The notes beneath the pieces were generated by a model. It was not told the DNA's origin and did no database searches. It saw nothing but the letters and a program-made list of their open reading frames with translations. A stretch of DNA of 64,000 nucleotides from Tubulanus polymorphus (taxonomy: Eukaryota; Nemertea; Palaeonemertea; Tubulaniformes; Tubulanidae), in NCBI RefSeq assembly GCF_964204645.1, contig NC_134033.1, forward strand, positions 248,001 through 312,000, written 5' to 3'. The translations under genes and the position numbers were made by a program. Shown here one piece after another: positions 1 through 64,000 of this stretch. The first letter of the stretch is position 1; each line of letters begins with the position of its first letter.

Positions 1-386
1 GAGAAGAGACTTTCATTCAAAACTCCCAACATCTCAGAGAGAGAAGAGACTCTCATTCAAAACTCCCAACATCTCAGAGAGAGAAGAGACTTTCATTCAA
101 AACTCCCAACATCTCAGAGAGAGAAAGAGACTCTCATTCAAAACTCCCAACATCTCAGAGAGAGAAAGAGACTTTCATTCGAAACTCCCAACATCTCAGA
201 GAGAGAAGAGACTCTCATTCAAAACTCCCAACATCTCAGAGAGAGAAGAGACTTTCATTCAAAACTCCCAACATCTCAGAGAGAGAAAGAGACTCTCATT
301 CAAAACTCCCAACATCTCAGAGAGAGAAAGAGACTTTCATTCGAAACTCCCAACATCTCAGAGAGAAAGAGATTCTCATTCGAAAA
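1..386. repeat. 40/41-bp tandem repeat
   Basis: About nine and a half copies of a purine-rich unit that contains the string CAAAACTCCCAACATCTCAG. Copies alternate between tttcattc and tctcattc variants, which suggests a higher-order two-unit period. The array runs off the left edge of the window. No reading frame is apparent. Confidence 0.95.
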
Positions 387-984
387 TTTGAAATGTTACG
401 TTGCTTTTTTCAGTTTTCTATCTAAATCGTGTACTTTATGGCCTAGTATTGTAACAAGCGTTTAAAGGTTGTGAGGTTTGACGAATAACCCAACAGTTAA
501 AACCTTTGGAAACCAAGCTCTCCGAAGAATTACGCATAGGAAGATAGCCAAGACTAGTCACGTGGCTAATCTGCATGTGTATTTCAGCGATGAAGATTGT
601 GTCGTCTGGCTACTATTAATATCGATTTGTTACCGGCCGGTATCACGTGAGCCGCACGTGCAACAGAAGCGGTAAATGAATGAAAATGCGATCCATTAAA
701 AAGCGATGCAGATTTTGACAAAGTGAAAAACGTGTATTTATTCACTAATCAAGTCTAGTTTGATAAATCGATAAAACGTGCTCGGATTATTGATCGTTCG
801 CCCGAAATTAATCGTTGCTCCGGTGACGCGTATCGATTACTGACTGATTGTTTAGTCGACCTATTTAAAAAGATTTTACAAAAAGGTGGAGAAAATTACT
901 TTGTCTTTGAAATGGGCCCTGGTGGTGTTTCGAATTTCAATTTTTGGCTTACACCAAAATCAGGAAAGCTCCGGCAGACATCGA
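387..984. other. no gene seen
   Basis: AT-rich unique sequence. One short open frame (478-675) has no start context, homology or splice signals that I recognise. I see nothing functional here apart from the flank of the tRNA gene that follows. Confidence 0.6.
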
Positions 985-1076
985 GCCCCAGTGGCACAAT
1001 CGGTTAGCGCGCCGTACTTATAGACAGTCGTGGCTGAGCTATGCGGAGGTTGAGAGTTCGAGCCTCTCCTGGGGCA
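985..1076 (+). tRNA. tRNA-Ile (UAU anticodon) with intron
   Basis: Decodes AUA isoleucine codons. The 7-bp acceptor stem GCCCCAG/CTGGGGC closes with discriminator A1076. The A box (TGGCACAATCGG) and B box (GTTCGAGCC) are intact. The anticodon stem CCGTA/TGCGG frames a loop starting CTTATA, so the anticodon is TAT. About 18 bases separate the two anticodon half-loops; this matches the canonical position of the intron found in animal tRNA-Ile(UAU) genes. A run of eight T at about 1083-1090 is a good RNA polymerase III terminator. An identical copy lies inverted at 6563-6654. Confidence 0.93.
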
Positions 1077-1082
1077 CTCCAA

Positions 1083-1090
1083 TTTTTTTT
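1083..1090 (+). terminator. Pol III oligo-T terminator
   Basis: Eight consecutive T residues start seven bases after the tRNA-Ile discriminator base, as expected for Pol III termination. Confidence 0.75.
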
Positions 1091-1913
1091 CACCTTTGGT
1101 CGTCGATTTTTTTAAATCTTTAAGTCGTCGATTCTACCGTAATGTAAAAATTAAACACTGAATTATTGTTCTGATACCGCGGCCTAGTATAGAAATATTC
1201 TCAGAGTGAAAATATGTGTTCGTTTCACCGCAAAACGTCACAAATAATAACGTTTTAATTATTGATGGCGATTTCGTAGAAAACGTTTCAGATTTCGGAG
1301 CAGCGAGCAGTGAGTTGCGAGCAGCGAGTTGTGAGTTGTGAGTTGTGTGAAAGTAATACATGTCATGCAGTTTATGTTACAATCCGGGTCTCAGAGTGTC
1401 TTAAAGTATATGTATCTCCTGAATGAGATGGAAGTCTAAGGGTAAGGTCACCACCTAAAGTCCTTGACCCCCCCCCTGCTCAGTATATAAACAGCCCCTC
1501 TGCATTAGATCTACACTTATTTTTACATGAATTACTTGATCGAACCAAATTACATTTAATTTTTCGAGATTTTCACAAAGTCTTTCTTATTTAAAAATCG
1601 TCTGCAATAAAAGTAAAAAATATCGACTTACCCGATTAGAATGCATAACGAGGCGAATAGAAACAACTGATATATAACACAGTTCACAGATATGGACGCC
1701 ATCTCGTGGAGCTTCTAGAAACTACAAAACATGAAAAACACGTGTACGCACAGAGTCAAAAGCCTTGAGAAAATGAGAGGGGACGAAAGCGAACTTATTG
1801 TTTAAAGGTATTCTTTGATAGTTTGTCTATACATGGTTTCTAAGCCTGCTAATCTACAGATATCAGAGAATCTACTGTCCGACGAGGTCAAAGCGATAGA
1901 TTGAGGTAATTAA
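1091..1913. other. no gene seen
   Basis: Unique AT-rich sequence with a few short imperfect direct repeats around 1305-1345 (gcagcgagttgtgagttg type). I find no coding exon. Confidence 0.55.
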
Positions 1914-2351
1914 GGCGTACCGCAGGGTAGTATAATAAGGGCATCATAGTTTCTCCAGACAATGACGACTTATACCCAGTGACAGCGGCGTACCGCAGGG
2001 TAGTATAATAAGGGCATCATAGTTTCTCCAGACAATGACGACTTATACCCAGTGACAGCGGCGTACCGCAGGGTAGTATAATAAGGGCATCATAGTTTCT
2101 CCAGACAATGACGACTTATACCCAGTGACAGCGGCGTACCGCAGGGTAGTATAATAAGGGCATCATAGTTTCTCCAGACAATGACGACTTATACCCAGTG
2201 ACAGCGGCGTACCGCAGGGTAGTATAATAAGGGCATCATAGTTTCTCCAGACAATGACGACTTATACCCAGTGACAGCGGCGTACCGCAGGGTAGTATAA
2301 TAAGGGCATCATAGTTTCTCCAGACAACGACGACTTATACCCAGTGACAGC
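1914..2351. repeat. 73-bp tandem repeat, six copies
   Basis: Six nearly identical 73-bp units beginning GGCGTACCGCAGGGTAGTAT and ending at the GTGACAGC motif. The last copy has one substitution (acaacgacg in place of acaatgacg). The high identity points to recent amplification. Confidence 0.95.
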
Positions 2352-2352
2352 G

Positions 2353-4157
2353 TTACGTCATTTTGGAATTTGAAACGTGATGAGACCTAGGTGTAGTCAT
2401 CGAGATGAGACCAAACGAGGGGCTTAAGGCACCCGCGCACGAGTTCATACGCTTTAAGCACGTTATGTATCGATTCCTACCATTTTGAAAAAAAAAAAAT
2501 ACTAGTTTATCTCTGGTTTGTTGAAATCTGAGATCCACTCGATCTAACACTCAGTAAAAATACCATCAGTTCAATTTTACAACTCAATTGAAAACCGTTT
2601 GGAGAAGTTTAAAACGCCATAAAATCTACTCTTCAAACGCTACTCGAGAGTAAAGTCTCTATATCGGGTTCTCTCTTTACTCTCTCTCTCTCTTTACTCT
2701 CTCTACTCTCTCTCTCTCTCGCTCTACTCTCGGATTAGTTGAGCCGTTGCTGTGTGAAGTGATGCTGTTCACACAATTAAACTGATTTCTGCACTGAACA
2801 CGAATTGCATTAAAACTCGTCCGTCAAAAACGTCAACGCTGAAATCGTGATCTGATAACGTAATAAACGCGTTATAACGACGTAACAATGAGGCGCACGC
2901 GACGTAAAAACGTTTAAACTTCAGCGTTCAAGTAGCGTTTCATCTTCCGCGGTTGACGTTGTCTCTTGCGTTGAGGAAGAAATAACGTAACCACACGCCG
3001 CAGCTCAGAGAGAGAGAGGAGTGAGGGAGGTGAGGGGAGAGAGGAGGGAGAGGGAAAGATTGAAATGAATTTAATTGCATTCCGATTAAGTTTTCAGGCC
3101 ATTTTGTCGACGTTAATTGTAACAGGCAATAATACGCCATGCGACACTTTTGTTCTAAATGAAATGAATTCCTATCAAACTGCGTCCGTCTGCGCGCAAT
3201 TCAAATAAATCATCAAATTATTATTCAATCTCTGGTAAATTTCTGTCGTTTCGGTTTCGGTTCTTTTCATGTTTTGGTTTTTCAAGTTATTTCTCGCCCG
3301 ATCTTTTTAGCATTAAAAAAAAATAGTCTCCCATAGAACTTCATTTTCCAGAATATATATCTTTACACGCAACAAATTATAGTCTGCCATGGGAATATTC
3401 CAAATGTTGAGGTGTCCAAGGTGTGCAATAAGAGATTTTGCAATTAAAACAAAATTAACAGAAAATATATATAACCAAATACTTAGAAAACAGTCGATAA
3501 ATGTTTACAATCAAAACAGAGCTTCAAGTTTAAAAAAGACTTTCGAAATAGAATTCAGTTTAAACTGTGTTGGTTCTATTAGAACTGACCGTCGGTCGTC
3601 AGTGTGGAGCCGATATCCAGTTACTCACAGATCTCATAATCGCTTATCACCAAGTATCAACAACAGCAGACAGCTTAAACCGGTTGAATTTCAAACCGGG
3701 ATTAAAATCAAATACAGGCTAGCAGCAGCAGCAGCAGCAGCAGTAACCCCTACTGTCAGGTCCAGCAGGGTCATTATAGTAATCAACTACTAATTACTTT
3801 CGTTACTAATTTGCAAAACGATTCGTCAACAAAGATTATCGGGTTTATAGTGATCGATGTGGTCAGACGGCCGCTGCTGGGTGCTGCTGCTGCTGCTGCT
3901 GCTGGTGCTGGTGCTGCCGCTATTATATGACAAACTAAAACCCTGATTGATCCAATAATCATAAACTAATTTCTTACAAGTTTGATTAATTAGTTAATTA
4001 GTATAAGTCACGTGATTGTCGTTCAGTCATCTGCAGATGGTGATGTAAACGTATTTCCGGTTCCGAGAAAATTACATTTGCGCGCTACAGTTTCCCTTAG
4101 CAACATAAACTCGACACCAGGGGGCGTTTTGTGCAGAGAAACAACTAAACGCACAGC
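2353..4157. other. gene-free stretch with short CAG/CTG and CT tracts
   Basis: Contains a CT-rich tract (about 2671-2731), a short GCA tract (about 3720-3743) and an inverted CTG tract (about 3881-3917). The reading frame at 3389-3793 runs through the GCA tract, but it has unconvincing codon content and no splice context, so I do not call it a gene. Confidence 0.5.
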
Positions 4158-4556
4158 TACTGCAAATGACAAAGAGGGAGGAGAGAGAGGGAGGAGAGAG
4201 AGGGGGAGAGAGAGGGGGAGGGAGAGGTAGGAGAGAGAGGGGGAGAGAGAGGGGGAGGGAGAGGGAGGAGAGAGAGGGGGAGAGAGAGAGGGAGGAGAGA
4301 GAGAGGGAAAGAAGGAGGAGAAGGGGGAGAGAGGGAGGGGGAGGGAGAGGGGGTGGAAAGAGAGGGAGGGAGAGAGAGGGGAGAGGGGAGAGAGGGAGGG
4401 AGAGAGAGGGAAGGGAGATAGGGAAGGAGAGAGAGAGAGGGAAAGGGGGAGAGGAGAGAGAGAGGGAGAGAGAGAGGGAGAGAGGGAGGGGAGAGAGGGA
4501 GGGGAGAGAGGGAGGGAGGGGAGAGAGGGAGGGGAGAGAGGGAGGGGAGAGAGGGT
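4158..4556. repeat. 400-bp GA-rich low-complexity tract
   Basis: Almost pure purine (GGGAGAGA-type) on the plus strand with strong strand asymmetry. It opens long arginine/glutamate frames that are compositional artefacts. Such tracts can form triplex or H-DNA. Confidence 0.95.
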
Positions 4557-5255
4557 GAGTAAAAGAGTAGTACAGTGATACTGGTATACGGGTCTCCTGT
4601 TCTATGCTGTGATGTGATTAGATGAAATAACTAGCAATAGATAAAGCCCTAATTGGATCAGTTGTTCTATAAGGAGTCACGTGACACTCCACTACACATT
4701 CTACAGACACATCAAGTATTATATAATCACCAATATCATTCCACTTGTTAATCATAAAAATTATATATCATCAGTCATTCGCCTGTCGTACTGCTGTCGC
4801 TCACTGACAGACAGTCATTCGCCTGTCATGCTGCTGTCGCTCACTGACAGGTACATTCAGCATACTACCAGATATAATAACAAATTCATCTCTTACCTCA
4901 CATTGGGTCGGCATATTTTTAAATTGTTCGATCCTTTTTTATTCAACTATATTTTCCTATTTCGTTCATACAATGGAAGCTCGTGTTATTTAAAACCAAT
5001 CTTGTGGATTAAAGTAAAATTTAAAACACCAATCTTGTCTTAAATTGTCAGATTAAGTGAAATCTGATTGAGTTTCCTCTTTAATAAAATCGTATTTACG
5101 AGATTTAACTGTCACAAAAAATAGGGAGAAAAATTCAACAATGCGGACCCGGCCGGTATCCAAAAACATGGCGCCTAGAAACTGTAAAAGGCTTATCCTA
5201 AATTACGATCTAACGCAAGCCTAATCTGTGCAAGCGACCTCTCCCTCCCTCTCTC

Positions 5256-5318
<63 letters not shown>

Positions 5319-5973
5319 CTCTTACTCTCTCTCTCTCTCTCTCTTGATCACCGGAACCAGTCTATTCAGCCTCTAGCGTCGTCCAGACCGGGATAATCAA
5401 TGATCTGTTTACCGAGCTCTAAAGTGTAGTCCGGACCTCGACTTATAGCGGTCAAGTGTACAGTGTTTACAACAGTAACACAGCGTCACTGATGGTAACA
5501 CGACTCCGCGAACAGCGCTGGATATTGTTAACTTGATTCCCATCATTAACTAACATCAACGAACAGTTCTGGACCAAGTTCTACGGTTCCACCGCTTCAC
5601 GGTTCCACAATTCCACATTATTTCCACAGTTGCTGAGTTACAAACTTAAGAACTGTGTATACTGTATTTCAATATGGCTTCACTTTATTTCTCTCTCCGG
5701 CAGAGACAGGTTTAATTCTACTCCAGCCACTAACAGTTTAAACGAAACCATGGTGACGTTTTTCTGCTATTTCTGAAAGAAAATGGCGTCAAATTGTGTT
5801 CTGAAGGTCACTCGATGACGTCATTATATTGACACGAACGAAACCGTACCTGTACACAAATTAATCTGTGTTTTCTCAAGTCGTTTAACGGTTTTTGTTT
5901 CCCCGAAAGCTAATTTTCAAAACGTTAAATCTTGAGCCCGACGACGAATTCTACTTACGAATCTCTGGGTTCC
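4557..5973. other. no gene seen; CT microsatellite inside
   Basis: Holds a two-copy direct repeat of about 41 bp (4772-4852, CAGTCATTCGCCTGTC type) and a CT microsatellite (about 5240-5343). The frame at 4681-5043 shows no family features. No convincing exon. Confidence 0.5.
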
Positions 5974-6443
5974 ATTCTAACTGTACGAACCACTGGGTTC
6001 ATTATAACTGGAGGAACCACTGGATTCATTATAACTGGAGGAACCACTGGATTCATTATAACTGTAGGAACCACTGGATTCATTATAACTGTAGGAACCA
6101 CTGGATTCATTATAACTGGAGGAACCACTGGATTCATTATAACTGGAGGAACCACTGGATTCATTATAACTGGAGGAACCACTGGATTCATTATAACTGT
6201 AGGAACCACTGGATTCATTATAACTGTAGGAACCACTGGATTCATTATAACTGGAGGAACCACTGGATTCATTATAACTGGAGGAACCACTGGATTCATT
6301 ATAACTGGAGGAACCACTGGATTCATTATAACTGTAGGAACCACTGGATTCATTATAACTGTAGGAACCACTGGATTCATTATAACTGGAGGAACCACTG
6401 GATTCATTACAACTGGAGGAACCACTTGGTTCCATTCTAACTG
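5974..6443. repeat. 27-bp minisatellite, about 17 copies
   Basis: Units of CACTGGATTCATTATAACTG plus a 7-base tail, varying mainly as gGAGg versus gTAGg. Because 27 is a multiple of three and the unit lacks stops in several frames, open frames appear on both strands. These are repeat artefacts, not genes; one of them even runs through the neighbouring tRNA. Confidence 0.95.
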
Positions 6444-6562
6444 ATAACGCGGATTCGTCGCGGGGGAGGAGGGAAGGAATGAGGGGGATGAAGGGATGAG
6501 AGGCGAGAAGGGGAGGGAAGGTAAGAAAGCAAAGTGCCAAAACATTCGGCCAAAAATATCGT

Positions 6563-6654
6563 TGCCCCAGGAGAGGCTCGAACTCTCAACCTCCGCATAG
6601 CTCAGCCACGACTGTCTATAAGTACGGCGCGCTAACCGATTGTGCCACTGGGGC
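6563..6654 (-). tRNA. tRNA-Ile (UAU anticodon) with intron, second copy
   Basis: Reverse-strand copy, identical over all 92 bases to the gene at 985-1076, including the intron-like insert, A and B boxes and discriminator. A short flank just upstream (AGACATCGA) is shared, but the downstream flanks differ. A T5 run at about 6552-6556 on the minus strand can serve as the Pol III terminator. Complete identity at 5.5 kb in inverted orientation suggests a recent duplication or gene conversion. Confidence 0.93.
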
Positions 6655-7365
6655 TCGATGTCTATAAATGTCGACTCAACTTGTCTCAAATCGAACTTTG
6701 ATTCTTTTCCCTGACCGGTGTGAATATATATAACTATCACTGCTGTACCAGAGCAGCAGAGACTCACCGAGTCAGAAAAATAGAAAGTTTTACAATCTAT
6801 ATAATTTTATAATCTATAAGCAATCATCATTAAATGATAAATAAAAAATCGCTATTTTTTCATCAGGTTCGTCCACTATTCGCGACCATATCATACATAT
6901 ATATGATTGACTTTTAACATTAAATGAATGAGACATTGTAAACCTTCACCAGGACGACATTTGGAGACATTGTTTCCTATTCCCGAAAGTATTCAATTGA
7001 TAAATATGTACAGATATCATGTTCTCCGCCGGCGGATTTTTAGTTTGTTTTTTGTTTTTTATTTTATCAGACGCGAAATATTTGTTTAAAAATTGTTTGA
7101 TTTCGACGTAAACTTTGAAAAGTGAATAGTTTTATGAATTTAGTGCCGTCGTGTAGTTTTAAAACCCGCTGGTGAATTCATCGACCGCTTCGGGCGAAAA
7201 AAAAGAGACTACACTGTTTTCAATAACAGAATCTATTCTGATTCTAATATGTCTTTATGATTATAGGTTTGTAGTTAGAAACAAACTAGAGAATACTGTT
7301 TAAAGAGAGTTCCAGAAAATAATGGGTATTTATGATAATACTAGAAATAGAGAAATATAAAGAAT
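6655..7365. other. no gene seen
   Basis: Unique AT-rich intergenic sequence between the second tRNA and the 12-bp array. No splice-consistent exon. Confidence 0.55.
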
Positions 7366-7950
7366 CGACTCCACACCAGACTCCAAACCTGACTCCACAC
7401 CTGACTCCACACCTGACTCCACACCTGACTCCACACCTGACTCCACACCAGACTCCACACCTGACTCCACACCTGACTCCACACCTGACTCCACACCTGA
7501 CTCCACACCTGACTCCACACCAGACTCCACACCTGACTCCACACCTGACTCCACACCTGACTCCACACCTGACTCCACACCTGACTCCACACCAGACTCC
7601 ACACCTGACTCCACACCAGACTCCACACCTGACTCCACACCTGACTCCACACCTGACTCCACACCAGACTCCACACCTGACTCCACACCTGACTCCACAC
7701 CTGACTCCACACCTGACTCCACACCTGACTCCACACCAGACTCCACACCAGACTCCACACCAGACTCCACACCAGACTCCACACCAGACTCCACACCAGA
7801 CTCCACACCAGACTCCACACCTGACTCCACACCTGACTCCACACCTGACTCCACACCTGACTCCACACCAGACTCCACACCAGACTCCACACCTGACTCC
7901 ACACCAGACTCCACACCTGACTCCACACCAGACTCCACTCCTGACTCCAA
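7366..7950. repeat. 12-bp minisatellite, about 48 copies
   Basis: Unit GACTCCACACCT with a frequent CCACACCA variant (T/A dimorphism at the last base). Runs of the A variant cluster at about 7740-7815. The unit length, a multiple of three, creates open frames in several registers (TPHL, SGVE, WSQV repeats) that are not genes. Confidence 0.97.
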
Positions 7951-8010
7951 AATGTACAAATATCAATAATGTTTGAATAATGGGTCTGTTCTGAAGTAAT
8001 CGTTGAGTGT

Positions 8011-8074
8011 GGGTGGGGCCACGGAGGGAGCGGGGGCCGCGGAGGGAGCGGGGGCCACGGAGGGAGCGGGGGCC
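8011..8074. repeat. 18-bp GC-rich repeat, three copies
   Basis: Three copies of a GGAGCGGGGGCCACGGA-type unit directly after the 12-bp array. Confidence 0.85.
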
Positions 8075-8225
8075 GTGTATGGAACTATCAGCCATTTATA
8101 TGTTTTATACATAAATATTCATTTGATATTTTCAACACTATTTATATTCATCTTGTTTGATAAAGAAATTGTCAGAAATCGGAAAAACAAATATGTGTTC
8201 AATCCGTTAATTGATTTATGAAATT

Positions 8226-8394
8226 CAAATATGGCCGCAAAGCGACTATGAGAGTCCCACTAACAGTACAATCTTAAAGATACCATATCTAAATATGGCC
8301 GCAAAGCGACTATAAAATGGAATGTGCAATTTTTTTACATAAGATCGATGAATAGAAATAGAAACTTTTTTGAATATGGCCGCAAAGCGACTAT
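8226..8394. repeat. three spaced copies of a 22-bp motif
   Basis: AATATGGCCGCAAAGCGACT occurs at about 8228, 8291 and 8372 with unrelated spacers of about 40-60 bp. The 22-bp core is conserved while the spacers differ. The function is unknown. Confidence 0.85.
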
Positions 8395-8984
8395 ACAAGG
8401 AAATTACACGTATTATCAGCACCGGTATCGATTGGATCGAGATTTTACGATTTTGACCCTAAAAAAAATGCATCAGCAGCAGCAGCCGCAGCAGCAGCAG
8501 CAGCAGAGAACGAGAGACGATGATGGGAGTCAGTTACCTGGAGACGACAATAACGTATAAAGTCATCAGTAATAATGATAATAAATGAGATGTATTTGAT
8601 CCTGAGATCGGATGAGTTATAACCGGGTTCGAGTTACACCGGGAGTAATCGAGTTACACCGGGAGTAATACCACCGGACTCTTAATACGAGATTAAACCA
8701 ACCGATGATTTATTTCAATCGGCGATAGTTTAATAATTGCAGATGCTGCTGGTGGTGCTGCGTCGTCGCTGTTGTCATTGACAATGAGACACGCCTTTGA
8801 CTTCTTAATCCAGGATTTATAAAAACCACTCAAAAACTGGTATTAAATATGTATTTATGGCCTTGAATAAAAACACTATGGGTCCGTGATGTGAAGATAC
8901 TTACTCACAATAATAACGAATAAAGTCCAAAAATGTTTTTAGTGTTGTATTTCCTACACATTAAGGCCTTGAATACATGTTCGG

Positions 8985-9734
8985 AGAACCTAACCCTAAA
9001 CCTAACCTCTATCTCTGAACCTAACCCTAACCTCTATCTCTAAACCTAACCTCTATCTCTGAACCTAACCCTAACCTCTATCTCTGAACCTAACCCTAAC
9101 CTCTATCTCTGAACCTAACCTCTATCTCTGAACCTAACCCTAACCTCTATCTCTGAACCTAACCTCTATCTCTGAACCTAACCCTAACCTCTATCTCTAA
9201 ACCTAACCTCTATCTCTTAACCTAACCTCTATCTCTAAACCTATACCTAAACCTAACCTCTATCTCTAAACCTAACCTCTATCTCTTAACCTAAACCTAA
9301 ACCTAACCTCTATCTCTGAACCTAACCCTAACCTCTATCTCTGAACCTAACCTCTATCTCTGAACCTAACCCTAACCTCTATCTCTAAACCTAACCTCTA
9401 TCTCTAAACCTAACCTCTATCTCTAAACCTATACCTAAACCTAACCTCTATCTCTAAACCTAACCTCTATCTCTTAACCTAAACCTAAACCTAACCTCTA
9501 TCTCTGAACCTAACCCTAACCTCTATCTCTGAACCTAACCTCTATCTCTGAACCTAACCCTAACCTCTATCTCTAAACCTAACCTCTATCTCTAAACCTA
9601 TACCTAAACCTAACCTCTATCTCTAAACCTAACCTCTATCTCTAAACCTATACCTAAACCTAACCTCTATCTCTAAACCTAAACCTAAACCTAACTCTGA
9701 CCTCTATCTCTTAACCTAAACCTAAACCTAAACT
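8985..9734. repeat. degenerate telomere-like interstitial repeat
   Basis: About 750 bp of CCTAACCCTAACC-type telomeric heptamer/hexamer pieces interleaved with a TCTATCTCTGAA or TCTATCTCTAAA linker. The telomeric part resembles the C-rich strand of TTAGGG. It is interstitial, with no sign of a chromosome end. Confidence 0.85.
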
Positions 9735-11437
9735 GAGTGCGAAATGTAATGAATTCCAGCAGGGCTGCTGCTAGTATCTGTAATCTAACACCAAGACCAT
9801 CAGCGCCACCTGTGAATTCATTTCCTCTGATTTCGAATATTAATTATGTGTATGTTTATGAGATGAGATTCAGCACTCCTTAACCCTCAAACCGATAATG
9901 CGTAATAGTTCATTCGAGTTCTAAGTTGTGAAAGTACGATTTAAATGTTTTACCCTCGATAGCGGAGGAGGTTCAGGAGGTAGGGGTCAGGAGGTAAGGT
10001 CGGTCGGTAGGGTCAGGAGGTAGGGTCGGGATTGAGGTTATGGCCCGGCTAATTACAGAATTCATTCAGAAAGTTTGCTGCATGTATTGTTGTTTTTTAA
10101 TCAAAGGTCCTTCACTTTCAGCTCCACCCACTTTCCGTCAAACCAACTCAATCGGATAGAATTCAATAAATATTAAATGCACACATCAAACGCTTTTCAT
10201 TAATTCTTGCTCGGAATGTAATTTACACAAATATTCATATTAGAATGTTTCGGTTATGATCGTGTCACGTGGTTGTGTCACGTGCAATAGTCGATTGTAA
10301 AAATAACCAACATTTGAGAAAATTGTTTCTGAAAAATCACCCCCTCCCCAAGCCTACTCGGGGTCAATAGGCTCAAACTGACTAAACTCGACTCTTAATG
10401 TGATAACGTAGTTTGGGGTTGGTCTGCTGATGATATATCGTATTTACACAGAACTGGACCGCGTTTACCAAATATGGTCACCGTTTAAATATTCAAACTC
10501 AACAGTCATAATTAAATATTCAAACTCAACCGTCAAGAAGTGTTGCCCAGTTCGTCTGCTTGTAAAGTAAACAATCATATCTTATTCAATAATTCAGCGG
10601 CTAATTGGTAACGGTTGCACAATTATGAATATTGAATGTCAAGAAAATATTGAATTTCGGGACTCGAACCGCGCGACGCGGTGTAAGATCAACGAAAGTT
10701 CATTCATCAGTGGCGTGACGTGTTTCACAAATAATTAATTATCATATCGATTTCTGTTCGAGGTATCGGAAAATTGTCAAACTTCCTTCTTGCGTAAATA
10801 TTACGGATTTTCAACCACTGGTTTCTCTGACCAGTTACTAACAGTCAAGGCTACCGTTTAAGATCAGTTTAGGACCAGTCTTAGACCAGTTTAGGACCAC
10901 CGGCAGTCTTAGACCAGTTTAAGACCAGTCTAAGACCATCTCGGTTCTAGGTCCAATCGATCAAAAAACTTCAAACCAGTTTTAGAAAACTGGACCCTGA
11001 AACCAACGCAATCTGGAGATTTTGTTGAAAATGAAATTACCGTTACGTTCAAACATTCAAATGTAACCGATAAACCGGACGTTGTCGATCACGTGACTGG
11101 CGCGCGATCTCATCAATATCGAATGATTAGTGGTGGAATCAGATGAAACCGCTGATTGCTACATGTTCCGTCATTTAGGGAAAACGGACGATTAACGATT
11201 GTCCGTGCCGGTCGCGATGAGAGGTGATTGCAGTCGTACTCGTGAGAGGTAGGAGAGAGGTATGGCCGATCAGGAGGTAGGGGAGGTTTCGGGATCATAT
11301 ATAGATGAAATTGAAGTAAACACTATAGCGCCACGGGTGGATCCTCGCTTGCCACAATCGGAATCCTCACTTGCCAGAGTTGTAGTTTCCGGGAAGTGTA
11401 TCATGTTTACAGCCTGTGGAGGATGTACACAGTATCT
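9735..11437. other. no gene seen
   Basis: Includes a GGTCAGGAGGTAGG short repeat (about 9968-10035), a pair of AATATTCAAACTCAAC repeats (about 10490-10530) and a cluster of AGACCAGTTTAGGACCAG words (10860-10945). No coding exon is supported. Confidence 0.5.
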
Positions 11438-11581
11438 GAGAGTAATACACACAGACTAGACCCCTATACTATAGAGACGTGTTTGAGAGTAATACACACA
11501 GACTAGACCCCTATACTATAGAGACGTGTTTGAGAGTAATACACACAGACTAGACCCCTATACTATAGAGACGTGTTTGAG
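11438..11581. repeat. 47-bp tandem repeat, three copies
   Basis: Three copies of a unit containing GAGAGTAATACACACAGACT and ending in the ATAGAGACGTGTTT motif, with an exact period of 47. Confidence 0.95.
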
Positions 11582-11753
11582 ATTATATCGGAAAAAAACC
11601 ACCGTTAATTTCGTGTCATATTATTATTTCGCGCAACAGCGATCTATTAATTACTCCGAGATTAATTCAGAGGTGTTACTTACTCTCGAGATTAAATCAA
11701 TCCATTTTACCTATCCACAATACACACACGTGGTGCGCTACGAGTAGAGGGAC

Positions 11754-11886
11754 AGAGATGAGGAGAGAGATGAGGAGAGAGATGAGGAGAGAGATGAGGA
11801 GAGAGATGAGGAGAGAGATGAGGAGAGAGATGAGGAGAGAGATGAGGAGAGAGATGAGGAGAGAGATGAGGAGAGAGAGAGAGAGA
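11754..11886. repeat. 12-bp ATGAGGAGAGAG repeat, eleven copies
   Basis: Pure purine 12-mer array. The MRRE-repeat frame it opens is a repeat artefact. Confidence 0.95.
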
Positions 11887-12014
11887 GCGTGGAAGGACGC
11901 ATCTGTAATTAGAAATGTCCAGAAGGTTCGGGAATTATAATTCTATTTAACGGCGAACGAGACAACAATTAGTTTATACAGCAGCACGAGACTAGTAGCT
12001 TCAGTTCGGGTTAA

Positions 12015-12510
12015 ACTCTGTGGAGTTCAGAGTTTAGAGTCATGTAAAACCCGTACAGCTGTGGAACTGGGTTCAGAGTCAAATTAAACCCACACAACTG
12101 TGGAACTGAGTTCAGAGTCAAATTAGATCCACACAACTGTGGAACTGGGTTCAGAGTCAAATTAAACCCACACAACTGTGGAACTGGGTTCAGAGTCAAA
12201 TTAAACCCACACAACTGTGGAACTGAGTTCAGAGTCAAATTAGATCCACACAACTGTGGAACTGGGTTCAGAGTCAAATTAAACCCACACAACTGTGGAA
12301 CTGAGTTCAGAGTCAAATTAAACCCACACAACTGTGGAACTGGGTTCAGAGTCAAATTAAACCCACACAACTGTGGAACTGAGTTCAGAGTCAAATTAGA
12401 TCCACACAACTGTGGAACTGGGTTCAGAGTCAAATTAAACCCACACAACTGTGGAACTGGGTTCAGAGTCAAATTAAACCCACACAACTGTGGAACTGGG
12501 TTCAGAGTGG
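12015..12510. repeat. 39-bp minisatellite with GTGGAACTGGG core
   Basis: About twelve copies of a 39-bp unit containing CACACAACTGTGGAACTG and GTTCAGAGTCAAATTA. The unit matches the terminal arm of the palindromic element seen at 17886-17975 and elsewhere, so the array probably grew from one element end. The minus-strand frame (12011-12487) is an artefact of a period divisible by three. Confidence 0.93.
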
Positions 12511-12856
12511 TAGCTCGCAGTAGGCAGTGTCTAAGACCACCAGGGCGACTGTTACAGGTAAAGGCTAAACACGAGTTAAAAGTGGTAATTTAATTTTCGA
12601 CTCAGTCGCAGTTTTTAATTATAATATTTCCTGTAACGCGCACTCAATTCACCCGGCACCAATCCCTTAAATCTCTTACTTGTAAACTCTTAGCGGAGAT
12701 AATTAATACTCAAAACCAATTTGATAATTGAAAACTTGATAATTGATATTCTCAGAAATCTACGTAAGTTTTACCTCAATTTTCAGAATTTTGCGTCATT
12801 TTCAAACTCAACAACGATAAATTTCATAATCTTTAAATCTGTTCATAATACTTAAG

Positions 12857-13350
12857 GTTAGAGACAGAGTCTACTGTATTTCACAAACTCTTACTCAGTA
12901 TTTGACACCAACTCGGGGTAGAATTTTACCGGTCTCAACTTAACCGCAGTAAGAGACAGAGTCTACTGTATTTCACAAACTCTTACTCAGTATTTGACAC
13001 CAACTCGGGGTAGAATTTTACCGGTCTCAACTTTACCGCAGTAAGAGACAGAGTCTACTGTATTTCACAAACTCTTACTCAGTATTTGACACCAACTCGG
13101 AGTAGAATTTTACCGGTCTCAACTTTACCGCAGTAAGAGACAGAGTCTACTGTATTTCACAAACTCTTACTCAGTATTTGACACCAACTCGGAGTAGAAT
13201 TTTACCGGTCTCAACTTAACCGCAGTAAGAGACAGAGTCTACTGTATTTCACAAACTCTTACTCAGTATTTGACACCAACTCGGGGTAGAATTTTACCGG
13301 TCTCAACTTTACCGCAGTAAGAGACAGAGTCTAATGTATTTCACAAACTT
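12857..13350. repeat. 92-bp satellite array A (about five copies)
   Basis: Unit of 92 bp running from AGAGACAGAGTCTACTGTAT to the ACCGCAGTA end. The same unit appears in the opposite orientation in the array at 14982-15712. Confidence 0.95.
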
Positions 13351-13702
13351 TAACTTCTAACCTCATGTTCAGTATTTTATCTCGCAATAGATTCTTGCAA
13401 AAATGATCACTTAAAGTTTTTAATGATATCGGAATCTAAAAACAGCTATATGCGAATGGTATAAACACAATGTCGTCTTGATTCACGACTAAAAGTGAGA
13501 TACAAATATCATAAACAATAAAAACACTCTTAATAAAGTTAAATACCTAGGATACTGAAATACAGGTGACGGTTTTGAGGCAATCGTCAGGTACAGATTA
13601 TACTGTTGTTTGTTGATATTGATGTGTGCAGTTTGAGGAAACGTCACTTTCTATTAAACAATAATTATCATATCATATCACGATATATCAAAATATTCTT
13701 AC

Positions 13703-13965
13703 CTTGTTTTAAGGATGAATGATAGTGAAATCTCAATCCGGGGTTGATCGTTGATTTTTACTTCCTTGCCGCTGTTGCTGTTGCTGCTGCTGCTGTTCTG
13801 CGACTAAGATGTTGAATGCGAGTAATTTTCCAAACTCTGTCGCTCTGTCGACTCTTTACCGAGACCTTCTAGTGACGCGCCCTGATACTATCAACCAATC
13901 AGCATCCGCGATGCGACCGGTGATTAACCAATAGGAACTCGAGTATAACACCTCGCAGTGCTGGT
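13703..13965 (-). promoter_or_regulatory. possible minus-strand promoter and 5' noncoding exon
   Basis: The minus strand has a consensus donor (AAAACAAG|GTAAGA) with its exon side ending at 13703. Upstream lies a CpG-containing region with two CCAAT-type boxes near 13890-13930 (AACCAATCAGC, AACCAATAGG on the plus strand). The putative exon includes a short CAG/CTG tract but no convincing start codon, so it could be a 5' UTR exon. No downstream coding partner was recognised. Confidence 0.3.
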
Positions 13966-14009
13966 TGTTCAAATACTCCATTGTTTTACTCGTTAATTTT
14001 TCCGGTATC

Positions 14010-14100
14010 GTAGGGGGAGGGGGGTGAGAAGGGGGGAGGGGGTGAGAAGGGGGGAGGGGGTGAGAAGGGGGAGGGGGTGAGAAGGGGGGGCAGGGGAGGA
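14010..14100. repeat. G-rich short repeat
   Basis: Four to five copies of a GGGGTGAGAAGGGGGGAGG-like unit, strongly G-rich on the plus strand and potentially quadruplex-forming. Confidence 0.85.
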
Positions 14101-14162
14101 TAAGTTAGGGGGGTTGGGATTGAGTAGGATGAGTATAAATGATAAACCAATAGCGTACTTAC

Positions 14163-14367
14163 GAAATCTTCCAAACGCCTGACGTTCATTGACATAGGTC
14201 CACGGGACGCTTTTACGAGAAATGTTTTGAAAAAAGCACATTTGACTTATTTTAGGAGTGTAACCTGCCACAGATGAGGTCGGTCCGGGTACTACCCCTG
14301 GAAATATGCCACGTGACACATTGAGGAGGTTGAATACTGATATCATTACTTCACTACGACTGTCCAT
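14163..14367 (-). CDS. candidate first coding exon, unknown protein
   Basis: The minus strand has an ATG in good Kozak context (GGCTCCATGGAC) at 14367 and an open frame of 68 codons ending at a strong donor (GATTTC|GTAAGTAC, exon end 14163). A TATA-like stretch (TATAATGTATATA) lies just upstream. The peptide contains VAGYTPKISQMCFF and SVPWTYVNERQAFGRF segments that look non-random, but I do not recognise the family. It has no signal peptide. No in-phase downstream exon could be identified in the repeat-rich sequence to the left, so the rest of the gene may be missed or may not exist. Confidence 0.35.
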
Positions 14368-14981
14368 GGAGCCGTATATACATTATAAATAGTACCTCGA
14401 CGAAATGAGGTCACGATTTCACCACGATTTCGCGTAATAAAGGATTGAGATATAAACTTGACCTGTTTGTAAAATCTTCGTGGAATCAATTCAACTTGAT
14501 CTGTATTGTAGGAACGCGCGCGAAACGGATTTAAAAATCGATTCTAAAAGTTAATGAAAATTCCAGGATTCGACCCTGACGCTGAAAATAAAACGCGCCA
14601 TTTTGTGATTATAAGCCCTTCAATAACGGTTATCATTGTTTTACTCGTTGTTGTCATCGGCAACGACTGTTTAAATCGCGTGTTCCGCCAATTATTCCCA
14701 CTTTAAACATTGAATTTACTTTCTGATGTCGAACATGTTTGTCTAGCGGTCAAACTCAACTCGCTTGTGCTGATGACCACTTGACCACAGTCCAGTTCTG
14801 TTCCAGTAAATATTGATAATATACCGGTGTCTGTGTGTGCAGCACAGTGAACACGTGATCAAACTGCAGCATTTTAAACTTTTAATCACCATCGACTTCA
14901 GTTTGAATTTATATTAGATTCATATTTGATTCTACGTTAATCAGAATTCAATTTATATCACAGTTTGTGAAGGTCGGATCT

Positions 14982-15712
14982 GACTTTTACTGCGGTAAAT
15001 ACTGAGTAAGAGTTTGTGAAATACAGTAGACTCTGTCTCTTACTGCGGTAAAGTTGAGACCGGTAAAATTCCACCCCGAGTTGGTGTCAAATACTGAGTA
15101 AGAGTTTGTGAAATACAGTAGACTCTGTCTCTTACTGCGGTTAAGTTGAGACCGGTAAAATTCTACCCCGAGTTTGTGTCAAATACTGAGTAAGAGTTTG
15201 TGAAATACAGTAGACTCTGTCTCTTACCGTGGTAAAGTTGAGACCGGTAAAATTCCACCCCGAGTTGGTGTCAAATACTGAGTAAGAGTTTGTGAAACAC
15301 AGTAGACTCTGTCTCTTACTGCGGTTAAGTTGAGACCGGTAAAATTCTACCCCGAGTTTGTGTCAAATACTGAGTAAGAGTTTGTGAAATACAGTAGACT
15401 CTGTCTCTTACTGCGGTTAAGTTGAGACCGGTAAAATTCTACCCCGAGTTGGTGTCAAATACTGAGTAAGAGTTTGTGAAATACATTAGACTCTGTCTCT
15501 TACTGCGGTAAAGTTGAGACCGGTAAAATTCTACCCCGAGTTGGTGTCAAATACTGAGTAAGAGTTAGTGAAATACAGTAGACTCTGTCTCTTACTGCGG
15601 TAAAGTTGAGACTGGTAAAATTCTACCCCGAGTTTGTGTCAAATACTGAGTAAGAGTTTGTGAAATACAGTAGACTCTGTCTCTTACCGTGGTAAAGTTG
15701 AAACTGGTAAAA
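14982..15712. repeat. 92-bp satellite array B, inverted relative to array A
   Basis: About eight copies of the reverse complement of the 92-bp unit at 12857-13350 (TACTGCGGTAAAGTTGAGAC type), with scattered substitutions. Together the arrays form an inverted pair around a 1.6-kb interval that holds the candidate exon at 14163-14367. Confidence 0.95.
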
Positions 15713-15994
15713 TGTTAGGGGCTAACAACATATTGACCCAATTCCACTAATTTCAACGTTCTAATTGACGCCTTGTTGAGGGTGCGGCCTGGGTGAGAAT
15801 TGCGGTTTCCTGTGTAATGAGAGAGAGCTGCAAATGGAGTACTCCGGATGGAGTGCTCCGGCGTTTCCGTTTTGCGCTGCTAACTTGCTGTCAAAATCAT
15901 CACAAAAACAAAGAACTCTACATCAGAAAATTCGATAATGTTCGCGAGGACTAACGGCTATAGAGAATCGGATACATCGCTGGGTACATAATAC

Positions 15995-16286
15995 GTGTAC
16001 CCTTAGAGACAGGATTCAATGTGTACCCTTAGAGACAGGATTCAATGTGTACCCTTAGAGACAGGATTCAATGTGTACCCTTAGAGACAGGATTCAATGT
16101 GTACCCTTAGAGACAGGATTCAATGTGTACCCTTAGAGACAGGATTCAATGTGTACCCTTAGAGACAGGATTCAATGTGTACCCTTAGAGACAGGATTCA
16201 ATGTGTACCCTTAGAGACAGGATTCAATGTGTACCCTTAGAGACAGGATTCAATGTGTACCCTTAGAGACAGGATTCAATGTGTAC
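15995..16286. repeat. 26-bp minisatellite, eleven copies
   Basis: Eleven perfect or near-perfect copies of a 26-bp unit GTGTACCCTTAGAGACAGGA plus TTCAAT. The near absence of divergence suggests recent expansion. Confidence 0.96.
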
Positions 16287-16623
16287 TATGATATCTCACT
16301 AAAACACAATTTTCTCAGAAAACAGTTGATTATTGATCTTAATTTCACCGAATCACATTCTCATTTATAAAACTATCAGTCACGTCTCACAGTCGTCTCT
16401 ATATCGAGGTTGCGCGATAGAGCGGCGATCGTTCGTTTCTGTATCTGGTCACCAGGGGGCGTTGAATAGAATTTAAACAGAAAATGAAACTTTAATCCAC
16501 GGCAAATTATATCAGGCAAAAACAAAAATAATACAAATTCTGTTTTTTAAATGATTTTAATGACAATCTGACTACATTTTCAGATAGAAATACAGCGTGT
16601 GCGCGGTGTGCGCTAATCGAGAT

Positions 16624-19146
16624 CTAACTGAATGATTCATCATTTTCCTTATTGCCATCACAATCCCCGCAGGCACCCGTCATTTTACCCGCATAGAGGG
16701 CGCTATCTACCGATACGGCCAGCGATTTATGACGCGGTTTAAAGAAAATGGAAATCTTACATTCAGGATATGAGATTTTCAGAAAATCGTCGATATCAGG
16801 ATCGTTGTCCTTAACTGCTGAAATATCATCGTTAACAGTACTTGAGGTCTTAATCTCACTATCTCCGATCTGAAACAAAAAATCGATATCCTGTTATCGA
16901 ATTGTTAACCACCCACTATGACGTCAGAGAGTATATTTGCCCACATTTAATACTACTATGACGTCACACTTAAATGATTCGATGGCATAGGTCTACAGGA
17001 TGAATTTCGGTTTTTTTTTCATGGTAAGTGACAAGTGACAGGAGAACCAGACCACGTGATATAGTCCGGACCGCAACGCACACTTCACAGTGTCGGCCAT
17101 CTTGGAAACAGGTCCCAACTACAATCACGTGGTCAACTATATCCGGGCCACAGTTCTAACTAACTGACATTCGGTCTCGACACTTAGTCGACTAAATACG
17201 ACAACCGATGTTCGCCTAGGTCACTTCCTCTTCCCGTGATGCCGCCCTGTGAAACCGGCTGGTCCTGCCACCTACCTTTAATGTCATGTTATCGCTTAAG
17301 ATGATATCGCTATCCATCACGGCAAATTTAATACGAGCCACGACGATATGCGGAGGGGTCTGCTCGTTGTATTTCCGCTTCCGGTCTGATACAGCGGTTA
17401 AAGTGTATTTGCATTTGTCCGGTATCGCGTCCGTCGACTCACTGACTAAATGTTCGCCCAGTTCCTGATTAGCGAACGATTTTGTGAGATGGTCGAATGT
17501 GTTCAGATGCGGATCACCGTGTATTGAACACACACAATCTGTAAACAGTGTTTATATAACATCGTCATTGTGCATTAAGGCTAAAAAAAATTGATACCTT
17601 GTTTCTCCGCTCTGCTGAGCTTAAATGTTGACCCGGCCGGCTGCCTATCTACCCTATACATTACTTTTTTTTAAATCGTGATCAATTTCACCATAACAGA
17701 CCCGGCTGCTATAGAAATGAATTGTTTATAAATTTTATCATATTTTACTAAAATGACCCGGCCGCTGCGGAGAAACAAGGTATCATTTTTGTTTAGCCTA
17801 AAGTGTATATACTGACTAATAATAATTTTACTGAATTTTTTAAAAGACTCGTAGAGTAGCCTGGTGTTAGCCGGGTTTACAATAAATAACCAGGGTCCAA
17901 TTCCACAGTTGTGAGTTAAGGTTTAACTCAGAGTTAACTCTAACTCACAACTGTGGAACTGGGTCCAGACCAGTAGTACTATACAGGTTAACTATATCTA
18001 TTTGACGCACCAGTTTTCGCTACTAATGTAAAGAAGCTTCATCAGCTTAAGGATGAGGCTGATGAAGTTACTGAAAGCTCGTGCGTCTCATAGAATAGTT
18101 ACAGCGACAGAACTACTCGTCTAGTTGTGAATTCAGCTCAGTAGCATCGCTTGAAGAATTCAGCCATGTCAGCCGCATATATAACTGTGGAATCGAGTCT
18201 AGAAATATTGAATTGTGGAACTTGATCAATGTAATCTATATTAACAAAAAACTTCTCCATAAATAGAGACACAATGGAGTTAGAACGTTATAAGTGTTCT
18301 ACTGGCCGTGTTATAGTGTTACTGGCCGTATTCTAGTGTTACTCACCGTGTAAATCGAAAAGTTGATCATTTAGCACTTTTTTGACGAAGTTCTTTTTTT
18401 TCTGCTTGGCACTGCGAGCTTTGGATTTTATTTTTTTCACTAACAAACCCTCGAGCGCTTCGCGGTCACGTGCCGAATTATTAGACACGAGAGAGTCGAA
18501 TAAATCTGTAATATCCACATCACAACAAATTCACTTTCTAATTTTCCATATTGATTTAAGGGTTTAAATTTGCATACGATTAGGTATGCACTCGTAGTTC
18601 TGATTGGTCAGTTAACCGAAGGACCACCGATACGAGCCAATCAGAGTGGATTTAACATACCTGACAATGGTAAGCTATCTCCATCAAATAACTTCTTTAC
18701 TGAAGTTCTAATACCATTCGAGTCGACTTCATCCCTGATTCTATATACATTAAATCAACATGTTTTATTAGTAACTAATCATAATTTTACTGAATCGCTG
18801 AAGTCATCGAGAATGAGAAGGTCGTTGATTTCAATTAATTATAATTTTACTGAATCGTTTGAAGTCATCGAGAATGAGAAGGTCGTTGATTACAATTAAT
18901 TAAAATTTTGCTGAATCGCTGAAGTCATCGAGAATGAGAAGGTCGTTATCGTTATTATGAAAGATGTTTATTACTAATTACTTACGCTTCGAAAGCCAGA
19001 TCATCCAACTCAGGAATCTCATCGACATCGTCAGCAACCTGTTCCACGTCTATTCCTGCTGTTGTTCCAACTTGCGCATGCGCAAACACTGCTAATAAAG
19101 CTGCTATGATGAATAGCCTGTAGATGAGTCCCACTGCGTTAAACAT
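16624..19146 (-). CDS. small secreted protein with a single C-terminal von Willebrand factor D domain
   Basis: Five exons on the minus strand, all GT-AG and phase-consistent: 18986-19146, 18661-18740, 18347-18505, 17276-17538, 16624-16869, giving 302 aa. Residues 1 to about 24 form a signal peptide (hydrophobic core LFIIAALLAVFAHA). A linker with acidic stretches (40-60) and a lysine-rich stretch (about 105-120, SAKQKKKNFVKK) follows. The VWD domain starts at about residue 135 with CVCSIHGDPHLNTFD, the family GDPH motif, and ends with GACGDCDGN near the C terminus, the usual CGxxDGN signature. VWD domains normally sit in large multidomain mucins, vitellogenins or zonadhesins with C8 and TIL modules; here the protein stops about ten residues after the VWD core. 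Extracellular role unknown. Introns hold short repeats and a fold-back element. Confidence 0.82.
17886..17975. mobile_element. palindromic fold-back (MITE-like) element
   Basis: About 90 bp inside an intron of the VWD gene. The left arm (TTCCACAGTTGTGAGTTAA) is the near-perfect reverse complement of the right arm (TAACTCACAACTGTGGAA), flanked by GGGTCC-type ends. Related elements lie at 46352-46456, 51781-51896 and 56462-56620, so this is a dispersed family. There is no coding capacity. Confidence 0.7.
18771..18955. repeat. 60-bp tandem repeat, three copies (intronic)
   Basis: Three copies of a unit containing CGAGAATGAGAAGGTCGTTG in the first intron of the VWD gene. Confidence 0.9.
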
Positions 19147-19200
19147 CTTTACACCGTCAAACTGAATTAGTTATTGATTTTAGACATTCACACTACAAGA

Positions 19201-19434
19201 GAGAGGAGAGGGAGAGAGGCAGAGGCAGAGGCAGAGGCAGAGGCAGAGGCAGAGGCAGAAGCAGAGGCAGAGGCAGAGGCAGAGGCAGAGGCAGAGGCAG
19301 AGGCAGAGGCAGAGGCAGAGGCAGAGGCAGAGGCAGAGGCAGAGGCAGAGGCAGAGGCAGGGCAGAGGCAGAGGCAGAGGCAGAGGCAGAGGCAGAGGCA
19401 GAGGCAGAGGCAGAGGCAGAGGAAAGAGGAGGAG
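19201..19434. repeat. GGCAGA hexanucleotide array
   Basis: About 38 copies of GGCAGA, with one AGCAGA variant and one phase slip near 19360 that shifts the encoded AEAE frame to QRQR. Not a gene. Confidence 0.97.
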
Positions 19435-20014
19435 AGGGTTAGTCGCGACTATAGTCGAACTAAGTGAAACCGAATCTCCATTAGTCGGAACTATAGTCCG
19501 GAAATAGTTCGGAAATAAAGCGCATTCGGTTATTAGTTCCGACCACTAGTCGACTATAGATACGAAAACCGAATTTGGCCCAGGAGGACTTGCTTGATTT
19601 ATACAGCTAGGAGGACTTAGTTAGTTTTACCTGCTAAACTCTTGGCGTCCGTTTTAACAATGACTCAACTTCTGAACTGTTTATAAATCAGTGTTTGTGC
19701 GACTGACTGATTTTGATAATTTGTTTGTCAGCTGGATTTCGGCAACTGCTGTATTTGATGTAATTATTAACGCTTTTATGAACTTTATTTACGTGTCAAT
19801 CAGTTCAAACTCATATATTGATCATATACAGGGAGTTTCAGTATCAACGCTACCAGATCTAACCTTAAATTTCAAATCATATTCTTCCCATAAACCCCTT
19901 AAACTGTGTACATCACTGGAAAGCTTTAAATTTCCGGTACTGTAAGTGGATAGTCAGCACACCTGACTGGTCACTGGTCACCACACCTGACCGGTCAAAC
20001 CCGACCAATCACCA

Positions 20015-20092
20015 CCGGTCTATGGTCTAGAGGGTAGCATGCTCGGTCGGAATGCTGGAGTTGGCAGGTTCGAGTCCCGCTAGTGGCCTATT
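20015..20092 (+). mobile_element. tRNA-like SINE head or tRNA pseudogene
   Basis: An A-box-like string (TGGTCTAGAGGGTAG) lies about 35 bases before a perfect B box (GGTTCGAGTCC). The acceptor arms do not pair properly and the anticodon arm has an oversized loop, so it is not a functional tRNA. The B-box context GGAGTTGGCAGGTTCGAGTC recurs inverted at 38575-38600, which supports a tRNA-derived SINE family. Confidence 0.55.
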
Positions 20093-20404
20093 ATTATGAA
20101 GTATTTTTGTTCAGGTTTTTGTGAATGAAAAACGGTTTTTTAACGAAACTCGTAGTAAACAATGGTAACAATTTGCACCTGGTGTTTCACACTGCAGTCG
20201 GGTTAGAGGGATGGGAGAGTATTACTGATTATTTCATTAATTAGACGTTTAAATATCAGCAGAAATGACACTCGACCCACCTGACACACTCACACAAACA
20301 CCTGACACACTCGTGGGGAATGTTACTGGATCAAACAGGTGTTCATTTTTTAATTAGTTCAGTAAATATAGTAGCTATTATTATTCACGGAATTATCATT
20401 TAGA

Positions 20405-20910
20405 GATCGTCAGAGAACAGCAGAGATCAGCAGAGATCAGCACAACACAGCAGAGATCAACAGAGATCAGCACAACACAGCAGAGATCAGCAGAACACAG
20501 CAGAGATCAGCAGAACACAGCAGAGATCAGCAGAACACAGCAGAGATCAGCAGAACACAGCAGAGATCAGCAGAACACAGCAGAGATCAGCAGAGATCAG
20601 CACAACACAGCAGAGATCAGCAGAACACAGCAGAGATCAGCAGAGATCAGCACAACACAGCAGAGATCAGCAGAACACAGCAGAGATCAGCAGAACACAG
20701 CAGAGATCAGCACAACACAGCAGAGATCAGCAGAACACAGCAGAGATCAGCAGAACACAGCAGAGATCAGCAGAACACAGCAGAGATCAGCAGAACACAG
20801 CAGAGATCAGCAGAACACAGCAGAGATCAGCAGAACACAGCAGAGATCAGCACAACACAGCAGAGATCAGCAGAACACAGCAGAGATCAGCAGAACACAG
20901 CAGAGATCGG
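20405..20910. repeat. 20-bp CAGCAGAGATCAGCAGAACA array
   Basis: About 24 copies built from CAGAGATCAGCA and CAACACAG / GAACACAG alternants over 500 bp. Confidence 0.95.
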
Positions 20911-21402
20911 TTCATCGTACAGGACAACTATCTGTGATGGAACTCGAAGCGTCGTGAAGGATTTAAGGAATCGTCAGTGAGATCAGGTCAAAGTTTCTTC
21001 TCATAAACTCGTCACGGATATAGAGAAGTGTGGACTTGGAAATGTCTTCTAAAAGTCCTGTTAGATATCTACAAGAGGTGAATCCAATAGGAGAGTGATT
21101 CGGCTTCGGGTGAATCATGGTCCTATAGGAGAGTGATTCGGCTTCGGGTAGGTAAAAGGGTAGCTTAGGCTGCAGATTATCTTAAACCAACTTCGACTGA
21201 ATAAATTGAAACTTGTGTTCAAGCTTAAAACATTAAGTATTAACGATGAAGTAGATGAAATGACGTGTCGTCGATATCAATTATTTCTCACAGCTGTTGC
21301 CCCCGTGTGTGCTCAATATCTGGGTTGACAAATGAAGTTGAACAACAGGGTTAAGTATTAATCAATCGTTATACAAAGAGTTCAGTTCAAACTGTTTATA
21401 AA

Positions 21403-21502
21403 ATGGAAACAATATTCCACCCTAAAGTGGAAACAATATTCCACCCTAAAGTGGAAACAATATTCCACCCTAAAGTGGAAACAATATTCCACCCTAAAGG
21501 TT
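21403..21502. repeat. 24-bp repeat, four copies
   Basis: Four copies of GTGGAAACAATATTCCACCC plus TAAA. Each unit is itself palindromic (GTGGAA...TTCCAC), so each can form a small hairpin. Confidence 0.93.
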
Positions 21503-21914
21503 TTTTAAACATCTTACGTTTTCCTAAATTTATGAAGGATTTTTCATGAATTACCGAAAAGACGGAAAGAGTTTCCAAAACTGTTGGCTTCGGTTCATAG
21601 CATCTCAAATGTTCTCTTAAGCAGGTATCTGTCTGTACCCACAACCTCTGCGCCATCACCTCTCAAATGGTTAATGTCTGTCTAAACTTGATGGTTGTCT
21701 GTCTAAACTAATTTTCAAATAAAATGTCAGTTGTCCTGCGACAAGGGTTGTTGATACCTGGATGAATATGTTTTAGGAAAATGGCGAATCTCAGTATATT
21801 TGACAGCCGAATGCAAACTGTATTTCAACAAATATCTTAAAAAAAACTTGATTGAATGTTTTAACACTGGATCGATTCGATCTGGCATTTCTTTTGTTTT
21901 ACTAACAAGCAGCA

Positions 21915-22135
21915 TCGAGGTCCGCTTCGGGCTGTAATTAGGGTTTTAGGGTAAGTCAGATCCGCTTCGGGCTGTGATTAGGGTTTTAGGGTTAGTCAGA
22001 TCCGCTTCGGGCTGTGATTAGGGTTTTAGGGTAAGTCAGATCCGCTTCGGGCTGTGATTAGGGTTTTAGGGTTAGTCAGATCCGCTTCGGGCTGTGATTA
22101 GGGTTTTAGAGTTAGTCAGATCTGCTTGAAGCTGT
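21915..22135. repeat. 40-bp repeat with telomere-like TTAGGGTTTTAGGG core
   Basis: Five copies of a GATCCGCTTCGGGCTGTGAT unit followed by TAGGGTTTTAGGGTTAGTCA. Shares telomere-like words with the block at 8985-9734 in the opposite orientation. Confidence 0.92.
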
Positions 22136-22239
22136 GGTTTGTCTCTCATTTCAGATTGTTAGGTGAAGTATAAACATATATATATATAAACATATTGATC
22201 TGACAAGTGACAAAGCTGGTTGTATTCAATAACTCCCCT

Positions 22240-22330
22240 CTCCCCACACTCCCCTCTCCCCTCTACCAACTCCCCTCTACCAACTCCCCACTCCCCTCTC
22301 CCACTCCCCTCTCCCAACTCCCCTCTCCGT
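22240..22330. repeat. CTCCCC-rich low-complexity tract
   Basis: Imperfect ACTCCCCTCTACCA repeats just upstream of the 925-codon frame. This pyrimidine-rich stretch lies ahead of the acceptor TTGAATTGTAG at 22388. Confidence 0.8.
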
Positions 22331-22394
22331 GGATTCATAACTATTGCATCATATTGATTATAAAATACATTCCACATTTTGAATTGTAGGCCCT

Positions 22395-25172
<2,778 letters not shown>

Positions 25173-25194
25173 CGAGTAAACTCCATTCTTCCTC

Positions 25195-25435
25195 GAGATA
25201 GTTTAGGCGAATTTATCATCGAGAATAGAGTAGGCGAATTTATCATCGAGATGGTTTAGGCGAATTTATCTTCGAGAATAGAGTAGGCGAATTTATCATC
25301 GAGATGGTTTAGACGAATTTATCTTCGAGAATAGTTTAGGTCAACTTATCCTCGAAAGTAGTGTAGGCGAATCTATATATCATTGTGAGTAGTTTAGGCG
25401 AATTTATCCCAGATAGTTTAGGCGAAGTTATCCAA
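25195..25435. repeat. degenerate 25-30-bp repeat downstream of the polyQ gene
   Basis: AGGCGAATTTATCATCGAGA-type words recur about eight times at irregular spacing, probably in the 3' UTR. Confidence 0.8.
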
Positions 25436-25662
25436 CGGCCTATCGTCAAAATGGTCAAAAACTCAAAGTGAAAACTGATCATAGTCAATTCCAGAGGCAG
25501 CAGTTTTATTTTCGACACGTGACTTGCAAATAACGATAATCAAAAATCAAATACGATTTAACAGGGGGGAAATCGCCTCTATTAACAAACGTGTGGTGCC
25601 CGTGGGGGCAGGGCGTTGTTCATTGGAAATTTTTGTTCAGAATGTAGCGTTGAGAATGTATC

Positions 25663-25668
25663 AATAAA
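25663..25668 (+). terminator. AATAAA polyadenylation signal
   Basis: Canonical hexamer 490 bp after the stop codon of the 925-codon frame and before the next array. It is a plausible 3' end for that gene. Confidence 0.4.
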
Positions 25669-25713
25669 ATGTATCGATATATTTGAATTTGAGTTTGAGT
25701 TGTGTCTTGCGTA

Positions 25714-26155
25714 AAGAAGGAATCTGCAGTACCGGTACAGATCGGTGAAGGAATCTGCAGTACCGGTACAGATCGGTGAAGGAATCTGCAGTACCGGTAC
25801 AGATCGGTGAAGGAATCTCCAGTACCGGTATAGATCGGTGAAGGAATCTGCAGTACCGGTACAGATCGGTGAAGGAATCTGCAGTACCGGTACAGATAGG
25901 TGAAGGAATCTGCAGTACCGGTATAGATCGGTGAAGGAATCTGCAGTACCGGTATAGATCGGTGAAGGAATCTGCAGTACCGGTACAGATCGGTGAAGGA
26001 ATCTGCAGTACCGGTATAGATCGGTGAAGGAATCTGCAGTACCGGTACAGATCGGTGAAGGAATCTGCAGTACCGGTATAGATCGGTGAAGGAATCTGAA
26101 GTACCGGTATAGATCGGTGAAGGAATCTGCAGTACCGGTATAGATCGGTCTGGTA
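25714..26155. repeat. 31-bp minisatellite, fourteen copies
   Basis: Unit GAAGGAATCTGCAGTACCGG followed by TACAGATCGGT, with TATAGATCGGT as the common variant. Exact period 31. Confidence 0.96.
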
Positions 26156-26575
26156 ATTCATAAGTCCGTTTCCGTGTCCGCTACTTCAACGTCTCACATC
26201 GAGGATCAATAATGTTAATTTGATTTTGACTTGAGTTCGATGGTCCGGTCCATGAGTCCGAATATCAATTCAATTTAAACTTTGTTGGAGTCATCAATTA
26301 AATAAAATTAAATTTATTCGTTATCAACCTCTGAAAGATCGTCAATAAATTGGAACGAAAGAAAGATGGGAAAACCGACAACTGTGTCAGATAGCGGTAA
26401 TATCACCGAGTTCTGTTTGTCGTAATCAGTGACAGTGTAATCGCTGCTGACCTAATTCCCGATGGTAGTAATCAGCTGATCAGCTGATCAGTTGACGAAG
26501 TCGAATAGCTGCCTGATCACATGATTTTTCGAGTCTTAAACGAGTAAATTTCTTCAACGGTTTTAACAATAAAAG

Positions 26576-26877
26576 GTACGTGGTGTAAAATAATCGTGTC
26601 CTGAGTCTGTGTCAATAGACCTGTCACTGGCCGGGTCGAGAGTCTGGAGGAGGGACCAGGCAGGGGGGCGTAACTATCAGTCAGCTGTTCTTCTTTTCAG
26701 CTGCCCGCCTGCTGCCCCTAGGCCACCCCTACCCCTCACAGCCACCCCACCCCAGCCCCTCGGCCATACCAAACCAACCCCTCACAGCCACCCCAGCCAC
26801 TCGGCCATACCAACCCCTTAATCTCCTTGTCGTCAGTTGTAACTATTTTGTTGTGATTTATATTTTATAGATTGATA
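26576..26877 (+). promoter_or_regulatory. possible 5' UTR intron of the DUF229 gene
   Basis: A donor-like AAAAG|GTACGT at 26575/26576 and an acceptor TATTTTATAG at 26870 bracket a C-rich spacer (AGCCACCCCAGCC repeats). This suggests a noncoding first exon ending at 26575, just upstream of the start ATG at 26878. Confidence 0.35.
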
Positions 26878-29800
26878 ATGGTGAAGTTATATCTGAGAGG
26901 TCGATGGTGCCGGACCAAACTAAAACAAGTATTCTTCATTGTTATGATGGTAACGCTGGCCGTCGTGGTAACCAATGTAGTTTACGGGTTTATCTCGACT
27001 AATAAAACATCGACGGGAGTTGAGTCGGCGGGCTCGGCTCCCGGCGGGCCCGTCGCGGGCTCGGCTCCCGGCGGGCTCGACGCGGGCCGTCGTAGAAAAC
27101 ATCATAGACGCAGATTTAAAAATACGAAGAGTAATGAATTAATGCAGATTTGTCGCGTGGCGCCGTTAACTTTAAATAACAATCAGAATAAAGCTGCGTT
27201 TCAACAATTACCGCCATTAAACTGTCCCGGTCCGAGTCCTGTATTCTACCTAAAACACGGCGTGTTTCACGTGAATGAGACTAGTCTCGGGGAGCGTCTC
27301 GGGACCGCGGCTAGGACCGCGTCCCGTCCCGCGTCCAGTCATTTTAAACGCTGTGAATATCGCGCTATTTTACGCCGGAACGATAATTATCACGTTTATT
27401 CGACCGTTCATTCGAGAACCGCTAAATTCTCGCTGAAAATTCTGCACGATTTCTTCCGCGTCGGGTGCTTCCTGACGGAGCCGTCCCGTCGACGTCTCGA
27501 GATACAGGCCGGACATCGGTCGCGGGACTTGAAAGCGGCGCCGGACTCCGTTTTGGATCGCGATGAAATCGCGGACGAAAAACGTGACGATTTTAACAAG
27601 AAAATGAAAAAATCCGAATTAAAAAATCTTCTTAACGAGAGAAAAAGCGGGAAAAAAATCAATAATCAGAAAATCGAAACTTTAGAAGATGAGGAATTGG
27701 TTGCCGCGGAGATTCCAGATTTCGACCAGTTTTTCGTACAGGCTCGGCCAAATCCGAAAGTCTTCACAAGAATCGAACAACAACTGCGCGATCGCAAACA
27801 ATCGTCTATCGTTACTACGGAAACTACGCGACAGAAGATGAATGTATTGATTTTAATCGTCGATTCGATGTCTCATTTGAGTTATCAGAGAAATCTACCA
27901 AAAACTTACGCATTACTGAAAAAACTCAACTCAGTTATAATGAATCAGTATAATATTGTAGGGGACGGTACTACTGCTAATATTGTACCATTACTCACAG
28001 GTATAAATAATAGCCCCCTCTCCCCTCCCCTCTCCTCCCCCTCTCCTCCTCCGTCTCCCCTACTGATAAGTACAGATAAAGCAAACCCCTCCAGGGTCCC
28101 CTATAACTCCTTCATTCCTTAAAAACTCTTAAATGGGAAATGCTTTAAAGTCACCCGATTGAAACTCAGTTAATTTGAGCAGAATAGCTGAAACTCCTTT
28201 AAAACTCCATCTATCCTGGGCTCACTTTCATTAAAATGATTAAGGCCTAAATCGATTATTGAAGATAAACTGAAATTATGAAGAAATTAAATTGATTTTA
28301 AGAGTGAAACCTTTTTGTGAAACGGTGCCCAGGACCAGGACTGATCTGTAGGGACCTTGAAGCAGCAGGGTCAATGTAGACAGTCACCTCTATAATATGA
28401 GTATAGATACATGAAATCACTATAGATCTGATGATGTCATAGGGGGAATAATGTATATAATAAATGTATTGTGTATTGTAGGTAATTTAATAGAAGAGTT
28501 ACCGGAAACTCGTCCGGGAATTCCCGATACCTCGTACGTGGATCGATATCCGTTTATCTGGAACCGTTACGAGGAACGAGGTTACGCTACTCTTTACGCC
28601 GAGGATCAACCGAATATCGGTACGTTTAATCTACGTTTAAACGGTTTTGAGGAACCTCCCGTCGATCATTATATGCGGCCATTTTGGCAGGCGGTTGAGG
28701 ACTCGTCGCTGAACGACGCCAGTCATAAATTCTGTCTCGGATCGAAACCGAAGCACCAGTATTTGTTGGATTACGCGACGGACTTTTTCCGGAATTATCG
28801 AAACGTATCGAAATTCGCCGTGGTTTTCCCCGGAGAATTAACGCACGAGGACAACAATCCGGGTCAGTACCTTGACGACGACCTAGTTACCACGATTCTA
28901 CGTCTACAACACGAGCGCCACCTGGAGAACACGTTGTTAATCGTAATGAGCGATCACGGCGCTCGATACGGGGGAGTACGCGATACTCCTCAAGGTCGCG
29001 CGGAGGAGCGTCTGCCGATGATGTCCTTAACGTTCCCGCGCTGGTTCTACAAGGAACACCCGCGACTGATGAAGAATTTACGAGCGAACGCAGATCGTCT
29101 GCTGACTCCCTTCGACGTTCACGAGACTCTACTCGACGTTCTAAATGAGAACACGGCGCAGCGTTCAATCAGGTACAATCAACGCGGTATCAGTTTACTG
29201 CAGCAGGTACCGTTAAACCGCACCTGTCAATCAGCAGGTGTACCGATACACTGGTGCACCTGTTTACTAGGCGTAGATATCGATACGGTCGACCAGGTCG
29301 TTCAGAAATCGACCGGTTTAGTCGTCGACTCAATGAATAAATTAATTAAACCGTTTATTGATGACGATGTCTGCGATGAATTGACTCTCGATAAAATCTT
29401 GAGCGCCAGAAAATTCGCACCCATCGAACAGGTTAGTTTTACTACGAGATATTTCAGTTTGATTGTACCCAATTCCACTGTGGAACTGGATCCAGTAACT
29501 GTGGAACTGGATCCACCGCTGTGGAACTGGATCCACTACTGTGGAACTGGATCCACTGCTGTGGAACTGGATCCACTGCTGTGGAACTGGATCCACTGCT
29601 GTGGAACTGGATCCACAACTGTGGAATCGGGAGTTGATTCATAATTAATCCAAATTCTTCCATTTTTTTTCAGCTTCTCGAATTTTTGGATAAAAACGAA
29701 AACAAGAAGAATATAAACGGTAGACGTCGACACCAGGGGGCGTTAGCGTACCCTCACGTGACTAATTTCACCGAACGGGTTCGATTGGACAAGATGTTTT

Positions 29801-30021
29801 ATCAGGTGACATTTCAAACAAACCCTAATAAAGGCTGGTACGAAGCTACAGTAGAATATGAACAATCCACAGATAAATACCGTGTACTGCCGGATATCAG
29901 TCGTATTACTAGCTACGGTAACCAGTCGCATTGTATCGTTAAAACAGCCCCTCATTTACGTAGTTTCTGTAACTGTCGACAGGGCGCAGCACCGGTTACT
30001 AAACAATCGCAATATCATTAA
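26878..30021 (+). CDS. DUF229 family sulfatase/phosphatase-fold type II membrane protein
   Basis: Three exons (26878-28000, 28482-29431, 29674-30021) in consistent phase encode 806 aa. A short basic N terminus and a hydrophobic helix (about 17-40) predict a type II membrane anchor. It is followed by a Gly/Pro/Ala linker and a basic patch (RRRKHHRRRF). The catalytic-like domain begins at 321 with MNVLILIVDSMS and continues PKTYALL and GDGTTANIVPLLTG, the DUF229 (PF02995) hallmark. Exon 2 carries GELTHED, MSDHGARYGG (D532, H533) and TPQGRAEERLP, which correspond to alkaline-phosphatase-fold metal-site motifs. Exon 3 gives a C-terminal region with YHVT-like beta segments and paired cysteines. 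DUF229 proteins are widespread in invertebrates, and their substrate is largely unknown. Exon 3 contains a CACCAGGGGGCG motif in frame (29731-29742). Confidence 0.9.
29470..29630. repeat. intronic 21-bp GTGGAACTGGATCCA minisatellite
   Basis: About seven copies of a CTGTGGAACTGGATCCAC unit in the second DUF229 intron, matching the terminal arm of the fold-back family. Failure to splice would read through it in frame and add a repeat tail before a stop at 29642-29644. Confidence 0.88.
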
Positions 30022-32268
30022 ATTATATTCATTCCGTAAAGCCATGAAATATAGAGACTTTTAGCGAGAGACTTATTCAATAATAGAGTCAAATTCTTTT
30101 GAGTCGTAGCTTCTTGAGTCCTAACCTCTTGAGAGTTGTAGCCTCTTTGAGTCCTAGACTTTGAGTCCTAGACTCTTGAGAGTCGTAGCCTCTTTGAGTC
30201 GTAGCCTCTTTTGAGTCCTAGACTCTGAGTCGTAGGTCTCCTACGCTGAATTGTGATATGTATGAAGTTTGTGGGATATATTTGCACCGATAGTCTTGGT
30301 ATATATAGAATATTGTCTATCTCCTGTTGTGAGGTTTATTGAGGGCAATTTCAATGATAGTTGAGTTTAAAGTCTTCACAAGTCGAGAACTAGAACAAAC
30401 AACAGAACAGTTCAACTATTGATTTCATCAATGATTTATTGATTTGAAGTGATTTAAACTTTCAAGGGGAAAGGGGGTTGAGAGTCAGGGGGAGGGGGTT
30501 GAGAGTCAGGGGGAGGGGGTTGAGAGTCAGAGGGGGGATTGCGTTTTAATAGTCTCAGAAACCAGAGTAATCTATTAATGAATTACTTACATGAAGGATT
30601 TTATGTTAAAATAATTGGTGCTATTAAATTGTGTAATCAATGATTTGTATATAGAATTTATATGTATGTATAGTTTAATTGTGTCTCCCTCACTTTATTC
30701 TGCCTCAAGTCGCAACCTAGATCCACCCCTCCAGACCCCCTTCACGTAGGACAGACCTGGTTCAACCTAGATCCACCCCTCCAGACCCCCTTCACGTAGG
30801 ACAGACCTGGTTCAACCTAGATCCACCCCTCCAGACCCCCTTCACGTAGGACAGACCTGGTTCAACCTAGATCCACCCCTCCAGACCCCCTTCACGTAGG
30901 ACAGACCTGGTTCAACCTAGATCCACCCCTCCAGACCCCCTTCACGTAGGACAGACCTGGTTCAACCTAGATCCACCCCTCCAGACCCCCTTCACGTAGG
31001 ATGGACCTGGTTCAACCTAGATCCACCCCTCCAGACCCCCTTCACGTAGGATGGACCTGGTTCAACCTAGATCCACCCCTCCAGACCCTGCTCACTAACT
31101 CAATTTCTAGCTTCTGCTGATTATTTTTAATGGTTGATGAACGCTAAATCATAAATTTTTTTTAATGAAAATATTTTTGAAAAATTTATTGTAAAAATTA
31201 CACAATTTTCTGATGATTTTTTGCTCAATAAAATTCTTATAACAAGTTTATTTTGTACAAAATGAGTTTTAATGTTTGTTTTCTGGCTAAAAGGAACCAG
31301 CCCCCCTCCGTTCATCCAGGCCATACGTAATAGCAGTTTGTAGCAGCAAGGCCATCACTTGTGGTTATAGACTCACAGGGAACTTCACTGCATCAGAAAA
31401 TCTGTTCGTTAAAACCGATAGTTCACTGTGTTTCATCCAGTATGAAAATAATTGAATTATCTTACTTTGGACAAGATTCTATATAAGTTATATCATTTAA
31501 AAGTGATGCAGACAATTCCTCAAAATCGGAAATATTCTCCTGAAAAAATCCTTGAAAAATCCTCCAAGTCTTGAATCGCATTCTGTTGGAATCCTTGTTT
31601 ACGTAGCACAAGTAGGAAGACAAATACTGTACAAATCATTAATACAAAAAACAGATTTCATATCAGTTTGCAAATTTTTTTTTTAATAAATGAAAAAACT
31701 AAATGACTCGTCAGCAAAATAATTATAATTGACTCAGCAGCAAAATTATAATTAATACATTATTATCAAGAATATGCCGGAAGCATAAACATGTGACTAG
31801 CGGTTAAAATAAAAGCATAAATACATTTTATTGAAATGAAAGCATTTTTTGCGCTCTTTTACATTTTGTCGAAAAAGATGATAATTGGTGCATTTCATTG
31901 CGAGATTATGTATAATATTGGACATTATCCTTTTTGGATGTGACATGTTCTTCAAGATTGGCCTCTGGGAACACCCCCCTCCCCTACCGGGCCCTGCGCT
32001 CTCCTCATGGCTATAGATGAGTCCATCCACCCCTGATGGTTTAGCGCCCGAGGGCTGCAGTTGCTGAAAAGTTGGTTAAAGATAACCGGCGGGTAAATAC
32101 CATAGTAACAATGAACTTTGTCACTATGTCAACTATCCACTGTTAACTCTTAAACAACATAAGAGCAACTGCAGCTATTGTAGTTTTATAGAGTGGCTCC
32201 CCCTATCGGGCACATTTTGAAATACAGTAGAAAGCTGATATCTATTATACACACATGTATATATTGTG
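30022..32268. other. intergenic region between convergent DUF229 and amine oxidase genes
   Basis: Holds GAGTCCTAGACTCTTGAG-type imperfect repeats (30095-30240), a G-rich repeat (30465-30535) and the 50-bp array. The frames at 31127-31324 and 31797-32030 have no family features. No additional gene is supported. Confidence 0.55.
30713..31092. repeat. 50-bp tandem repeat, seven to eight copies
   Basis: Unit ACCTAGATCCACCCCTCCAG followed by ACCCCCTTCACGTAGGACAGACCTGGTTCA, nearly invariant except ACAGACC/ATGGACC in the last copies. Confidence 0.96.
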
Positions 32269-32298
32269 TTTATTGATTTTTACGGACGAAATTTTATT
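32269..32298 (-). terminator. polyadenylation signals of the amine oxidase gene
   Basis: Two minus-strand AATAAA hexamers, at 32293-32298 and 32269-32274. The first overlaps the stop codon (TGAATAAA), which would give an extremely short 3' UTR if used. Confidence 0.5.
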
Positions 32299-35200
32299 CA
32301 CTTTTTTTCGTTTTTGCTTCGGTCGATTGTTGAAGACAGTTGCCGCGGCGACGCCGACGAGGTATCGTTAGAATCTGAAGAAACGAACGGTAGAAATCGC
32401 TTGACGAAACACCAGACGATTCCTCCGAGCATCCAACTCATGAGGATAAACACGAGGAATGGACGAGGTAAACTCGAGCCCGGTAACGATCTCTGAAACT
32501 CAACAATCGGTAACGTATCCACGGTTACAGCACGCGGAGGTGGAGCCGGTTCATCCTGGTAGATCTCTTCATTAACACCGTCTGAATTCAGAACCTGAAA
32601 ACGATTCATTACTAGACTAACACTATTTGAAGGATGGATGAGGAAACTAACACTATTTGAAGGACGGATGGTGGCAGAAAGTAACACTATTTGAAGGACG
32701 GATCGATGCTGAAAGTAACACTATTTGAAGGACACACAGATACTGACCTCACGAGCAGCGCGTTCACCGGACTGGATCGCTCCTTCCATTGTACACATCC
32801 ATTCCGTAGCTGTTTCACTGCCGGCAAAATACATCGCACCGTGAGGCTTTCGCAAAAAACTGTCAAATAAATAATACTCTTCAGAACCCTTCTATAGAGA
32901 ATATAGGGAACGCCCCCTAGTGGAGCTATTAGATACTACATACCTGCCATATTTGGTCAAAAAGCCCGGAGGTAACACTGTATTGTATCCACCCGGACTG
33001 TATTTCTCTTTCGCCCAATTCACCTCCATAAAACCAATCGGCTAGAAATCAAATAATAATATATGAGTAGATTTTAGTTGAAGGTGGGAAATATTGTGAA
33101 CCTAACACCCAGTTCCACAGTTCTAGTAATCCACAGTTCTAGTGACCCAGTTCCACAGTTCTAGTAATCCACAGTTCTAGTGACCCAGTTCCACAGTTCT
33201 AGTAATCCACAGTTCTACTGATCCAGTTCTACAGTTTTACGGTTCCACAGTTGTGGGTTTCAGTTGTGTGAAACTTGGTATTGAAGTAAGTTTTATAAGT
33301 ACCTGATTCATGTGTTCACATTGAAATGCGTTTGAGTACTGTTCGGCTAATGCTGATCTCCTGTAACTCACAAAAACAACAATTAAACAGCATTTAAACC
33401 TTTACCATAATACGACAAACAGCTGGAATATGAGTTAACCTTGAACTCAGCACTGAAATGTAGCCTAGTTTAATCCATCAGTAACTCTAATCCTAGCCTT
33501 GAACTCAGTACCCAAATCTAGCCCAGTTTAATCCATCAGTAACTCTAATCCTAGCCTTGAACTCAGTACCCAAATCTAGCCCAGTTTAATATATTAGTTT
33601 CAGTAGAGAAAGAAACAGTAATAATTTGTATCAGAAAACTGTGTTCTTTTATTTCTAGATTAGATTAGATCGTTTTTATTCCCCTGACTTCGATAGTTTA
33701 AGGAGCTTCATACAATATACATTTATATAATATTAAAACTTGCAAAAAGAAATGGATAGAAATAATGAATTTATCTATACTGTAAGGTGCTGCCCCTACA
33801 TAACTAGCGGCAAAAGTGTAAACTAACTCGACAGTCATTCAAAAGATTATGTGAATGATTAAGTGTTGTTCTTCTATACTATCATTGATAGTGCTGCCTC
33901 CTGTGGTGAATAGAGGTGGAATAGGGTGGAATAGAGTGGAATAAGGGTGGAATAGAGTGGAATACCTCTCATCAGGAGTTAGTTCACTGTAGTGTCTGGC
34001 ATCATCTCCTACAATGAATCCAGAAATAGACGGAGTCGTCCTAGTTGTGTCAAATGATGAAACTGCTGGACCTTTATCATCAATCAGTTTACCACTGAAT
34101 CCTGCAAAACAAGAATCCATCTAATCAGGATCCCTACAGATCAGTTAACCACTGAATCCTGCAAAACAAGAATCCATCTAATCAGGATCCTTACAGATCA
34201 GTTAACCACTGAATCCTGCAAAACAAGAATCCATCTAATCAGGATCCTTACAGATCAGTTAACCACTGAATCCTGCAAAACAAGAATCCATCTAATCAGG
34301 ATCCCTACAGATCAGTTAACCACTGAATCCTGCAAAACAAGAATCCATCTAATCAGGATCCCTACAGATCAGTTAACCACTGAATCCTGCAAAACAAGAA
34401 TCCATCTAATCAGGATCCCTACAGATCAGTTAACCACTGAATCCTGCAAAACAAGAATCCATCTAATCAGGATCCCTACAGATCAGTTAACCACTGAATC
34501 CTGCAAAACAAGAATCCATCTAATCAGGATCCCTACAGATCAGTTAACCACTGAATCCTGCAAAACAAGAATCCATCTAATCAGGATCCCTACAGATCAG
34601 TCATATTCCAGAATTCAAGGAGTTTTCAAGAACATTTCAAATTTCAAGGAATAACTTAAAGTAGGCGTAAAACCTAAAACGTTTCTAATTCTCAAAATTC
34701 AAGGAGTTTCGGGAATTTTGCTCAAATTCAAGGATATTCAAGGTAATTGAAAAACATTTATGGTTTAGTTTTCAAGGAATCAAGGAATCGTAGGGATCCT
34801 GAATTGTATGAGTAATTAAATTCTCGAGTAAGACCCGTTAAAACTGACTCCTGCGTTTCATGAAAGTTTAACTAAAATTTTGGGTGTAATTGCTATTGGT
34901 TACTTCACATGTTCTCAACGAGGACAACAATTCAATTAACAAAACTGATTTAAGCTAAAACTTTTTCATGAAACCCTGGAGTAATTAAGGGCGTGTTACG
35001 TACCTTTATCGAGCCAGAACGGTCTATCATAAAACAGAACCGTTTTTATAGCCAGACCTCGAGGAATATTCGTTATAAATTGACATCTTTCGACCGGGAA
35101 TTTCGGAATGTAATGAATATCTTTTTGATTCGTAATCGGTAGAGCATTGATCACATGACTACACTGAAAACATATACAGATTATACATTCACTTGTCTGA

Positions 35201-37830
35201 AACTCTCTCCTCCCCTCCCTCATCCCCCTCCCTCATCCCCCTCTCTCCTCCCCTCCCTCATCCCCCTCCCTCATCCCCCTCTCTCCTCCCCTCCCTCATC
35301 CCCCTCTCTCCTCCCCTCTCTCCTCCCCTCCCTCATCCCCCTCTCTCCTCCCCTCTCTCCTCCCCTCCCTCATCCCCCTCTCTCCTCCCCTCTCTCCTCC
35401 CCTCCCTCATCCCCCTCTCTCCTCCCCTCCCTCATCCCCCTCTCTCCTCCCCTCTCTCCTCCCCTCCCTCATCCCCCTCTCTCCATTTCCCTTATGCTTG
35501 TTAAAATCCAATCAAGAGAAGTTTCACTAAACGACCTTGACATTCATTCTACTCACCGTGAAAATCTCTCCGTCTGCTGCGGTAACCTTGATCTTATCAC
35601 CGGATTGATCGACAGACGCGACCGGTTTCGAGCAGATGACCGATCCATCCAGATATTCCGCCATTTTCTCGCACAGATTTTGACTTCCGCCGACAATTTG
35701 TTTTTCCTGAAATGTAAAAATACAAAATCTAAAACGAAAGTAGTTTAAGGTCAACAGGGAACCCGCAACACCGGCTATTCCACCAGATGGCGTGATAATC
35801 AACTTTAATGTGGTATTTTTAGGCTCCCGAATCCATAAATTTTCACAAGAAGCATAAAAAACTCATCAAATTCATTTCTCTACTCAGCGATTAGTTTCTA
35901 GTTTTCAGTGTAATTATTCAAATCGATCTAAAATTGGACACAAGACCGAGTAACTACTAGCGACACCTGGTGGATCCTTGCCTGCCACAGTAGTATTGGT
36001 GGCTCCCCATTGAGGGAAATTCAAACGATGATTGTATAAGAAATTGAGTGAATTTACCGGGTGACCGCTGGAAGGAGTAATCAATGGACTGATAGCGTGC
36101 TGCGTGTGAACACACAACAGGAAAAACAGTTGAGACATCTCATACGGTTCAACTCCGTAATACATCTTTATTATCATTCGTAGAATCGTCTTCGAAAACC
36201 TGATAAAAAATTGGAAAAACGGAGAATATAAAAATAGACGATGAAAAATTCAGGAGATTCCGAGTTTTCACAATTTCACTTACTCAGAATAGCACAAAGA
36301 ATTCATCAAATCTTCACAATTTTGACGGTCCCACTTTTTAGCGTCCGGGGCCGACCACGGCGCTTTCAATGGCACCTACACATGAATTATGTAAACAACA
36401 AATTTAGTTCAAGTTGTCGAAAGTTTCTTGTGAAGCCATGTTACAAATAGTTATTTGATAGTTACGCCTGCGGTATTTGATAGTTACGCCTGCGGTATTT
36501 GATAGTTACCTGTTGAGCCATGTTACAAATAGTTATTTGATAGTTACGCCTGCGGTATTTGATAGTTACGCCTGCAGTATTTGATAGTTACGCCTGCGGT
36601 ATTTGATAGTTACCTGTTGAGCCATGTTGTCAATAGTTATTTGATAGTTACGCCTGCGGTATTTGATAGTTACGCCTGCGGTATTTGATAGTTACCTGTT
36701 GAGCCATGTTACAAATAGTTATTTGATAGTTACGCCTGCGGTATTTGATAGTTACCTGTTGAGCCATGTTGTCAATAGTTATTTGATAGTTACGCCTGCG
36801 GTATTTGATAGTTACGCCTGCAGTATTTGATAGTTACCTGTTGAGCCATGTTGTCAATAGTTATTTGATAGTTACGCCTGCGGTATTTGATAGTTACCTG
36901 TTGAGCCATGTTGTCAATAGTTATTTGATAGTTACGCCTGCGGTATTTGATAGTTACCTGTTGAGCCATGTTGTCAATAGTTTTAAACGTATTGTTTAAA
37001 TCGAGTTGATCGAATAAACTTTCAGCGGGTAAAATATTATTCTCCACCAAATTCCTTTTACCCTGAAAAATATATCATCACAAATATCTCAATCACTCAA
37101 CAGTAGCATATACAGTGATGTCATAGGCAGAATACTCACCGGTATTTTGAGAGTTATGCGATGATGTCATAGGGGGAATACTCACCAGTATTTTGAGAAT
37201 ATCGATAGATTCATTCATATCAATGAGACTGATATCGAATTCTCGACACAGTCGTGACACACGGTTAAAAGGTGGCGCCACAAATTCCCCTCCGAGATCC
37301 ACACCTCCAAACTCACTCTATAAAACACAGAAAAATACACAGCTTAGTTTTAACCTAGACGCGAGCCCGGTAAACCTAAACCCGGTCCGGTAAATCCAGA
37401 CCAGTTCCAGTAAACCTGGTCCTTGGAACGTCAAATCGTGAGTGCCCCCTAGTGGTTTGATTTAGAACTGACCTGTGCTGTATAAGTTCGGCCCCCAATT
37501 CGATCTCTTGCCTCTAGAACTACGACTGATTTACCGCGATCCCGTAACAGTTTACCAGCGCTTAGACCTGTAAAAACAATTCACAACTATATCCAATCAG
37601 AGAGAGGAACCGATAGGGGGAGGGAGGAGCCGATATGGGGAGGGAGGAGCCGATAGGGGGAGGGAGGAGCCGATAGGGGGAGGGAGGAGCCGATAGGGGG
37701 AGGGGGGTTATTAAATCTTACCGCTCAAACCGGCTCCTATAATCACTACATCAACATCGTTTTTGTATCCGTCTGACGCCTGGTCGCCATTAGCAACATA
37801 ATCATCTAAAGTCACTGTATCAATCTCCAT
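32298..37830 (-). CDS. monoamine-oxidase-like flavin amine oxidase with C-terminal membrane anchor
   Basis: Thirteen phase-consistent GT-AG exons: 37722-37830, 37473-37567, 37186-37317, 36958-37062, 36284-36375, 36058-36199, 35557-35706, 35004-35163, 33966-34101, 33303-33360, 32944-33041, 32748-32859, 32298-32594, giving 561 aa. The start ATG (CCATGG) follows an acceptor, so a 5' UTR intron is likely. The FAD-binding fold shows [17 protein letters not shown] and [16 protein letters not shown]315 in [10 protein letters not shown] matches the MAO active-site lysine. The C terminus has [12 protein letters not shown], then [12 protein letters not shown] and a hydrophobic helix (about 508-528) like the MAO tail anchor. 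Two MAO hallmarks differ: the cysteine that binds FAD covalently is Gly411 (YSPGGY), and the second aromatic-cage tyrosine is Thr449. It may be a non-covalent FAD oxidase with altered substrate range. Confidence 0.92.
33105..33260. repeat. intronic AGTTCCACAGTTCTAGTAAT repeat
   Basis: About four copies of a CCAGTTCCACAGTTCTAGT unit related to the fold-back element arm, in the intron between exons 10 and 11 of the amine oxidase gene. Confidence 0.85.
33435..33595. repeat. 58-bp intronic tandem repeat, about 2.8 copies
   Basis: Units containing CCTTGAACTCAGTACCCAAA and TAACTCTAATCCTAG in the intron between amine oxidase exons 9 and 10. Confidence 0.88.
34088..34603 (-). repeat. 57-bp minisatellite carrying the exon 9 3' splice site
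   Basis: Nine 57-bp units beside amine oxidase exon 9 (33966-34101). On the minus strand each contains TTTTGCAG|GATTCAGTGGT, the acceptor and first bases of the real exon. The extra copies lie upstream in the intron. An upstream acceptor copy would read GFSG and then a TAA stop, so these are decoys rather than productive alternatives. Confidence 0.9.
35205..35487. repeat. CT-rich low-complexity tract in an amine oxidase intron
   Basis: About 280 bp of CTCCCCTCCCTCATCCCC repeats between exons 7 and 8. The proline/serine frames it opens on the plus strand are artefacts. Confidence 0.93.
36433..36975 (-). repeat. minisatellite carrying the exon 4 5' splice site
   Basis: Beside amine oxidase exon 4 (36958-37062), tandem units of 60 bp and longer repeat, on the minus strand, the exon end and donor ATGGCTCAACAG|GTAACTATC. 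Six extra donor copies lie downstream of the real one (near 36899, 36839, 36758, 36698, 36614 and 36511). The two nearest are exactly 60 and 120 bp away, and the reading frame stays open through them. Confidence 0.9.
37131..37192 (-). repeat. two-copy duplication of the exon 3 donor
   Basis: The end of amine oxidase exon 3 and its donor (CAAAATACTG|GTGAGTATT) is duplicated about 50 bp further into the intron, as a shorter copy reading CTCAAAATACCG|GTGAGTATT on the minus strand. Confidence 0.8.
37608..37708. repeat. 20-bp GGGAGGGAGGAGCCGATAGG repeat
   Basis: About five G-rich copies in the first coding intron of the amine oxidase gene. Confidence 0.93.
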
Positions 37831-39948
37831 GGTTACCGTAGATACAAAACCTAATAAAAGAACGTTAAACAAGATTAGTTTTGTTTTTAAAATGAGATCT
37901 ATTTCAAAAAATTTCAAATGTTCTAAATCAACTGCGAATAATTACCCGATGCTGCCCCCTGTGAGTGATCAGTTTAAAACTGTCTAATTATTCGAATCAA
38001 TCTAAAATTTGTTTCGAATGCAGATTTTGTCGCTTGCTCAGTCTAAAATCCAGGCACTACCGAGTACGACACAACTAGGACAGGGACAGAGCAATTTCTC
38101 TAAAATGTCCTCACATTCAGTGAGAATTTTATGTAGGGAATTTAGGTCAATAATCAACTACCGGTTTTTCATTGTAAACACGATGAATAGCGGGCGCGGG
38201 ACCTGCTGCACTCGTCTCACCAGCTAGTGCCCAGCCCCAGGGCAGGCCCCCGAGAGAGAGGAGCAGGTTGATTATTCCTGTGTATGTCAGCGCGCGTCTA
38301 TTCACTTAAAACCTCCTCTACTGATTGTTTCATCAATCGATACATAATACCAGCACGCATAGAAATTAAATACACGCGTTAAAAACGTTAAACTTACCCG
38401 AAAAAATAGATACTGCCCGACAATAAAATCGTATATTGAATTGAATTGGTGCTGGTGCGGGGAATCCCAAGATATTCAGTTCCGGTTTATGCAGGGACTC
38501 GATCCCCGAGCTCTGAGCTCACGGCGCGCCAGGATCTGGCGCTGCTAATTAACCCTAACCCTAGGGTTAACGTCTGGTCAGGACTCGAACCTGCCAACTC
38601 CGGATCACCAGGATCTGGCGCTGCTAATTAACCCTAGGGTTAACGTTTGGTCGGGACTCGAACCCACCGACTCCAGCTCGCCACGAGGTCCGACTATCCA
38701 TGGCCAATTTCTGGACTAAGAAAAACGTCGGTGGTTTTCCTAGTACAGTAATTAGGAGACTGACACAGTGTAGTGCACCCATCCTCGCTTGCCAGGGTTG
38801 ATTGACCACACACACGCCGCAACGGCTTTACACCCCTTTGCATGAGCTTCGCGACCGCCTGCAAACCCTGGCATGCGAGCAAAGGAGCATGCAGTACGGG
38901 TCTGATTTTCCTTCTCTTTCAAAGAAATTTATATTCAAAAGTCGAGGTTAATTAATCGGGAACTCGTACGTGTAGTCTTGCCACACCCCCCCCCCCCCAA
39001 AAAAAAAAAAATTAAAAAAATTCTGTTAAAGAACAGTCGTTATGTGGTTACTCTACTAAACTACTTAGAAAAAAACCCGATATATTTCAGCGTTTTAAAA
39101 TCAATTCTTGAAGATGTTTATTTAATTTTTCCATTCTCAAATCGTAGTTTTCGGAAAAAGGCTGGAAATTATTTACTTTTATCCAAAATCAGACCTTTTT
39201 ATGAGTGAGATGATTTTTCTCGGTCCTAAAAACATCCGATTTTTTACGCGAGGCGTAGGGCGATGTGATGGGTTTAACGGATGGAATATAATTGAGTCTC
39301 TCTATTCACAGATGATAAAACCCGCAGTATAATTTAGATCAGATGCAAACATATAAATGCAGAAAATAAAGCGATGATTATTAGTCACGAGGATCTATTA
39401 AATTCATTTACATTCACGGATGTCTTTTCAACATTAATTGCCATTGAATATATATTTTTATACAATAGATAATCGTTTTGAATTACATCCGGGTGTTTGA
39501 ATCTTACTATATACACTATATACACTACATCACATCACCCACGCCCCCCTTAGGCCTATCTCATATTAGTTCAATAAATATCCCTACCACAAAATTAGGC
39601 AAAAACATGCACCTACGGGCTAGAATGTAGGAGAGTGGACACCACTCTCGAACATTCTTGTCTCTATAGGCTATAGGCATCCGGGTGTCATTAGTCACAC
39701 ATTCACGATTGATAGAACACAATATCCGCGTTGATGCGATGTAGAAAGAATCCCACAATGATAATGAAAAAGTCCGAAAATGCTAGTTTGTCTCATTACT
39801 TCTGATTTCAATTTGCAATTTATATTTATATTCACTATTGTATCATATAAATACTCTCTGGTTTGCTTCCTTTTAATCTATTTTAGCGTGTAACTGTTTC
39901 TACATTAATTTTCCTTTAGTTTGTATCGTCTCTGATTACTTGAATTAG

Positions 39949-39951
<3 letters not shown>
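37831..39951. other. upstream flank of the amine oxidase gene
   Basis: A minus-strand donor-like ATTTTTTCGG|GTAAGTTT at about 38395 could end a 5' UTR exon. The tRNA-like cluster at 38470-38690 follows, then AT-rich sequence with nothing recognisable. Confidence 0.4.
38470..38690 (-). mobile_element. cluster of tRNA-derived SINE-like fragments
   Basis: Minus-strand B boxes (GGTTCGAGTCC) at about 38581-38591 and 38654-38664, and a diverged one at about 38486. The first two sit in a near-duplicate of about 60-70 bp with GGATCTGGCGCTGCTAATTA. The context matches the tRNA-like element at 20015-20092. There are no intact tRNA folds. Confidence 0.5.

Positions 39952-39985
<34 letters not shown>
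39952..39985. repeat. (TA)n microsatellite
   Basis: Sixteen or seventeen TA dinucleotides directly upstream of the 69-bp satellite. Confidence 0.97.
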
Positions 39986-39987
<2 letters not shown>

Positions 39988-40002
39988 TAATTTCTGTTGT
40001 AT

Positions 40003-41460
40003 TTCGGTATTCCTGAAGATGTCTATTAGGATATAGTGGAAACGTTGAATAAACTACACTAGCTCAAGGAATACAGTATTCCTGAAGATGACTATTAGAA
40101 TATAGTCGAAACGTTGAATAAACTACAGTATTCCTGTAGATGACTATTAGAATATAGTCGAATCGTTGAATAGACTACACTAGCTCAAGGAATACAGTAT
40201 TCCTGAAGATGACTATTAGGATATAGTCGAAACGTTGAATAAACTACACTAGCTCAAGGAATACAGTATTCCTGAAGATGACTATTAGGATATAGTCGAA
40301 ACGTTGAATAAACTACACTAGCTCAAGGAATACAGTATTCCTGAAGATGACTATTAGGATATAGTCGAAACGTTGAATAAACTACACTAGCTCAAGGAAT
40401 ACAGTATTCCTGAAGATGACTATTAGGATATAGTGGAAACGTTGAATAAACTACACTAGCTCAAGGAATACAGTATTCCTGAAGATGACTATTAGGATAT
40501 AGTCGAAACGTTGAATAAACTGCACTAGCTCAAGGAAACATTTCAGACTCTTTTTATTCTTAGTGTGCAGGGATTTTATATTATCTTTACAACACGGACT
40601 CAGAGTGTTTCATCAATGGTTATAATGAGGACAACATCAGTATTCCTGAAGATGACTATTAGGATAAAGTCGAAACGTTGAATAAACTACACTAGCTCAA
40701 GGAATACAGCATTCCTGAAGATGACTATTAGGATAAAGTCGAAACGTTGAATAAACTACACTAGCTCAAGGAATACAGTATTCCTGAAGATCACTATCGG
40801 ATATAGTCTAAACGTTGAATAAACTACACTAGCTCAAGGAATACAGTATTCCTGAAGATCACTATCGGATATAGTCTAAACGTTGAATAAACTACACTAG
40901 CTCAAGGAATACAGTATTCCTGAAGATGACTATTAGGATAAAGTCGAAACGTTGAATAAATTACACTAGCTCAAGGAATACAGTATTCCTGAAGATGACT
41001 ATTAGGATATAGTCTAAACGTTGAATAAACTACACTAGCTCAAGGAATACAGTATTCCTGAAGATGACTATTAGGATAAAGTCGAAACGTTGAATAAACT
41101 ACACTAGCTCAAGGAATACAGTATTCCTGAAGATGACTATTAGGATATAGTCTAAACGTTGAATAGACTACACTAGCTCAAGGAATACAGTATTCCTGAA
41201 GATGACTATTAGGATAAAGTCGAAACGTTGAATAAACTACACTAGCTCAAGGAATACAGTATTCCTGAAGATGACTATTAGGATAAAGTCGAAACGTTGA
41301 ATAAACTACACTAGCTCGAGGAATACAGTATTCCTGAAGATGACTATTAGGATAAAGTCGAAACGTTGAATAAACTACACTAGCTCAAGGAATACAGTAT
41401 TCCTGAAGATGACTATTAGGATATAGTCTAAACGTTGAATAAACTACACTAGCTCAAGGG
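40003..41460. repeat. 69-bp satellite in two blocks with hammerhead-like core
   Basis: About 20 copies of a 69-bp unit (ATTCCTGAAGATGACTATTA ... CTACACTAGCTCAAGGAATA) in blocks 40003-40540 and 40638-41460, split by about 100 bp of unique sequence. Units vary at gtCGAAACg, gtGGAAACg and gtCTAAACg. Each unit has CTGAAGA, then a six-base stem GACTAT/ATAGTC in most copies, then GAAAC. Confidence 0.93.
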
Positions 41461-43672
41461 AACATTTCGGATTCTATTTTTCATTTCTATAATTGTCAGA
41501 TTTTCACACGATTTTTAGGTATTTGAGGGACATTTAGGGTATATAAGCTAAATCTTGCGCTGCGGATTGCTGTCTTATTGGGGGCTTTATTTTCAAAAGG
41601 TTTCGGGAAAATTTCGACGTGAACACGTGTGCTCCTTGTGTTCCTGTCTCGATCCGCCCTGCAGTTAAATAGTTTTTCAAATCCAAAATCCCATTTGATT
41701 CCTCCTATAGAATTTATATCAGCATGATTTGGGAGTATTCATTTTACAGCTGCAATATCAGACGACAGCATAAAGCAGATATAAAACTCGCACATAAAGC
41801 GGAAGTTCTCTCCTTCTGTGAGGTGAATACATTTTTCTAACTGCATTTTAGTTTGGACCGCTGTGCTCCACGGGTACAGGGTATCTCGCGGAGGGGCTGT
41901 TTCAATACACTCATGGATCTCCAGCGGAGGGGCTGCTTCTGACTCATGTTTAGCCCTAGTTCAAGACTCTATATTTTATGTAACTTTAGGGCAGGTGACC
42001 AGTGATCAGTCAGGTGAGTGACCAGTGACCAGTCAGATATGGTGACTCTTCACTGACTACCCGCTATTATTCTCTGATAACAACAGTTTCTAATCAGACC
42101 TGATCTAAATTGCCGCCGCCAGTAATAAATTAATCATTGTTATCAAAAATTGTCAGCTGAATTTGTTCTATTTTGTCAACATTGTTGTGCCGCGTCTTAC
42201 CTACAGCGCCTCCTAGTGGAGGAGGAGAATATCCATCCTATAACCTATAAACATCCGCCATCTTACGAGGAAGCAATGAGTAGCACGTGAACTCTTCACA
42301 GACACCAAAACCTGAAAGAAGTGAATTAAATTTCATTTTGATAAGTCGTTACGTTTACATCGAAGAATTCATCTCTATTTCTGAGTCTCAGTTTGTTTCA
42401 GGCCTATTTCTAATTCAGCTACGTAATTTGAAATGGTCGTTTGGTTGAGTTTATCGTCACAACTATCACTAATTCAACAGTGAATTTTAAAACTTTGAAA
42501 TCTAATTTTATCGACAACGAGAAGGTTGTGAAATTAGAGGAACTGACCTCGCGAAATTACAACACACAGAGACCTACCTAGAATCGCCGTGAGCGAAATA
42601 AAACCGCACGAAATGACTTCAAAATGATGACTTAAAAAGCTCTATAGAATAATTGTTATAAATTGTTGAATCTAATTCTGTTTTATGTAATGAATTTCTA
42701 TGTTTGCAATAAAACACTGATGTTCAATGGTACAAAAACAACCGCTTCTATTACGAGATTAATTTGAGAGGAGACCTCAAAATAACAAGGTGCGAATGAT
42801 TTAAATATAATAATTATTCAATGATTTGAATCTACAATTAAAAAACCGCGTCTTCTAAAAATATACGCGAGAAATATCGACATCAAAAACAGCGCGACCA
42901 AAATCAGTAAATTAATTCAACCAAATAAACCAGAAACCCAGGTACCACAGGAATAGGACCCGACCGGGTGGGGTGGGTGCTGTCTGAACCTGAAACCAGT
43001 TTTTCGTAAGTAAATGTCATTTGTATTTTATAAGAAGTAGAGTTCAACAGTTCAACTCTTCATCTTAATCAAATCACACTTAACTCACAAACTGTCAAAC
43101 ATTTTCAATCCAGTTCAATTGTAAATAAATGCAACTTTTACTGTTAAAAAGTTCCACTTGAAATTACAACTGTATTTTATATTAACAGCTGAAATTATGT
43201 TCTAATTCACAGATTTATCAACTAACTATTCTAACCTAACCTATATTCGGCCTACCTATTCGGGCTCGGGTTTAGGGGTTAGGGAGGGGGATACTGAAAT
43301 AGAGACATGTTATACAGGTCGCACCGGAATTCTTCAGTCACTCTGTCATCATAATTCAACTTCAGGTTCAATCTTCTGTGACTAGGGGGTCTTGTTCTTC
43401 ACACTGAAATAGAACATACAGGCCGCACCTGAATCGGGCCACTCTGTTGTGTGCTGGGGGTGAAGACACGTACTCTGTGGCCTAGTCTTCTGGGGTCTTG
43501 TCTCAGCGATGACCCTGAAATTGTCATGTTTATTTCAGCTAAACGTTTTTACATTAAAGTCGTTTTCTTATAAAATAAAAGATTCAAAAAACGGAAATTC
43601 TGAAATAAAAGGAAAACACCTGAAAATATAGAAAAACCCTGGAAATAGAAGCATAAAATACAGGATCCTAAA

Positions 43673-44000
43673 ATAAAGATATTAGGCATCAAAATAAACA
43701 GACAGCTTCTCCGTCAGACCCAGAGACCCAAAGACCCACAGGACCCTGATGCGAATAGCACCCAAATTTCTTTACTTAAACTTACACATTACACATCTAA
43801 AAACTTACTAACTCACCGAGTAAGTTCCTAAACTAACTAAACCTATAAAACATAATTTCAGCTGTTAATGTTTTTCTAACTCACAGTTTATCCAATCCTG
43901 TGTGTGTAATGTATGAATCCAGGGATCCTCGGAATATAGTCATTTAGTATCCTCGTGTTTTTGATAATAGTTCACAGTTTATTATGAGCGCAGTTTGTTG
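43673..44000. repeat. segmental direct repeat, copy 1
   Basis: Shares long near-identical blocks with 44786-45140 (for example CACAGGACCCTGA, TTTACTTAAACTTACACAT, AACTCACCGAGTAAGTTCCT and the GTGTGTGTAATGTATGAATC end). The offset is about 1.1 kb. Confidence 0.85.
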
Positions 44001-44415
44001 TAATATCGCAATAATCCTGATTTAATTTGAACTCCGATTGAATCGATTCCATTCCGAATTCCGTGACGCCTGAAAAATAAAACAAAGAAGAAATTCAAAC
44101 AACCATTTAGTCGAAATACCGATAAATTCATTTCCCGGGCAAAAACCCCTCACAACTTCGCGCCTCACTGCACTCGCTTTACGGGGGTGCCCCTAGTAAT
44201 CGAAAAGGTACCCCACGTATGTTGCCCCCCTCCCCTAGAAATTAATCCTGCATCTACCCTTGTATCTGAATAGTCTATAAGTAACAAGTAGAAGTTCATA
44301 TACCGTTTACATTGCTGGGTTTCACACGTGTGAAAATCAACTCACTTTTTCACGTAAATATGTTGAAATTTGCGATGCGGAAATCTCGACAAACTCACCT
44401 AACAATCGCGTTCAT
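43982..44415 (-). other. possible two-exon short reading frame
   Basis: An ATG at 44415 reads into a donor at 44399 (GTTAG|GTGAG). An acceptor TTTTTCAG before 44069 continues in phase to a stop at 43982, giving 34 codons rich in Arg/Gly/Ile. Splice signals are good, but the product is tiny and unrecognised; it may be part of a noncoding transcript. Confidence 0.18.
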
Positions 44416-44785
44416 CTTATCCGTATCAGTTTTATCGTTTCTGAATTGTTTTTTTATCGTTTAATTTCGTGTTTTATGATGTAGTTTTAAGCGCGGTGGT
44501 GACGGATTCTAATGGAGCGGGTTTCTTGCTCGCTTTGCACTCGGCTCGAGCGCGGCTGGTCATCACGGCCGGCGATTGGCCGCATAATTGATGCGGGGCG
44601 CAATTTAGTAATTCTGATTGGTCAAGTGGCGCGCATAGCTAATGATGACCTGAACTGGACAGAACCGGTTTCGGTGACCCTGATGATGATACATGTACAA
44701 CTGAATTCTATATTGCGCAATACAGCCAGGCTAACCTGTTATTTATCTATTTGGCCGACAGAGACATTAGTGAAACCGTTAGTGA

Positions 44786-45140
44786 AAATAAATATATTAG
44801 GCATCGAAATAAACAAACTGCTTTCTGTATCTGCAAGACCAGAGACCCAGAGACTCCACAGGACCCTGACGCAAATAGCACCCAAATTCCTTTACTTAAA
44901 CTTACACATTTTATCTAAGATTGTATTAATATTCATGCATTTCTATAACTTACTAACTCACCGAGTAAGTTCCTAAACTAACTAAACCTATAAAACATAA
45001 TTTCAGCTGTTAATGTTTTTCTAACTTACAGTTTATCCAATCCTGTGTGTGTAATGTATGAATCCAATGATAATCCTTGAGTCAATTTGAATCCTTGTGT
45101 TTTTAACAACAGTTCAGTTTATTGAGCACAGTTTATATCC
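44786..45140. repeat. segmental direct repeat, copy 2
   Basis: Partner of 43673-44000. The frame at 44512-44976 overlaps it but has no coding features. Confidence 0.85.
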
Positions 45141-46120
45141 ATCCGGAACTAGTTTGAGCGCGATTTCATTCCAAATAAATCCTGAACAAGAAAACAATTC
45201 AAATTCCATTTAATTTCCAGTAACGGCTCAGTTTTTGAGAACGGTTTATCTTGATTTCGTTTCAGCGCGATTCCATTCACAATAAATCCTAATATGTTCA
45301 CAAGAGGTGTCTAATTGTTTACGGGAGACAGTTTGAGCACCTCACTGTCCAGACTGGTAAACCATACACCATCGCGATAACCTCCAGGTGGGAACATATA
45401 CAAGACACCCAAATGTAATAATCTGCGCGAACGACAAGAATTGTCGAACACAATGAAGCTTCATATTTCATATTATCTAACTATTGGGGTCACTGGTCAT
45501 AATCCATCTTCGCTCTATAAACTGCGCGGTGACTCTAGTGAAGATATCAATCCATTCTGAACTGCATGAAGTATATATCGGTATAAATCAAATATCTCTA
45601 ATAGTAAAATGATTTAATTTGAAAATTGAATAATTAAATTTGCCGCTAAAACCGGGTCCAGCTTCCAAAACATCCTCATTAATGATTGGACGCATAATTA
45701 GTCATACTCGTCGATGATTGGCTAATTGGTACGAAATATGCATAATCTAAACTAGATGATTTACGCAAGTTCTCACAGGACCCGGTATTTACGCGGGAAC
45801 CTTACAAATCGTTCCACTTTCTTAGGAATAAAAGTTCCATCACTTCAGTGAAAATCCACCCTCCCAAGATATGGCTGACTTCAGGCCCCGATATCTAGCG
45901 GCAATATCGTTCTTGACTCCTTGAAAGGAATTGTCGCCCATCAGGTCAGGAAGGTCCGATGATTTTTATTCATCAAATAAATTTCACTTTTCTCTTCCGC
46001 CATTTGCTTATCTACACCATTATCAATGCATCTAAATCTGTTAAACTTCCTCAACCAGAGAGATTGTTTTAGACATGTATATACTGGTGTAGGTGAATCA
46101 ATCCTTTCTATATCACGACG

Positions 46121-49100
46121 ATGAAGACACGTTTGTTCTTTATAATCTGCACAGTTTTGTTGCAACTGGGAAATATATACATTACACAAACATCTGGAGC
46201 TGAAAGTAAGTTACTGCAGCCGCCATTACTAGACTTTGTAATTATATTTCAGTCAGATTTGCGAATTCGATGACGTCAGTTGTTTAATAATAGATTCACT
46301 ACAGGCCCTAAATGTAATCTGACAAAAAGAACAAACAATAAACACATCTGGACCCAGTTCCATAGTCGCGAGTTAGAGTTAACTCTGAGTTAAAGTTAGT
46401 TCATTTTCAATGAGTTAACTGAGGGTCAAATCTTAACTCTGAACTGGACCCTGGTTGATTTAATTTCACATGAAGTTTGTATCTTGATGTCTGGTTTGAT
46501 AAAAAACGAGTCGCTGATATAATCACCTCACTTACCAGTGGCGGAGTCAGACATTTAAGTAGAGGGGTCAAGTGCACTTTTTCCCAGGTATCTCTCATAT
46601 ATCTCAATGAAAAATACATTCATAAAACCGTGTGCAGTAATTCCCGGCAGACACCGCGCGAAACAGAAATCGATAAAGATTTGAATCGTCGTTAATTTCA
46701 TCATTAATACGATTGATGTTTATATTAATTTGTTTAAGGAATTTACGGGACGCCTCATTCCGCTCGAGATGCAAAACCCGACAATAAAACGCAAGGAGAA
46801 ATGATTCGATATACTTGTAAAATAATTGGCGGAAATTCTAGAGTAATATTCCAAGAGAAGAGAAACGGTTCGGGACAATGGTTAACAGTTCCAGACGACC
46901 AGCTTAACAAAACTAAAGACAAACTGAATGTTGAGTTGGTTGAGCTAAAATTCAAAGCAGATTTCAATCGATACAATGGATCTTCATTTAGATGTCTTGT
47001 AAATGAAAGTCCAACATATCCGGAACCTCTTCAGTTTGATCTGATTGTAGTTAAACGAACTGGTAAGTTACAGTTTGTGTTGCTTATTGAAATAATCAAA
47101 CAATTTAGAACATTAAAACTTGCATTCTTGGTTTTCTTAGAAATAACATAGTTAAATTGAGCTGATAAAATGTCTTATATCTGGTAGTTCGTTTTTAGCC
47201 TATTTGGGAATTTAGTCCCAGCGGGCTAGTGCGTTCACTTTTCATCCGTTGACGGAATCCAGTTATTTTGACGAAGATTCAAGACTGGCGGCCATTGTTG
47301 TCCGCCAAAATCAGTACTTTTTACACATTTTTGAAGTTTTTGAGGGAAATAAAACAATGTGGTTTAAAAGGGAAGGGCGACACGAGCGTATTTTTTCACC
47401 CGATCGCGACGATTCAATTCGCCAGCGCGAATTTAAACGCCCGATACGAGCGGGCACACGTAGCGATTCAACCAAAATTCGGTCAGCGACTGGCACTTAT
47501 CATATCTATTTTATATTCTTAACAGTAACTTTTATCAGGAACTGGACCAAGCAAAGTGAAAGAATCACTTACAAAATGTAGTTTTGTTTTTCTTATTTCA
47601 GATCATGCAGGTTCCAATCAAATCCCGACGATTGAAACCACAACACTGGGGTGAGTTTACATTTCGAAAATAGTTAAAAATGTCCCAGGGAAAAAATCCC
47701 CGGACGATGTACGGGCTCCTGTTGTTTCGTAAAAACGGCTCGTTATGGTCGATGTTTGTTTTGTGAAATAACTTGATTTGATATCTAGCGTGTCTCATTG
47801 GCATTTAAAATCGGAATAAGAATCGGGTGCTGGTTGGTGTATGATCAATGCTTAGAGGTTTATATGTGTTGATGTCAATAAACCGAACTTGTAATAAAAA
47901 CTGAGACATTCAATAATTATTCATGTCATTTTCCACAATGAACTGAAATATTCGATAACGATTTTGCTGCTAATTTATTTTAATCGTAAATTACGCCCTT
48001 TTCATTCAGAGTTCGTCGTCTGGTTATTACTGAAAATGATGGCTCGAAAGTCAAGGTCATTATGAATTTAACTTATTATCAAACTTTCAATATGTGAAAT
48101 GATAAAGTCCCCGGATGTAACGCACGGAGTCTAATTATACCCGCTTAATTCAGGGTAAAACAAAATACACTTTGGTAGATTATAATACAATATCTAAATC
48201 TGATACCATCATCAGTTTCAACTCTACATCAGGGGCCGGTTCCATAGTCATGGCTTAGACTTAAGACCAGTCTAAGACCAACTTGGTTCTATAGCCAATC
48301 TAACAACTTAAGACCAGTCTTAAGATTTAAGGCCACTTTTGGACATAAGTCACGACTGTGCAACTGGGCCCAGAGTTCGGTAAAATGGAATTATTATCAT
48401 TACTCGTTTATTGTTCTCAGACTGACCCCACAAACCGGCTTAAACTGGACCACACTGACTGGACCATGACGATAGTTTACATCGCTTGTGGAGTCATCGG
48501 TTTCCTCCTCATCATCATTTCTATCGTTGTTATCGTCATCGTCATCATCATTTGCAGGTATTTACTGAACAAACAGCAGATTTCTGTAGAGATTATAAAT
48601 ACGTTTGTCTCATTGTTCACCAACATCTACAGTTCAATGTCAAGGTCGATTACTATTGATAAGAGGTCGTCATTAGTTCCAAGTCAAGTTTGTCAGTGAC
48701 GTCATTTATAAATAATAACATATCCGCGCACTTCGATTAGAACACGATAAAATGTGTTATTGTACATGTAGGCTTTACCGAGATAATGGCAAACAAAAAA
48801 AAAACTAGTCAAAGTTTTATTTTTATCACAACAAATAAACGTGAAATTTTAGAATTGATAAGAGATCAGATTTTTGGAAGGAATGCCTACTGGCGGTTAA
48901 TTAATTAAACTCTTCTAATTCCAATAAAGAAAGGCCCAAGTTCCAATTGACTCCACTTATTCTTCAAACTAATAATAAACTCATCACTGAACACGTGTTT
49001 TATAAGGGGCACACACCGGTTTATGCGGAGTTAAATCTTCTTTTTTTAAGAATGTTTCCTAAATGCGAGTTCTTGTGGTTAATGACCTAAAAAATTATAA

Positions 49101-50075
49101 TCTCTACTCAAAATCTGACGTTATTTCAACCATTTCATTTTTTTCTCGGTCGATTTTTCCACTGCTTAAATTATCAATTTTTTCAGACGCAGACGACCTA
49201 TCGGTGAAGGTCGTGTGGAGACTACAACTCTGACTACAACACCGCAGCAACAACTCGAGATGTTAGATGAAGTCTATGATGAGTTGTATGATGACATAGA
49301 TTCTGATAGTGACAGTAACAAACTGCACACCAGCAATCAGAAAACTACTACAGATCCATACATTGATATGGAAGCCGGGAAGGGCAAAGATACGGCTCCT
49401 TATATTGATATGGAAGCCGGGAAGGGCAAAGATACGGCTCCTTACATTGATATGGAAGCCGGGAAGGGCAAAGATACGGCTCCTTATATGGATATGGAAG
49501 CCGGTAAGGGCAAAGATACGGCTCCTTACATTGATATGGAAGCCGGGAAGGGCAAAGATACAACTCCTTATATGGATATGGGACCTGGAATAGAGGCAGA
49601 TACATACATGAGTACTGAAGGCGCGATACGCACAGACACAACTCCCAGCGCCGGAGGAGACACAGATCAATACATGAATCCTGAAGCCTTGGAGACAAAG
49701 TATCTTCAGTTAACGGGAGATACTGATGAACCTTTAGCAGATGATGTTTATTCTTACGCTACTGTTGAATATAAAGCTCCTTATATGGATATGAGACCCG
49801 GAATAGACGAGGATACATACACGAATACCGAAGGTGCACTGGGCAAAGATACAACTCCTTATATGGATATGGGACCCGGAATAGAGGCAGATACATACAT
49901 GAGTACTGAAGGCGCGATACGCACAGACACAACTCCCAGCGCCGGAGGAGACACAGATCAATACATGAATCCTGAAGCCTTGGAGACAAAGTATCTTCAG
50001 TTAACGGGGGATACCGATGAACCTTTGGCAGATGATGTTTATTCTTACGCTACTGTTGAATATACTTGTGATTAA
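46121..50075 (+). CDS. Ig-superfamily receptor 1 with tandem YxxM signalling tail
   Basis: Six GT-AG exons in consistent phase (46121-46205, 46739-47062, 47602-47650, 48010-48055, 48421-48557, 49187-50075) encode 509 aa. Exon 1 is a signal peptide (LFFIICTVLLQL core). Exon 2 is one Ig-like domain with the cysteine pair in IRYTCKII and SSFRCLVN and the conserved stretch ELKFKADFNRYNGSSFRC. Exons 3-4 form a short Thr-rich stalk. Exon 5 is a transmembrane helix (about 184-213), followed by the stop-transfer RRRRP. The 296-residue tail, almost all in one exon, has eight YxxM motifs at Y272, 286, 300, 314, 328, 342, 413 and 439, plus YMNP (376, 473), YTNT (425), YLQL (386, 483) and YATV (404, 501). 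YxxM is the p85/PI3K SH2 docking consensus and YxN suits Grb2 SH2. The short exon 4 is the weakest part of the model. Confidence 0.8.
46352..46456. mobile_element. fold-back element in receptor 1 intron 1
   Basis: A diverged copy of the family at 17886-17975: starts ACCCAGTTCCATAGTCGCGA, has internal GAGTTAACTCTGAGTTAAAG and ends TTAACTCTGAACTGGACCC. Confidence 0.6.
47195..47345. repeat. dispersed repeat, copy in receptor 1 intron
   Basis: Shares TTTAGTCCCAGCGGGCTA, GCGTTCA, GAATCCAGT and TTTACACAT..TTTGAAGTTTT blocks with 59470-59605 in the paralogous receptor 2 gene. Either a mobile repeat family or shared ancestral intron sequence. Confidence 0.6.
48236..48375. mobile_element. fold-back element variant just upstream of the receptor 1 transmembrane exon
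   Basis: Begins GGTTCCATAGTCATGGCTTA and ends AGTCACGACTGTGCAACTGG, with internal CTTAAGACCAGTCT inverted words. It ends about 45 bp before the exon 5 acceptor. Confidence 0.55.
49345..49600 (+). repeat. 42-bp coding repeat (14 aa, YIDM/YMDM unit)
   Basis: Five 42-bp units encode the 14-mer PYIDMEAGKGKDTA with YMDM variants. The frame and the tyrosine motif are preserved in every copy. Confidence 0.95.
49561..50062 (+). repeat. 291-bp coding duplication in the receptor 1 tail
   Basis: A 97-codon block (from TTPYMDMGPGIEADTYMST to DDVYSYATVEY) occurs twice with a 291-bp offset and only a few silent or single-base differences. Confidence 0.93.
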
Positions 50076-51500
50076 ACTCCGTTAGAGGGCGCCACTGGAC
50101 TAACAACAACTGATAATACGTACACAAGACATAACAACGTTTTAACATCATTATTGTAATGGTTACGGCATTTGCGAACTGAACAACATTGAATTTAAAC
50201 TGCAACAATAATTCATTTCATGATAATCCACCAGGTGTCGTTAGTGTAGAGGCAGCAGACGGATATAGGTCACTACAACCCGCGCCACTGACGCAGTGCG
50301 CTGTTTCAATTACATTCAATATTTATGAAGGACATCACAACAAAATCGGTAATTTTTAGCAAATGCATACTTTCGTCGAATTGTATTCAAACTGTAAATA
50401 GAATTTCAAAAAATTAATCTACAAAAATTAACCTTTAAAATCGTTAACTTTTTAATGAGTAAGCATGAATTCAAAATAATAGTCATTTGTAGCTAAACTA
50501 GATTTTTTTTTAGTAAGTTTTAAAAATCTTTTGTCAAAAACTCGTAACGTTTGTGAGGTAAGGATTACTTTATTTAGATAAGATATGATTCAACAAGGAA
50601 GCGCGCAATAATTGTCAATGTAAATACAGTATTATGTACACACAGACCTCTGATAAATCATCGTGAACATTACAACTGGTGCTGAGACTATCAAAGATCC
50701 AACATTAATAAGATGAGAAAGTCGCATTCATTGCATCTCTCACTTGCCGCAAACTCTTGACGTTTTTTGGGATATATTCGCACTATAATCATGTTTGCGG
50801 GAGCAGCATATCGACCTAGTAACCAAGAGACATATTTTCGAAATTAGTTAAGGATTTAGTTAAAGACGCATCGATATAGTTTGGAATATCAGCAATTGGT
50901 TAAAATTTGACAAATAAAAGAAGGCAACATATAACGATATTCGGTAACTTTTAGTAGCAAATAACAACAGCTTTCTTTAACTCTCGTCATATTGGATAAA
51001 CCTATAATGTCACCAGATGGCGTGTCAGTCGGGCACGATTTAGTTTGTGGTTTAGATTAGTTGATCTCGAGCACTATTGGATTATTTTTCCTTTTCAATT
51101 CAGTAGAGGCGCTAATGATGATTGCGCAGAAATTATTTCCGACCGGCACACGCCATCTGGTTACTTCATAGTGTTATTTATCCTATCCTTGATGGCGTGA
51201 GTTGATGAGTATGAGTACCTGAAGGGCCTCAGAGTTCATATATCAGAGAACCCTCAATAACTGGAAGCACCACAAGAGAAAGTTAAGATAGGAAACTGCA
51301 CCCTTTCTCCGTAGCGCGTGAGGAACGGAAGGGCCATGCGTAAAGACGATAGTACGGTCGATACTCGAGTACTGCGGTTTATAATCAAGAGTTCAACAGA
51401 TAACGGGATTGCGCAACGTCACGTGATCTTTATTATCCAATAACAAGCTGTGGACGTGCAACACTTACCGCGCATGCGTGTAAAACGCCCTAAACTTGAC
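50076..51500. other. 3' flank of receptor 1, no gene seen
   Basis: AT-rich sequence. AATAAA at about 50933 could polyadenylate receptor 1. Two CTCF-like motifs face each other at 51011-51022 and 51161-51172. Confidence 0.5.
51011..51172. promoter_or_regulatory. convergent pair of CTCF-like motifs
   Basis: CACCAGATGGCG on the plus strand at 51011-51022 and its inverted form CGCCATCTGGTT at 51161-51172, about 300-500 bp upstream of the putative receptor 2 promoter. They match the bilaterian CTCF core CCASYAGRKGGC. Assignment is by motif only. Confidence 0.35.
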
Positions 51501-51594
51501 GGCCAGTTTTTGCGATCGCTGGGTGTTATCGCCTATAGCTGAACGTTAAGAGACAAGAAGAGATCTAGAGAGACAGATAGAAATAATTAACAAG
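51480..51594 (+). promoter_or_regulatory. possible promoter and 5' UTR exon of receptor 2
   Basis: A GC-richer stretch ends in a strong donor AATTAACAAG|GTGAGTAG (exon end 51594). An acceptor-like ATATATTTCAAG lies at about 54991, 18 bases before the receptor 2 ATG. This fits a noncoding first exon and a 3.4-kb first intron. Confidence 0.4.
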
Positions 51595-51780
51595 GTGAGT
51601 AGTCGAATAAAACACTTTACTCCGTGTTTACTGTAGATAAATGAAGAAGAATCACAATTCGAGTTTTATATATGATATAGTTTATTATTTTGAAACCACG
51701 AAGTTTCGACTGTTGACTATTAACAGCCATCATCGGGTGGAATCACCAGAAACAATAAACATAGCGTATTAACTTTACAG

Positions 51781-51896
51781 GATCCAGATCCACAGTTGTG
51801 AGGTAAGATTTGACTCTGAGTTAAAACATTGAAATTTGATTTTTAACTCAGAATTATCTCTTAACTCACAACTAGGGAACCGGGTCCCAGACAAAA
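51781..51896. mobile_element. fold-back element
   Basis: Starts CCAGATCCACAGTTGTGAGG and ends TTAACTCACAACTAGGGAAC. The arms are inverted copies and the centre carries TTGACTCTGAGTTAAA and TTTTTAACTCAGAA. Same family as 17886-17975. Confidence 0.65.
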
Positions 51897-52406
51897 ACGG
51901 TGTCAGAATTAAGATAAACCGAACAATATAAACAGTTCAAAATGAATATAAATTATGTAACTATGTGAAGTGGACTGAAGTGGATGTGGAATAGCAGAGT
52001 GACACATAGTGACATTAACCAAAATCTAGTAGAGAGTTGATATGTCTGGAAAATAATTGGTTATGTGGAGAAAAACCAATATTTAGATTGGTAAAAGTTG
52101 GATTTCAAAAGTTTACAAATTAGGGCTGATTCCACTATGCGTCTCTTATGAATATCTTCACAATGATAAATGAGTTGAGAATTTTAAAAGTCAAATTGAT
52201 GGCGGTAACAATTCGAATTGTGGGATTTCTTCAATTGATTAACAAAGTATTTTGATGAATTTTCTGATCTTGATGTGTATATAATTATGTGATATTCACC
52301 GATGTAAGTTAGGCCTATAAAGTTACCCCTGTTGTACTGGGCCAGAGTCTGACGTGTGACCTTAACCCGCCTTATAGAATGCTTGTGGAACTGGTTCTGT
52401 CCGTGG

Positions 52407-52642
52407 ATCCATAAAATGTTACTCGATATTTTCTATACTGTGATTTTGCTGTTTTATTTTACTTCCATCTATAAGTTTTGATAATCTCTGAGCGAATGAT
52501 GTATTTTTAATATAATTCTAACTCTTGAGACTGAATGTCTGTGATATTCTCAGATCATCGCTAAATAGTAACCGGACACTTCATTCCTAGACTATTAATT
52601 TATTTTCTGTCAGATAACGATTATTTTTTGTTGTACTTTTCA
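52407..52642. repeat. dispersed 236-bp repeat, copy 1
   Basis: Near-identical to 60359-60597 (ATAAAATGTTACTCGATATT to TTGTTGTACTTTTC), differing at only a few bases. The second copy sits directly after receptor 2 exon 8. Confidence 0.9.
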
Positions 52643-53119
52643 TCAATGCTTTTCTTATTTTCATTTTGGTTTTATTCAGGACAATATTACGATTAATAAA
52701 TCCTATTTCCACCGGAAGCCATATCGAATTGGTTTATTCCACATTTAAAAAAAATGTCGCCATATTCAGTAAGAAGTTTTCACAAATCTTCCAATTTCTG
52801 CATATATAATATGTGATAGCCCAATAACGGGGTCGGTTTTGACTTTTGAATTTTTAAGGCTCTGAAATGCAATTTATGCACATTTGGCATCAAATCTATC
52901 CATCAACTAAATATGGTATTATGACTTTTTAAAGGAAATGTATTTCATATGGAAAATTGATATTGTGTAAATAACAAAAAACAACTCGGTGCAAATACGA
53001 AATTATATATTATATAGGCGTACATGTGATGGAATTAGTGAATCAGGCTTATCTCCCTGTACAAACCGCGTCAACGCTTTACGAGATTGCGTGAAATCTT
53101 TTTTAAACGACACACATTT

Positions 53120-54265
53120 GAACAGTGTCACTGATGTGACTAATATTGCTTGACCGATAGTAACAGCTTTTCATCAAGAAATAAAGGTATAAAAAATGGT
53201 TACATCTTGATGGAAGGAATTCATGGAAAATATCACGTACAGTGAAAACAACCGGTTCAAACTGGTTTTGTAGCTTAAATTTAATCGTTTCAAAATCGAT
53301 TTTATCGTTTAAATGATATAATGAACAAACATAAAACGTCTTAAGGTCATTGTAGAAAGTTATCAAAATCAGTTGTTTATGAGCTGAGATATCGCAGTCA
53401 CAGTAAAAAAAAAGCCGACTGATTGAACTGTGGTCGGTCAAAGTCACGCGAATTTGAGTGTACATGTCTGGTAGGTGCCTGGTTATACTAGGATTACAGA
53501 TACTATCCAAACTACGAAATAGAAATAGTGAGACAACCACACACAATACAAATAACATCATTTATATATATATATATATATATATAGAACGCTGTGAACA
53601 CGGGAGTCAACTACATCAAAACTTATTTCCTTATATTTATATATCCCTTGTGAAGCAACGCATAGTAAAAACGTCACGCGTCAAACACTGTTTTCAGATA
53701 TCTATCTTATCTACAAATTCAAACAACAAGAAAATATACGGCATAAATTACGTGCGAACTAAAATATCATTCTGATAACAACACATGACTAATACACAGG
53801 CTTCGCAATATACTATACAATAAAGAAATTGGAGACAAAATGACAACAACCGAACCTGATAATCAATGCTATAACGTGCAGAATATGTCAATCATGTGAC
53901 TAATATTACTTGACCGATAGTAACAGCTATTCATCAAGAAATAAAGGTATAAAAAATGGTTATAAATTGATGCAAGGAATTCATGGAAAATATCACGCGC
54001 TGTGAAAACAACCGGTTCAATCTGGTTTTGTAGCTTAAATTTAATCGTATTAAAATCGGTTTTGTCGTTTAAATGATATAATGAACAAAACATAAAGTAA
54101 GGTCAATGATTTGACTAATATTTTTAACAGCTTTTCTTCAAGAAATAAAGATATAATACATAAGATAAAAGATATTCATGGAAAAGATCACGTAAAGCTA
54201 AAAGAACCGGTTTAAACTGGTAACCGTTTTTATATCTTATCAAAATTGAATATTTATGAGCTGAG
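53120..54265. repeat. three diverging direct repeats of about 200 bp
   Basis: Copies at about 53130-53345, 53894-54100 and a shorter, more diverged one at 54100-54265 share GACTAATATT, CATCAAGAAATAAAGGTATA, GGAATTCATGGAAAATATCA and CAACCGGTTCAA. The minus-strand open frames over the first two are not recognisable proteins. Confidence 0.85.
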
Positions 54266-55008
54266 ATATCAGAGTTAAACACAGTCAAAAAAACCGCCTG
54301 ACTGAACTATGGACTGAACTCTGGAATTTGAGGTGTCTGGGTGGTTTGGTGATGATCTCCGTGGAGACAACCACTGCCAGGGCTGGGTGAAGGCAGAAAG
54401 GTGACAATTTCTAATGGTGTTTATTTCAGCTCGTCTATTGCAATGACTTTGCACTAAAATAAAATGCTATCGGCGAATATCAGCGAATATTCGCTAAGCT
54501 ACTGTTGAAACAGCTGTAAGAAGTTTAATTTCAAACACGCATTATCATCTTTAACTGGCGTTCACTTGAATATTCCGACAATAGTTTTTCCCCAAGTCGA
54601 TAAGCTCGATTAATATAAGACGCGTTCATGTTATTCTCAAAATCAGCAAAAATAACAATCTTTTCATTCCGAGTTGTTTTTATCACGTAACACGTTGATT
54701 AGCTAAATGAACAAGCGCATCAGGGCAAAATTAAATGCAATATCTCAACATACCGTACACAAATCCAGGTCTACCAACCTCATTCCGAAAAATCAACTTC
54801 AATTATACTTAATTGAATAATTAATTAATCTTAAATCTCAAGATAAAAGATATTTTCCTGTACAAAAATGTGTCCCCAAGTTGATAACAGTGTTTCTAAT
54901 GGAAACGAGAGGTAAGGCGGGGTTTAATGTAGACCTTTAAAAATGCTAAATTCGATTTCAATGATAAAAATTATGGAAACATATATTTCAAGGTATCACG
55001 TTGATGTA

Positions 55009-58000
55009 ATGAAGATGAAGAACTGGACCTGTTTGTTAATTCTACTGCTGACAATCAAGTTTTATTCAGAAGCTGCATCGGTACGAAATAAGAGAAATAC
55101 CGGTGAGTTTAAATGATGTGTCTATACTGGTATCAACCATCACTAGGCGGTTACCAGAATTCAATTTCAATTTTGAAAAAACTGCTCAAGGCATCTGGAC
55201 AGTGTGAATGTATTACCGGGTACAAGAATATTACGTATATTGTGTATTTGATATTTCAGCACCTGATGGAGTTGTACTGGACAGTGTGAATGTATTACCG
55301 GGTACAAGAATATTACGTATATTGTGTATTTGATATTTCAGCACCTGATGGAGTTGTACTGGACAGTGTGAATGTATTACCGGGTACAAGAATATTACGT
55401 ATATTGTGTATTTGATATTTCAGCACCTGATGGAGCTGTACTGGACAGTGTGAATGTATTACCGGGTACAAGAATATTACGTATATTGTGTATTTGATAT
55501 TTCAGCACCTGATGGAGTTGTACTGGACAGTGTGAATGTATTACCGGTTACAAGAATATTACGTATATTGTGTATTTGATATTTCAGCACGTGATGTAGT
55601 TGTACTGGACAGTGTGAATGTATTACCGGGTACAAGAATATTACGTATATTGTGTATTTGATATTTCAGCACCTGATGGAGTTGTACTGGTCAGTGTGAA
55701 TGTATTACCGGGTACAAGAATATTACGTATATCGTGTATTTGATATTTCAGCACCTGATGGAGTTGTACTGGTCAGTGTGAATGTATTACCGGGTACAAG
55801 AATATTACGTATATTGTGTATTTGATATTTCAGCACCTGATGGAGTTGTACTGGTCAGTGTGAATGTATTACCGGGTACAAGAATATTACGTATATTGTG
55901 TATTTGATATTTCAGCACCTGATGGAGTTGTACTGGTCAGTGTGAATGTATTACCGGGTACAAGAATATTACGTATATTGTGTATTTGATATTTCAGCAC
56001 CTGATGGAGTTGTACTGGACAGTGTGAATGTATTACCGGGTACACGTGTATTACTGTCGCAGGAAGGCAAAAATGTTAGTATTACCTGTAAACAGAGCAG
56101 CTCTACAGCGACTGGTGTAGAATTCCAGCTACAAGTGAACAGTGGAGCAGGAGGGGCCTGGACTCCAATACCGCTCGGTGTATCGAAGTTGTGGAAAATT
56201 TTACCTGAGGCTGGTAAAATGTATAAATGTGTGGCCACTAATTCAGCCGGAAGGAAAGAAAGTAAAATCTACCAATCAGATGTAATCAGTGAGTATAGCG
56301 GGAACCTCGTAAATCAGTTTGTCATTAGATAATCATTTTTTTCTTCAAAATTCGACTGAACCTAATTTAAATATTGCGGAAAGAAAATATGATGAAATAG
56401 ATTACTGTCTTAGCTGAATTTCCGTCATATATACTTGCAAAAACCTGTGGAAACAACAGCAAGGCCTGGTTCCACAGTTGTGAGGTAAAGAGTTAACTCC
56501 GAGTTAAAGTTAGTTCATTTTCAGTGTTTTAATTAAGACTCTTTTAACTTAAGTCAAATTCCACAATTTCCACAATTTCGACTTAAGTCAGTTTCCACAA
56601 CTGTGGAACTGGATCATGAGTTTTAAACCAGAAGTCAAATTTTACAATTTCTTTTATACATGTATGAATATTATCAAAAATTCATAAAGAGGATTTATCT
56701 TAGATATGATGCGTTATGTGATATCTCTAGAACCCAGTGATACCATGTGGGATCTCGGTAGAATTAGATTTAGCCTGTGCCCTCTACTGGGGCGGTAAAC
56801 TGGTTACAGATCCTATAGTTACCGTAGAGAACAATGCTAATAAATGAGAAAAAAATACGTTCCTCAGCTACGAGTATTTATTACACTCCAACCATTTCCA
56901 CGGTATATGGAGGAAAAAATAGTATTCAGAATTATTTACAAAACAGAAAATAAAATCAACTTGAACCGAAACAAACTTTATTCTTAACGTTGTATTTACG
57001 ATTTATACTATTGGAGGGATTTCACATCTAGACCTAATTTGATAAATTTATTCAGATTTAAAGTTGAATTTTTTAATCCAAGGTTCCTAAAAGGGTTTAA
57101 ATTTAAGTAAATTTTACGAGATTCGGTGAGTTACTAATATGAAATACGCCACGCAATCGATAGAAACTGGAACTATGATTGTGCTGGGGTTGCAATGTTA
57201 ACTATTTGTAAATACACTTGTTACGGACCCAAAAATCTGAGGTCAAAATATAAACACAATCGACCTGATTACAGAGGAATTCAAACATTTCCCGTCCACC
57301 ACCAATTATAGTATGATTTTCTTTATAGGTATAAACATAAATGAAAACCCGTGTAAGATGGCTCAATTCCAATCGCTGACTTGTACTTGTAAAGCCATTA
57401 GTAAAATCGGTAATCCAAACATAACAGTTAAATGGTTTGCTGATGGATTTTCTGAAGGTGAAACTGATTTTTATGAGATTACTAAAAAACATGACGTAAA
57501 TACTCCGCTAAAAGATGGAGTTATCAACAGGATTCAGAAAGATTTTCGTCTCTTGATGCACGCGACATTGACTCAATGTCGTTTGTGGGAGTATAATGGG
57601 ATAAAACTACTGGAACCACCTCACAATCAAATACAACATCAAACTCCAATGGATGTTACGTGTAAGTTGAATAAACATTGTTTTGTATTTGTTGCCCTGA
57701 GCATAGGACATTCTATTGTTAATACCACAGTTAGAGATTTAGGAGTTACTTGGATAACACTTTTACAACGACGGCTGATCGTCTCTGAGTTTCTTTCGTT
57801 TCGATATTTGGTCGCAATGAATAAATTTGCTTGTATTTATTTGCTTTGTGAAAATTTTCGAAAATCAATGAACAAATGTTTTTCGAAAATCAATGAACAA
57901 ATGTTGTTGACGTGATAAGGTTCTAGACTGATCAGTAAAATTGTGAAAAGAAATTAAATAATATATACATATAATCAATGATAAATCAAATCAATAATGA

Positions 58001-61000
58001 TTAAATATGTAACAAATTCTATCCATTAAATACATTTACATCTTTTTCTTTCAGATTTTCCTGTTGAAATTCTGACGAACGATAATTATACGGGAAAACC
58101 TGACATTAGAACACCAGGAGAAATTGTAGAATATACTTGTAGAACAGTTGAAGGGAGGCCCGATCCTACAGTGATATACCAGCAGAAGAGAAAAGGTTCT
58201 GAACAATGGCAGCCAATTCCTGATCCACAACCTCTTAAAGTACCTCACAAAGGGGGTTTTAACACGACCTACAAGTTTAAAGCTGATTTCAAACTGCACA
58301 ATGGAACCTCATTTCGATGCGCTGTAAAGGAGAACCTTACGTTTCCAGAACCTCAGCAATTCAATCCAATCATCGTTTATTGTAAGTAACAGATTTATTT
58401 TTCTGAAATATCTTCCATAGAAATTGGCTTTGGGTTTGAGCGATGGTACAAACCTCTTGTCGTAGTAGATCTATGATCTACCCTGAACATGTCACGATGA
58501 CATCAGGTTCGAATCCCTCCCGATGGATGATGGGTCTACTATGTCAGGGTTTCAGAAACCTTAAAAACTTTTAACTTTTGCTTTTATCAGATTTTGCACC
58601 AGATTTCAAGAAAGACGGTGAAAATGAAACACACGCGGCGTATATTGTAACAGTTAATAGTAACCTATTGACTCAACAAGTTACATGTGACCCTCCAGCT
58701 GTCGTTCAGAAACTATCAAACTCTCAGTGGAATATAACCATACCTATCCTAAACAGTATGGTAACTGACTATAGAGGGCGCTGTTTGGCTGACGGTATTA
58801 ATGAAAGGGCCATTTATGTCGCTCGTTATCATAACGCCGGTCCAACTGATAAACCAGGTAAGATTCCGGGTCAGAACTGGATAAGTTTTATCTGAATCTG
58901 AACAACTGCTCGAAGTCATCTCCTCTTGACCTGATGAATTGCTTCAGTCGTCATCGGAAAATTAATTATATTCAACTGAGGTCATCTCTATTTTTTGAGT
59001 TTCAAGATATTTGTGATTTAATTGACTAAGTGTAACCTATGTGTTAAAAAGTCTTATCTGAACTAGAATTCAGATCAGTTATTTTTTTCATTTTATCACG
59101 TGTCACATTTGAAATGTACCACATATATTTGATATATGCAATATTCAAAATGCTGTAACTTCTATTTAGACGCCAGTTAACCCCTGAACACGTGTTTGTT
59201 ATTTCAATTGCTGATTTATTGAAATTGTAGTTGTCGATGGATGGAATGGAATAAAAGTGGCTGGTGTTGTAATCGGTATATTGATATTACTGATTCTGAT
59301 TGTACTGTTTATTCTGTGGCGTCGTGGCTGCTGTAAGTTTTACATAAAACCATCATTTAATCTGAAGAAAACAATAATTTAACCATGAACGAAGTCAAAA
59401 CGGAACGTGATATTCCTAAATGAACAGTAGTAGAATTGATATTGAAACAAGCAGTATTTCTGATTTTAGACACTTGGGACTTTAGTCCCAGCGGGCTATC
59501 GCGTTCATTTGTCGCCCGTCCACCCGTCCGTTCGTAGACAGAATCCAGTAATTTTTGAAGACGCTGTTTTACACATATTTCAAGTTTTCGAGGGAAATTT
59601 TGAAGACGCTTTTATTATCTTGATCATATGTATTTGTATCCCCCCAGGGCCCATCAGCATAAGAAAAAAAGGGTCAAATGGACACAAGATGACCGTCCTG
59701 TGACTTTTTTGTGCCCAAAAATGTCATCTGGTTTGTAATTTTTCATTTAAATTTGTGCTGGCTATTCTGTGGATTGGAATCTTCAATAGCTGGTACAGGT
59801 ATTTTTCATCAGCCAATTATGACGCAATTGGCGGCCATCTTGGTGTCATTAGTACTCATTCGTAGGTGGGAAAAAGTTTTTCCACATTATATTGATACCT
59901 AAGCGTATTTTGTTCCAACAATCAATTGCAAAATTGTAACTCATGTCATCGTCTATGATTGTGGTGAGTTTCAAGGTCATAAGTTATTCTATACGGTTAC
60001 CAGGGGGCGTTGAATATCGAAATTGTTAGGTTGTTGAGCATTTGAAACCACTTTCCAAGCAAATGGTGTCCCTGAACCCCTAGTTTAATTTACAGTCACG
60101 TGTTTGGATCCGAAACCTAAAGATGTGATTGAATTGTTGCGTTGGACAAGTGAAACCTGGTATGAAAAAGGTAAGATTCTCTCACATGATTTACTGCACA
60201 TATTCTCAGATATCGGTTTGATAATTTTAGGTGTTTTTTTTTTCTTTGCAGATCATGAAAATTGGGTGAAAACACGTGACCGACCGCAGCCAGGTATTTA
60301 TAGAATTATCAACCTTTTGATACTTAAAGATATTTTAATTAAACGAAGTTCATTAGTAAATCCATATAAAATGTTACTCGATATTTTCTATACTGTGATT
60401 TTGCTGTTTTATTTTACTTCCATCTATAAGTTTTGATAATCTCTGAGCGAATGATGTATTTTTAATATAATTCTAACTCTTGAGACTGAATGTCTGTGAT
60501 ATTCTCAGATCATCGCTAAACAGTAATCGGACACTTCATTCCTAGACTATTCATTTATTTTCTGTCAGATAACGATTATTTTTTGTTGTACTTTTCTTCT
60601 CATCAGATCTCATCCACTGATGCAATCAATCATGCAATGTTGCTCATAATTCGAAATCATATCAAATAGATAATTATCCATTTAAAAACATAACAGAATT
60701 ATAAGATCAGTTAATTATCACATATAAATTCGGCGGCCATCTTAGAGTCATCAGTCCTCGCTCATAAGTGAAAGAGTTTTTTTGAGGAAAATATCAACAG
60801 GTTTTTAATTTATAGTCTTGATATAAGATTATTATTAGCACTTTAAGAGGATACGTCTCCTCACGTGAAATTGAGTTATCCGGTTGTCTATTCTAGCCAC
60901 CAGGGGGAGTTGATTATTGAATCATATACGAATTATTTATTGGGATATTTTATCACAATCAATCGCAAACTTATAATTGTTGTGATTTTAATTTTTTGCT

Positions 61001-63868
61001 CGAGAAAATATAACTTAAAATTGTTCATTCATCAAAAACTTGATTGTTTGTGACGCCAATGTCTTCATTTGAAAGCCAATTAATTATAAACAACTTTTTT
61101 ATAGAAACTGTTAGAATAATAAAAGATGTTTACGGAACCGAGAATGATTGGGAGTTAACGAGAGATAAGGATAAACAAGGTAAGAGTAGTGACTGGTAAG
61201 AGAAGTGAGTGGTAAGAGTAGTGAGGGGTAAGAGTAGTGACTGGTAAGAGTAGTAAATGGTAAGAGAAGTGAGTGGTAAGAGTAGTGAGGGGTAAGAGTA
61301 GTGACTGGTAAGAGTAGTAAATGGTAAGAGAAGTGAGTGGTAAGAGTAGTGAGAGGTAAGAGGAGTGAGTGGTAAGAGTAGTGAGTGGTAAGATGAGTGA
61401 GAGGTAAGAGGAGTGAGAGGTAAGAGTAGTGAGTGGTAAGAGGAGTGAGTGGTAAGAGTAGTGAGGGGTAAGAGTAGTAAGAGGTTTAGAGTAGTGAGTG
61501 GTAAGAGGAGTGAGTGGTAAGAGGAGTGAGAGGTAAGAGGAGTGAGTGGTAAGAGGAGTGAGTGGTAAGAGGAGTGAGAGGTAAGAGGAGTGAGTGGTAA
61601 GAGGAGTGAGTGGTAAGAGGAGTGAGTGGTAAGAGGAGTGAGAGGTAAGAGGAGTGAGAGGTAAGAGGAGTGAGTGGTATGAGTAGTGAGGGGTAAGAGT
61701 AGTGACTGGTAAGAGTAGTAAATGGTAAGAGAAGTGAGTGGTAAGAGTAGTGAGTGGTAAGAGGAGTGATATAAACAATTCACAATTGAACAAATACTTT
61801 TTATATTTCATTTCAGAAAAAGGTATCAAAGAATCCGCGTTCCAACAGTTATCACGTGATCAAAGTAAGCTATAGTTTGTGTTAGTTTAAGTTCATGTAC
61901 ATGATTACATGCACATGTCACATAAGTGTACATGCACATGTTTGTATTGTTTAAATGTACATATATCAGTTATGTGTGAATTCATACATGTCAGTAACAT
62001 GTGAATGTGAGTTCAATTAACACGAGTTTAATCAATATATTTTCAGACATGTTAGATTTGGTCAAAGAAATTCTAAGTAAGTTCAAGATATGACTCGGTA
62101 TTTCCTCTTCAACTCGAATCTTGGATTCAAATGTGTTTATAATTATCTATTGACAGGAAAATACTTTAGAATAAACAATTTAGAAACGAAACTATCAAAT
62201 GATATCGGTAAGATTTGATTGAATACAGTTATTGATGTATGAGTTTATTGATTATTATTCTACTGTCAACTCATTTTGTAAATGTATTACAGATACATTA
62301 CTGAACAAGAAGAGGTCAATAGATGGCGCTGATGCAGTTTACAATAGAGATGAAGGTAAGTTATTATCATACACTGTTCATAGACGAAATCAATTATTCT
62401 GCTTTACTGATTAAAATGAAGCAAATCTCATTCAAGATGGCCGCTGGGCCGCCTTTTGGCAATGTTAAAGAGGCCTATACCGATTCTGGAAAACCTTTCT
62501 GGGGGTTTCGTTTCAACCAAAATACTTCGTATACATTCCGGAATAGTGTAATCCGTAAACCGGATTGAAGTGACCGGTTAAGAATTTGTAATCTGGAATT
62601 GATATTCCTAAACCTGAATATTTACAATCAAAACCTGTTTTGTTGCAATTTCTGGTCTAAATTCCGCATTTCATACATCGAATTTGAGATGTTTTACTCA
62701 CGCGTGCCAGAATATCACTAATTCAACAGTTGTTAATAATCCATCCTTGGATTAAACAGAACTAATATAGGTACATTCAAACTCTTATTATTGTTATATG
62801 CTGATGATACGGTTATACTCGCCGAGACGCCAGAAGGACTTCAATGTGCCCTTGATAATATTTCTAATTACTGTCATGTAATGCATATCGGAATTAATTA
62901 TGAAAAAACGAAAATTGTCGTCTTTAGAAAAGCTGTCAATGTAAGAAACTTTGTTTGGAAGATTGATGGACAAGTAATAGAAAGTGTAAACTGTTTTACA
63001 TACTTAGGTATGGATTTCAATTTCAATGGAAAACATAATGTAACTATCAACAGTCTGGCTTCTCGGGGAGTATCAGCATAATATAATTTCAGAAAATACC
63101 TTCTGCAGTATCCAAAAGTCACACCCAGGCTAGCCATTAAATTTTTTAACAGCCTCGTGGTACCTGTCTTAACTTATGGCTGCCAAAATATGGGGTTTCA
63201 AAGAACAAAGAAAACTAGAGAGAATCCCTCTCAAATTTTATAAATACCTCCTGGGAGTTAAAAACTCAACACCTGATAACTTTGTATTTAGTGAAATTGG
63301 TAAATATCCAACACATATTCAGCAAAGAATGTTAATTGTGAAATATTGGCTTAATATACATAAAACTAAACCCGAGAAACTAACTAAGCTGATGTACAAT
63401 CAAATGTTAGATGATATCATACGTGATCACCGTGTAATTAATAAGCTTCTTTGGTTAGAGATCTATTGAATGGCCTAGGATATGTGGAATCTATGTGGAA
63501 AGGCTTTCAATCGCCTTTGGTATATATTATGTATTCAATGTATTTATATACTTGAATTATTTACCCGCCATACATTATCATGTAATTGTGTCATATCATT
63601 AAAAAAAATTATATTTTTTTGATATAATAAACTAATAAATTAATATAAATCCCACAATGAGAAAGAAAAATTAGTCCGACTTACAACAACAAAATTAAAA
63701 CAAAGAGCAAAGAGACTAATTGAGATATGATATTGATTTCAATTGAACTAATTTCATCTTAATTTCTTTAATTCAGATGAAGCACATGTTAGTTTTATAA
63801 CGCAATTGAATGAAGAGAAAAGACCCCTGACAGACAAAGAGAAACAGTTCATCACAGATGGTCAGTAA
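55009..63868 (+). CDS. Ig-superfamily receptor 2 with four Ig-like domains and a micro-exon tail
   Basis: Fourteen in-phase exons: 55009-55102, 55998-56288, 57329-57661, 58055-58381, 58591-58857, 59231-59332, 60096-60170, 60252-60293, 61105-61179, 61817-61864, 62047-62076, 62157-62207, 62293-62355, 63777 onward. Reading on from exon 14 reaches TAA at 63866-63868 (629 aa); splicing at 63860 to an acceptor at 63982 would end instead at 63993. Exon 1 is a signal peptide (LLILLLTIKFYS). Exons 2-5 each encode an Ig-like domain (VSITCKQ/MYKCVATN; LTCTCKA/TQCRLWE; VEYTCRTV/SFRCAVKE; VTCDPP/YRGRCLAD). Exon 4 is a close paralogue of the receptor 1 Ig domain (YKFKADFKLHNGTSFRC). Exon 6 is the transmembrane helix ending in LWRRGC. 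Every internal exon is phase 1-1, so each can be skipped in frame. Small missed exons are possible, and 3' completeness is uncertain. Confidence 0.78.
55195..55997 (+). repeat. 82-bp minisatellite carrying the receptor 2 exon 2 acceptor
   Basis: Ten copies with an exact 82-bp period. Each contains TTTGATATTTCAG|CACCTGA, the intron end, and about 45 bases of exon 2 start. Acceptor AGs end at 55259, 55341, 55423, 55505, 55587, 55669, 55751, 55833, 55915 and 55997; only the last leads into the complete Ig exon. Entering at an earlier copy meets an in-frame TGA before the next unit. Confidence 0.95.
56462..56620. mobile_element. fold-back element in receptor 2 intron 2
   Basis: Arms CTGGTTCCACAGTTGTGAGG and CCACAACTGTGGAACTGGAT, with internal inverted TTAACTCCGAGTTAAAG and GACTTAAGTCA words. 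Family of 17886-17975. Confidence 0.65.
58460..58555 (+). mobile_element. weak tRNA-like element
   Basis: A B-box-like CAGGTTCGAATCCCTCCCG lies about 50 bases after GTAGATCTATGATCTACC, with partly complementary ends (GTAGTAGAT and GGTCTAC). It does not fold as a functional tRNA and may be a second SINE type. Confidence 0.35.
59470..59605. repeat. dispersed repeat, copy in receptor 2 intron
   Basis: Partner of 47195-47345, with TTTAGTCCCAGCGGGCTA and TTTACACATATTTCAAGTTT. The same intron also has GGCGGCCATCTT-type sequence (about 59833) that recurs near 60732. Confidence 0.6.
60359..60597. repeat. dispersed 236-bp repeat, copy 2
   Basis: Partner of 52407-52642, in the intron after receptor 2 exon 8. 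Confidence 0.9.
61179..61770 (+). repeat. 16-bp minisatellite made of 5' splice sites
   Basis: About 37 copies of a GGTAAGAGTAGTGAGT-type 16-mer that begin exactly at the donor of receptor 2 exon 9 (AAACAAG|GTAAGAGTAG). Every unit contains GGTAAGAG, a near-consensus donor. The minus-strand LLLPLT repeat frames are artefacts. Confidence 0.95.
62760..63470 (+). pseudogene. non-LTR retrotransposon reverse transcriptase remnant
   Basis: Starts within the RT palm with LLYADDTVILAETPEGLQ (the YADD catalytic motif). It continues through the KTKIVVFRK and YLGMDF thumb-like region and into a C-terminal segment with IWGFKEQRKLERIPLKF and YLLGVKNSTPD, typical of animal LINE ORF2 C termini. An in-frame stop near 63080 and a frameshift near 63170 break it, and the 5' end is missing, as in 5'-truncated LINE insertions. 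It lies in the last intron of receptor 2 in the same orientation. Confidence 0.85.
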
Positions 63869-63982
63869 AACTATGAATTATAACATAGTCTTACATTTTG
63901 AAAAAGGTGCTTCCTTTCTGAAGAGAAGCCATTGCAAATAATAGAAGCCTTTGAAAATAATGTAGTTTCTTGTGAGTTTCAG

Positions 63983-63993
63983 ATCCCCAGTAA
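63983..63993 (+). other. possible alternative terminal exon of receptor 2
   Basis: An acceptor GAGTTTCAG at 63982 is followed in phase by two codons and a TAA. If the weak donor at 63860 (GATG|GTCAGT) is used, the protein would end DPQ instead of GQ. Confidence 0.3.
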
Positions 63994-64000
63994 ACAGTTA

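Follow-up and report, generated by a model that had tools for sequence, protein, structure and literature searches.

A clustered ribbon-worm family of predicted single-pass Ig receptors with tandem YxxM motifs in their tails

Introduction

Phosphorylated YxxM motifs recruit the p85 subunit of PI3K to CD28, ICOS, DAP10, CD19, BCAP, the IRS proteins and PDGFR; the IRS proteins have many YMxM sites, and PDGFRbeta has YMDM. In these proteins the motifs are dispersed and do not form, as in the tails described below, a tandem repeat in DNA that changes in copy number, and the IRS proteins are not receptors. The repetition of a tyrosine docking motif has parallels in the YxxP substrate domain of p130Cas and in the EPIYA segments of Helicobacter CagA, whose motif number differs between strains according to summary accounts. 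Neither of these, however, is an Ig receptor, and their SH2 partners are different.

Other described systems resemble the present locus as Ig families. The Alr allorecognition family of Hydractinia, with 41 members according to the excerpts available (PMC11999971), is likewise a clustered invertebrate multigene family of Ig-type surface proteins; it belongs to another phylum, the comparison is by description only, and those excerpts mention no YxxM arrays for Alr. The oyster receptor CgIgIT2 is described in the same excerpts (PMC11999971) as having five Ig domains, a transmembrane (TM) segment and an ITAM. Like the receptors reported here, it is a lophotrochozoan Ig receptor with a tyrosine signalling motif in its own tail; unlike them, it has one ITAM where they have 1 to 19 YxxM motifs, and five Ig domains where they have one. 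From the nemertean Lineus ruber, 16 Ig-plus-TM proteins with a CRIg-like domain composition are described (PMC9835746); these, too, are nemertean transmembrane Ig proteins, compared here by description only, and tail motifs are not mentioned in the part of that account consulted. The vertebrate paired Ig receptors (FcR-like, KIR and LILR; described in part in PMC2413239) are also duplicated, linked in groups and provided with differing tails. Unlike those pairs, the locus under study has a partner with a long cytoplasmic region that lacks a recognised domain, and an activating/inhibitory pairing is not established for it.

Among open-licence papers, judged by title or the start of the abstract, we found neither a precedent for Ig receptors in which a PI3K-type motif is multiplied by a tandem DNA array nor a described family of nemertean Ig innate-immune receptors of this kind; the titles of open-licence papers on the Tubulanus polymorphus genome included nothing on immune receptors. 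Clustered invertebrate Ig families and lophotrochozoan Ig receptors with tyrosine motifs are already known; the tandem PI3K-motif array is the element for which these searches returned no precedent.

Results

Structure of the gene and its predicted protein

The stretch of DNA that was analysed (hereafter, the window) is a 64-kb segment of the genome of T. polymorphus, a palaeonemertean (C9:248001-312000); genome searches were run on the assembly of 267.8 Mb. Minisatellites are dense throughout the window (1-64000). It also contains an open frame of 929 aa (22383-25172) with a CAG/polyQ tract and a 108-bp repeat.

The gene of interest, LOC141910843 (P0001), occupies 46121-50075 and has six exons whose in-frame joins yield a protein of 509 aa (Table 1). 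A sequence-only reading had proposed a six-exon, single-pass Ig receptor with the last exon as its tail. The in-frame splice model bears this out: its product, compared by reading, is identical to the 509-aa NCBI protein, so the NCBI model, too, connects the tail exon with the Ig and TM exons. The end of exon 4 that is given in Table 1 produces this form, and a donor after 48049 gives 507 aa instead.

Table 1. Positions of the principal features within the window
Feature	Position	Strand	Basis
Exon 1: signal peptide	46121..46205	+	in-frame splice model, agrees with P0001
Exon 2: single Ig-fold ectodomain (fold predicted)	46739..47062	+	
Exon 3: stalk	47602..47650	+	splice model; P0001
Exon 4: short stalk exon	48010..48055	+	splice model; P0001
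Exon 5: membrane-proximal stalk and TM helix	48421..48557	+	splice model
Exon 6: cytoplasmic tail and stop codon	49187..50075	+	splice model
42-bp tandem array, 5.4-6.1 copies	49355..49604	+	Tandem Repeats Finder rows 49355-49581 and 49349-49604
YxxM codon starts in the 42-bp array	49359, 49401, 49443, 49485, 49527, 49569	+	motif positions
Duplicated 72-residue block, copy 1 (YMDM, YMST, YMNP, YLQL, YSYATV)	49557..49772	+	72/72 residues identical to copy 2
Duplicated 72-residue block, copy 2	49848..50063	+	72/72 residues identical to copy 1
Partner receptor gene, 5' part	55009..63860	+	in-frame splice model of 14 exons; runs on beyond the window

No Pfam family matched the ectodomain, and Ig families were absent among the 23 Pfam families matched by 11 proteins of the receptor family. 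Six PDB sequence matches to the ectodomain had E values of 0.059 or worse and were taken as chance; matches to TMEM154, EphA2_TM, ECSCR and similar Pfam entries were dismissed as likeness between TM helices. Because there was no Pfam match and no credible PDB sequence match, a structure model was used, and it predicts an Ig beta-sandwich fold. Two cysteines of exon 2, C26 and C85, lie about 60 residues apart, are present without exception in all 16 of the Ig exons that were aligned (16 of 16) and would form a disulphide.

The tail of the window gene

The tail begins with a basic stretch (RRRRP) and comprises 296 residues, among them 23 tyrosines. Eight of the latter stand in YxxM motifs, at tail residues 59, 73, 87, 101, 115, 129, 200 and 226. 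Motif positions and Tandem Repeats Finder agree with the layout first read from the sequence, in which five YxxM motifs belong to 14-residue (42-bp) units, three belong to a duplication with a period of 97 residues, and YMNP, YLQL and YATV recur, each of these three being present twice. The two copies of the 72-residue block are identical as protein and match at 212 of 216 bases as DNA; an extra YMDM lies between them, at 49782.

Is the number of motifs greater than composition would give? When the residues of the tail were shuffled, the mean was 1.3 YxxM and the maximum 6 in 20,000 shuffles, against the 8 observed, a comparison that overstates the excess because motif copies arose by duplication. 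With the tail collapsed to a single copy of every part, 2 YxxM remain where 0.42 are expected (p = 0.056). Better evidence for the motif comes from its conservation across units and paralogues, to which we return below. Four Yxx[LI] sequences are present as well (tail residues 31, 35, 173 and 270). An ITAM (YxxL/I-x(6-8)-YxxL/I) was not found: none of the 36 open tails collected from the genome has two Yxx[LI] starting 9-12 residues apart.

A family of related receptors in the genome

At least 64 matches to the tail, the window gene included, were found in the genome. By our own count they fall at 40 places, mostly on two contigs (C6, 30; C9, 8; C19, 1; C11, 1; all lower bounds). Matches to the Ig exon likewise number at least 64, partner-type Ig exons included, and at least 19 places resemble the TM exon by DNA, counting the window copy. 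At the protein level, a search with the 507-aa variant as its query, and not the 509-aa form, returned 17 proteins, and a profile built from 11 of these returned 19. All matches (17/17 and 19/19) are from T. polymorphus; since each search scored about 8,000 candidates that share most words with the query, this describes the hits and is no claim of absence elsewhere. One NCBI model among the relatives, P0014 (LOC141911244), has ubiquitin hydrolase Pfam domains followed, at the C-terminal end, by an Ig exon of this family and is perhaps a prediction artefact.

We read 37 of the 40 tail places, leaving out C6:18472051, 22240224 and 22233119, and excluded one (L045) from the tail table as its frame is broken over two, which gives 36 open tails. 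These have between 1 and 19 YxxM apiece. Six genes at 4.2-5.1 Mb on C9 have 1 each and ten at 21.75-22.09 Mb on C6 have 3 each; the tails at 22.81 and 22.38 Mb on C6 have 19 and 12. The 672-aa tail of L032 (C6:22784300-22787300) has 10 YxxM, 14 FxxM and 8 YMNV. It contains 32-residue units in which FMNM or FMDM, their tyrosine lost, alternate with YMNV, YMNM or YMDM.

Motif number differs even between close relatives: P0012 and P0013 are 90% identical in ectodomain and TM yet have 4 and 2 YxxM, and P0001 and P0003, which share 80% there, have 8 and 1. The ten near-identical C6 genes with exactly three motifs each indicate, on the other hand, that the array is not hypermutable everywhere. Similar tails also occur on a quite different ectodomain (P0009) and on a divergent one (P0016 and P0017), which raises the possibility that the tail is a movable module. 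The window gene itself looks mosaic relative to the C9 4.2-5.1 Mb group: DNA identity is about 90-91% at and upstream of the Ig exon, whereas most of the 3' half is only 73-82% identical; in some pairs a patch at the TM exon reaches 89%.

A degenerate DNA pattern of the 42-bp unit matched the genome 81 times (54 forward, 27 reverse), and its reversed control did not match at all. Compared by eye, all 81 matches fall at known tail places, an agreement that is partly circular because the tail query includes the unit. A fairer and independent measure is the non-repeated proximal segment of the tail, which is present in 34 of the 36 open tails that have units or YxxM (L011 and L042 are without it). 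The earlier proposal that minisatellite expansion multiplied the motif is supported, and motif number ranges widely among paralogues. What that reading lacked is that the receptor belongs to a large family, accompanied by a partner gene that recurs.

Conservation of the motif within the repeat units

To avoid redundancy, 14 near-identical tails were set aside (nine of the ten C6 21.75-22.09 Mb genes and five of the six C9 4.2-5.1 Mb genes), leaving 22. Tyrosine is retained in 113 of 121 units, or in 113 of 135 if the 14 FxxM half-units of L032, which lie outside the unit filter, are counted. In 103 pairs of adjacent units from 21 tails, the tyrosine codon alternates between TAT and TAC while the residue is kept: pS is 0.74 and pN is 0.044 (pN/pS 0.06), as against a pN/pS of 0.61 for the spacer and 0.50 for all unit positions. 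The p-value for this difference (Fisher p = 2e-5), like the others reported here for units, is too low by an unquantified amount, as units share descent. Conservation was assessed among paralogues, whose histories may be linked by gene conversion. Asp -4 has the same pN as tyrosine, and the Thr residues at -3 and -2 come close (0.058 and 0.072); the constraint therefore covers the entire DTTPYxDM block and not the tyrosine alone. Such an Asp-Thr-Thr-Pro-Tyr block would suit a tyrosine-kinase substrate combined with an SH2 site. Over whole tails, pN/pS is 0.34 in the C6 group and 0.73 in the C9 group, the latter value denoting weak constraint.

The positions that follow the tyrosine were compared with the specificity of the p85 SH2 domains, which accept Met, Ile or Val at +1 and want Met at +3. 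The 113 tyrosine-bearing units have M, I, V or L at +1 in 110 cases and Met at +3 in 96. Although ATG is the commonest codon at both positions, the ratio of Ile to Met at +1 is 17:90, as against 3:96 at +3 (p = 0.002); Ile occurs at +1 in 11 of the 22 tails and at +3 in 3. The assignment of YxxM as a PI3K-type p85 docking motif in the original reading is accordingly consistent, at the level of sequence, with the residue preferences (hydrophobic at +1, Met at +3) seen in 22 tails.

What becomes of units that lose Met+3? Asn+2 is present in 13 of the 17 tyrosine units without Met+3 and in 11 of the 96 with it (p = 1e-7); with L032 excluded, the counts are 5 of 9 and 7 of 86 (p = 0.001). Such units usually appear to drift from the PI3K rule toward the Grb2 rule (Asn at +2), not to nothing. 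The description of the array as a series of YxxM sites needs amendment: the motif is conserved, but some units have turned to YxN or lost their tyrosine.

These data also bear on two other explanations of the array. According to the first, it is one of the window's many minisatellites that happens to be exonic and encodes, passively, part of a disordered tail; its frame is kept, but its motif plays no part in signalling. The window is indeed rich in tandem repeats (108 Tandem Repeats Finder rows, overlapping rows representing one array), units in some genes are near-identical, as homogenisation would leave them, and the conservation of Asp -4 equals that of tyrosine. A passive repeat, however, would not account for a tyrosine that survives TAT/TAC alternation, or for a Met at +3 that behaves unlike the Met at +1 encoded by the same codon. 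Moreover, the unit does not roam but keeps company with the proximal tail segment, and tyrosine sites outside the array, namely those of the distal YMNP/YLQL/YSYATV block, are conserved too, in 11 copies from 9 tails. We therefore disfavour this explanation and consider it distinctly improbable. It appears that the motif, beyond the mere reading frame, is under selection.

The second takes the motifs as endocytic signals of the YxxPhi type, recognised by AP-2 mu2, so that the rate of internalisation would be set by the array. In such signals Phi may be Met, Ile, Leu or Val, and the YVKM of CTLA-4 works as one; YMDM and YIDM conform. A permissive Phi would nevertheless admit Ile at +3, where it occurs in so few of the units relative to +1; the YTNT units do not conform; and the loss of Met+3 is accompanied by Asn+2. 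We regard this explanation as highly improbable.

Tyrosines outside the YxxM class raise a third alternative, namely that the tail acts chiefly as a scaffold, either of the Grb2/adaptor kind or mixed, for which PI3K is not the main partner and YxxM is one of several docking types. The 22 non-redundant tails hold 247 tyrosines: 108 in YxxM, 35 in YxN, 36 in Yxx[LIV], 65 in other contexts and 3 too near the end. Proximal and distal tyrosine sites also recur across subfamilies, as a mixed scaffold would predict. Still, YxxM is the largest class of tyrosine and the one that has been amplified, and we judge a mainly non-PI3K scaffold improbable. The reading that we prefer is that p85 docking is the principal selected role of the tail, which these patterns make fairly probable.

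Variation in the ectodomain

Evolution of the ectodomain was examined with Ig exons caught by sequence pattern. In the distal Ig exon of five C9 paralogues, counted after one extra codon of L013 was removed, every one of the 16 segregating sites is nonsynonymous (under neutrality, P about 0.02). Relative to the window gene, the C9 paralogues differ in the Ig by 3-3.5 synonymous and 12-22.5 nonsynonymous changes. Of ten pairs in which the C9 distal Ig exon was set against both flanking introns, two show higher divergence in the exon (p = 0.018 and 0.002), four significantly lower divergence and four no difference. A diversifying signal is lacking in the Ig exons of the C6 cluster (pN/pS 0.37) and in the second (proximal) C9 Ig (0.69). 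Taken together, these values give a faint hint that ectodomains diversify. The upstream intron of L015 and L017 seems in part to have undergone conversion or replacement.

A linked partner receptor gene

Downstream of the receptor lies the 5' part of a second gene, in which a signal peptide, four ectodomain exons and a TM exon (59231-59332) are followed by many small cytoplasmic exons. Its third ectodomain exon (58055-58381) is of the Ig type and akin to exon 2 of the window gene. NCBI proteins P0020-P0027 are related to this partner gene; its own Ig matches are sub-threshold, and one relative, P0024, passes the Pfam cut-offs. In another, P0026 (LOC141907029), the long cytoplasmic region (residues about 230-1000) matched neither a Pfam family (E <= 0.1) nor any PDB sequence. 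Cys-rich clusters precede that region in P0026, where palmitoylation would be possible. All of the hits to the partner (8/8, with about 8,000 candidates sharing most words scored) are from T. polymorphus, and other-species homologues were not among them.

The partner Ig exon has 23 close relatives (>=76% identity), all on C6, and for 17 of these a YxxM tail lies on the same strand no more than 20 kb upstream, one tail being common to two of the 17. Random placement gave a mean of 2.1 such pairs and a maximum of 8 in 5,000 trials. In the 17 pairs, the partner lies about 5-16 kb downstream of the tail, in the same order as in the window. The pairs are not independent events, however, because duplications copied both genes together. 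Pairs recur at separate sites on C6 (18.35-18.39, 21.76-22.09, 22.28-22.38 [minus strand] and 22.76-22.82 Mb) and also on C9. A downstream partner accompanies 16 of the 30 C6 tails, and 14 are without one; the C9 4.2-5.1 Mb group showed no close relative of the partner nearby.

The partner gene contains repeats of its own. An 82-bp tandem repeat (10.4 copies, 55195-56044) has a unit that includes a 3' splice acceptor together with the first part of the following exon, so this acceptor is repeated many times. A 16-bp tandem array (36.9 copies of GGTAAGAGTAGTGAGT, 61179-61769) begins at an exon donor, so donor-like sequence is repeated about 37 times. Reverse transcriptase-like open frames that look like remnants lie at 62740-63470, in a modelled intron.

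Discussion

The genome of T. polymorphus is predicted to encode a p85 regulatory subunit: at C2:27.96 Mb, the Pfam p85 iSH2 family scores above its cut-off, and the best PDB matches of two adjoining open frames are the two halves of the p85alpha nSH2 domain (E = 2.7e-18 and 1.6e-24). In the mechanism that we propose, ligand binding would cluster the receptor, whereupon a Src-type tyrosine kinase would phosphorylate the tyrosines of the tail. Each pYMDM or pYIDM could then dock class IA PI3K (p85-p110) through an SH2 domain of p85, and the YMNP, YMNV and YTNT sites could dock Grb2 or, at YMNP, Crk. With a long array, one receptor might recruit several PI3K molecules or hold them through rebinding, and repeat expansion would make array length set the signalling gain, member by member.

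On the comparisons presented here, we think it probable that the genes form a lineage-specific family with a role in recognition, made up of duplicated single-pass Ig receptors whose tails offer multivalent docking to PI3K and Grb2. A function in recognition, most probably immune or self/non-self, is suggested by three features: the genes are clustered, all hits come from one species, and a second Ig receptor is linked; our confidence that the family acts in immune or self/non-self recognition falls a little short of even. A more elaborate scheme appears doubtful, namely a recognition system specific to the ribbon-worm lineage and made of a duplicated two-gene cassette, in which the PI3K-array receptor acts with the multi-Ig partner and its long cytoplasmic region, array copy number sets the PI3K gain for each receptor, and single units switch between PI3K and Grb2 specificity.

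Related receptors with 1 to 19 docking sites in one genome amount to a natural dosage series. Evolved proteins could thus be used to address an old question: does PI3K signalling scale with multivalent SH2 docking, or does it saturate? The family also supplies candidate receptors for non-self recognition in nemerteans. To our knowledge, no receptor has been named for graft rejection in Lineus. In these worms, xenogeneic grafts are rejected with a memory component of three months, according to the part of the account consulted (PMC2248247). If the cassette scheme were true, and if relatives of these genes exist in other nemerteans, they may underlie that rejection and its memory.
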